39,132 nucleotides of DNA from Anaerolineae bacterium (GTDB lineage: Bacteria > Chloroflexota > Anaerolineae > Promineifilales > Promineifilaceae). Below the pieces are notes generated by a model. That model was not told the DNA's origin. It searched no databases and was given only the letters and a program-made list of their open reading frames with translations. Positions 1 to 39,132 of this stretch are shown in pieces. The translations under genes and the position numbers were made by a program. Each line of letters begins with the position of its first letter. The stretch's first letter is position 1. The stretch covers positions 1 to 39,132 of the forward strand of contig WFSA01000129.1 of NCBI GenBank assembly GCA_015486215.1, in the 5' to 3' direction.

Positions 1-695
1 CCAAAGAGCAATGGCGTTTGCGTCGCATCGAACAATATATCAAGAAAAATATCGAAAAAGCAGCCTTACCCACCGTTGAAGAGATCCAAACGTACCGCGA
101 GGAGAAGTTAGTTGAGAGCATGATGGTCTGGTTGCGCCGTGACCGCTGCCATCGAGAAAAACAGATCGTCACCAAATTAGTAGAAGAAGGGTACGACGCG
201 ATAGAGATCGCATCTGCCGCGCTAAAATTGGCACGTTCAGAAGAGAAGCAACGCCCCATCCCCCAAATCCGCGAAGTACGCATGAGCGATTCACGCAATG
301 GCGGCGGGCGCAATTATCGCGGGCAAGAGGGGCGAAACGGCCGTCGTAACCAAAACGGCTATCAAGGCAACCGTCCGAGCGGCGGGCGCGGCAGACCAGA
401 CCGTCAACAACGCAGTAATCGGCATCAAGCTGGACACGATCACAGCCGCAACTCCCACGAGCAAGGAATGGTGCGCCTGCGCTTAGGCGTAGGCAAACAA
501 AACGGAGTCCGTCCCAACGACATCGTTGGCTCCATCGCCTATCACGCCGACATTCCCGGCCGCGTCATCGGTGCCATTCGTATTGAGCAACAAGAAACAA
601 TGGTAGACATTCCCGAAAAATTTGTCGGCCAAGTGCTGGCCAAATCCGACAGTTACCAATTGCATCGGAAACCCGTCCGTATCGAACGCGCATAG
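1..695 (+). CDS. DEAD-box RNA helicase, C-terminal part (5' end outside window)
   Basis: The reading frame is open from the first base, so this is the 3' part of a longer gene. The first in-window start-like codon (TTG at 18) is internal. The visible part begins in the tail of the second RecA domain (a basic RRIEQYIKKNIEK helix and an LPTVEEI segment, as in CsdA/DeaD). It continues with a roughly 60-residue Arg/Gly/Asn/Gln-rich linker and ends in a DbpA-type RNA-binding domain (RLRLGVGKQNGVRPNDIVGS, then IPGRVIGAIRI). Such helicases unwind structured RNA during ribosome assembly and cold adaptation in the cytoplasm. The catalytic motifs lie outside the window, so the DeaD/CsdA subfamily is an inference. 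A strong terminator follows 10 bp after the stop. Confidence 0.85.
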   Translation, partial: KEQWRLRRIEQYIKKNIEKAALPTVEEIQTYREEKLVESMMVWLRRDRCHREKQIVTKLVEEGYDAIEIASAALKLARSEEKQRPIPQIREVRMSDSRNGGGRNYRGQEGRNGRRNQNGYQGNRPSGGRGRPDRQQRSNRHQAGHDHSRNSHEQGMVRLRLGVGKQNGVRPNDIVGSIAYHADIPGRVIGAIRIEQQETMVDIPEKFVGQVLAKSDSYQLHRKPVRIERA

Positions 696-705
696 AATTA
701 GGTAG

Positions 706-730
706 AGCCGCCCCGCTGGGGCGGCTTTTT
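706..730 (+). terminator. Rho-independent terminator of the helicase gene
   Basis: AGCCGCCCC and GGGGCGGCT pair around a CGCT-like loop and are followed by a run of five T. It lies 10 bp past the helicase stop codon. Confidence 0.9.
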
Positions 731-748
731 ATTGTATCCAAAATCAGG

Positions 749-860
749 GTATCTTCTCAGTATTCTGGGGAGACTTGACAAATTTTCCTAATGATACTCG
801 TGTAAAATAAAGTGCTGATGAAATTTGTCAAGTCTTGCCCCCAACTTTTTGAGAAGATAC
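749..860 (+). repeat. MITE family A, copy 1 (A/C hybrid right end), 8-bp TSD
   Basis: An element of 112 bp with terminal inverted repeats GTATCTTCTCA / TGAGAAGATAC and inner arms GACTTGACAAATT / AAATTTGTCAAGTC. It is flanked by the exact duplication AAATCAGG (741-748 and 861-868). The last 24 bp match the end of family C (CCCCCAACTTTTTGAGAAGA) rather than the usual family A end, so the element is a hybrid. It lies between the helicase terminator and the tRNA-Lys promoter. Confidence 0.9.
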
Positions 861-878
861 AAATCAGGGTCAAAAAAT

Positions 879-907
879 TTGCCGAAAACGGCACACACAG
901 TTATACT
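879..907 (+). promoter_or_regulatory. Probable sigma-A-type promoter of tRNA-Lys
   Basis: TTGCCG (879-884) and TATACT (902-907) are separated by 17 bp, and the tRNA begins 13 bp downstream. The -35 hexamer starts 18 bp after the end of the MITE. Confidence 0.6.
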
Positions 908-919
908 CCCCGCCGTTAT

Positions 920-992
920 GGGTCATTAGCTCAGTTGGTAGAGCAGTGGACTTTTAATCCATTGGTCAGAGGTTCGAGTCCTCTATGACCTA
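920..992 (+). tRNA. tRNA-Lys (UUU)
   Basis: A complete cloverleaf can be folded by eye: acceptor GGGTCAT/ATGACCT with a G-U first pair, D-arm GCTC...GAGC, anticodon loop CTTTTAA (anticodon TTT), and T-arm AGAGG-TTCGAGT-CCTCT. The 3' CCA is not encoded; CTA follows the discriminator base. Confidence 0.95.
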
Positions 993-1003
993 CTAACAAA
1001 ACA

Positions 1004-1050
1004 AGAGCAGAAGGGTGAAGACGATGGCTTCATTCTTCTGCTCTTTTTGT
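1004..1050 (+). terminator. Terminator after tRNA-Lys
   Basis: AAGAGCAGAA pairs with TTCTGCTCTT, with further pairing of GTGAAG and CTTCAT inside, and is followed by TTTTTG. It starts 12 bp after the tRNA. Confidence 0.8.
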
Positions 1051-1122
1051 ATGATAGCTAATACAGGATGGTGTAACTCCTTCGGTAATCGTAGCGAAGC
1101 CAGACCGTACTAAACATTTTTC

Positions 1123-1253
1123 GTATCTTCTCAATAAATCGTGGACAAGATTTGACAAATTCCATCAGCACTTTATTTTACACGGGTACCATTAGGAAAA
1201 TTTGTCAAGTCTCCCCAGAATGTACTCATGCCCCCAACTTTTTGAGAAGATAC
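1123..1253 (-). repeat. MITE family A, copy 2 (A/C hybrid), 8-bp TSD
   Basis: Inverse orientation to copy 1. The ends are GTATCTTCTCA and TGAGAAGATAC, and the flanking duplication is CATTTTTC (1115-1122 and 1254-1261). After CCCCAGAAT the usual family A end is replaced by family C sequence (GTACTCATGCCCCCAACTTT). The element ends 41 bp before the moeA start, and its inward TTGACA arm points toward moeA. Confidence 0.9.
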
Positions 1254-1294
1254 CATTTTTCTATCTCTATCTCTATCTCACTTCTCTATCTCTT

Positions 1295-3289
1295 ATGAAA
1301 CGACATATTTACCTTGAAGATGTTCCCATGGATCAGGCGAAGGCTGTTTTTGCCAACGCCTTGTCTCACGCTGGCTTATGGCAACCATTGCCAAGCGAAA
1401 CGATACCAGTCACCGCCGCCAACGGCCGTGTAACCGCCTCCCCCATCTGGGCAAAATTCTCATCCCCCCATTACCACGCCGCCGCGATGGATGGCTTTGC
1501 CGTCCGCGCCCAAGACACGCACGGGGCGATGGAGACGCAGCCACTGCAGCTTACCCTCATCAAAGAGGACGCGGAGGCGGAGAGCGCCATCCGTCCCGCC
1601 AAAGCGGTCAACACCGGCCACGCCCTGCCCGCGTGGGCAAACGCTGTCGTGATGATCGAGCATACGCAACCCATCACCTTGCCCGATGGCAGGAAAGGGT
1701 TGGAAATCCGTGCCGCTTTGCCGCCGTGGCATCATGTGCGCCCGATGGGAGAGGATATGGTAGCGACTGAACTGGTGCTGCCCGCTAATCACACCATCCG
1801 TGCCGTCGATTTAGGGGCGATGGCTGGCTCTGGACATGCAGTTGCAGCGGTATATCGGCGGCCTCGCGTGGCGATTATCCCGACTGGTTCGGAGTTGATC
1901 TCGGCTGAGGATGCGGTCGTCAATCCACTCCAACCGGGACAGATCATCGAATACAACAGCCTCGTGCTGGCGGCGCAAATCGAAACATGGGGCGGCCTGC
2001 CGACCCGTTTCCCAGTTGTGCGCGATAATTTAGAGGCGATAAAAACGGCCGTTTCCCAAGCCGCCGCCGCCCACGATCTCATCCTCATTAACGCCGGCTC
2101 CTCTGCTGGCAGCGAAGATTATACCGCCCATGTTGTCCAACAATTGGGGACGCTCCTCATTCACGGCATCGCCGTGCGGCCGGGACATCCCGTCATCTTT
2201 GGTATGATTGGAGATCAGGAGACCGATCCCCGCCCCCCAACTCCCATCATCGGCGTGCCCGGTTACCCCGTGAGTGCCGCTTTGACGGGCGAGATATTTG
2301 TCGAACCGATATTGGCACGCTGGCGCGGTCAGGCGGCGTATGAAGCCCCCGTCATGCAGGCGGCGTTGACGCGCAAACTTAATTCGCATACGGGAGATGA
2401 TGATTATGTGCGTGTGGCGGTCGGCAATGTTGGCGGCAAGGTGATGGCAACGCCGATCAGTCGCGGCGCAGGGGTGATTACGTCGCTGGTGCGGGCGGAT
2501 GGCATCATTCGTATTCCACGATTCAGCGAAGGGGCGGAGATGGGAACGGCCGTTAACGTCCATCTCTACCGCACCCCGCGCGAGATCGATAAGAGCATCG
2601 TCGCCATCGGCAGCCATGATTTGACTCTCGATTTACTGGCACAATTCTTAGCCGAGCGGGAAGGGGGATGGCGATTGATGTCCGCCAATGTCGGCAGTTT
2701 GGGCGGACTTGTCGCCCTGCGACGGGGAGAGTCTCATCTGGGCGGCAGCCATTTGCTTGACCCTGAGACGGGGGTGTATAACGACAGCTATGTGCGCCGC
2801 TATCTGCCCAAACAGGAAATTATGCTGGTGACTTTGGTCGGGCGGGAGCAGGGCTGGATCGTGCCTGCGGGCAACCCTCAAGGGCTGACCGGATGGCGGG
2901 ATGCGGCTGACCCTGATTTGCAATTTGTCAATCGACAGCGCGGGGCGGGAACGCGGGTTTTGCTTGATTATGAGTTGAACAAAGCGTCCATCACCCCCGA
3001 TATGATGCGCGGCTATGTGCGGGAAGAGTACACCCATTTGGCAGTAGCGGCGGCGGTTGCCTCTGGCACGGCCGATGCTGGATTAGGCATTCGGGCAGCG
3101 GCGCGGGCATTGCAATTGGATTTTGTCCCTTTAGCGCATGAGCAATACGATCTCGTTATCCCCAAAATTCATTATGAGAGTGACCGTTTACGGCCGTTGT
3201 TGGATTTGTTGCATGATGGACGGTTTAGAACGGCCGTTTCCAACCTGCCCGGCTACGACATCACCCCAATGGGAGAAGTGAGGAGATAG
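1295..3289 (+). CDS. moeA: MoeA-type molybdopterin molybdotransferase fused to a periplasmic-binding-like domain
   Basis: A protein of 664 residues, far longer than MoeA alone (about 400). Residues 1 to about 405 carry MoeA landmarks: AAAMDGFAVRAQDT, INTGHALP-like with AVVMIEH, RVAIIPTGSEL in the MPT-binding domain, GSSAGSEDYT, and a C-terminal MoeA domain after VPGYPVSA. Residues from about 435 to 640 form a LysR/ModA-like binding domain (COG1910 type), starting at IVAIGSHDLTLDLLAQFL and including GAGTRVLLDYEL. MoeA inserts molybdenum or tungsten into molybdopterin in the cytoplasm. The fused domain may sense or deliver the oxyanion, which is inference. The start ATG at 1295 is chosen because the upstream frame extension is only MITE and CTCTAT-repeat DNA. 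The gene converges with the downstream ABC pair. Confidence 0.88.
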   Translation: MKRHIYLEDVPMDQAKAVFANALSHAGLWQPLPSETIPVTAANGRVTASPIWAKFSSPHYHAAAMDGFAVRAQDTHGAMETQPLQLTLIKEDAEAESAIRPAKAVNTGHALPAWANAVVMIEHTQPITLPDGRKGLEIRAALPPWHHVRPMGEDMVATELVLPANHTIRAVDLGAMAGSGHAVAAVYRRPRVAIIPTGSELISAEDAVVNPLQPGQIIEYNSLVLAAQIETWGGLPTRFPVVRDNLEAIKTAVSQAAAAHDLILINAGSSAGSEDYTAHVVQQLGTLLIHGIAVRPGHPVIFGMIGDQETDPRPPTPIIGVPGYPVSAALTGEIFVEPILARWRGQAAYEAPVMQAALTRKLNSHTGDDDYVRVAVGNVGGKVMATPISRGAGVITSLVRADGIIRIPRFSEGAEMGTAVNVHLYRTPREIDKSIVAIGSHDLTLDLLAQFLAEREGGWRLMSANVGSLGGLVALRRGESHLGGSHLLDPETGVYNDSYVRRYLPKQEIMLVTLVGREQGWIVPAGNPQGLTGWRDAADPDLQFVNRQRGAGTRVLLDYELNKASITPDMMRGYVREEYTHLAVAAAVASGTADAGLGIRAAARALQLDFVPLAHEQYDLVIPKIHYESDRLRPLLDLLHDGRFRTAVSNLPGYDITPMGEVRR

Positions 3290-3393
3290 AGACGGGAGAT
3301 ATAGATGGTATGGATTGCGCTGCGTTACCTCTACCTCTACCTCTACCTCTATCTCTATCTCTATCTCTATCTCTCTTCTCTATCTCTCTTCCC
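3284..3393. repeat. Inverted simple-word array between convergent genes
   Basis: GAGATAGAGACGGGAGATATAG at the moeA end faces a run of CTCTAC/CTCTAT hexamers at 3337-3392. Transcribed either way, the array could fold into a long purine/pyrimidine hairpin. No other terminator is seen for either convergent gene, so a bidirectional terminator role is possible but unproven. Confidence 0.6.
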
Positions 3394-3397
3394 TCTG

Positions 3398-5335
3398 TTA
3401 ATCTTCCTCCACTTGCCGACGGAATTGGCTCATGTATAGATCGTAGTAGAACCCGTTTGCCTCCAAGAGTGAATCATGCGTGCCGCGTTCGATGATTTCA
3501 CCCGCTTGCAGCACCAGCACCTCGTCCGCATTGCGGATCGTGCTGAGGCGGTGGGCGATGACGAAACTGGTGCGCCCGCGCAGCATATCATCCAGCGCGT
3601 GCTGAATCAGCCGCTCCGTGCGGGTGTCTACACTGCTGGTCGCTTCGTCGAGGATGAGGATGCGCGGATTTGTGAGCGTGACACGGGCGATGGCGAGAAG
3701 CTGCCGTTGTCCCTGACTTAATCCTGCGCCCCGTTCGCCCAGCATCGTGTCGTACCCATTCTCTAGTTTTTGAATGAACACATCTGCCCGCGCCAGCTTG
3801 GCGGCGGCGATGACCTCTTGGTCGGTCGCTTCAGCACGGCCGTATCTGATATTTTCCATCACCGTCGCACTGAACAAGAATGTGTCTTGCAGCACCAGCC
3901 CGATCTGCGCCCGCAAACTGCGAGCCGTCACATCGCGCACATCATGCCCGTCAATCGTGATCTTGCCTTGCGTCACATCCCAAAAACGGGGCAGTAGATT
4001 GATGATTGTTGTTTTGCCTGCGCCTGTCGGGCCGACGATGGCGATGGTTTTTCCCGGTGCGGCATCAATATAAATGCTTTTCAACACTGGCTCATCAGGG
4101 TTATACGCTGCCCACACATTTTCAAAACGCACATGCCCATTGATGAGAGGCATCTCAAGCGCATCCGCTTTGTCGGCGATCTCAATCGGCTCTTCCAATA
4201 GTCCAGAAATGCGCTCTGCACCAGCGATGGCACTTTGGATATTTGTCCACAAGACGGAAATTTGCTGTACGGGGCGGTTGAACTGTTGCGTGTACAAAAT
4301 GAAGGTGATGATCAACCCCATCGAAATGGTCGTGCCCATCAGTTCCGTATCGTTGAGCAGTAAGATACCGCCAATAGCAGCGACGATTGCCAAGCTGACA
4401 TAGCTTAACGCTTCCAACGTCGGTGCAAGTGCGCTGGTGAACGCTTGTGCCTTGACATTTGCGTCCCGATTGGCGGCGTTGTCCTCGCGGAATTGGGCGA
4501 TATTTTCATCTTCACGGCTGAATGCCTGCACCTCACGCACGGCCGATATGCTCTCTTGTAAGTTGGAATTGACTGAGCCAATCTCCTGTCGCGCCTGACG
4601 GAACGCCTTGCGGGCCTGCGCCGAGAACCAACGAGTGGCGATGAACATCACTGGTAAGGTGATCAAGCTGATGAGAGAGAAGGGGATATTTTTGCTGAAC
4701 ATTTTGTACACAATCCAGCCGAGTAGAAACACTCCTTGCGCGACATTGATCAGGGCAAAGCCAATCGCCTGTTGCAAGGTGTCTACATCGTTGGTGAAGC
4801 GGCTCATAATGTCGCCCGTTTCGCTGCGGCTGAAGAAGCCGAGCGATAATCGGTGCATATGGGCGAATACTTTTGCCCGCAAGTCGCGCAGCATGTGGAA
4901 CCCAGCCCAGCGCATCAGGAAGAAGGATGCGCCGGTGATGACGGCACTGCCTATATAAATCAGGGCGATGATGAGAACGAGTTCACCTATGCCGCGAATT
5001 GTGCTGTCGGCTGTGGCTGCTGGGTCTGGGGTGATGTACCAGCAGTTCGCCCCTATATCTCCGACTTTCTCTTTGCCAGCCATGGCTATAAAGTCGGCCG
5101 TGCTGTCATTGCCCATTTGTCCAGATGTGTATGGGGTGATGTAACAATCGACGACCTGCCCTGTCAAATCAGGCACAAGTGCCTGCATATACGCATTGAC
5201 GGCGACCAGCAGTAAAACGATGATGAGATGAAGGTAGTATGACTTAAATTGTTTTCCCAGCCATTTAAGTGTTGGCCATGTGTTATTCGCTTTGTCGGCT
5301 TCTACGCCGAGCATACGATCTTGGTGTTGCATCAT
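3398..5335 (-). CDS. ABC exporter half-transporter, consensus-site subunit
   Basis: A protein of 645 residues with the type IV exporter layout: six-helix membrane domain (about 30-380, with a long external loop near residues 55-115), then a nucleotide-binding domain. Walker A GPTGAGKTT lies near residue 434, the signature is LSQGQRQLLAI near 538, Walker B is ILILDEATSSVD near 557 with an intact catalytic Glu, and the switch His is in IAHRLSTI near 594. The signature departs from LSGGQ (LSQGQ). It is the downstream partner of the gene at 5416-7287, and the pair matches heterodimeric exporters of the TM287/288, LmrCD and YheIH type. The substrate is unknown; with an adjacent marR gene, drug or lipid export is plausible. 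Confidence 0.9.
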   Translation of the reverse strand: MMQHQDRMLGVEADKANNTWPTLKWLGKQFKSYYLHLIIVLLLVAVNAYMQALVPDLTGQVVDCYITPYTSGQMGNDSTADFIAMAGKEKVGDIGANCWYITPDPAATADSTIRGIGELVLIIALIYIGSAVITGASFFLMRWAGFHMLRDLRAKVFAHMHRLSLGFFSRSETGDIMSRFTNDVDTLQQAIGFALINVAQGVFLLGWIVYKMFSKNIPFSLISLITLPVMFIATRWFSAQARKAFRQARQEIGSVNSNLQESISAVREVQAFSREDENIAQFREDNAANRDANVKAQAFTSALAPTLEALSYVSLAIVAAIGGILLLNDTELMGTTISMGLIITFILYTQQFNRPVQQISVLWTNIQSAIAGAERISGLLEEPIEIADKADALEMPLINGHVRFENVWAAYNPDEPVLKSIYIDAAPGKTIAIVGPTGAGKTTIINLLPRFWDVTQGKITIDGHDVRDVTARSLRAQIGLVLQDTFLFSATVMENIRYGRAEATDQEVIAAAKLARADVFIQKLENGYDTMLGERGAGLSQGQRQLLAIARVTLTNPRILILDEATSSVDTRTERLIQHALDDMLRGRTSFVIAHRLSTIRNADEVLVLQAGEIIERGTHDSLLEANGFYYDLYMSQFRRQVEED

Positions 5336-5344
5336 AAGATTTAT

Positions 5345-5414
5345 AAAGGAATGGATAATTGAGAATGGATAATTTGTTCCTATCTCTTTATCAATTTTCC
5401 ATTATCCATTCTCC
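5345..5414. repeat. Inverted AATGGATAAT-word repeat in the ABC spacer
   Basis: AATGGATAATTGAGAATGGATAA is followed after about 20 bp by the complementary TCCATTATCCATTCTCCATT. It fills most of the 80-bp spacer between the two ABC genes and could form a hairpin in their mRNA. Confidence 0.6.
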
Positions 5415-5415
5415 A

Positions 5416-7287
5416 TTATTCTGAAAGTTGTGAGTGGTAAATTTCAGCGTAGATGGGACTGTTCTCCATCAACTCTTCATGAACGCCGCTGTCAACAATA
5501 CGGCCGTTTTCTAGTACTAAAATCTGGTCAGCGTTCAGCACTGTGCTGATGCGCTGGGCGATGACAAAGCTGGTGCGTTTTTTCATCAAGCTGTCTAATG
5601 CCTGCTGGATTTCGTATTCTGTGTTCAGGTCTACACTGCTGGTGGAATCGTCTAGGATCAGGATATGCGGATCCATCAGTAGGGCGCGGGCGATGGCGAT
5701 GCGCTGTTTTTGGCCGCCGCTGAGGGTGGAGCCGCGCTCGCCAACGGCCGTTTCATACCCATCTGGGAATTCCATGATAAAGTTGTGTGCCGCTGCCGCT
5801 TTGGCCGCCGCTTGCACATCCTCGTCACTTGCATCGGAACGGCCGTAAGCGATATTATCTCGTATCGTGCCGCGAAAGAGCGTTGTCTCTTGCAGCACAA
5901 TGCCGATTTTGTCGCGCACGCTTTCGATGGTTATATCGCGCAAATCGTGACCGTCAATGAGAATACGGCCGTTGCTGACATCATAAAAGCGGGGGATGAG
6001 ATTGATAATGGTCGATTTGCCGCTGCCTGTTGAGCCGAGCAGGGCGATGGTTTGGCCGGGTTCGGCGGTAAAGCTGATATTAGACAGCACCGCTTCGCCG
6101 CTTTTGAAGTAGCGGAAGGTGACATCTTCAAATTGAACACGGCCGTTGACCGTCTCTAATGCCATCGCCCCCGCTTTGTTTGCCACCTCGTTTTTTACAT
6201 CCAAAATCTCAAAGATGCGGATTGCGCTGGCGGATGCTTGCGCCATCATTGACATGATCATCCCCAATTGTCCCATTGGAATAAAAATGAAGATGAGATA
6301 CATGCTGAACTTTTGCCATTCGCCCAGCGTAAATGAGCCGTTGATAATTTCTGCACCGCCAAAGTACAAAATGGCGACTTGCCCTAAATTGGCGATCAAA
6401 AAAATGAGCGGAAACATGAACGAGAAAAATTTGCTGATGCGTATGCGCTGGTCGAGTAGATTATCTATCCCTTTGCCAAATCGTGCTGCCTCACGCGGTT
6501 CGCTGGTGAACGCTTTGATCACTTGCAGGCCGACCAAATTCTCTTGTAAGATGGTGTTGACCGTTGCTAATCGTTTTTGAACCTCTTGGAAAAGAGGCAC
6601 GATCATACGGCCAAAGGTGGCGAATAGGATGAACGCAATCGGCAGCACGGGCAGGACAATTAAGGTCAATTTAAGATTAGTGAATGCCAAAATGGTGACT
6701 GTACCCACCAGCAGGATGACCGATTGGATCGCCATCAACATCCCTTGTCCAATGAAGGTTCGCAATCGTTCCACGTCGTCGGTAGCGCGAATCATAAGTT
6801 GCCCCGTGCGATTTTTGTCGTGATAGCTGAAATTGAGCCGTTGAATTTTGGCAAAAATATCGTTCCGCATCTCAAACGCGATCTCTTGCGATAATACTTG
6901 TGACATATACATTTGCGTGAAGGTGAATGCCCCGCGTGCGATGGCAAAGGCGATGACGATGAGGCCGCCGATAATTAGAGCGCGGCTGGCCGAGTCTAAA
7001 TCAAGCTGAATGGCGGTGAGATCGATGCCTAATTTGCTGGCAACCATCGGCTGTACGTTGGCGGGCAGGCCAAGTATGATTTTGTTACGCCCGTTGGTGA
7101 CGATGGTGTCAATAATGCTTTGAATGAGCTGTGGCACGGCTAGTTGTGCGCTTGTGCCGATGATGAGGGCGATGAGGGCGGTAACGGCCGTTTTCTTATA
7201 CCGTCCAATATACCGAATCGCCCGCTTCAACGCGCCGCGATCTCCCTTACTTCGCTTTTTTCTATTTCCTTTAGCTACCATTTGCAT
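5416..7287 (-). CDS. ABC exporter half-transporter, degenerate-site subunit
   Basis: A protein of 623 residues. The basic N-terminus (about 1-30) precedes a six-helix membrane domain (about 32-330) and a nucleotide-binding domain. Walker A GSTGSGKST lies near residue 415 and the signature LSGGQKQRIAIA near 520. Walker B is ILILDDSTSSVD near 540, with Asp replacing the catalytic Glu. The switch position is Gln (VIAQRIST, near 576) instead of His. Combined with the altered LSQGQ of its partner, one composite ATP site is non-catalytic and the other intact, as in characterised heterodimeric exporters. The gene is probably co-transcribed with marR upstream (7477-7983), although a MITE now sits in the spacer. 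M1 or M3 could be the start. Confidence 0.9.
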   Translation of the reverse strand: MQMVAKGNRKKRSKGDRGALKRAIRYIGRYKKTAVTALIALIIGTSAQLAVPQLIQSIIDTIVTNGRNKIILGLPANVQPMVASKLGIDLTAIQLDLDSASRALIIGGLIVIAFAIARGAFTFTQMYMSQVLSQEIAFEMRNDIFAKIQRLNFSYHDKNRTGQLMIRATDDVERLRTFIGQGMLMAIQSVILLVGTVTILAFTNLKLTLIVLPVLPIAFILFATFGRMIVPLFQEVQKRLATVNTILQENLVGLQVIKAFTSEPREAARFGKGIDNLLDQRIRISKFFSFMFPLIFLIANLGQVAILYFGGAEIINGSFTLGEWQKFSMYLIFIFIPMGQLGMIMSMMAQASASAIRIFEILDVKNEVANKAGAMALETVNGRVQFEDVTFRYFKSGEAVLSNISFTAEPGQTIALLGSTGSGKSTIINLIPRFYDVSNGRILIDGHDLRDITIESVRDKIGIVLQETTLFRGTIRDNIAYGRSDASDEDVQAAAKAAAAHNFIMEFPDGYETAVGERGSTLSGGQKQRIAIARALLMDPHILILDDSTSSVDLNTEYEIQQALDSLMKKRTSFVIAQRISTVLNADQILVLENGRIVDSGVHEELMENSPIYAEIYHSQLSE

Positions 7288-7306
7288 AGTTTACTCCGTT
7301 AAAAAG

Positions 7307-7418
7307 GTATCTTCTCAGTATTCTGGGGAGACTTGACAAATTTTCCTAATGATACTCGTGTAAAATAAAGTGCTGATGAAATTTGTCAAGTCTTGTCCAC
7401 GATTTATTGAGAAGATAC
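7307..7418 (+). repeat. MITE family A, copy 3, inside the marR-ABC operon, 8-bp TSD
   Basis: A complete 112-bp copy (GTATCTTCTCA...TGAGAAGATAC) with the exact duplication TTAAAAAG at 7299-7306 and 7419-7426. It separates marR from the exporter genes. The arm read on the minus strand contains TTGACA, 16 bp, TATTTT, which points at the ABC genes and could act as a weak promoter. Confidence 0.95.
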
Positions 7419-7426
7419 TTAAAAAG

Positions 7427-7490
7427 CTAGAGATAGAGCGAGGAACTGGAGGAATCAATGCCTCCAACTCCGCCCTCTAGCTCTCCGCGC
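7427..7490 (-). terminator. Hairpin with T-run after marR (minus strand)
   Basis: On the minus strand GAGCTAGAG pairs with CTCTAGCT-like sequence around an inner GGAGTTGGAGG/CCTCCAGTTCC stem, and TTTTTAAG follows. It overlaps the end of marR, so marR transcripts may stop before the exporter genes. Confidence 0.5.
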
Positions 7491-7983
7491 TGTTGATTTT
7501 GTTTAGCAGATGTGCCAGCGTTTCTTGCTCGTCGGCGGTGAGGCTGCTAAAGCTATTGGTGATGGTTTGGAAATGTTTGCTGGCGTGATCGTGAACCCGC
7601 GAACGGCCGTTTTCTGTCAAGCGTATGTTGAAACGGCGGCGGTCTTTTTCATCCAGATGACGCTCGATCAACCCTTCATTCTCCAACTCGCGGATGAGCG
7701 AGCTGACGGTGTTGCGGCTGATCCCCTGTTTGTCGCTGATTTCGGAAGGGTTGAGTTCGGAACGGCCGTCTATTTCCTCAGCAAAGAGCAGGTGCATCAG
7801 TAAGCGGTAACGCGCATACGAGATGCCCGATTCAGCCAAGCTGCTTTCGCCCGCGCGGTAAACGGCGTGGGATGTTTTCCGCAGACTGTCCATGAGGCGC
7901 AGGTTGCTGGGATCTATGCCGGGGTTGAGTTCTTGCACAAAGGCGAAAAATTTTTCATGCCTTTGGGGATCGTGATCGTTCAT
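7477..7983 (-). CDS. MarR-family transcriptional regulator
   Basis: A protein of 168 residues with a MarR winged helix: a helical N-terminus, ISYARYRLLMHLLF, the DNA-recognition helix region (SEISDKQGISRNTVSSLIRE, about 82-101), the wing DEKDRRRFNIRLTENGR, and a C-terminal dimerisation helix. MarR proteins bind palindromes as dimers and usually repress neighbouring efflux genes. The ABC exporter pair directly downstream on the same strand is the obvious target. The MITE in the spacer and the terminator-like hairpin at its end may have uncoupled regulator and exporter. The ligand cannot be read from the sequence. Confidence 0.88.
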   Translation of the reverse strand: MNDHDPQRHEKFFAFVQELNPGIDPSNLRLMDSLRKTSHAVYRAGESSLAESGISYARYRLLMHLLFAEEIDGRSELNPSEISDKQGISRNTVSSLIRELENEGLIERHLDEKDRRRFNIRLTENGRSRVHDHASKHFQTITNSFSSLTADEQETLAHLLNKINSAES

Positions 7984-8106
7984 ACGGTCGCTCCTTTTCT
8001 GTTCGTTGACGAAAAGTTAATGGCAGCATTATACGGCATCGAACTATTCTGTCAAGGATAAAAAATTGTTCATTATTGGATTTTATAAAATTTTTGAGCA
8101 TCTTCT

Positions 8107-8236
8107 GTATCTTCTCAGTATTCTGGGGAGACTTGACAAATTTTCCTAATGATACTCCTGTAAAGTAAAGTGCTGATGAAATTTGTCAAGTCTTGTGCAC
8201 GATTCTCAATAAATTGTGCACAAGAGATTGACAATT
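8107..8236 (+). repeat. MITE family A, copy 4, rearranged, upstream of ftsK
   Basis: The left end and body match family A to about 8204. The proper right end is missing. Instead a second fragment in opposite orientation (CTCAATAAATTGTGCACAAG, then ATTGACAA) begins at about 8206. The junction is a GTGCAC...GTGCAC inverted repeat. No TSD could be found. Confidence 0.75.
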
Positions 8237-8256
8237 AGCGTGTAACACTTGACAAT
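8228..8256 (+). promoter_or_regulatory. Candidate ftsK promoter inside MITE-derived DNA
   Basis: TTGACA (8228-8233), 17 bp, GACAAT (8251-8256). Transcription would start at about the ATG at 8264, implying a leaderless message. The word TTGACAATTA occurs twice (8228 and 8249). The -10 match is only 4 of 6. Confidence 0.35.
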
Positions 8257-8263
8257 TACGTCT

Positions 8264-10393
8264 ATGTCAAAAAAGGATGAACAAATTCCGCCGCCGACAT
8301 GGGATGAAACCCTGATGAAAGCCTTATCGCCATGGTCAATTGAGATTGTGGGCGGCGGGATTTTTTTGCTGGCGATGTTACTGCTTCTCAGCTTGCCGGG
8401 CTGGGGAGAGACGGGGGTGATGGTGTGGGTGGTGGCCCCGTTCCGCACCCTTTTTGGCTGGGGGGCGTACCCCGTGCTGCTGCTGACTGCTTTTGGCGGC
8501 GTTCACATTATGCTGCAACGGGTAAAACGGCCGTATACCGTCACCGCCGCCCATCTCATCGGCATCGAACTCATTCTCCTCAGTTTGCTGCCCCTCACCC
8601 ACGCCGTCAGCGATGCGACTTTGACCGATGCGTATGCGGGCAAGGGGGGCGGGTTGGTCGGCTGGGCGTTGTCCGAGCCGCTGATCTCTTTTTTGGGCAT
8701 CTTTCTAACAGGGTTGTTTTATCTGCTCTTGCTCACTTGGGGGCTGTTTCTCATTTTTTCCTTTACATGGGCTGATCTTTTGCATGGATTGAACATGATC
8801 TCCTTGCGGTCTCGCATGTGGGCGCACCGTATCGCCCCGCAAGAAGGGGAAGAACGGCCGTCTATCACCCCCATCCCGCCGCCGCCCGCGCCCGTCGCCG
8901 TTATCCCGCCGCCCATTCAGCGCAACCCTCGCCTGCCGCCCATCTCCCTGCTGGAAGAAGGAGTGCAACAGGTGATGGATGAGGCCGAAGTTGATCGCAA
9001 AACCACCCTCATCGAGCAGACATTGGCCGATTTTGGCTTGCCTGTGGAAGTGACAGAAGTGCATCAAGGGCCGTCTGTCACCCAATTTGGACTGTTGCCC
9101 GGTTATGTTGAAAAGCCTGCGCCCGATGGCGGTGTGCAGTTGATGAAAGTTCGTATCAATCAAATTTCTGCATTGCGGCGGGATTTGGCATTGGCTTTAG
9201 CCGTCACCCGCCTGCGCGTGCAAGCCCCTGTGCCGGGACGCGGCGTGGTCGGCATCGAAGTGCCAAATGACGAGACGGACATCGTGCGGTTGCGGACATT
9301 GATAGAAACGGCCGTTTTTCACAAACTCCACTCGCCGATGGCGGTCGCTTTGGGGCGCAGCATTTCAGGCGATCCTGTGGTCATAGATTTGAGCAAAATG
9401 CCCCATCTTTTGATGGCTGGCACGACTGGCTCAGGAAAATCGATCTGCATCAACGGCATGATTAGCAGTCTGCTCTTCAATAACACCCCGCACGATTTGA
9501 AATTAATCATGATCGATCCCAAAAAAGTGGAGCTAATCCGCTTCAACGGCGTTCCCCATCTTATCGGCACTGTTGAGGTGGAGGCAGATCGGGCGACGGG
9601 TGTTTTGCGCTGGCTGACGGCCGAGATGGATCGCCGATATGAATTTTTCACCAAACACCGCGTTAAGAATTTACAAGAGTTCAATCACGTCGCTGCTTCG
9701 TTGGAAGACGTGAACCATCTGCCCTATATCGCGGTGTTTATAGATGAGTTGGCCGATTTGATGTACACCTATCCGGGAGAAATTGAACGGTTGCTGACTC
9801 GTCTAGCGCAGATGGCGCGGGCGACAGGAATCCATTTGGTGGTGGCGACACAACGGCCGTCTACCAATGTCATTACCGGCCTCATTAAAGCGAACTTCCC
9901 CGCCCGCCTCTCCTTTTCCGTCGCCTCTAACACTGATTCCCGCGTGATATTGGACGCGCCCGGCGCGGAGCAGCTGCTGGGCAAAGGGGATATGCTCTTT
10001 TTATCGCCAGAGGCGGCATCTCCTGCGCGTATTCAAGGCGTTTGGGTCAGCGATATGGAAATTGAGCGCATCGTCGCCCATTGGCAGCAGGCAATGCCCG
10101 AAGCCGCCCCCATGTCCGCCCCGTGGGAGAGTCTCATCGCCCGCCATGCGGTGCTGGATGAGACGGACAGCATGTTAGAGCAGGCGATAGCCATCGCCCA
10201 AAAGCGGGATGAGCTTTCCACCTCCTATTTGCAGCGGCGGATGCGTATCGGTTATCCGCGTGCGGCGCGGTTGATGGAGCATTTGTATGAGATGGGATTG
10301 GTTGCCGACCCTAAACAGGGAGGCAAAACGCGCAAAACATTTGTGGATGAAGGGGATGAAGACCCATTGGCAAAATATATTGATGAAAAATAG
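8264..10393 (+). CDS. ftsK: FtsK/SpoIIIE DNA translocase
   Basis: A protein of 709 residues from the ATG at 8264; a TTG 15 bp upstream is less likely. Four membrane helices span about 25-180, and a short Pro-rich linker lies near 205-225. The alpha-beta motor follows, with Walker A GTTGSGKS near residue 386 and Walker B IAVFIDELADLM near 490. The C-terminus (about 640-690) is a gamma-type winged helix (TSYLQRRMRIGYPRAARLME). FtsK hexamers pump chromosomal DNA at the division septum and coordinate terminus segregation. The short linker makes it closer to SpoIIIE-size proteins than to E. coli FtsK. No strong SD is visible, and the region just upstream is MITE-derived. The gene stands alone, with argJ 420 bp downstream. 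Confidence 0.92.
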   Translation: MSKKDEQIPPPTWDETLMKALSPWSIEIVGGGIFLLAMLLLLSLPGWGETGVMVWVVAPFRTLFGWGAYPVLLLTAFGGVHIMLQRVKRPYTVTAAHLIGIELILLSLLPLTHAVSDATLTDAYAGKGGGLVGWALSEPLISFLGIFLTGLFYLLLLTWGLFLIFSFTWADLLHGLNMISLRSRMWAHRIAPQEGEERPSITPIPPPPAPVAVIPPPIQRNPRLPPISLLEEGVQQVMDEAEVDRKTTLIEQTLADFGLPVEVTEVHQGPSVTQFGLLPGYVEKPAPDGGVQLMKVRINQISALRRDLALALAVTRLRVQAPVPGRGVVGIEVPNDETDIVRLRTLIETAVFHKLHSPMAVALGRSISGDPVVIDLSKMPHLLMAGTTGSGKSICINGMISSLLFNNTPHDLKLIMIDPKKVELIRFNGVPHLIGTVEVEADRATGVLRWLTAEMDRRYEFFTKHRVKNLQEFNHVAASLEDVNHLPYIAVFIDELADLMYTYPGEIERLLTRLAQMARATGIHLVVATQRPSTNVITGLIKANFPARLSFSVASNTDSRVILDAPGAEQLLGKGDMLFLSPEAASPARIQGVWVSDMEIERIVAHWQQAMPEAAPMSAPWESLIARHAVLDETDSMLEQAIAIAQKRDELSTSYLQRRMRIGYPRAARLMEHLYEMGLVADPKQGGKTRKTFVDEGDEDPLAKYIDEK

Positions 10394-10527
10394 CGCGACC
10401 GCTGGGTCGCCCGCTATAGGGAAAGCGTAAAAGTGTAAAGGAAGATTCTCTGCACCTGAACCATGTCGATTGCCCATGCAGGTATGGCAGTTGTAAGGCC
10501 ATTTCTAAATTTAAATCACCCAAAATT
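10394..10527. other. Gap after ftsK: one hairpin, no gene
   Basis: GCGACC-GCTG-GGTCGC at about 10398-10413, with outer TAGCG/CGCTA pairing, follows the ftsK stop but has no T-run. It could be a weak terminator. Nothing coding is seen before the family B repeat. Confidence 0.4.
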
Positions 10528-10647
10528 GTAATTACTCAGCCTATCAATTATTTCACCATAAAGAAGCAAGGATCACAAAGAAAATCTTAAAAAACTTCGT
10601 GTTCTTCCTGTCTTTGTGGTTAATTTGGACAATGGCTGAGTAGTTAC
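10528..10647 (+). repeat. MITE family B, copy 1, complete, 8-bp TSD
   Basis: A 120-bp element with ends GTAATTACTCAGCC and GGCTGAGTAGTTAC. The interior contains ATCACAAAGAAAATC and CTTTGTGGTTAATTTGGACA. The exact duplication CCAAAATT flanks it (10520-10527 and 10648-10655). Confidence 0.92.
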
Positions 10648-10669
10648 CCAAAATTTTGATTGTCATTAG

Positions 10670-10750
10670 TAGGCGGGAATCTATTCCTCGAAAACATATG
10701 GATTCCCGTCTTCACGGAGCCTGCCCTCACGAAGGTGGGGGAATGACAAA
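10670..10750. repeat. Imperfect palindromic repeat of the GGATTCCCG type
   Basis: GCGGGAATCTATTCC and GGATTCCCG form an inverted repeat, followed by a second GTGGGGGAATGACA segment. It resembles dispersed extragenic palindromes of many bacterial genomes. Only this copy is in the window. Confidence 0.45.
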
Positions 10751-10813
10751 CGTGTAATTATTTTTTATGAATGGCCTAAAAAAATAAAATAGACCCTTAT
10801 CAAGAGGAACAGA

Positions 10814-12028
10814 ATGAAGATACTTATGAATGGCGGCGTGACTAGCGCGACAGGATTTATGGCAGCGACGGCAGTTGCCGCTATAAAATATGAAAATCGG
10901 GACGATCTGGCACTTGTTGTCAGCGAAAAAATATGCAATGGGGCGGCGATGTTTACGCAAAATCAGGTCGCCGCGGCCCCTGTTTTGGTGGATAAAGCGG
11001 TGATGGTTGAAAACAAAGGGCGTTTACGTGCTGTCCTCATCAATGCGGGCAACGCGAATGCGTGTACAGGCTACATTGGACAAGAAAATGCGCGTCAAAC
11101 ACAAGAGCAGGCTGCCGCCGCCCTTCATTGTGACCGCGATCAAATTCTCGTCATGTCTACAGGGGTGATCGGCGTGCAGTTGCCGATGGATAAGATGGAA
11201 GCTGGTATCGCTGCCGCCGTTCCCTGTCTCTCGTCTGCTAATGGCAATGCCGCCGCCCAAGCGATTATGACGACGGATACAGTGCCGAAAGAGAGCGCGG
11301 TCTCGCTTCAAATTGGTGATGAAACGATCCGTATCGGCGGGATGGCAAAAGGGGTGGGGATGATTCATCCAAATATGGCGACGATGTTGAGTCTTATCAC
11401 GACGGATGCTGATATTGTGCCAGAACTGTTGGAATGGTATTTGCGAACGGCCGTTTCGCGCAGCTTCAATCGCATATCCATTGATGGCGACAGCAGTACC
11501 AACGACACCGTTTTACTGCTTGCCAATGGGGCGAGCGGGGTTACAGTCGGGGCGGGGGATGCTCGTTTTCAGGAAGGATTAACGGCCGTTTGCACCACAC
11601 TTGCCCATAAAATCGTGCGTGATGGGGAAGGGGCGACTAAATTTGTCGAAATCCACGTCAGCGGCACGACTGATGATGAGCCTGCCCACACCATCGCTAA
11701 CAGTATTGCCACCTCCCCCCTTGTCAAGACCGCATTTGCGGGCAGTGACGCGAATTGGGGGCGCATTATGATGGCTGCCGGCCGCGCAGGTGTTTTATTC
11801 GATCAACATCAAACGGCGTTATGGATTGGGGGGGAGAGTGCAGACGAGTTGTGCCTTGTTGCCGATGGCACGCCGACGGCGTATGCCGAAGCGGATGCGG
11901 CCGCCATCTTTACTCAATCTGATTTCAAAATCCATCTTATTATCGGCGCGGGAAACGGCCGTAGCACCGTTTGGACATCCGATTTGACGCATGAATACGT
12001 CAGCATTAATGCCGATTATCGTTCGTGA
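10814..12028 (+). CDS. argJ: Bifunctional ornithine acetyltransferase / N-acetylglutamate synthase ArgJ
   Basis: A protein of 404 residues, the usual ArgJ length. It carries the family landmarks: an N-terminal GGVTSATGF-like start, INAGNANACTG (oxyanion region), STGVIG, and the autocleavage block MAKGVGMIHPNMATML. The chain is expected to be cut before Thr190 of this block, and that Thr becomes the nucleophile of the beta subunit. The C-terminus contains SDANWGR and the family-typical DLTHEYVSINADYR ending. ArgJ moves the acetyl group from acetylornithine to glutamate in the cyclic arginine pathway, and can also use acetyl-CoA if bifunctional. No other arg genes are adjacent. A GAGGAA SD lies 8 bp before the ATG. 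Confidence 0.95.
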   Translation: MKILMNGGVTSATGFMAATAVAAIKYENRDDLALVVSEKICNGAAMFTQNQVAAAPVLVDKAVMVENKGRLRAVLINAGNANACTGYIGQENARQTQEQAAAALHCDRDQILVMSTGVIGVQLPMDKMEAGIAAAVPCLSSANGNAAAQAIMTTDTVPKESAVSLQIGDETIRIGGMAKGVGMIHPNMATMLSLITTDADIVPELLEWYLRTAVSRSFNRISIDGDSSTNDTVLLLANGASGVTVGAGDARFQEGLTAVCTTLAHKIVRDGEGATKFVEIHVSGTTDDEPAHTIANSIATSPLVKTAFAGSDANWGRIMMAAGRAGVLFDQHQTALWIGGESADELCLVADGTPTAYAEADAAAIFTQSDFKIHLIIGAGNGRSTVWTSDLTHEYVSINADYRS

Positions 12029-12074
12029 GTGTATGAAGGGTAAGTTGTGGGGAAATCTGCGGATAATTCTTTTA

Positions 12075-12122
12075 CCTACCCATTTAAGCTGCTGATTTTA
12101 ATGGGCAACTTAAATGGGTAGG
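12075..12122. repeat. 14-bp inverted repeat after argJ
   Basis: CCTACCCATTTAAG pairs perfectly with CTTAAATGGGTAGG around a 20-bp loop. No T-run follows on the plus strand, so it is either a weak terminator or a small palindromic element. Confidence 0.6.
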
Positions 12123-12133
12123 TGATTGGGGTG

Positions 12134-12208
12134 CTCAAGACTTGACAAATTTTATCACGAGTATCATTAGGAAAATTTGTCAAGTCTCTCCAGAATACTG
12201 AGAAGATA
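12134..12208 (-). repeat. MITE family A, copy 5, truncated
   Basis: It keeps the GACTTGACAAATTTT arm and the complete CCAGAATACTGAGAAGATA end, but it has lost the outer left end and about 15 bp of the centre. It abuts a family B copy directly. Confidence 0.8.
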
Positions 12209-12325
12209 TTTACTCAGCCTATCAATTATTTCACCATAAAGAAGCAAAGATCACAAAGAAAATCTTAAAAAACTTCGTGTTCTTCGCATCTTTGTGGTTA
12301 ATTTGGACAAGGGTTGAGTAGTTAC
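12209..12325 (+). repeat. MITE family B, copy 2
   Basis: TTACTCAGCCTATCAATTAT through GGTTGAGTAGTTAC, near-identical to copy 1 over its length. The outermost left bases are replaced by the abutting family A copy. No TSD is detectable. It ends 7 bp before the Ig/LysM gene stop. Confidence 0.88.
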
Positions 12326-12331
12326 AATTTT

Positions 12332-14416
12332 TTAATGGTTGGCATCAAGGCAGGATGATGCTTGTGGAACATTGATATATTGGCCGACATAGATGCGCGG
12401 CGGGTCGCCTAGCTGTGGATTTTGTGCCAATAAAGTCTCTACTGTCGTGCCAAGTCGCATAGCGATAAGGCTTAAACTTTCGCCGCAGCCAGTTTTGTAC
12501 ATATTGCCTTCTACTTTGCCGGGCGGGTTGGGGGTAGGACAGCTAAACGGTTGATATTCACTTGTTGCAACTGGTGCTAACACCATTGGCTGGGCTGGGT
12601 TGGCAACGGAAATATCGATACTTTCGCTGATGCTGTTCTGGTCACCCTCTTCGCGGATGCTTAGAACATGGTCTCCTGGAGGCAGGGAACAGTTACAACT
12701 CCAACTGCCATCCTCTTGCACAATGGCGAATCCGACTACTTCGCCGTCTTCAATGATTTCCAATGCGGCTGATGGACGGCCGGTTCCAGCGAATCCTGTC
12801 AGGAAATTGCCATTATCATCTTGATTTTGTCCTAATATAATTGGTGCAGATGAGGAGGCTGTACTACCACTTCCTTCACTTCCTTCGCTTGTGTCAGATG
12901 GTGTGTCAGATGATGTGTCACCACCATCTTTTGCACTGGCAGAGAAGTATTGCCAATCATGCGCCAATCCTTGTCCTGTATATTGCCAACGGCCGTTTTC
13001 ATCGGCGGTAACAGTGGCGATGAGAGTCCCATCGTCACCGTATAGCTGCATTTCGCTATTGGGCAGAGCCATTCCAGACAAGAGTGTGCTGTTGGCTCCG
13101 TCCCCTTTTGCGGCGATCAACGTGGTGGGGGTGTCAGCATCGAGGTTGTCAGCGATGCGTGTGCGGGCGTAAAATTCGTGTTCGCCGCTTGTGACTTGTG
13201 GGTTGTATTGCCAACGGCCGTTTTCATCAGCAGTGACAGTGGTGACTAGCTCGCCATCTATGTAAACTTCTACATCTGCGTTGGGAATGGCGGCTCCTGT
13301 TAATAATAGATCGTTGGAATCATCATTAGCCGTTATCATTAAGGGGGCGGTTCTATTCCACTCTGAATCGCTCATCGCAGAGGTGCTGGCTGCTGAAGAG
13401 ATTGGGGGGAAGTTGATGGCAAAAGAGTCTTCGGATACGACGGCACCATCACTATCTGTCATGCGAATGGTGTAGCTATGTTCGCCTTCATTTGCGCTGT
13501 CTTCAAGCTCAAATGTCCAATTCCCATTGGTGCAAACTTTGGCATCGCCAAGTTGCTCGCCATCCCGTTCAATCTGAACAAAGAATCCCGGTTCCCCGTG
13601 ACCAGACCCTGTGAGCATACCCGATGTGAGACCGCTTGCATTGGCCGCCGCATTATTCAGCGTGACATCGGTGATGGTAAGGGCGTGTACTTCTACGACT
13701 GGCGCATCTTTGACAAGCATTTTGCCAGATGAGGTTGAACTTAGCTCATTCCCTTTGCTGTCGAGCGCGTGAAGGGTGAATTCATACTCTGTGCCAGCTT
13801 CAACTGTTGATGGTAACTCCCAGTTGCCGTCAGCGTCAACAACGGCCGTGCCTATGGAACGGCCGTTTTGCATCAATTCAACGGTGGAACCGGGCGTTCC
13901 CGTTCCATTTAATACAAGATCACCCGCTTCTGGATTCTCTGGCAAGGAGAATGCGGGCGGAGCATATACGGTTAATGTGCCCGCACTATCAGGCGAGGAA
14001 GTGATAGAATTACCATCATCCTCAACCGCTTCTACTGCTATCTCATGCTCGCCAGCTTCGACGGGAGCTGTTATTGACCATTTTTTATCAGTGCCGACAA
14101 CGGCCGTTCCAACAACTTCCCCGTCGCTCAATAGCCGCACTTTTGAACTCGGCGAACCTGTCCCCGTGAAGGTAAAATCATCCGCCAATACCGCATCATC
14201 TGGCATATCTAGGGTGGGAGCATTGATGACTGGCTCATCAGCGGCTGGCTCGGTAGTAGGATGTTCGACGACAGGGGGTTCTTCGGTTGAAGGGGTGTTG
14301 CCGCAACCGCGCAGAAGCATTATGAGTGTAATCATAAACAGTATGATTAGGATTACCCACTTGAAAAGACTATAACGGCGCACAGCGGCCGAGTCTATAA
14401 AACCATCATTGTTCAT
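12332..14416 (-). CDS. Membrane-anchored Ig-like repeat protein with C-terminal LysM domain
   Basis: A protein of 694 residues. A short cytoplasmic N-terminus is followed by one hydrophobic helix (about 19-36) ending in RGCGN. Cys38 is a poor lipobox because of Arg at -2, so a plain membrane anchor is more likely. About six tandem Ig-like modules follow, each with a GxxxGTAVV-like strand, an (N/D)G(R/N/K/S)W turn and an AGEHE-like strand. A Ser/Thr/Asp-rich spacer lies near 490-515. Residues about 637-687 form a LysM peptidoglycan-binding domain (GCGESLSLIAMRLGTTVETL). It probably projects from the membrane and grips peptidoglycan as a structural or adhesive protein. No catalytic domain is seen. 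The SD AAAGGAAT precedes the ATG. The gene stands alone among MITEs. Confidence 0.8.
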   Translation of the reverse strand: MNNDGFIDSAAVRRYSLFKWVILIILFMITLIMLLRGCGNTPSTEEPPVVEHPTTEPAADEPVINAPTLDMPDDAVLADDFTFTGTGSPSSKVRLLSDGEVVGTAVVGTDKKWSITAPVEAGEHEIAVEAVEDDGNSITSSPDSAGTLTVYAPPAFSLPENPEAGDLVLNGTGTPGSTVELMQNGRSIGTAVVDADGNWELPSTVEAGTEYEFTLHALDSKGNELSSTSSGKMLVKDAPVVEVHALTITDVTLNNAAANASGLTSGMLTGSGHGEPGFFVQIERDGEQLGDAKVCTNGNWTFELEDSANEGEHSYTIRMTDSDGAVVSEDSFAINFPPISSAASTSAMSDSEWNRTAPLMITANDDSNDLLLTGAAIPNADVEVYIDGELVTTVTADENGRWQYNPQVTSGEHEFYARTRIADNLDADTPTTLIAAKGDGANSTLLSGMALPNSEMQLYGDDGTLIATVTADENGRWQYTGQGLAHDWQYFSASAKDGGDTSSDTPSDTSEGSEGSGSTASSSAPIILGQNQDDNGNFLTGFAGTGRPSAALEIIEDGEVVGFAIVQEDGSWSCNCSLPPGDHVLSIREEGDQNSISESIDISVANPAQPMVLAPVATSEYQPFSCPTPNPPGKVEGNMYKTGCGESLSLIAMRLGTTVETLLAQNPQLGDPPRIYVGQYINVPQASSCLDANH

Positions 14417-14501
14417 TTTATTCCTTTGGGTTTAATGTAATTATTCAGTATTTTCTTAAATTTATAGGAAAGAGGACATGGTTCATTTTATACGAAATGA
14501 T

Positions 14502-14608
14502 GTATCTTCAAATCGTGGATAAGACTTGACAAATTTCATCAGCACTTTATTTTACACGAGTATCATTAGGAAAATTTGTCAAGTCTCCCCAGAATACTGA
14601 GAAGATAC
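14502..14608 (-). repeat. MITE family A, copy 6, 8-bp TSD
   Basis: A 107-bp copy with left end GTATCTTCAAATCGTGGATA (a few bases lost) and right end ACTGAGAAGATAC. The exact duplication GAAATGAT lies at 14494-14501 and 14609-14616. It sits about 90 bp upstream of the Ig/LysM gene start. Confidence 0.92.
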
Positions 14609-14629
14609 GAAATGATCTCTACACTTTAT

Positions 14630-14692
14630 GGGCGGACACAAGGCCGCGCCCCTACAATTTACTCCTGTAGGGGCGACCTTTATGGTCGCCCA
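14630..14692. repeat. Imperfect palindrome, TAGGGGCGACC type
   Basis: GGGCGGACACAAGGCCGCGC and CCCTACA are mirrored by TGTAGGGGCGACC and GGTCGCCC. The right half alone is a small hairpin. Single copy here; it looks like a dispersed extragenic palindrome. Confidence 0.5.
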
Positions 14693-14834
14693 ACCACGTA
14701 CCCACTTGTAAAGATGATTTTCACCATTTTGAACCATGTCGGAAAGAGTTCTAAAGCCCGCTCTTTCTTCACTTTCTTATTTTATTTGGTAACTACTCAG
14801 CCTATCAATTATTTCACCACAAAGAAGCAAAGTG

Positions 14835-14946
14835 AGTATCTTCTCAATAAATCGTGGACAAGACTTGACAAATTTCATCAGCACTTTATTTTACACGAGT
14901 ATCATTAGGAAAATTTGTCAAGTCTCCCCAGAATACTGAGAAGATA
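14835..14946 (-). repeat. MITE family A, copy 7, nested in C/B
   Basis: GTATCTTCTCAATAAATCGT through ACTGAGAAGATA. Flanks are CAAAGTGA and CAAAGTAT, an 8-bp duplication with two changed bases. The right copy overlaps the first bases of the family C element, so A went in after C. Confidence 0.85.
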
Positions 14947-14951
14947 TCAAA

Positions 14952-15074
14952 GTATCTTCTCAAAAAATTGGAGACATGAGTACAGCAGATTTGGAAAAGA
15001 ACAGATTGACTCGACTGACGCAATTTGTTCCTTTCTTAATTTGTTGTACTCACCCCGAAATATTGAGATGTTAC
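14952..15074 (+). repeat. MITE family C, copy 1, nested in B
   Basis: GTATCTTCTCAAAAAATTGG through CCCCGAAATATTGAGATGTTAC, 123 bp. The inner arms GGGGACATGAGTACAGCAG and TTGTACTCACCCC are related inverted sequences. GAAGCAAA of the host B element is duplicated (about 14823-14830 and 15075-15082). Confidence 0.88.
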
Positions 15075-15183
15075 GAAGCAAAGATCACAAAGAAAATCTT
15101 AAAAAACTTTATATTCTTCGTGTCTTTGTGATTAATTTGGACAAGGGCTGAGTAGTTACTTTATTTGAAAGCAAAAATTATAT

Positions 15184-15852
15184 TTATCGTGAATCTTTGA
15201 AGCGATTATGCCATTCAGTCAGTTTATTCCATTTGCCTGTGGCGGCAATACGTGCCTGCTCAGGCCATGTTTCATGGAGATTATGTTGTGACAGTCTGAA
15301 TCGATCACCTGCGTCATGCAGAATTTCTGAAATACGCTCTGCGCCAGTATTTGCTAGATCATCAAATGTCTTGATGTCATTATCATGTAACAGCCCCTTG
15401 ATTTTGGGACCGATTCCCCAAATACGAGTCAAGTCATCAGGCTCACGGTTTGCTTTGGCAGCAGAGGCTGCTGCTAGACATATCGCAAGTTCGCCGCTGG
15501 TGCTGCTCAATTTTGCGGCCGTAACATGCAACTCTGCTCCTTTAGCATCAATGACAGCTTGTAATTTGGTAATATCAGCCTCCAGTGCATTAGCTCGTTT
15601 GGCTTCAACTTCTACAGCTTCCGACAAATCATCCAATTTAGCATCTTTGGCACGCAATTTATTCTCTAGAGCACGTACTTCATCTTCCAGCCCAGCCACT
15701 TTTGTTCTACACGATGAAAGGTCTGCCAGAGCGGCGGCTAATTCACGATCTGCGTTACTGTTTACACGGCGTGAACGCCAATAAAAATAATCAATTAGAA
15801 ATTCAATAGCCCAACCAACAATAATGCCGATTACAAAACTAAGCCAATCCAT
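15184..15852 (-). CDS. Membrane-anchored coiled-coil protein with helix-hairpin-helix domain
   Basis: A protein of 222 residues. A single N-terminal membrane helix (about 3-22) is followed by a charged, heptad-rich coiled coil (about 35-125). The C-terminal domain (about 138-215) contains DDLTRIWGIGPKIKGLL, TFDDLANT and WPEQARIAATGKWNKL. This domain is the helix-hairpin-helix type also found at the ends of some ribosomal-protein L21-like and NuoE-like fusions (DUF4332-like), and the IGPKI hairpin is typical of DNA-backbone contact. It may tether nucleic acid or a complex to the membrane. The function is not established. SD GGAGG lies 8 bp before the ATG. It is isolated between MITE clusters. 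Confidence 0.75.
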   Translation of the reverse strand: MDWLSFVIGIIVGWAIEFLIDYFYWRSRRVNSNADRELAAALADLSSCRTKVAGLEDEVRALENKLRAKDAKLDDLSEAVEVEAKRANALEADITKLQAVIDAKGAELHVTAAKLSSTSGELAICLAAASAAKANREPDDLTRIWGIGPKIKGLLHDNDIKTFDDLANTGAERISEILHDAGDRFRLSQHNLHETWPEQARIAATGKWNKLTEWHNRFKDSR

Positions 15853-15916
15853 TTACTTCCTCCATATACCATCAAATAAAAATAAGGGAATAAGTCGTTT
15901 ATGCGCTATAACTGCA

Positions 15917-16033
15917 GCTTCTCAAAAATCTGGGGGAATACGTATTATCGGAAAGTGGAGTTCCAAATACTGAATAAGAGCAGGTTACAGGAATTCCGAT
16001 TCTCGTAATACATCTATAATACCGAGAAGATAC
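15917..16033. repeat. Diverged relative of MITE family A/C
   Basis: The left end GCTTCTCAAAAATCTGGGGG resembles family C and the right end ACCGAGAAGATAC resembles family A. The centre is unrelated. No TSD is seen. Probably an old copy. Confidence 0.45.
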
Positions 16034-16123
16034 GATTAATGACATAAATAATCGCACGTTAGCACTCTTCTAATTTCGAAAGGGCACGCTCTATTAGGGC
16101 GTGCACTTCTGCATGAGTCTGCC

Positions 16124-16231
16124 ATCATATAAATTGAGTGGACAAGACTTGACAAATTTCATCAGCACTTTATTTTACACGAGTATCATTAGGAAAATTT
16201 GTCAAGTCTCCCCAGAATACTGAGAAGATAC
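16124..16231 (-). repeat. MITE family A, copy 8
   Basis: It matches family A from GTGGACAAGACTTGACAAAT to ACTGAGAAGATAC. The outer left end is altered (ATATAAATTGA), and no clear TSD remains. The left boundary is approximate. Confidence 0.8.
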
Positions 16232-16542
16232 GGGAGTACCTTAAATGAGTATTTACTAATACTCATTTGTACGAATTGTCACAAAGATGAGACGTTTATG
16301 AGTATATATAAAATCAAAGATAGTGCAATGATGTTTTTGGGCTTAATTAGTACACATTGGCGGAAGTTCTCCAGCAATTATCGTAGGTCAATTTTGTAAA
16401 ATTGACCGTGCAATTTTACAAAATTGACCTACAAAAAATCCCAAGGAACTTAGGCCAAGCAGTACTAGAGCAGTTGTAGCCAAATTGATGAAACTAGAAG
16501 GAAGGCTTGTAAATAATTATGGTCAAGGTGAGCGGCATTGGC
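16232..16542. other. Gene-free stretch with two perfect palindromes
   Basis: AAATGAGTATT-TACT-AATACTCATTT lies at 16243-16268. A 22-bp perfect stem, GTAGGTCAATTTTGTAAAAT... with a six-base loop, lies at 16383-16432. No convincing coding frame is seen: the only open frame starts inside the MITE end. The palindromes are either protein-binding sites or remnants of small elements. Confidence 0.65.
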
Positions 16543-16663
16543 CTAGTACAGCACCAATCAAATATTGATGGATGGAGTAAGGGCTTTAGCCGATACAGGA
16601 TCGATTAAAGCCTCTACTCCTATTGAATTTTAATCCATCAATATAACATTGGTACTGTACTAG
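16543..16663. repeat. 121-bp palindromic element with CTAGTACAG ends
   Basis: The ends CTAGTACAGCACCAAT and ATTGGTACTGTACTAG are inverted repeats of 16 bp with one mismatch. The interior also mirrors itself (ATTGATGGAT / ATCCATCAAT and GAGTAAGGGCTTTA / TAAAGCCTCTACTC). No flanking duplication is evident. It looks like a MITE unrelated to A, B and C. Confidence 0.7.
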
Positions 16664-16711
16664 TGCCTGTTACCTGAAAGTCCAAAGTTAAAAAAATTGC
16701 TAAAAAACAGT

Positions 16712-16739
16712 TTGCATAAGCCCTGCACTCCGTTATAAT
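16712..16739 (+). promoter_or_regulatory. Promoter of tRNA-Val
   Basis: TTGCAT (16712-16717), 16 bp, TATAAT (16734-16739, perfect -10). The tRNA begins 14 bp downstream. Confidence 0.7.
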
Positions 16740-16752
16740 TCCCGCCTTGTTG

Positions 16753-16829
<77 letters not shown>

Positions 16830-16837
16830 CTTTCAAG

Positions 16838-16869
16838 GAGCCTCGCCAACGATTTGGTGAGGCTTTTTA
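16838..16869 (+). terminator. Terminator between tRNA-Val and uvrB
   Basis: AGCCTCGCCAA pairs with TTGGTGAGGCT and TTTTTAT follows. It ends 26 bp before the uvrB start codon, so it could also attenuate read-through into uvrB. Confidence 0.85.
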
Positions 16870-16894
16870 TATTTCTGTTGACAATTTCACCAGT

Positions 16895-18877
16895 ATGACC
16901 AAATTCCAACTCAAATCAGATTTTCAACCCACTGGCGACCAACCCGAAGCCATCGCCCAACTCGTCGAAGGCATGAACGCTGGTGAGCATATCCAAACGC
17001 TGCTAGGCGCGACGGGGACGGGCAAAACCTTCACTATTGCCAACGTCATCCAGCAAACACAACGACCAACGCTGATCATGGCGCATAACAAGACGCTGGC
17101 CGCCCAGTTATACGCCGAATTCCGCGACTTTTTCCCTGATAACGCCGTCTCTTACTTCGTCAGCTACTACGATTACTATCAACCCGAAGCATACGTGCCC
17201 CGCCGCGATCTTTTTATTGAAAAAGAGAGCATGATCAACGAGGAGATTGAGCGATTGCGCCTGCAAACGATGGCGAATCTGCTCAGTCGCCGCGACAGCA
17301 TCATCGTTGCTTCCGTCTCCTGTATTTACGGCACGGGCAGCCCTGAAACATGGGGTAAAGTGATCGTCACTATTGAGCGCGGCAAGCAGTATCGCCGTGA
17401 TATGCTTTTGCGTCATCTCGTCAATATCCGTTATGACCGTAACGATTTTGAGCTAAAGCGCGGCGTTTTCCGTGTGCGCGGTGATACGCTGCAAATTTTC
17501 CCTGCTTACGCTGATACAGCGTACTCTCTCGAATTTTGGGGGGATGAAGTGGAGCGCATCACCGAGGTTGATCCGCTCACAGGCGAAATCATCGCTGAGA
17601 CGCATAAAATAGAAATTTTTCCCGCGACGCAATTCATCACTGATGAGGATAATTTGGCGCAGGCGATCAACGATATTGAGACGGAATTGAGCGAGCGGAT
17701 CGGCTTCTTTAAAGAGCGGAATATGCTGCTGGAGGCACAGCGCATTGAGCAGCGCACGCTGTTTGATTTGGAAATGCTGCGCGAGGTTGGCTTTACATCA
17801 GGTATTGAAAATTACAGCCGCCATATGGACAGGCGGCAGGCGGAAGAGCCGCCGTGGACGCTACTTGACTACTTTCCAACTGATTATTTGCTGGTGATTG
17901 ATGAGAGCCATATGACAATTCCCCAGGTGCGCGGAATGCACAAAGGGGATCGCAGCCGTAAACAGACGTTGGTCGATTACGGCTTCCGTCTGCCGAGTGC
18001 GTTGGATAATCGGCCGTTAAATTTTGGCGAGTTTGAGGGCAAAATCAATCAAGTGATTATGACCTCAGCCACGCCCGGCCTGTATGAGAATGAACATGCA
18101 GACCGCATGGTGCATCAAGTCATTCGCCCGACGGGTATCCTTGATCCAGAGATTGAAATACGGCCGATTAAGGGGCAGGTCGATGATTTGCTTGGCGAAA
18201 TCAGAAAACGGACAGAGAAGGGACAGCGCACGCTGGTGACGACGTTGACGAAGCGGATGTCAGAAGATTTGAGTGATTATCTGCTGGAAGTGGGGGTCAA
18301 GGTGCATTATCTCCACTCCGAAGTGAAGACGATTGAGCGCACCGAGATTTTGCGCGATTTGCGGGTGGGAATTTTTGATGTCATCGTGGGCATCAACTTA
18401 TTGCGCGAAGGGTTAGATTTGCCCGAAGTTGGACTGATCGCCATTTTAGATGCGGATAAGGAAGGGTTCTTACGTTCAGAAACGGCGTTGACGCAGACAA
18501 TAGGACGTGCAGCGCGGAATATCGAAGGAAAAGTGATCATGTATGCGGACAGGATCACGGGGTCGATGGCACGCTCTATCGCCACGACGGATGCACGGCG
18601 TGAAGTGCAGAAAGCGTATAACGAGGAACACGGAATCGAACCGCGTAATATCAGTAAAGATGTGCATGATTTGACAGAAGATATTCTTGGGGATGGGGAA
18701 GCGGTGATGGCTGAGGGGAAAGGGGCGTATATAACGGCCGTTTCCCTCCCCTCCTCCGAACGCAAAAAGATGATCGTTGAATTGGAGAAGCAGATGCAGG
18801 CTGCCGCTAAAGAGATGGAATTCGAGAAAGCGGCCGTTCTTCGTGACCAAATTGTAGAACTGCGGCAACTTGAGTAA
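16895..18877 (+). CDS. uvrB: Excinuclease ABC subunit UvrB
   Basis: A protein of 660 residues, normal length. The N-terminal [17 protein letters not shown] block comes first, then Walker A GATGTGKT (about 39-46), and the beta-hairpin used for strand separation ([12 protein letters not shown], about 92-105). DESH-like helicase motif II (VIDESH), motif [11 protein letters not shown] and a C-terminal UVR domain binding UvrA/UvrC ([20 protein letters not shown], about 625-655) follow. UvrB verifies DNA damage handed over by UvrA and recruits UvrC in nucleotide excision repair. No promoter is obvious between the tRNA terminator and the ATG. A TTGACA at about 16879 is too close to the start for a normal leader, so leaderless or read-through expression is possible. 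Only one ACGGCCGT copy, near its 3' end. Confidence 0.97.
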
Positions 18878-18879
18878 CC

Positions 18880-18935
18880 TGCAAGCCCGTCCATATGCAG
18901 ACCTGCGCATATGCAAACCTGTAAATTTGCATGAC
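18880..18935. repeat. Array of CATATGCA/TGCAAAC words after uvrB
   Basis: CCTGCAAGCC, CCATATGCAGACC, GCATATGCAAACC and GTAAATTTGCATG form overlapping short palindromic words. No T-run follows. Comparable TTGCAAGT/ACTTGCA arrays occur at 22802-22846 and 36737-36845. Confidence 0.45.
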
Positions 18936-19029
18936 ATACATCACCATGAAAATATGATCATCGCTGTGGACATAAAAACAGAAAAGTTTATACTTGGCAT
19001 TGGTTATTTTATAAATAAGGAGCAAGCAT

Positions 19030-19281
19030 ATGGCAACTGGAATTAAATGGGAAGTTGTAGCCAGAACATTTGGCTTACAAGAAGCGCAAATTATCGCGGG
19101 CCGCCTTAATGCAAACGATATTCCTGTGCGTGCTTGGCAAGAAAGTGCAGGCGGCACAATCGGATTGACCGTCGGCTTGTTGGGCAGTGGATACGTTGCT
19201 GTTCCTGAACAATATGCAGATCGTGCGCTTTCTCTTCTAGAAGAAGAAGTTGACGTATTTGCAGCATACGAAGAAGAGTAG
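19030..19281 (+). CDS. DUF2007-type putative signal-transducing protein
   Basis: A protein of 83 residues with no signal peptide or membrane helix. The sequence follows the DUF2007 (prokaryotic signal-transducing) pattern: a VARTFGLQEAQIIAGRLNAN helix, IPVRAWQESAGG, GLTVGLLGSGYVAVPEQYAD, and a final helix RALSLLEEE. The fold is ferredoxin-like or PII-like; no biochemical role is settled for the family. An AAGGAG SD lies 8 bp before the ATG. A degraded MITE fragment follows the gene. It has no obvious operon partner, since uvrB ends about 150 bp upstream. Confidence 0.75.
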   Translation: MATGIKWEVVARTFGLQEAQIIAGRLNANDIPVRAWQESAGGTIGLTVGLLGSGYVAVPEQYADRALSLLEEEVDVFAAYEEE

Positions 19282-19305
19282 GCAACTTTTGTGAATTCAA
19301 ATTTG

Positions 19306-19345
19306 CGGGAGACCTGATAACACTTTCCTACATATTGAGAAGATA
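19306..19345. repeat. Fragment resembling MITE family A
   Basis: GGGAGACCTGATAA and ACTTTCCTA recall the family A arm, and TTGAGAAGATA recalls its end. Most of the element is missing. Confidence 0.35.
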
Positions 19346-19365
19346 TAAATAATGCTAAAGAATGG

Positions 19366-19589
19366 GTAACTACTCAGCCATTGTCCAAATTAACCGCAAA
19401 GACACGAAGAACACGAAGTTTTTTAAAATATTCTTGTATCTTCTCAATAAATCGTGGACAAGAGTTGACAAATTTCATCAGCACTTTATTTTACACGGGT
19501 ATCATTAGGAAAATTTGTCAAGTCTCCCCAGAATACTGAGAAGATACATATTCTTTATGATCTTTGCTTCTTTGTGGGGAAATTATTTT
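19366..19589 (-). repeat. MITE family B, copy 4, split by a family A insertion
   Basis: Reverse orientation: GTAACTACTCAGCC at 19366, then CATTGTCCAAATTAACC and so on. It is interrupted at 19435/19548 and resumes through GATCTTTGCTTCTTTGTGG. The far end is lost after about 19589. Confidence 0.85.
19436..19547 (-). repeat. MITE family A, copy 9, inside B, 8-bp TSD
   Basis: A complete 112-bp copy with the exact duplication ATATTCTT (19428-19435 and 19548-19555). The duplicated sequence is family B interior, so A inserted after B. Confidence 0.95.
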
Positions 19590-19599
19590 GTTTTTAGAT

Positions 19600-19699
19600 G
19601 ACTATAGTGGATTATGAAAATGAACGGATGTTTTCTCGACTGCACCATCCGTTTGTTTCTTTCATCCGTTGTAGTCACCCCGAAGTATTGAGAAGTTAC
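19600..19699 (+). repeat. Degraded MITE family C copy
   Basis: The right end TCACCCCGAAGTATTGAGAAG followed by TTAC matches family C. GAACGGATGTTTTCTCGACT and TTTCTTTCAT weakly match its middle. The left end is gone. Confidence 0.55.
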
Positions 19700-19766
19700 G
19701 TACAATGCCTAACACAGAGATCAAGAGATGACCTCCTAAATCTCGTTTTGAAAAGTGGAGTAGATT

Positions 19767-20267
19767 ATGGCTGATGCAACTTGGACGAATGAATCTGGAC
19801 TTAATGAAGATGGCGGCGGCAATAACCGTCTTAAATTTATTGTTGGCGGTGTACTTTTGATTGCGGCCGTTGTCTTTCTTGTTGTTAATGCCGCTAGCGG
19901 TAGCACGCAACTGTACAAGACGGTTGATGAATTTTATGCCGAACAAGCCCGCCTGATAGGGCGTGATTTGCGCGTGGCTGGCATGGTTTTGGGCGATTCC
20001 ATCACATTTGAGCAAGTTGACGCAACCACCTCACGCTTAGAGTTTGATATTGTGGATGATAGCAAAAACCCCGGACGACGCTTACATATCGTTGCTATTA
20101 ACGAACCTATGCCTGACCTGCTGCAACAAGATGCACAAGCTCTTATTGAAGGACAGGCCGATGAAACGGGGACATTCTACTCTAACCCCGGCGGCTTACT
20201 CTTAAAATGCCCGACCCGCTATGAAGAGTTAGACCCAGCCGACCACCCAGATGGAGTTGCTCAATGA
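19767..20267 (+). CDS. ccmE: Cytochrome c maturation protein CcmE, CxxxY variant
   Basis: A protein of 166 residues. A short cytoplasmic N-terminus precedes one membrane helix (about 23-42), then an OB-fold periplasmic/extracellular domain (LYKTVDEFYAEQ, RVAGMVLGDSI, PMPDLLQQDAQALIEGQ). Known CcmE proteins bind heme covalently through His in HxxxY. Here the site reads Cys148-P-T-R-Tyr152, the CxxxY form known from Desulfovibrio and some archaea. CcmE receives heme from CcmABCD and passes it to CcmF/H. No ccmABCD genes are in the window, and the DNA upstream is MITE-filled, so they must be elsewhere. The gene overlaps ccmF by 4 bp (ATGA). No good SD is seen; AAAAGTGGAG lies about 10 bp before the ATG. 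Confidence 0.9.
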   Translation: MADATWTNESGLNEDGGGNNRLKFIVGGVLLIAAVVFLVVNAASGSTQLYKTVDEFYAEQARLIGRDLRVAGMVLGDSITFEQVDATTSRLEFDIVDDSKNPGRRLHIVAINEPMPDLLQQDAQALIEGQADETGTFYSNPGGLLLKCPTRYEELDPADHPDGVAQ

Positions 20268-22234
20268 TTGAAAATGTTGGCTATTTAGCTCTTATCTTTT
20301 CCATGTTGCTGGCGATTTTTTCAGCCTCAGCTGCGTGGTATGGAAAAACAAATAATGATGAACGCTGGATAAAAAGCGCACGTAATGCGACCATTACTAT
20401 ATTCTTTTTGCTCACGCTCTCATCTACTTTGCTGATCGTCCTGATTTTGCAAAATAATTTTGAGATTGAATATGTGTGGCGTGTTAGCAGCATTGATATG
20501 CCGACCTATTTGAAAATTTCGGCATTGTGGGGCGGGCAGGCAGGCTCATTGCTGTTTTGGAGTTGGCTTTTATCGCTGTTTACTGCGGCGGTGATGTATG
20601 GACAGTGGGGCAAACAGCGCGAACTGATCCCGTACGCGCTCATCGTTATCAGCTTCACCCAGATATTTTTCTTGTTTATCTCCCTTGTCGTTGAAAATCC
20701 ATTTGCAAAATTGGATGGGATTCCACTTGATGGCAATGGGTTGAACCCGCTGTTGCGCCATCCGGGCATGATTATTCATCCGCCAATGCTTTATTTGGGC
20801 TTTACGGGCTTTGTTGTGCCGTATATTTTTGCGATGGCAGCATTGATGGCGGGTAAACTGGATGATTCTTGGATTCGTACAACCCGTCGCTGGACATTGG
20901 TCGCGTGGCTCTTTTTGAGTCTGGGATTGATTTTAGGCGGCCGTTGGGCATACGATGTTCTTGGTTGGGGCGGCTATTGGGGCTGGGACCCAGTTGAAAA
21001 TGCGTCCCTCATCCCGTGGCTCTCTGGCACAGCATTTCTGCATTCGGTTATGATTCAAGAGCGGCGGAATATGTTCAAAATGTGGAATATGTTCCTTGTT
21101 ATTTTGACCTATCTTTTGGTCATTTACGGCACATTCTTGGTACGGAGCGGTGTTATCTCATCGGTACATTCCTTCGCTGAGTCAGCGATTGGGCCGTTGT
21201 TCTTCGCCTTCATCGCCTTCATGTTTATCTTTTCAACCTATTGGGTAAATAAGCGTAAAGATATGCTCGCCTCTAAAGACAAGCTGGATTCGTTCCTATC
21301 AAGAGAAGCCGCTTTTCTTTATAATAATTTCATTTTTTTGGCAATTTTGGCGATTGTATTCTTCTTCACCAACTTCCCCATCGTTTCGGCACTGTTTACA
21401 GGTGAGCAAGGATTTGTGGGGCCGCCGGTATATGAAAAAGCGTTATCCCCCTTGTTCCTCGTGCTGCTTCTGTTAATGGGAATTGCGCCATTGACGATGT
21501 GGCATAGAACGATGATTAAGCGTATCGGGTTGGCTGTTTTATGGCCGGCCATTGTTGCGGCTTTGTTTGCGGTTGGCTTATATTTTACAAAGATAGTGAC
21601 GATATGGTCAGCGTTATTGGGCATTTGGATCATCTCTTTATCGACAGTGTTGACCTTGTTTGAGTTTTATAAAGGGACGCGGGCACGGATGAGACGGGAT
21701 AGAAACCCCTTTTCAGCTTTTGCATATGTGATGGCGATCAATCGGCGGCGTTATGGTGGGTATTGGATTCATTTGGGCGTGTTGGTGATGGCATTTGGCA
21801 TTATTGGCATAGAAATGTTCCAACAAGAGACGCAGATCCATATGACTGTAGGCGATTCGGTTGCGCTGGGCGAGTATGAGCTGGTTTTTCAAGGTGTGGA
21901 ACGGTATGCTGGCGCGGATGATTTGATCATCACTGAGGCAACGGCCGATGTGTATCATAAAGGCAAGTTGGTTGAAGTCATCCATCCACAAACACTTTTG
22001 TACACCCGTTCAGGGCAGCCAATGACGATCCCTGATGTGCGAACTACGTTTTGGGAAGACTTTTATGTGCTGTTAGTCAATTGGGAACCAACATCAGCCT
22101 CATCGGCGACGATCCGTATTTATTTGAACCCATTGGTAAATTGGGTTTGGGCTGGCGGCTTCATCTTCATTTTTGGCACGATGATCGCGGCGTGGCCTGA
22201 CAAAAAAGAGAAGCGATTGTTGAAAAGGGCGTAG
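20264..22234 (+). CDS. ccmF: Heme lyase CcmF
   Basis: A protein of 656 residues with about 14 hydrophobic helices, the expected size and topology. The tryptophan-rich WWD heme-handling segment WGGYWGWDPVENASLIPWL is at about 234-252. Conserved His-containing loops include HPGMIIHPPMLY near 165 and FLHSVMIQ near 262. CcmF transfers heme from CcmE to apocytochrome CxxCH sites on the outer face of the membrane. Its start codon overlaps the ccmE stop, indicating translational coupling, and ccmH follows after 32 bp. The coding sequence contains no ACGGCCGT, in contrast to most neighbours, which may reflect strong constraint or a different history. Confidence 0.96.
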   Translation: MIENVGYLALIFSMLLAIFSASAAWYGKTNNDERWIKSARNATITIFFLLTLSSTLLIVLILQNNFEIEYVWRVSSIDMPTYLKISALWGGQAGSLLFWSWLLSLFTAAVMYGQWGKQRELIPYALIVISFTQIFFLFISLVVENPFAKLDGIPLDGNGLNPLLRHPGMIIHPPMLYLGFTGFVVPYIFAMAALMAGKLDDSWIRTTRRWTLVAWLFLSLGLILGGRWAYDVLGWGGYWGWDPVENASLIPWLSGTAFLHSVMIQERRNMFKMWNMFLVILTYLLVIYGTFLVRSGVISSVHSFAESAIGPLFFAFIAFMFIFSTYWVNKRKDMLASKDKLDSFLSREAAFLYNNFIFLAILAIVFFFTNFPIVSALFTGEQGFVGPPVYEKALSPLFLVLLLLMGIAPLTMWHRTMIKRIGLAVLWPAIVAALFAVGLYFTKIVTIWSALLGIWIISLSTVLTLFEFYKGTRARMRRDRNPFSAFAYVMAINRRRYGGYWIHLGVLVMAFGIIGIEMFQQETQIHMTVGDSVALGEYELVFQGVERYAGADDLIITEATADVYHKGKLVEVIHPQTLLYTRSGQPMTIPDVRTTFWEDFYVLLVNWEPTSASSATIRIYLNPLVNWVWAGGFIFIFGTMIAAWPDKKEKRLLKRA

Positions 22235-22266
22235 AAGCGCGTTGGCCGACTTGGAGAAATAAATAG

Positions 22267-22815
22267 ATGAAGATATTTCGATTACCTATTTCTATATTGA
22301 TGGGGCTGTTTCTTTTTGGGATGGCATCTGCATCAGTCATTGCTCAGGGAAGCACCCCGCCGCCGCCAGATGGTGAGGTGCGCGAGGTGACGGATAATGA
22401 GGTGAACAGTATTGCCCGAGAGGTGTATTGCCCTGTTTGCGAATCAACGCCATTGGATGTGTGCCAAACGCAGGCGTGCGCCGATTGGCGCGATCTCATC
22501 CGCACAAAGTTGGAGAATGGGGAGACGCGGCAAGATGTATATGATTATTTTGCCGAGCAGTATGGCGGGCGTGTGCTGGCAACGCCGCCGCGTGAAGGAT
22601 TGAACCTGTTGTTATGGATCATGCCTGTGGCCGCAGTGATCATTGGCGGATTTTTCTTTAGCCGTTTTATGAAAAATCTGCGTATGGCTGGAGGTGATGG
22701 AAAAGAGGACGAGATAGAAACGGTGGAAACGGCCGTTGTCCCTCCCTCATCATCCCCCATCCCCCAATCTGACGATGAGTATATCGCCCAAGTTGAAAGA
22801 GAACTGAGCAAGTGA
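22267..22815 (+). CDS. ccmH: CcmH/CycL-type thiol-redox protein
   Basis: A protein of 182 residues with a signal peptide (about 1-27), a CcmH domain and a C-terminal membrane helix (about 114-134). The thiol motif is CPVC (Cys55, Cys58) in place of the proteobacterial LRCxxCQ. Two extra cysteines, Cys66 and Cys71, follow in TPLDVCQTQACADWR. The rest matches CcmH: RTKLENGETRQDVYDYFAEQ, YGGRVLATPP. CcmH keeps apocytochrome cysteines reduced for heme ligation with CcmF and CcmG. The cytoplasmic tail (about 140-182) is acidic and Pro/Ser-rich. The gene is in the same unit as ccmF and the thioredoxin-like gene. Confidence 0.9.
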   Translation: MKIFRLPISILMGLFLFGMASASVIAQGSTPPPPDGEVREVTDNEVNSIAREVYCPVCESTPLDVCQTQACADWRDLIRTKLENGETRQDVYDYFAEQYGGRVLATPPREGLNLLLWIMPVAAVIIGGFFFSRFMKNLRMAGGDGKEDEIETVETAVVPPSSSPIPQSDDEYIAQVERELSK

Positions 22816-22846
22816 GCAAGTGGGTAACTTGCATACTTGCACCCCA
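22802..22846. repeat. AGCAAGTG/ACTTGCA inverted words
   Basis: GAGCAAGTGAGCAAGTGGGT faces AACTTGCATACTTGCACC at the ccmH-ccmG junction. A hairpin in the polycistronic message is possible. Confidence 0.5.
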
Positions 22847-22851
22847 TCATT

Positions 22852-23418
22852 ATGAGTGAAGAAATAGAAAGTACAGTAGAGAAAAAATCATTTTCGTGGG
22901 GGTCGGCGGCCGTTTGGGCTGCTGTGATTTCCTTGTTGGCTTTATTGGGATTTGGATTGATGAGAAGCACCGAAACCCGCCCCGAAGCTGGCGAAACCGC
23001 TCCCAATGTGGAGCTAAAATTTTTTGATGGATACGAATGGGAAGGAAGAGGGGTCTCTTCGTTAGAAGAGATGCGCGGTAATGTCGTCATCCTTAACTTT
23101 TGGTCATCATGGTGTGTTGAGTGCCGTGTGGAAGCGAAAGAGTTGGAGATGAATTGGAAACTGCACGAGGATGATGGGGTTATCTATCTGGGCATTGCCC
23201 ATGTGGATGTGGAGCCAAAATCCATCGGCTATTTGGAAGAGTTTGGTATCACCTATCCGAATGCCCCTGATTTGGGTGGCACGGCAGCTGAGAAGTATAA
23301 TATTACTGGTGTGCCAGAAACATTCATCATCGATCAAGAAGGAACCATCGTTCATGTTCAACTCGGCCCGATCAGCACGCGGCAGTTGGAAGCGGTTATA
23401 CAAAGTTTAATCAAATAG
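22852..23418 (+). CDS. CcmG/ResA-like membrane thioredoxin
   Basis: A protein of 188 residues from the ATG at 22852; a TTG at 22837 lies in the repeat DNA and is less likely. The N-terminal anchor spans about 18-37, followed by a thioredoxin fold. The active site is WCVEC (Cys88, Cys91), and the cis-Pro loop is GVPETFII. The sequence FWSSWCVEC replaces the more usual FWASWCxPC, so the second residue before the C-terminal Cys is Glu rather than Pro, which should shift redox potential. In Ccm systems this protein reduces CcmH or the apocytochrome. It sits directly after ccmH and before a terminator hairpin. Confidence 0.85.
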   Translation: MSEEIESTVEKKSFSWGSAAVWAAVISLLALLGFGLMRSTETRPEAGETAPNVELKFFDGYEWEGRGVSSLEEMRGNVVILNFWSSWCVECRVEAKELEMNWKLHEDDGVIYLGIAHVDVEPKSIGYLEEFGITYPNAPDLGGTAAEKYNITGVPETFIIDQEGTIVHVQLGPISTRQLEAVIQSLIK

Positions 23419-23424
23419 AGATTG

Positions 23425-23459
23425 AAGATAGAGAGGAGATGCTACTCTCTATCTTTTTT
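23425..23459 (+). terminator. Hairpin and T-run after the CcmG-like gene
   Basis: AAGATAGAGAG pairs perfectly with CTCTCTATCTT around a 9-base loop and is followed by TTTTA. It stands only 6 bp before the next start codon (23465), so it may be a partial terminator inside the ccm cluster. Confidence 0.7.
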
Positions 23460-23464
23460 ATATT

Positions 23465-23896
23465 ATGGATATTGCCTCAATTTTACTCGGCCTCGCCTTA
23501 TTTATTCTTGTAGGTCTGTTTGTGTTCAAGCCGTTTATCACCGAAGTTGCACCGCAGAAACGGTTGTCTGCCAAGCAAGAACTCATTATCCGCAAAGAGA
23601 TGTTGATTGACGATTTGCGTGCGCTTGAATTTGACCATGAAACGGGCAAAATGCCTGATGCGATGTTTGCTTTTCAGCGGGAAGCGTTGGTGAAGGAAAC
23701 GGCCGCTGTTCTTAAACAGATCGATTCCCCTGATGAGCAAGTGGACGCTGGCCGTGTGGATTCTGCTATTGAAGCGGCCATCGCCCGTGCAAAAAAAGGA
23801 AAAACGGCCGTTTCCAATAAAACATTTTGCGCCAAATGCGGCAAAAAAGTAGATAGTAATGATAAATTCTGCACCAAGTGCGGACATAGACAGTGA
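23465..23896 (+). CDS. CcmI-like membrane protein with C-terminal zinc ribbon
   Basis: A protein of 143 residues. The N-terminal membrane helix spans about 5-24. A charged helical segment (KQELIIRKEMLIDDLRALEF, DHETGKMPDAMF) resembles the N-terminal part of CcmI, which binds apocytochrome in proteobacteria. The C-terminus is a zinc ribbon with Cys122, Cys125, Cys136 and Cys139 (FCAKCGKKVDSNDKFCTKCG). The CcmI TPR region is missing. Its place between the thioredoxin-like gene and the cytochrome gene points to a role in apocytochrome handling, but this is inference from context. An alternative is a generic zinc-ribbon membrane protein. Confidence 0.7.
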   Translation: MDIASILLGLALFILVGLFVFKPFITEVAPQKRLSAKQELIIRKEMLIDDLRALEFDHETGKMPDAMFAFQREALVKETAAVLKQIDSPDEQVDAGRVDSAIEAAIARAKKGKTAVSNKTFCAKCGKKVDSNDKFCTKCGHRQ

Positions 23897-23974
23897 GATA
23901 GAGAATGGAGATAGAGCTAGAGGAGGCCGTCAACGGTTTTCTGTCTCCGTCTTGTACCCTATTTTGATTCTATT

Positions 23975-25855
23975 ATGAAAAATACAGAGAAAAGCAACGG
24001 CCGTTTATCGGTCATTTTTTTAGCCGCCATTATGATGGCATTTGCCGCCCTTAGCGGCATCGTTTTGGCACAATCATCCCCCAATAGCAAGCCTGACAGC
24101 GTGCGCGGGGCGAAAGTTTTCACCGACCGTTGTATCGCTTGCCACGGGGTGACGGGTGAGGGGGATGGCGAAATGGCGGATCGGCTCGAAGTGCCGCCGC
24201 AAGCGTTTACCGATCCTGAATACCGCAAAACAGCCGTTCCCGCCGTGATGTTCACGATGATAACCGATGGTGACATCGCCGCTGGAATGCCCCCATTTGG
24301 CCCCGAAAATCAAAATGGTGAAGTCGTTGAGCAAGATCGATGGAACGCGATTGCTGCTGTGTACAGCATGGCAACACCGCCCGATGCGATTGAACGAGGA
24401 ACGGCCGTTTATACCGATTCCTGTGCCGAGTGTCATGGCGAAACAGGAGATACCATTGGAAATGCTGACTTCACCGCTCACGAGTATTGGGTTGAACGCA
24501 GTAATGAAAATGTATTCAACGCTGTCAAAGAGGAGTCCATCGCCGACCATACCTACGATTTGAGCGATGATGCGTATTGGGATCTTGTCGATTATCTCCG
24601 CACCTTCAATTACACCTATCAAGCCCCCGCCGCCGTTGAACTGCCCCCCGATCACCCCGTCGCCCCCGAAGAGGCACAGACGATTGAAGCGGCGACCGTT
24701 TCTGGCACGGTCACGAACGGCAGCACCGACGAAATTGTAACCGAAGGCGAACTTCTTCTCCGCGCGTATACGATGACATTTGAAGAGACTTTAGTGCTTT
24801 CAGGCACGATCAATACTGATGGTAGCTATCTGTTTGAGCTGAATAATGTGCAATCTGATTGGATTTTTATGGTGGGGATGGAGTATGGGGCGTTATCTTT
24901 TACGGGGCCAGCAGAGCAACTAGATGTTGATGCCCCCAATGTGGATATTCCCATCACGGTCTATGAGCCGACGAGCGACACGGCCGTTGTCACTATCGAG
25001 CAGCAACACAGTATCGTCTCTTTTATAAGCGAAGATCGGCTGAGTGTGGATGAGATTTATACGGTTGGCAATACAGGCACGACCGTTTTTGTCGGCACAG
25101 AGGGCGATATTGAAAAGGGAACTGTCCATTATATGCTACCCGAAGGGGCCGAAAATGTGGATTTTCAACGCTCATTCAGCGCGATGCAAAACAGCATCCC
25201 CGCGATGGAAGATATGATCCAAATTGGAGAGTACGAGTGGGCAGACACATTTCCCGCACGACCCGGTGTGAGCCAAGCGAGTATCGTCGTTCATTATGAA
25301 CTTCCCTACGATGGCTCAGCTGATTTATCGCGCGTCCCTCCCTATAAAACGACACATATCAATCTTGTTTTGCCCGATAACGGGGTTGAATTGCAAGAGG
25401 GCGAATGGACTTTTGTCGATTCACAAGATATGAGCGGGATGGGATCATTTGTCACCTACGAACGATTAAATATGGAAGCGGAAACGGCCGTCGAGATTGT
25501 CATCGAAGGCGACCCAGACCTAACGGCCGTTAGCAGCAGCAGCGAAATGGGAAGCGATCACCCAGCCGTGGATACAGCAGATAAGAAAAATTCAACCAAC
25601 CTGCTGATCGGCGGCTTAGCCTTGCTGTTAATCGGCGGTGGTGCGGCATACTTCATCATTTCCAGCCGTAAATCAGATGACGAAGAGTATGAAGATGCGG
25701 ATGAAGACGAAGATGCCGATAACGCTATTGAAGTCAACGCCCTCGTCGCCCGTTTAGCCGCATTAGATACCACTTTTGAAGCGGGCGAGATGGATGAAGC
25801 AGCGTATCAAGCAGAACGGAATACTCTCAAAGATAAGTTGAAAGCAATTTGGTAG
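23975..25855 (+). CDS. Membrane-anchored diheme cytochrome c with SHOCT-like tail
   Basis: A protein of 626 residues. The signal or anchor sequence is about 11-33. Cytochrome domain 1 has CIACH (53-57) with likely distal Met105 (AAGMPPFG). Domain 2 has CAECH (150-154) but no clear Met; a His in ADHTYDLSDDAYW is a possible sixth ligand. Residues about 240-345 form an Ig/carboxypeptidase-regulatory-like beta domain, followed by a second beta-rich region to about 520. A membrane helix (about 544-566), an acidic stretch of Asp/Glu, and a short C-terminal SHOCT-like domain (LDTTFEAGEMDEAAYQAERN) end the protein. It is very likely an electron carrier on the outer membrane face and a client of the Ccm proteins just upstream. 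The redox partner is unknown. Confidence 0.85.
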   Translation: MKNTEKSNGRLSVIFLAAIMMAFAALSGIVLAQSSPNSKPDSVRGAKVFTDRCIACHGVTGEGDGEMADRLEVPPQAFTDPEYRKTAVPAVMFTMITDGDIAAGMPPFGPENQNGEVVEQDRWNAIAAVYSMATPPDAIERGTAVYTDSCAECHGETGDTIGNADFTAHEYWVERSNENVFNAVKEESIADHTYDLSDDAYWDLVDYLRTFNYTYQAPAAVELPPDHPVAPEEAQTIEAATVSGTVTNGSTDEIVTEGELLLRAYTMTFEETLVLSGTINTDGSYLFELNNVQSDWIFMVGMEYGALSFTGPAEQLDVDAPNVDIPITVYEPTSDTAVVTIEQQHSIVSFISEDRLSVDEIYTVGNTGTTVFVGTEGDIEKGTVHYMLPEGAENVDFQRSFSAMQNSIPAMEDMIQIGEYEWADTFPARPGVSQASIVVHYELPYDGSADLSRVPPYKTTHINLVLPDNGVELQEGEWTFVDSQDMSGMGSFVTYERLNMEAETAVEIVIEGDPDLTAVSSSSEMGSDHPAVDTADKKNSTNLLIGGLALLLIGGGAAYFIISSRKSDDEEYEDADEDEDADNAIEVNALVARLAALDTTFEAGEMDEAAYQAERNTLKDKLKAIW

Positions 25856-25873
25856 GCAGACGTAAAGTCATAT

Positions 25874-25983
25874 GGGTGTGTTTCAAATGAGTTGAGCCAA
25901 AGTGACAGTCACGGGGCGAAAACTTGGTTTACCCAAAACTATACGCCCCCGTGATGTCACTTCTACTAAAACGAAACACACCC
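25874..25983. repeat. 110-bp palindromic element, GGGTGTGTTTC ends, 9-bp TSD
   Basis: The ends GGGTGTGTTTC and GAAACACACCC are perfect inverted repeats, flanked by the exact 9-bp duplication AAGTCATAT (25865-25873 and 25984-25992). The inner part (25901-25961) is a hairpin AGTGACAGTCACGGGGCG... ending GTCACT, which recurs alone at 31791-31853. Confidence 0.85.
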
Positions 25984-26005
25984 AAGTCATATCACCATTA
26001 CAAAA

Positions 26006-26094
26006 TAACGCGGATGGGGGCGGATTTCGCGGATGAACGCAGATTTTTTTAATCCGCGTTCATCCGCATAATCCGCGTGCGAAGCTATCCGCAT
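26006..26094. repeat. GCGGAT-type imperfect palindrome, copy 1
   Basis: AACGCGGATGGGGGCGGATT, then GCGGATGAACGC, are mirrored by GCGTTCATCCGC and ATCCGCGTGCGAAGCTATCC. A near-identical copy lies at 35181-35272. This is a dispersed extragenic palindrome. Confidence 0.75.
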
Positions 26095-26117
26095 TATATT
26101 TTTATATTAAGTTATAG

Positions 26118-26190
26118 GTATCTTCTCAGTATTCTAGGGAGACTTGATAAACTTTCCTAATGATACTCGTGTAAAATTTTGTCAAGTTGT
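26118..26190 (+). repeat. MITE family A, copy 10, decayed
   Basis: The left end GTATCTTCTCAGTATTC is intact. The body carries substitutions, about 25 bp around the centre are deleted, and the right end stops after TTTTGTCAAGTTG. It ends just before the gntR promoter. Confidence 0.8.
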
Positions 26191-26195
26191 ACAAT

Positions 26196-26224
26196 TTGCA
26201 CACATAAAAGGAATTGTTTATACT
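26196..26224 (+). promoter_or_regulatory. Promoter of the gntR gene
   Basis: TTGCAC (26196-26201), 17 bp, TATACT (26219-26224). The expected start is near 26231, inside the GTATAGAC operator. Confidence 0.6.
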
Positions 26225-26228
26225 ATAT

Positions 26229-26240
26229 TGGTATAGACAA
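26229..26240. promoter_or_regulatory. HutC-type operator upstream of gntR
   Basis: TGGTATAGACAA contains GTATAGAC, fitting the HutC-subfamily core GT-N-TA-N-AC. It overlaps the predicted transcription start of gntR, so autorepression is likely. Confidence 0.65.
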
Positions 26241-26257
26241 CTAGACAATCATACCAA

Positions 26258-26995
26258 ATGAGCAAAACCTTAAACAAAAATTACCCGCTTCCCATGTATT
26301 ACCAGCTCAAGGAACTTCTGCGAGAGCAGATTGCGGCTGGAGAGTGGCAAGTTGGCGATATGGTTTCCTCAGAACGCGAACTGAGTGAGCAACACAATAT
26401 CAGCCGCATGACCGCCCGGCAGGCGTTGAAAGAGTTGACGACAGAAGGATTGCTCTACCGCGTTCAAGGCAAAGGCACATTCGTTGCCGAACCTAAAATT
26501 GAACAAAAACTGACGCGATTAACCAGCTTTAGCGAAGATATGGGTACACGCGGCTTCGATTCTGGCGGGCGCGTTCTGCGTTTGGAGTTGATAAGCCCGT
26601 CCACACTGGTCTGCCGCGCATTGCAAATCACACCAGATCGCCAGATCGTCTTGCTGGAACGGCTGCGTCTGGCCGAAGGCGAACCCATCGCCCTTGAAAT
26701 ATGCCATCTATACTTCAACAATGTTGATAAATTGTTAAACGAAAATTTTGAAGACCACTCCCTCTACAACATCCTCCGTCAACAGTACAAGATCTTGCCC
26801 ACAAGGGCGGAACAGCAGGTAGAAGCAAGTTTATGCAGCCAACGAGAGCAGCATTTATTAAATATAAAGGAAGGCTCACCTGTTCTTAGGAATAGGCGGG
26901 TCGCTTTTAGCCAATGGGAACGGCCGTTTGAATACACCGAATCCGTTTACCGTGCCGACAGGTACGTTTTCCAAGTTGAGTTGGGAACGGCATAG
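26258..26995 (+). CDS. GntR-family regulator, HutC/NagR subfamily (UTRA domain)
   Basis: A protein of 245 residues. The N-terminal winged helix (about 8-75) includes LLREQIAAGEWQVGDMVSSE and HNISRMTARQALKELTTEGL, followed by VQGKGTFVAEP. The C-terminal UTRA effector domain spans about 90-240 (ERLRLAEGEPIALEI, EYTESVYRADRYVFQVEL). This architecture is that of HutC, NagR/DasR and PhnF. NagR and DasR sense GlcNAc-6-P or GlcN-6-P. The genes downstream would yield GlcNAc-6-phosphate from MurNAc, so such a sugar phosphate is a reasonable effector (inference). Two TGGTATAGAC(C/A)A sites, one over its own promoter and one ahead of the transporter operon, support control of both. Confidence 0.88.
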   Translation: MSKTLNKNYPLPMYYQLKELLREQIAAGEWQVGDMVSSERELSEQHNISRMTARQALKELTTEGLLYRVQGKGTFVAEPKIEQKLTRLTSFSEDMGTRGFDSGGRVLRLELISPSTLVCRALQITPDRQIVLLERLRLAEGEPIALEICHLYFNNVDKLLNENFEDHSLYNILRQQYKILPTRAEQQVEASLCSQREQHLLNIKEGSPVLRNRRVAFSQWERPFEYTESVYRADRYVFQVELGTA

Positions 26996-27010
26996 TTTTT
27001 TTACCCCATC

Positions 27011-27022
27011 TGGTATAGACCA
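27011..27022. promoter_or_regulatory. HutC-type operator ahead of the transporter operon
   Basis: TGGTATAGACCA is an exact instance of the sequence bound by PhnF and close to the NagR/DasR site TGGTCTAGACCA. It lies 15 bp after the gntR stop and 153 bp before the binding-protein start codon. Confidence 0.7.
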
Positions 27023-27121
27023 CCTAAAGAGTGTACCACTTAACATGGCTCATCAAACTCACGCAGATATTCAACGCCAACGGCGCAATCTGCGGATACA
27101 AAGAGCCGCCCCTGTTTTAAT

Positions 27122-27152
27122 ATTGGTTCAATCGTGAATCAATACTTTTTTA
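27122..27152 (+). promoter_or_regulatory. Hairpin with T-run in the operon leader
   Basis: TATTGGTTCA-ATCG-TGAATCAATA (9 of 10 pairs), followed by CTTTTTTATT. It looks like a weak terminator of gntR or a leader attenuator. The strong SD AAGGAGG of the next gene lies about 15 bp further. Confidence 0.5.
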
Positions 27153-27175
27153 TTCTTTAACTAAGGAGGTTAAGA

Positions 27176-29776
27176 ATGTTAGCAAAACATCGTTTTATTT
27201 GGATAATGGCCGTATTAGCCCTCATACTAATGCTGGCTGTCGGTTGTGGTAAAAAAACATCACAGCCAGAAGAAGCCGTTGAGGAAGAGACTACAGAACA
27301 AGTAGACGAACCCGCAAGCGACGAAGAAGAGGCTGCTGTTGAAGAGACCGCTGCCGATGAAGAAGAAACGGCCGTTGAAGAAGAAGCCGCAGCCGAAGAA
27401 GTCACGCTCACCATCTGGTCATGGCGTGTAGAAGATGAAGACGCATACAACGAAATTTTCGATGTATACGAAGCCGCCCATCCCGGCGTGACCGTTGAAT
27501 TCGTCCCCTTTGTCGCCACCGATTACAACAATATCTTGGCGACTGGTTTGACAGGCGAAGGCGGCCCCGACATCGCCCAACTCCGCGCCTATGGCGGCGT
27601 TCAACCGCTCATCGAAGCAGGGCAGCTGCTCCCGCTTGACGGCGAAATCGAAAGCCTCTCCAACTTCCCCGACGCAATTTTGAAAGGGGCGACAGGGCAG
27701 GCCGACGGCCGTATCTACGGCGTTCCCTTTGGCGTGCAAGCGTTCACCGCTTATTACAACAAAACCATCTTTGACGAACTGGGTCTCACTGAGCCAGAAA
27801 CATGGGATGAATTCATCGCCGTGTTGGACGCATTGCAAGCGGCCGATTACATTCCGATCTCCGCCCCCGCCAAAGATACATGGATGCTGCCCCTCATTCA
27901 CGACGCAGTAGCCGCCCCTCGTTACGGCGGGCCAGAGTTTGAAGCGGCCGTTCTCGCAGGCGAAACGGACTTCACCAATCCCGATTACGTTGCCTCAATC
28001 GGCGTTGTCCAAGATTTGCAGCAATATATGCCCGAAGACATCGTTGGCATCAGCTACGCCGACTCCAAAACCCTCTTCCTCACCGAACAAGCCGGCATTT
28101 TTCTTGGCGGTTCATTCGAGGTCGGCTTCTGGCGTGAAGAAGGTCCCGATATGGATTTAGGCATCTTCCGCGTCCCCGCGCCGCCAGATTCTTTGACGGG
28201 TCCATTGGTTCCCGGCTGGATGGATGGCTCTTACGGTGTCAACGCCCTCAGCGACTCCCCCGACGCGGCCAAAGAGTTGGTCAACTGGATGGGTACACCT
28301 GAGTTCGGCCAAATGTTCACCGAACAGATCAAACAACTCTCCGCCATTCCCGGCATGACCCCCACCGACCCGCTGTTGGCCGAATTTGCCGAACTGTTCG
28401 CCGAATCACCAACCTCATACCTGCATCTCGTCAACTTCCGCTATGGCGATCCATACGGCAGCACCCTGCTGGCCGACGGCATCCAAGCGATGTTCCTTGG
28501 CGATTCTGACCCCGAAACGATTGCCAACGACATTCAGACGGGTGTTTCCCAATGGTTCAATCCCAATGGCGAAGCGAGCGTAGAACCGGCCGAAGCAGAA
28601 CCCGTCACCCTCACCGTCTGGTCATGGCGCACGGAAGATGAAGATGCTTACAACGAAATTTTCGATGTGTACGAAGAAGCCAATCCCAATGTCACCGTTG
28701 AATTTGTCCCCTTCATCGCCACCGATTACAACAACATCCTCGCCACTGGGCTGACGGGCGAAGGCGGCCCCGATGTCGCTCAACTCCGCGCTTATGGCGG
28801 CATTCAGCCGCTCATCGAAGCGGGGCAGCTGCTGCCGCTTGATGGCGAAATCGCCACGCTGGGCAACTTCCCCGATGCGATTTTGAAAGGCGCGTCAGGA
28901 CAGGCAGACGGCCGTGTATATGGTGTACCGTTCGGCGTACAAACCTTCACCGCCTTCTACAACAAAGCGATCTTTGAAGAACTCGGCCTGACTGAGCCGC
29001 AAACATGGGACGAATTCATCGCCGCATTGGACGCGCTTCAAGCTGGCGGCTACATCCCGCTCGCCGTCCCCGCCAAAGATACATGGATGCTGCCGCTCAT
29101 TCACGATGCCGTCGCCGCCCCCCGTTACGGCGGCCCCGAATTTGAAGCCGAAGTGCTTTCTGGCGCGACTGACTTCAACGATCCCGATTACGTCGCCTCC
29201 ATCGCCGTCATTCAGGATTTGCAGCAATACATGCCCGCCGATGTCGTCGGTGTTAGCTACAATGATGCCAAAACCTTATTCTTGACCGAAATGGCCGGCA
29301 TCTTCCTCGGCGGTTCATTCGAGGTCGGCTTCTGGCGCAACGAAGGGCCGGAATTGGACTTAGGTGTTTTCCGCGTTCCCGCGCCGCCAGACTCCCTCGT
29401 CGGCCCCGTCGTTCCCGGCTGGATGGACGGCTCTTACGGCGTAAATGCGTTGAGCGACTCTCCCGACGCGGCCAAAGATTTGGTCGAATGGATGGGTACA
29501 CCAGAGTTTGCCCAACTCTTCACCGTAAAGATCAAACAACTGTCCGCCATGCCCGGCGCACAGCCAGAAGATCCGCTGCTGGCCGAATTCGCCGAACTAT
29601 TCGCCGAATCTCCCGCATCTTATCTGCATCTGGTAAACTTCCGTTACGGTGACCCGTCTGGCAGCACCCTGCTGGCTGACGGCATCCAAGCGATGTTCTT
29701 GGGCGAAGCAACCCCCGAACAGATCGCCGCCGACATTCAAGAAGGTATTTCTCAATGGTTCACCCCCAGCGAGTAA
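27176..29776 (+). CDS. ABC solute-binding lipoprotein with two tandem binding domains
   Basis: A protein of 866 residues, about twice the normal length of an extracellular sugar-binding protein. The lipoprotein signal ends LAVGC with Cys24. An acidic Glu/Ala/Asp tether covers about 31-75. Domain 1 starts at Val76 (VTLTIWSWR) and domain 2 at Val477 (VTLTVWSWR), exactly 401 residues or 1203 bp later. By eye about 88% of the first 100 residues are identical between domains. Both keep GLTGEGGPD, YGVPFGVQ, YYNK/FYNK, KDTWMLP, GIFLGGSFEVGFW and PGWMDGSYGVNALS, so both look functional. A short linker (NPNGEASVEPAEAEP) joins them. It should capture a sugar or muropeptide outside the membrane for the two permeases downstream. 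The ATPase subunit is not in the window. SD AAGGAGG is strong. Confidence 0.93.
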   Translation: MLAKHRFIWIMAVLALILMLAVGCGKKTSQPEEAVEEETTEQVDEPASDEEEAAVEETAADEEETAVEEEAAAEEVTLTIWSWRVEDEDAYNEIFDVYEAAHPGVTVEFVPFVATDYNNILATGLTGEGGPDIAQLRAYGGVQPLIEAGQLLPLDGEIESLSNFPDAILKGATGQADGRIYGVPFGVQAFTAYYNKTIFDELGLTEPETWDEFIAVLDALQAADYIPISAPAKDTWMLPLIHDAVAAPRYGGPEFEAAVLAGETDFTNPDYVASIGVVQDLQQYMPEDIVGISYADSKTLFLTEQAGIFLGGSFEVGFWREEGPDMDLGIFRVPAPPDSLTGPLVPGWMDGSYGVNALSDSPDAAKELVNWMGTPEFGQMFTEQIKQLSAIPGMTPTDPLLAEFAELFAESPTSYLHLVNFRYGDPYGSTLLADGIQAMFLGDSDPETIANDIQTGVSQWFNPNGEASVEPAEAEPVTLTVWSWRTEDEDAYNEIFDVYEEANPNVTVEFVPFIATDYNNILATGLTGEGGPDVAQLRAYGGIQPLIEAGQLLPLDGEIATLGNFPDAILKGASGQADGRVYGVPFGVQTFTAFYNKAIFEELGLTEPQTWDEFIAALDALQAGGYIPLAVPAKDTWMLPLIHDAVAAPRYGGPEFEAEVLSGATDFNDPDYVASIAVIQDLQQYMPADVVGVSYNDAKTLFLTEMAGIFLGGSFEVGFWRNEGPELDLGVFRVPAPPDSLVGPVVPGWMDGSYGVNALSDSPDAAKDLVEWMGTPEFAQLFTVKIKQLSAMPGAQPEDPLLAEFAELFAESPASYLHLVNFRYGDPSGSTLLADGIQAMFLGEATPEQIAADIQEGISQWFTPSE

Positions 29777-29780
29777 CATT

Positions 29781-29961
29781 GAGATAGAGTGTAGAGATAG
29801 AGATAGAGTGTAGAGATAGAGATAGAGGGTAGAGTGTAGAGTGTAGAGGGTAGAGATAGAGATAGCGGGTAGTGTGAAGAGATAGAAGGTTTTCCTCTAT
29901 CTCTATTCTCTATCTCCATTCTCTATCTCTATTCTCTATCTCTATCTCCATTCTCTATCTC
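29781..29961. repeat. Inverted GAGATA / TATCTC simple-word array
   Basis: Roughly 100 bp of GAGATAGAGTGTAGAG words are followed by roughly 70 bp of CTCTATCTCTATTC words. Transcribed RNA could form a very long hairpin between the binding-protein and permease genes. That is a common way to hold binding-protein mRNA levels above those of the permeases (inference). Confidence 0.8.
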
Positions 29962-29976
29962 TTCGTGGAGCGGATT

Positions 29977-30921
29977 ATGGCTGTGATAAAAAAACGTAAG
30001 ACGAATACGGGGGTGGGGCAGGGTGCGCCTCCTTGGCCGACGATTGTTCTATTCCTTCTCCCTGCTTTTTTACTGTACACCGTTTTTATGATTTGGCCGT
30101 TGGTGCAATCCATGATTTTCAGCACCTTTGAGTTTAAGGGGCTTGCTCGTGGTGCATTTGTCGGCTTGGCGAATTTTCGTGAACTGTTCACCAGATTTCC
30201 GCTCAATGAACAGCTTCCCCGCGCTTTTATGCACAATGGGGTCTTTTTTATCGGCACAATGCTGATTCAAAACACATTGGGGCTTCTTTTCGCCCTGCTG
30301 TTGAGCAAAGCTCCGTTTGGTAAACGGTTTTTCCAAACGGTTTACACGATGCCATATCTGATTAGTGCGCTTGTCGTCGGCTACCTGTGGAGCTTGATGC
30401 TCAATCCGCTGTTTGGGCCAGTAAACCAAATTTTGAAACTGATCGGGTTAAGCGATCTTGCCCGGCCGTGGCTTGGCGATCCTGCTACCGCACTGCCGGT
30501 GATTATTTTGGTCAATGCGTGGCAATGGATGGGCTTTCCCATGCTCTTGTTCGCTGCTGGGCTTGCCAATATCGGCAATGACATTCGTGAGGCGGCCACG
30601 ATTGACGGCGCGAATGCGTGGCAGTTGTTTCGCCGTATCGAATTGCCGCTGTTGACCCCCGTTATCGGCATCATCACCGTGTTGACCTTTATTGGCAACT
30701 TTAACGCTTTCGGCATTGTGTGGGCGTTGGGCGGCGTGGGCGGCGAACCAGCTGGCTCGACTGATGTGCTGGGCTTGGTCTTCTATCGCACCGCTTTTCG
30801 CGGCGGCGTGGATGCGTTTGGTTTGGCATCCGCGCTCGCGGTGCTGATGTTCCTGTTTATTTTTGGTATCTCGAACATCGTGCTGAGATGGTTCCGCCGT
30901 ATGGAGAGTGATCTGACATGA
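29977..30921 (+). CDS. ABC sugar permease, MalF/UgpA type
   Basis: A protein of 314 residues from the ATG at 29977, preceded by GGAG at 7 bp; a GTG at 29965 is also open. It has six predicted membrane helices after a basic N-terminus. The cytoplasmic EAA loop that contacts the ATPase reads EAATIDGANAWQLFRRIELP (about 208-227). With the next gene it forms the membrane channel for the solute delivered by the double binding protein. The two permease genes overlap by 4 bp. A shared MsmX-like ATPase encoded elsewhere would have to power them, as is common for carbohydrate importers of this family. Confidence 0.92.
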   Translation: MAVIKKRKTNTGVGQGAPPWPTIVLFLLPAFLLYTVFMIWPLVQSMIFSTFEFKGLARGAFVGLANFRELFTRFPLNEQLPRAFMHNGVFFIGTMLIQNTLGLLFALLLSKAPFGKRFFQTVYTMPYLISALVVGYLWSLMLNPLFGPVNQILKLIGLSDLARPWLGDPATALPVIILVNAWQWMGFPMLLFAAGLANIGNDIREAATIDGANAWQLFRRIELPLLTPVIGIITVLTFIGNFNAFGIVWALGGVGGEPAGSTDVLGLVFYRTAFRGGVDAFGLASALAVLMFLFIFGISNIVLRWFRRMESDLT

Positions 30922-31778
30922 CAACAAACCATAACGCGAACTATCCCCGTAAACGGCGCAAAATAGAAGCGGGCAAGGCGGCAACGGCCGTTCTCCTTTG
31001 GGGGTATGCGGCTGTCGTTCTTCTCCCGTTACTGCTGGTCATCGGTAATACAATGCGGCCATCGCGGGAAATTTTCAAACATCCCGTCGGCTTTCCAACC
31101 TCAATCAATTTTGACAGTTATATACGTGCTTGGCAGGAAGCGAACTTTAACACCTATTTCGTCAACTCGTTGCTCATCACCGTTTCGGCGGTTGTGCTGG
31201 CAACGGCCGTTGCTTCCTCAGCCGCGTACATTTTAGGCCGCTACTCGTTCAAGGGTAGCAAGATATTGTCCGCTTACTTTTTGGCGGGGCTGATGCTCCC
31301 CTTTCGTTTGGCGATTGTGCCGCTGTTTTTGCTATTGAACGATTTAGGGTTGATTGACAGCCGCTTTGGGCTGATTTTGGTCTACGCGGCGACGGGCATT
31401 CCCTTTTCCGTCTTCATTCTCTCCGCCTTCTTCCGTCAACTGCCGCCAGAGTTGAGCGAGGCGGCGCGGATTGACGGCGCGGGTGAGTTCACCATCTTCA
31501 GCCGCATAATGTTACCGCTCGTTCGTCCTGCGCTGGCGACGGTGACCGTTTTTCAATTTGTGCCGCTCTGGAATGACTTTTTCTTCCCGCTGGTGCTGCT
31601 CCGTTCCACCGACAAATGGACGTTACCCGTCGGCATGACCCGCTTTTTTGGCGAGTTCCAGACGGATTGGTCAACCCTTTTCGCGGGATTGATCATCACG
31701 ACATTGCCGCTGGTCATCCTCTTCTTGTTGGCGACCAAGCAGATCATCGCTGGGTTGACGGCTGGGGTTAGTAAATAG
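30918..31778 (+). CDS. ABC sugar permease, MalG/UgpE type
   Basis: A protein of 286 residues. The basic N-terminus (NYPRKRRKIEAGK) precedes six membrane helices. The EAA loop is SEAARIDGAGEFTIFSRIML (about 177-196), followed by a conserved PLVRP. The start codon overlaps the preceding stop (ATGA), so translation is coupled. Its partner is the MalF-like permease upstream. The closest families are carbohydrate importers of the CUT1 group. Given the amidase-like, kinase and etherase genes downstream, the cargo is more likely a MurNAc-containing sugar or muropeptide than a maltodextrin, but substrate cannot be read from the permease. Confidence 0.92.
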   Translation: MTTNHNANYPRKRRKIEAGKAATAVLLWGYAAVVLLPLLLVIGNTMRPSREIFKHPVGFPTSINFDSYIRAWQEANFNTYFVNSLLITVSAVVLATAVASSAAYILGRYSFKGSKILSAYFLAGLMLPFRLAIVPLFLLLNDLGLIDSRFGLILVYAATGIPFSVFILSAFFRQLPPELSEAARIDGAGEFTIFSRIMLPLVRPALATVTVFQFVPLWNDFFFPLVLLRSTDKWTLPVGMTRFFGEFQTDWSTLFAGLIITTLPLVILFLLATKQIIAGLTAGVSK

Positions 31779-31790
31779 TTGGGATGTGGA

Positions 31791-31853
31791 AGTGACAGTG
31801 ACGGGGCGAGCGGTCTTGGTTTACCCAAGACCGCTCGCCCCGTGACTGTCACT
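31791..31853. repeat. Very strong 29-bp hairpin between permease and hydrolase genes
   Basis: Two 29-nt arms (AGTGACAGTGACGGGGCGAG... and ...CTCGCCCCGTGACTGTCACT) pair at 28 of 29 positions around a 5-base loop. It is the same core as in the element at 25874-25983, without that element's outer ends. No T-run follows. It ends 6 bp before the next start codon, so it probably hides that gene's ribosome-binding region. Confidence 0.85.
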
Positions 31854-31859
31854 TAGGTT

Positions 31860-32909
31860 ATGGCTACATTCAATCAAGTAGATGCGGTTATGCGGCGGGG
31901 GTTAGGGACGGTGTTCCCAACGGCCGTTTTGCTCATCAAGCATCAGGGCGAGACCGTTTACCATCGTGCCTACGGCTGGCTCGACCCCGACGTGGAACGG
32001 CGGCCAACGCAGGTTGACAGCGTGTTCGATTTGGCTTCGCTGACGAAGCTGTTTACCGCGACCGCGTTTATGACGCTGGTTGAGGCGGGGGTGGTTGAAT
32101 TAGAAACGGCCGTTTCCACCATCATTCCCCCATTCGCCCATCCATCCGTCACCTTTCGCCATTTGCTGACTCACACGGCTGGACTGCCCGCGACATGCAA
32201 TCTGTACCGAAACAACGCGTACGCCAACCCGCTAGACGCGCTGTACGACAGGCTTGAGCTCGCCCCCGCCGGCCGTCAATGCGTTTACAGCGATGTCGGC
32301 CTCATTTTATTAGGGGAAGCGGTCGCACGGTTGATGGGGAAACCGCTGTCCGTTTACATGAAAGAAGCGATTTTTGAGCCGTTATCGTTGCACGAAACAG
32401 GTTTTAACCCGCTTGAGCGCGGCATTTCCATTGACCGCATCGTTCCCACCGAATTGTGCGCGTGGCGGCGACGGCGGTGTGTGGGCGAAGTGCATGATGA
32501 AAATGCGTTCGCTTTGGGCGGCGAATCTGGTCACGCGGGCTTGTTTGCGACGGCGCAAGAGGTCGCCGCACTGGGACAGCTTTATCTCAATGGCGGACGG
32601 CATGACGCTGGCCGCCTTTTTTCGCCATCATTGGCGGCGGAGGCGGTGCGCGAGCAGGTTAAACTGGATAACGGCCGTTACGGGCTGGGGTGGATGTTGC
32701 AAAGAGAGAGCGGCAGCCCCATCGGGCAAGCGTTCGGCATGAATAGTTACGGTCACACGGGATTTACAGGCACGTCACTCTGGATCGATCCCGATCAGGA
32801 GATGCTCGTCGTCTTGCTGACCAACCGCGTGTATTACGGCCGTAAGCCCCATCAAATCGTCGCTTTTCGTGCCCGATTGCACGACACGGCGATGGCAGAC
32901 GTGCGATAA
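31860..32909 (+). CDS. Beta-lactamase-fold serine hydrolase, possible muropeptide amidase
   Basis: A protein of 349 residues of the class C beta-lactamase/EstB/AmiE superfamily (PF00144). The catalytic Ser-x-x-Lys is SLTK (about 60-63), the Tyr motif is YSD (about 142-144), and the third motif is HTG in YGHTGFTG near 299. Other family marks are LLTHTAGLP and GLFATAQEVA. No signal peptide is seen, so it acts in the cytoplasm. In Bacillus subtilis a member of this superfamily (AmiE/YbbE), encoded beside murQ, removes L-Ala peptides from MurNAc. The same neighbourhood here suggests an N-acetylmuramyl-L-alanine amidase after import (inference). The SD is weak (TTAGG) and lies against the strong hairpin upstream. 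Confidence 0.8.
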   Translation: MATFNQVDAVMRRGLGTVFPTAVLLIKHQGETVYHRAYGWLDPDVERRPTQVDSVFDLASLTKLFTATAFMTLVEAGVVELETAVSTIIPPFAHPSVTFRHLLTHTAGLPATCNLYRNNAYANPLDALYDRLELAPAGRQCVYSDVGLILLGEAVARLMGKPLSVYMKEAIFEPLSLHETGFNPLERGISIDRIVPTELCAWRRRRCVGEVHDENAFALGGESGHAGLFATAQEVAALGQLYLNGGRHDAGRLFSPSLAAEAVREQVKLDNGRYGLGWMLQRESGSPIGQAFGMNSYGHTGFTGTSLWIDPDQEMLVVLLTNRVYYGRKPHQIVAFRARLHDTAMADVR

Positions 32910-32924
32910 TTTGGAGTTTTGTAT

Positions 32925-34808
32925 ATGCACTATGTACTCGGAGTAGACGGCGGCGGCAGTAAAACGGCCGTTGTCATCCTTAATGAAGAAAAACAAGAGG
33001 CGGGGCGCGGTCAAGGCGGCGTTTCCAACTACCATTTGGCGGGAACGGAGGGCGCAAAAGAGACGCTGCTCAACGCCATGCAGGAAGCGGCCGCTGATGC
33101 AGGCATCACCTTAACCCAAATCACGGCAGCAACATGGGCGTTGGCTGGCGCAGCTCGCCCTGCCGACAGACGAATTTTGCAAGGGATGATGGATGAATTG
33201 CTGCCCGACAGCCGCAGATTGGTCGTGACCGATGCGCTCGCCGCCCTCGTCGGCGGCATCGGCTCGCGGCGCGGCATCGTGCTGATCGCAGGCACGGGGG
33301 CGATTGCGTATGGCGAGAATGGGGATGGCAAGCAGGCGCGGGCGGGCGGCTGGGGGCATATGTTTGATCACGGCTCTGGATACGCTTTGGCACAGGCGGC
33401 ATTACGCGCCGTTATGCAGGCGGAAGACGGCCGTCAAGAGCCGACTGCACTCAGTAAAAAAGTCCAAGCGGCGTTGCAATTGAAAAATATAAGCGGTCTC
33501 GTCAACTGGATTTATGCCCCGCAACGGAATGTGACCGATATTGCCGCCCTCGCGCCGCTTGTTTTGCAAGCGGCCGAAGCGGGCGACATGGCGGCAACGG
33601 CCGTCATCGCTCAAGAAGCGGACGCGCTGGCCGCGTTCGTGGCGGCGACGGCGCGGCGGTTGGGGGTGTGGAAACGGCCGTTTTCCCTTTTGCTCATGGG
33701 CGGCCTGCTAAAAACGGATAACTTTTACCGCCGCGCCGTCTTTCAAGCGGTGCGTACCAAATCGCCGCACGCCCAATTCAGACAGCCGCAAGCGGACGCG
33801 GCCACTGGTGCGGCATTGCTCGCGCTGGAGATGATGGGGCATCCGCTTACGCCATCTGCCGACATCGGCGGCTCGGCGGCCGATTGGGCATCGGAACAGG
33901 GGAATGTCCTTACCGAAGATTTGGATTTACACAGCACGCTGGAAATTGTGGGGTTGATGCACTTGGCGGATCGACAGGCAGTGACGGCCGTTCACTCCTG
34001 TCTGCCCGCCATCGCCCATGCCATTGATGCCATCGCCGCCCGAATGCGGCAGGGGGGGCGATTGATTTATATTGGCGCAGGCACATCCGGCCGCTTAGGC
34101 ACGCTGGACGCTTCTGAATGTCCGCCCACCTTTGGCACCAGCCCCGATTTGGTCACCAGCTTGATGGCTGGTGGCAAGCGGGCGTTGACGCTGGCGATTG
34201 AAGGGGCGGAGGATGATCCAGAGGCGGGGCGGCAGGATGTGGCAGGGTTGGCAGTCGGCAAACTTGATACGGTAGTCGGCATTGCCGCCAGCGGTCGTAC
34301 CCCGTATGTGATCGGCGGTATGGAGGAAGCCAAGCGGCGCGGGGCGTTGACCGTTGCCCTGATCGCCAATCTGCCCGCGCCGCTGGCGGAAATGGCCGAT
34401 CATCTGATTGCGCCGTTGGTCGGGGCGGAGGTGCTGGCTGGCTCCACCCGCTTAAAGGCGGGTACGACGCAAAAGCTGGTTTTGAATATGTTGAGTACGG
34501 GCGTGATGGTGCGTTTGGGTAAAACGTATGGCAATTTGATGGTTGATGTGCGGCAGCATAATAGCAAATTGCAAAATCGGGCGCGGCGCATTGTCCAGCA
34601 AGCGTGCCGCATCAGCGAAAATGAAGCGGCCATCGCCCTTGCGGACGCGGGCGGGCATGTGAAGACGGCTATCGTCGGGGTGCTACTTGGCTGTTCGCCT
34701 GATGAGGCGCGGGGATGTTTGGATGAGGCTGGCGGGGTGGTAAGAACGGCCGTAGGGCGATTGGATATTCCAAAATTAGAGGCTGATTACACAGATGAAC
34801 ATAGATAA
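32925..34808 (+). CDS. Fused MurNAc/GlcNAc kinase and MurNAc-6-phosphate etherase
   Basis: A protein of 627 residues from the ATG at 32925 (GGAG 8 bp upstream; the TTG at 32919 is less likely). Residues 1 to about 315 are a BadF/NagK-type sugar kinase: phosphate-binding DGGGSKT (8-14), GTGAIAYG and GGWGHMFDHGSG. Residues from about 333 to 620 are MurQ: LHSTLEIVGLM, GAGTSGRLG (384-392), the catalytic DASECPPTFG with Glu398, AIEGAEDD, VVGIAASGRTPYV, and KAGTTQKLVLNMLSTG with GKTYGNLMVDV. One chain would thus turn MurNAc into MurNAc-6-P and then into GlcNAc-6-P plus D-lactate. The two enzymes are normally separate (MurK and MurQ). Fusion fits ABC import, which delivers unphosphorylated sugar. 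Confidence 0.93.
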   Translation: MHYVLGVDGGGSKTAVVILNEEKQEAGRGQGGVSNYHLAGTEGAKETLLNAMQEAAADAGITLTQITAATWALAGAARPADRRILQGMMDELLPDSRRLVVTDALAALVGGIGSRRGIVLIAGTGAIAYGENGDGKQARAGGWGHMFDHGSGYALAQAALRAVMQAEDGRQEPTALSKKVQAALQLKNISGLVNWIYAPQRNVTDIAALAPLVLQAAEAGDMAATAVIAQEADALAAFVAATARRLGVWKRPFSLLLMGGLLKTDNFYRRAVFQAVRTKSPHAQFRQPQADAATGAALLALEMMGHPLTPSADIGGSAADWASEQGNVLTEDLDLHSTLEIVGLMHLADRQAVTAVHSCLPAIAHAIDAIAARMRQGGRLIYIGAGTSGRLGTLDASECPPTFGTSPDLVTSLMAGGKRALTLAIEGAEDDPEAGRQDVAGLAVGKLDTVVGIAASGRTPYVIGGMEEAKRRGALTVALIANLPAPLAEMADHLIAPLVGAEVLAGSTRLKAGTTQKLVLNMLSTGVMVRLGKTYGNLMVDVRQHNSKLQNRARRIVQQACRISENEAAIALADAGGHVKTAIVGVLLGCSPDEARGCLDEAGGVVRTAVGRLDIPKLEADYTDEHR

Positions 34809-34811
34809 AAA

Positions 34812-34934
34812 GTAATATCTCAATATTTCGGGGTGAGTACAACAAATTAAGAAAGGAACAAATTGCGTTAGTCGAGTCAATCTGTTCTTTTCCAAATCTG
34901 CTGTACTCATGTCCCCAATTTTTTGAGAAGATAC
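34812..34934 (-). repeat. MITE family C, copy 2, 8-bp TSD
   Basis: Reverse orientation, GTAATATCTCAATATTTCGG through CCCCAATTTTTTGAGAAG and ATAC. The outer duplication GATAAAAA lies at 34804-34811 and 35055-35062. The right copy has been displaced by an inserted family A element. Confidence 0.9.
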
Positions 34935-35046
34935 GTATCTTCTCAGTATTCTGGGGAGACTTGACAAATTTTCCTAATAGTACTCGTGTAAAATAAAGTG
35001 CTGATGAAATTTGTCAAGTCTTGTCCACGATTTGTTGAGAAGATAC
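34935..35046 (+). repeat. MITE family A, copy 11, inserted at the tip of C, 8-bp TSD
   Basis: A complete 112-bp element. The exact duplication GAAGATAC (34927-34934 and 35047-35054) is the terminal 8 bp of the family C element, so A landed precisely in the C terminus. Confidence 0.95.
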
Positions 35047-35062
35047 GAAGATACGATAAAAA

Positions 35063-35280
35063 GATCAAAATCAGTGAAATCAGCGTGATCAGTGTCCAAT
35101 TTCAAAACAAGATCAACTCAGATTTCTGTAAAAGACGAGGCTCCAATCGCCCTAGAACGGCCGTTTCTTGAGTGGATTTTTAACGCGGATGGGGGCGAAT
35201 TTTGCGGATGAACGCGGATCTTTTTATCCGCATTTGTCCGCGAAATCCGCGTGCGAAGCTATCTGCGTCACACTTTTAGG
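35063..35280. other. Gap with GCGGAT-type palindrome copy 2, no gene
   Basis: TAACGCGGATGGGGGCGAAT through GTGCGAAGCTATCTGCGTCA at 35181-35272 matches the copy at 26006. One ACGGCCGT lies at about 35158. Nothing coding is seen. Confidence 0.7.
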
Positions 35281-36726
35281 TTAATTTCCGAATAATTTGC
35301 CAAATAGTTCGATGGCCGATGCGGGGGTGGGGAGCAGGAACCAGACCCATCCCAGCAGGACAAAATGGAAGGTGAGGAACCAGCTAAAGAGTGTCCATGC
35401 ACGCAGCTGACGCGGCTTTGCTTTTAGGCCGCGATACCATTTGCGGGTGCGGCCGCTCCATTGTTTGTGGATGAACAACCCCGTGCCGTGCCATACGCCC
35501 CAGATAAAATAGGTCCATGTGAACCCGTGCCACAGCCCGATGGTGATCATCGTCACCAGTTGGGCGATGAAGACGATGAGGGTGGTCGATGGGCGCGGTT
35601 TGCGCTGTAAAAGGGCGCGAGAGAGGGGGGAAAAGACGTATGTTCGCGCCCATGCGCTGAGGGTGGCGTGCCAGTTTTGCCAAAAGGTGGTGATATTAGT
35701 TTGAAAATACGGCCGTCTAAAATTCTCTGGCAGGCGCACCCCAAACAGTAACCCAATCCCAATCGCAATATCGGTGTAGCCGCTGAAATCGAAGTAGAGC
35801 CGCAGGGCGTAGCCGTATAGCAGCAGCCATAACATTCCTGTTGATTCTCCTTGCGCGGCGTTGACGGCCGTCAGCGACATCCCTTGTGCCAATGTATCAG
35901 CAATGACAAATTTTTTGAATGTGCCGATGGCGATGCGCTGTCCCGCTTCGCCGAAGCGGGGGGCGGCGAGACCATGTATGGCGGGCAGGGCGCGTAACTC
36001 TTTGGCAAAATGTTCCACACGGTCGATGGGGCCGGCGATGTAGGCGGGGGCGAATAGGATATAATTGCTGTATTCGCGTAGCGATAAGGCGGGCAAGATG
36101 CCAGATTGACGGTCGCGGATGGTGTGGATGAGACGGAAGGCGACGTAGGAGAAGCCGATCCATGCGAGATTGGCACTGCTTGCCAATGATCCGTCCTGCC
36201 CCATGCGAAGCCGCCATTGACGACTGACAAAAATTGCTGCTGGCTCCCATTTGATGAGGATGAACAGTCCGATGAGGATGAGCAGCCAGCCTGTGAGAGC
36301 TGTATGACGCGTCTTTTTACGAAAGGTGGTGGTGATGGCGGCGGTGATGAAGCCGATGATGAGGAGGGAAACGGCCGTGACCAAGAAGTTCGGCGGTCTG
36401 TCGATGATGCGGTATTCGAGCGGGACGAAGCGGAAGAGGGCGGCGGCGAGCATCAGCCCAAAGAGGAGGGCAAGGGTGCGTTTATCCTCTTGGCTAAGGC
36501 GGCTTTCGGCTGGGCGGGTGAGCTGCCACGAGATGATGACAAGGAGGAGAACGGCCGTTTGCAATAGATAAGCACTAAATCGAATGGGCAGCGGCGGTTG
36601 CAGCCAATAGATGGCAAATACGGAACCGACAAGCAATGCCCATCCGCGCCACTGTTCAGGCAAAAAAGCAGCATATAAAGTGCCAACTGCTATAAAAACG
36701 GCGATGGTGGTGAGGTCGAAAGTCAT
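35281..36726 (-). CDS. MBOAT-family O-acyltransferase
   Basis: A protein of 481 residues from the ATG at 36726 (a TTG at 36738 is also open), with about 11-12 membrane helices. MBOAT landmarks of the AlgI/DltB/PatA group are present: LREYSNYILFAPAYIAGPI, LRLYFDFSGYTDIAIGIGLL, FWQNWHATLSAWARTYVF, and the catalytic His region IGLWHGFTWTYFIWGVWHG. These enzymes move an acyl group from the cytoplasmic side to an extracellular polymer or to a carrier. It follows the SGNH lipoprotein on the same strand, the classical partner that completes transfer outside the membrane. The polymer acylated is not evident. A simple-word repeat (GCAAGTTTGCAGG...) lies just upstream. Confidence 0.9.
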   Translation of the reverse strand: MTFDLTTIAVFIAVGTLYAAFLPEQWRGWALLVGSVFAIYWLQPPLPIRFSAYLLQTAVLLLVIISWQLTRPAESRLSQEDKRTLALLFGLMLAAALFRFVPLEYRIIDRPPNFLVTAVSLLIIGFITAAITTTFRKKTRHTALTGWLLILIGLFILIKWEPAAIFVSRQWRLRMGQDGSLASSANLAWIGFSYVAFRLIHTIRDRQSGILPALSLREYSNYILFAPAYIAGPIDRVEHFAKELRALPAIHGLAAPRFGEAGQRIAIGTFKKFVIADTLAQGMSLTAVNAAQGESTGMLWLLLYGYALRLYFDFSGYTDIAIGIGLLFGVRLPENFRRPYFQTNITTFWQNWHATLSAWARTYVFSPLSRALLQRKPRPSTTLIVFIAQLVTMITIGLWHGFTWTYFIWGVWHGTGLFIHKQWSGRTRKWYRGLKAKPRQLRAWTLFSWFLTFHFVLLGWVWFLLPTPASAIELFGKLFGN

Positions 36727-36736
36727 GGGATGGGGC

Positions 36737-36838
36737 AAGCAGCAAGTTTGCAGGTTTGCCGGTTTGCAAGTACGCAGATGGTATTAGGCCATTTATGAAA
36801 AATAATTATACGTTGTACACCTGCCACTTGCATACTTG
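36737..36838. repeat. TTTGCAGG / ACTTGCA inverted-word spacer
   Basis: GCAAGTTTGCAGGTTTGCCG and neighbours face CACTTGCATACTTGCTACTTG. It fills the SGNH-MBOAT spacer and could form a hairpin in the shared message. Confidence 0.5.
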
Positions 36839-37876
36839 CTACTTGCACACTTCCTTCCATATACGGTCAATCATCATAATAATTGTTAGATTGTGCATGG
36901 AGTGGCCTTTTGTGTATACGTCGTCGAGGGTGTAATCGTGGACGAGCGGCCCATTTAGGTGAACATTGTCTCCTTCTTTGATGCCGCGATTGGGGAGGGT
37001 GGCGGCGAGCAGGTCGAAATCAACGAGCGGGACTTGAAGGTCAACGGCCGTTTGTCGAATCGCATTATTATTGAAATTATCTTCCCCTTCAAAGCGATCC
37101 GCTTTGGTCAAGAGCAGGGGAACGATCCCTTGATCGAGGGTGTATTGAATGACCTCGCGGTAATAGGTGTCGAAGGAGGGGTCTTGATCGTTGGAGCCGA
37201 GATGAATGATCATAATGCTGGGATTATTGTATCGAATTTCGCAATCGATCATCGTTTCGTTCGGTTCGCACCACTCTTTATCCGCCCATTGCGGATCAAA
37301 AACGCCCCATGCCCGCAACCCAATTTTGATGCCTACGCCGTACCGATCCCATGAGCCGGGAAAATGGTCAATGGCTGGTTGGAGATATTCATAAGGCCCC
37401 AAATTGTAACTGCCCGGTACGTCATAGCGGGTGAGAAAGTCCCCATTGGCGATGATGCTGTCGCCTAATTTGGAAAAACTGTTTGGATCGCGGCCAAGCG
37501 TCTGCCCCAATGCGTATATTTCCTGCATATGGGCGACGGCGGCATCATCCATCAATAAAATTTGGGAAAGCGGGATGCCATTCAGCATCGGTTCGGCTGT
37601 GGGTGCGGGGATGGGAGGGGTATCTGTTGGTGTTGCGGCCGTTTTCGTTTCGCTCTCCTCTGCTACAGGGATGGGTGTTAGCGTGGGGGGAGGCGGCATG
37701 GTGGGGACTGCCGTCGGCAACAGTTTGGGTGTGGATGTGGGAATGGGGGGAACGGCCGTCGGCTGAACTGCCGCCAGCTCAACAGTCGGCACAGGTGCAA
37801 GTGCATCCTTCCCCCCGCACCCGATGAGCAAGAGCATCAAAAAAACAAAAAGAGCCGCACGGCGGATATTGTTCAT
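36839..37876 (-). CDS. SGNH/GDSL-fold lipoprotein, O-acylation partner
   Basis: A protein of 345 residues starting at MNNIRRAALF. The open frame extends 63 codons upstream, but that part is AATGAACA-type repeat DNA and overlaps the microprotein in another frame. The lipoprotein signal ends LLIGC with Cys20. A Pro/Thr-rich tether covers about 25-95. The SGNH domain has Ser140 in KLGDSIIANG, Asn229 in HLGSND and Asp303/His306 in GDNVHL, giving a complete Ser-Asp-His set. AlgX/AlgJ, PatB and DltD are SGNH-fold proteins that work with MBOAT partners outside the membrane. It precedes the MBOAT gene (35281-36726) on the same strand. Confidence 0.88.
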   Translation of the reverse strand: MNNIRRAALFVFLMLLLIGCGGKDALAPVPTVELAAVQPTAVPPIPTSTPKLLPTAVPTMPPPPTLTPIPVAEESETKTAATPTDTPPIPAPTAEPMLNGIPLSQILLMDDAAVAHMQEIYALGQTLGRDPNSFSKLGDSIIANGDFLTRYDVPGSYNLGPYEYLQPAIDHFPGSWDRYGVGIKIGLRAWGVFDPQWADKEWCEPNETMIDCEIRYNNPSIMIIHLGSNDQDPSFDTYYREVIQYTLDQGIVPLLLTKADRFEGEDNFNNNAIRQTAVDLQVPLVDFDLLAATLPNRGIKEGDNVHLNGPLVHDYTLDDVYTKGHSMHNLTIIMMIDRIWKEVCK

Positions 37877-37920
37877 TGTTAATCGTTCATCATTCATTGT
37901 TAATTGTTCATTGTTCATTG
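37877..37920. repeat. ATTGTTCATT/AATGAACA word array
   Basis: Tandem variants of TTGTTCATTGTTAAT lie between microprotein and SGNH genes. A complementary AATGAATAATGAACA array lies at 38047-38110, after the tetR gene. Confidence 0.55.
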
Positions 37921-38034
37921 TTAAAACCCTTGATAAATCCATTGGGGAGTAAGATCGCTGGAGACGATGATGAGGAGCAAAATGAGGATAGAAAGTAGAA
38001 GAGAGAGAACGGTTTCGCGGGAGAATAAGCGCAT
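37921..38034 (-). CDS. 37-residue membrane microprotein with DltX-like C-terminus (candidate)
   Basis: An open frame on the minus strand from ATG (38034) to TAA. It encodes MRLFSRETV, a hydrophobic helix of about 17 residues (LLLSILILLLIIVS), then SDLTPQ and the C-terminus WIYQGF. DltX is a similar-sized one-helix protein of the D-alanylation system and ends in a conserved F-x-Y-x-x-F motif whose Tyr carries the acyl group between DltB and DltD. Here W-I-Y-Q-G-F ends the protein in the same way, and the next genes are SGNH (DltD-like) and MBOAT (DltB-like). The stop is 44 bp before the SGNH start. No clear SD is visible, which is the main weakness. It is too short for statistical gene calling. 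Confidence 0.6.
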   Translation of the reverse strand: MRLFSRETVLSLLLSILILLLIIVSSDLTPQWIYQGF

Positions 38035-38046
38035 GGAACGGAGTTA

Positions 38047-38110
38047 AATAATGAATAATGAACAATTAATAATGAATGGTGAGCGGGAACCTTTGTTCAT
38101 TATTCATTGC
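38047..38110. repeat. AATGAACA / TGTTCATT hairpin array
   Basis: AATGAATAATGAACAATTAA is followed by TTTGTTCATTATTCATT, a strong A/T-rich hairpin with TGCTTTT after it. On the minus strand it follows tetR and precedes the microprotein, so it may terminate or process the message. Confidence 0.55.
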
Positions 38111-38112
38111 TT

Positions 38113-38724
38113 TTAGTAATGGGCGACGGAGCGGAGGATGAAGGTTGTCGTGTCGTGAACGGTCGCTTTTTCTATCCGCTCTGCGTCGGGCTGTTTGAGT
38201 AAGTTGAGGATGACCTCATCAATGCCGCCAGCGAGAATTTCGGCTGCCAAACGGCCGTTTTGCGGTGGAATATGTGTTAATCGTATTGCCTCATCAATGG
38301 GGCGTTGCCAGATAGCGGTTAAACTGTCACGAAACTTCTCCCGTTCGGCGGCCAATGAGGGAATCGTGTCTACGCTGCCGCTGAGAAGCAGTTGGATGAC
38401 GGCCGGCTCAAAGAGGGCGATGTTGATATATGCCTGTACACCTGCCTGCATCTGTTTGGGAAAGGTGGCACGGCCGTTTACCGCTTGTCGTAAGGATTGC
38501 AATAGAAAATCGGCCGTCTCTTCATATAGATGGAGAAAGAGCGTCTCTTTGTCGGGAAAGTAAAAGTAGAATGTGCCGATGGCGACATTGGCTTCATTCA
38601 CGATGTCGCGGACGGTGGCCGCGTAGTATCCTTTTTTTGCGAATACGCGCACGGCCGTTTGCATCATCGCCGTGCGCTTGGCATCCTTTTTCTTGCGTGT
38701 TTTTTCTGTGCTTTTATAAGCCAT
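38113..38724 (-). CDS. TetR-family transcriptional regulator
   Basis: A protein of 203 residues. A very basic N-terminus (TEKTRKKKDAKR) precedes the TetR helix-turn-helix (about 16-62): TAVRVFAKKGYYAATVRDIV and ANVAIGTFYFYFPDKETLF. The C-terminal helical domain (about 70-200) is the ligand-binding and dimer region; it resembles the group often found near lipid or efflux genes, but the ligand is not readable. It lies upstream of the microprotein/SGNH/MBOAT genes on the same strand and may control them. A MITE copy lies about 75 bp upstream of its start. Confidence 0.88.
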   Translation of the reverse strand: MAYKSTEKTRKKKDAKRTAMMQTAVRVFAKKGYYAATVRDIVNEANVAIGTFYFYFPDKETLFLHLYEETADFLLQSLRQAVNGRATFPKQMQAGVQAYINIALFEPAVIQLLLSGSVDTIPSLAAEREKFRDSLTAIWQRPIDEAIRLTHIPPQNGRLAAEILAGGIDEVILNLLKQPDAERIEKATVHDTTTFILRSVAHY

Positions 38725-38797
38725 AATGGGGAAACGATAGCGGTAAAATGGTCAATTGTCAATTCCATAATTGCTTTTCCATCACTTTCATTGGCAG

Positions 38798-38863
38798 GTA
38801 TCTTCTCAATAAATCGTGGATAAGACTTGACAAATTTCATCAGCACTTTATTTTATACGAGTA
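38798..38863 (-). repeat. MITE family A, copy 12, truncated
   Basis: GTATCTTCTCAATAAATCGT through TTTTATACGAGTAT matches family A. The right half is absent and is followed by the next element. Confidence 0.85.
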
Positions 38864-38870
38864 TTATGTA

Positions 38871-39061
38871 GACTCCACTGAATTTACTCCATTTTGGAGA
38901 ATTGCTAAAAATCGCACAACAACAAGCAAATTAAGCCTGTGTTATGCGTAAATACGCCGCAATGAAGCGTGCAAAGAAATTATGCTCCGTGCGTCAAAAT
39001 CTTCGTAAAAACGGCGTATATAGCTGTTAATTTTCCAAAATTGGCCTTTTTCAGTGGAGTC
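38871..39061. mobile_element. 191-bp inverted-repeat element, GACTCCACTGAA ends, 7-bp TSD
   Basis: The ends GACTCCACTGAA and TTCAGTGGAGTC are perfect 12-bp inverted repeats. TTATGTA is duplicated at 38864-38870 and 39062-39068. Inner arms CCATTTTGGAGAATT and AATTTTCCAAAATTGG also pair imperfectly. No coding frame is present, so this is a non-autonomous element or an internally deleted insertion sequence. Confidence 0.8.
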
Positions 39062-39065
39062 TTAT

Positions 39066-39132
39066 GTATCTTCTCAAAAAATTGGGGACATGAGTACAGC
39101 AGATTTGGAAAAGAACAGATTGACTCGACAGA
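39066..39132 (+). repeat. MITE family C, copy 3 (runs off the window)
   Basis: GTATCTTCTCAAAAAATTGG, GGACATGAGTACAGCAG and onward match copy 1 to the last bases. The right end lies outside the window. The element at 38871 was inserted at its very first bases. Confidence 0.85.

Follow-up and report, generated by a model that had tools for sequence, protein, structure and literature searches.

A DltX-like microprotein gene accompanies DltB-like MBOAT and SGNH lipoprotein genes in Anaerolineae

The motif of the tyrosine acyl shuttle was reportedly defined in a paper of 2023. The shuttle has been described in two forms, as a microprotein of the Dlt operon or as a tail fused to the MBOAT (PMC12148441). 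In non-Dlt MBOATs the Tyr hexapeptide is carried on two extra C-terminal helices, whereas DltB is without these helices and uses DltX; according to the same 2025 paper, non-Dlt MBOAT-SGNH pathways have no DltX-like microprotein (PMC12148441). Acyl-Tyr intermediates in PatA and DltX have been described, as has the transfer of the acyl group from the carrier to DltB (PMC12148441, PMC11035591).

The window analyzed here, a stretch of 39,132 nucleotides, is one entire contig of a 4.1 Mb assembly (G000) which is 96% complete and contains a single MBOAT in the whole genome. This is a metagenome-type assembly in which genes on separate contigs are grouped by binning, and the sampled genomes of relatives are also mostly metagenome assemblies. 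The gene order on the minus strand is X, followed by the SGNH lipoprotein and the MBOAT, and the following features were identified:

37921..38034, minus strand: X, a DltX-like microprotein of 37 amino acids with the C-terminus PQWIYQGF (ORF list, class-wide profile matches and codon constraint)
37924..37941, minus strand: WIYQGF acyl-shuttle hexapeptide, with the Tyr34 codon at 37933-37935 (motif function from PMC12148441)
36839..37876, minus strand: SGNH-fold lipoprotein with lipobox LIGC, Ser140/Asp303/His306 and a GSND block (residues read, Pfam, AlphaFold model and fold searches)
35281..36738, minus strand: DltB-like MBOAT without the C-terminal Tyr motif, with His357 and His404 (Pfam/NCBIfam, structure searches, alignments and AlphaFold model)

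The frame of X runs from ATG to TAA and translates as MRLFSRETVLSLLLSILILLLIIVSSDLTPQWIYQGF. The N-terminus is basic and is followed by a single hydrophobic transmembrane helix and the C-terminal WIYQGF; the positive-inside rule predicts an outward-facing C-terminus, like that of DltX. The 37-codon frame with its helix and terminal residues, as reported in the preliminary description of this DNA, was found to be correct, and it is conserved in relatives. For the MBOAT an alternative ATG start is possible at 36726.

A gene for a TetR-family regulator (window 38113-38724) lies immediately upstream of X and in its orientation, its product being weakly nearest to the fatty-acid regulators FadR and FasR and far under their NCBIfam cut-offs. 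Short repeats of the AATGAACAATTAACAATGA type are found on either side of the microprotein gene, at 37870-37920 and 38045-38110. At 31860-34808 the gene for a beta-lactamase-family serine hydrolase adjoins that for a fused sugar kinase (BadF type)/SIS-domain protein; these genes resemble MurNAc-6-P etherase recycling genes and are convergent with the MBOAT gene. Positions 27176-29776 encode an 866-aa sugar-binding lipoprotein, apparently with two copies of the binding domain in tandem.

The distribution of X was investigated with a profile built from 20 peptides and a match threshold of E<1e-5. Matches were obtained in 94 of the 396 sampled genomes of the class, which is called Anaerolineae on the basis of the titles of the matching records, while in the 400 genomes of the phylum that were searched, matches outside the class were all weak (E about 0.005). 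Scanning of GTDB, with one genome per species, revealed 133 confirmed relatives of X. The best 80 of these 133 are Chloroflexota by label, except for a few uncultured-bacterium records and one labelled Pleurocapsa, and the labels among the matches include Anaerolineae, Anaerolineales, Thermoflexales, Caldilineae and Ardenticatenaceae. Many families retain the frame. In the family of the host the MBOAT is present in 33 of 52 genomes, and most family genomes with the MBOAT and enough contig have an upstream frame ending in PQWIYQ[GN]F. No relatives were found in a genome-wide scan with the SGNH protein as query, and the profiles of the MBOAT and of X were used to reach relatives instead.

The MBOAT partner named in the preliminary description was verified by its match to Pfam MBOAT (E 1.6e-22) and by structural matches to DltB. 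When compared by sequence with solved structures, it matched DltB entries only (HMMER E 1.7e-45). The AlphaFold model (pLDDT 95.2) aligned with DltB at Z 31.6 and an rmsd of 3.6 over 398 residues, with the next family at Z 24.6. In DltB, His289 and His336 are located at the active site and Lys312 contacts DltC (PMC11035591). The two histidines align with His357 and His404 of the window MBOAT, both invariant in 51 relatives, while Lys312 aligns with Lys380, a position occupied by Lys or Arg in 30 of the 51. Against the DltB equivalog of NCBIfam, TIGR04091, the protein scored 224.5 bits, below the cut-off of 375.

The window MBOAT ends in ELFGKLFGN, and it is without the Tyr motif and the last two helices found at the C-terminus of other prokaryotic MBOATs. 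MBOATs of the X type stop 69-70 aa past the last HG (69 aa in the window protein), whereas fused-motif MBOATs of the same class stop 132-141 aa past it and carry FIYFQF or FVYQGF. As read from the tail lengths, this is the same difference as that given for DltB versus other MBOATs (PMC12148441). For a count of the two arrangements, distinct MBOATs flanked by 2.5 kb or more of sequence on each side were used. X was nearby in 68 of 70 motif-less MBOATs, and both genomes with the two exceptions have X on another contig; of ten fused-motif MBOATs, nine had no X nearby and one did. The latter belongs to cluster L116, in which a third MBOAT, a motif-less one, is the neighbour of X. Where X was found apart from any MBOAT, an X-type MBOAT was present elsewhere in the genome in 5/5 genomes tested. 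With a near-invariant-ended frame so regularly beside motif-less MBOATs, the grouping of X, MBOAT and SGNH protein is beyond chance, and the proposal that Chloroflexota have a DltX-like microprotein which works with an SGNH protein and a DltB-like MBOAT is supported. Two fused-motif MBOATs beside one X-type MBOAT and its X make up a single cluster at L116:2522-10288.

Counting from the ATG at 37876, residues Ser140, Asp303 and His306 of the SGNH lipoprotein are as previously listed, and the window copy has GDS. Its AlphaFold model (pLDDT 87.8) has the predicted SGNH fold and matched many SGNH enzymes (best Z 16.1); by triad and fold, the protein has the Ser-Asp-His character of an SGNH transferase in the role of DltD. 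It was not recognised as DltD by Pfam. DltD was absent among the fold-search matches listed for the model, which does not count against likeness to DltD. The nucleophile position is Cys (GDC, not GDS) in 20 of the 55 SGNH lipoproteins of relatives, examples being L168:8653-9594, L171:8730-9773 and L215:8812-9858, and some are also without the Asn or His blocks. Given this Cys, the SGNH lipoproteins of relatives may not all be transferases. The SGNH lipoprotein of one relative is fused to a LysM domain (L036:2479-3384), which hints at a cell-wall or peptidoglycan location.

A second SGNH-like protein, Y, has an N-terminal membrane segment and the motifs GDS, YNLGYP and HLTP; its orthologue in the genome of the window was identified on contig C110 (510 bits). 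In most relatives the gene just before X encodes Z, a small Cys-containing lipoprotein of about 125 aa with weak Pfam matches only (seen at 75 related loci, among them L168:5600-5998). In the genome of the window Z is found at C311:6370-6714, on another contig, and the TetR gene occupies its place beside X.

Known FAALs supply PKS/NRPS or lipid pathways. In many relatives the cluster that contains X and the MBOAT also encodes an ACP (about 82 aa) and a ligase (about 565 aa), frequent orders being X-MBOAT-Y-ACP-FAAL and X-MBOAT-Y-SGNH-ACP-FAAL. The best solved relatives of the cluster ligase in the PDB were all FAALs, matched over the full length (3kxw/3lnv, 3pbk, FadD32). In all three cluster ligases tested, the top two NCBIfam models were fatty acyl-AMP ligase, under its curated cut-off, and long-chain-fatty-acid--CoA ligase. 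The preliminary description had stated that DltA and DltC are missing. This holds for the window contig, on which no ligase or carrier gene was found, but elsewhere the genome has a FAAL orthologue (C62:4620-6260, 818.8 bits) and an orthologue of the module-type ACP on contig C152 (113 bits, the next carrier having 34 bits). The best match to the DltA model TIGR01734 in this genome reached 292 bits, where the cut-off is 560; it lies in a frame of 1131 aa that also encodes a PP-binding domain and is not a true member. The DltC model TIGR01688 gave no match in the genome, where a different PP-binding carrier is present. A pair of AMP-ligase and carrier genes on contig C13 was considered as partner and rejected, its carrier having 34 versus 113 bits on the module profiles and its gene setting being different, with an apparent asparagine synthase.

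Among the 396 genomes of the class, 88 have both X and FAAL, 6 have X only, 10 have FAAL only and 292 have neither (Fisher p about 1e-68, a value not corrected for phylogeny). Presence of the X-type MBOAT agrees with that of FAAL in 48 of 52 family genomes (27 both, 21 neither), and several of the disagreements were incomplete genomes or G019, which has FAAL, ACP and fused-motif MBOATs. A second set of loci has X immediately after the FAAL gene with the MBOAT not adjacent. At L150, L151, L154, L189 and L218, X is located after FAAL and before hypA/hypB/hypF-like hydrogenase maturation genes; G272, one genome with this arrangement, has its MBOAT elsewhere. A 647-aa frame ending in X (L125/L145) was considered as a fusion and rejected, being an overlapping frame across the FAAL gene.

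A tyrosine acyl relay of the Dlt type, with its parts (FAAL, ACP, MBOAT, X and SGNH) scattered in this genome, is the reading that we hold with good confidence. Like DltX in the cell walls of Gram-positive bacteria, X most likely passes an acyl group from the membrane enzyme to the outside one. The FAAL of contig C62 would activate a carboxylic acid and load the dedicated ACP of contig C152, from which the window MBOAT would accept the acyl group at the cytoplasmic side and deliver it via the His357/His404 site to Tyr34 of X. From X it would move to the catalytic Ser of an SGNH protein (the lipoprotein of the window, the membrane-anchored protein of C110, or both), and this protein would esterify an extracellular or cell-wall acceptor. 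We infer in which order the group is transferred, what types of acyl group and acceptor are involved, and that the scattered genes cooperate; the genes on C62, C152 and C110 are putative members, assigned by orthology and binning. The activated acid is probably a fatty or other medium or long acyl acid, and a non-amino acyl group is probable from the ligase family.

The preliminary description had proposed a minimal relay of three parts, MBOAT, X and SGNH protein, drawing acetyl groups from acetyl-CoA like PatA/PatB and operating without ligase or carrier. PatA does take acetyl-CoA directly (PMC12148441), and such a relay would agree with the gene content of the window contig taken by itself. 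The closest relatives of the MBOAT, however, adjoin ACP and FAAL; orthologues of both are present in the same genome, together with a second SGNH protein, and are co-distributed with X, the FAAL and X distributions being nearly identical; and the MBOAT is nearest to DltB, whose acyl group comes from a carrier. An acetyl-CoA donor is consequently unlikely, and the carrier-fed relay is preferred to the minimal one.

Conservation of X was examined at the codon level. The last eight codons showed a pN/pS of 0.039 in 114 distinct nucleotide sequences, a set which includes loci chosen by the pattern QWIYQGF, and changes were almost confined to third positions. The motif count was redone on profile-found copies of X alone (60 distinct), of which 59 have Tyr at position -4, the lone exception being a frame that ends at Tyr. 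The matter on which the preliminary description had made its case depend was thereby settled in its favour: related genomes conserve the frame, and the amino acids of its terminal motif are fixed while the third positions of the codons vary. On the evidence of its sequence, X is a real, strongly conserved gene. It is too short for routine annotation and without a curated family. No sequence family model connected X with DltX: a Pfam scan of 20 members gave no DltX match at E<=10, a search in which HMMER filters can lose weak matches of very short proteins, and the window copy gave no match to NCBIfam at E<=0.1. Comparison of X with PDB sequences returned composition-driven matches only.

X could also serve in structure or assembly only, joining the MBOAT to the SGNH protein, its Tyr being no acyl carrier. 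DltX does join DltB to DltD (PMC12148441), and the membrane-spanning part of X is conserved too, but the invariant part is the outward Tyr hexapeptide, a motif which is fused onto other MBOATs and for which, in PatA, an acyl-Tyr intermediate has been shown (PMC12148441); a purely structural role is thus rather improbable. That X is a chance ORF in DNA conserved as a regulatory or intergenic element, as might be suspected from a short frame unrecognised by curated families and flanked by short repeats, is refuted, with next to no probability left to it, by the third-position variation, the low pN/pS of the last eight codons, the retention across many families and the fixed Tyr motif in profile-found copies.

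The carrier-fed tyrosine relay shares with Dlt a stand-alone microprotein with a single transmembrane segment and a C-terminal aromatic-x-Tyr-x-x-Phe, adjoining a DltB-like MBOAT that is missing the last two helices, as well as a carrier protein, an adenylate-forming ligase and an SGNH transferase. It differs in that the ligase is a FAAL and not DltA, the carrier is unrecognised by the DltC model, SGNH lipoprotein(s) and a membrane SGNH protein take the place of a recognised DltD, the host belongs to the Chloroflexota, and the genes are scattered in this genome. The system works like Dlt, yet it is no Dlt operon or system, since the DltA and DltB-equivalog cut-offs were not reached and DltC gave no match. 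With PatA/PatB, AlgI/AlgJ/AlgX and WssI it has in common an MBOAT, an SGNH protein and a C-terminal hexapeptide of the acyl-Tyr type. In those systems the MBOAT itself carries the motif, on two additional helices, whereas here a separate peptide carries it; and PatA has been shown to use acetyl-CoA as donor, whereas here an ACP/FAAL pair is present. The cluster ligase resembles FAALs in matching their structures and differs from them in being tied to an MBOAT-SGNH export relay. In the literature no account was found of a FAAL with an MBOAT or DltB relay; searches on Anaerolineae and microprotein returned nothing, and those on Chloroflexi and D-alanylation unrelated papers only.

A pathway not described before may be widespread in the Anaerolineae which exports fatty acyl groups, rather than D-alanyl or acetyl groups, by way of FAAL, ACP, MBOAT and a separately encoded microprotein with the shuttle Tyr, onto an envelope polymer or protein, a proposal that we put forward tentatively and at somewhat less than even odds. 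The separate shuttle microprotein is now seen in another phylum and with another type of acyl activation. The Anaerolineae allow split and fused shuttles to be compared as they occur in nature, at times within one gene cluster, and the system provides a route to a new envelope modification in a phylum with a poorly understood cell surface.
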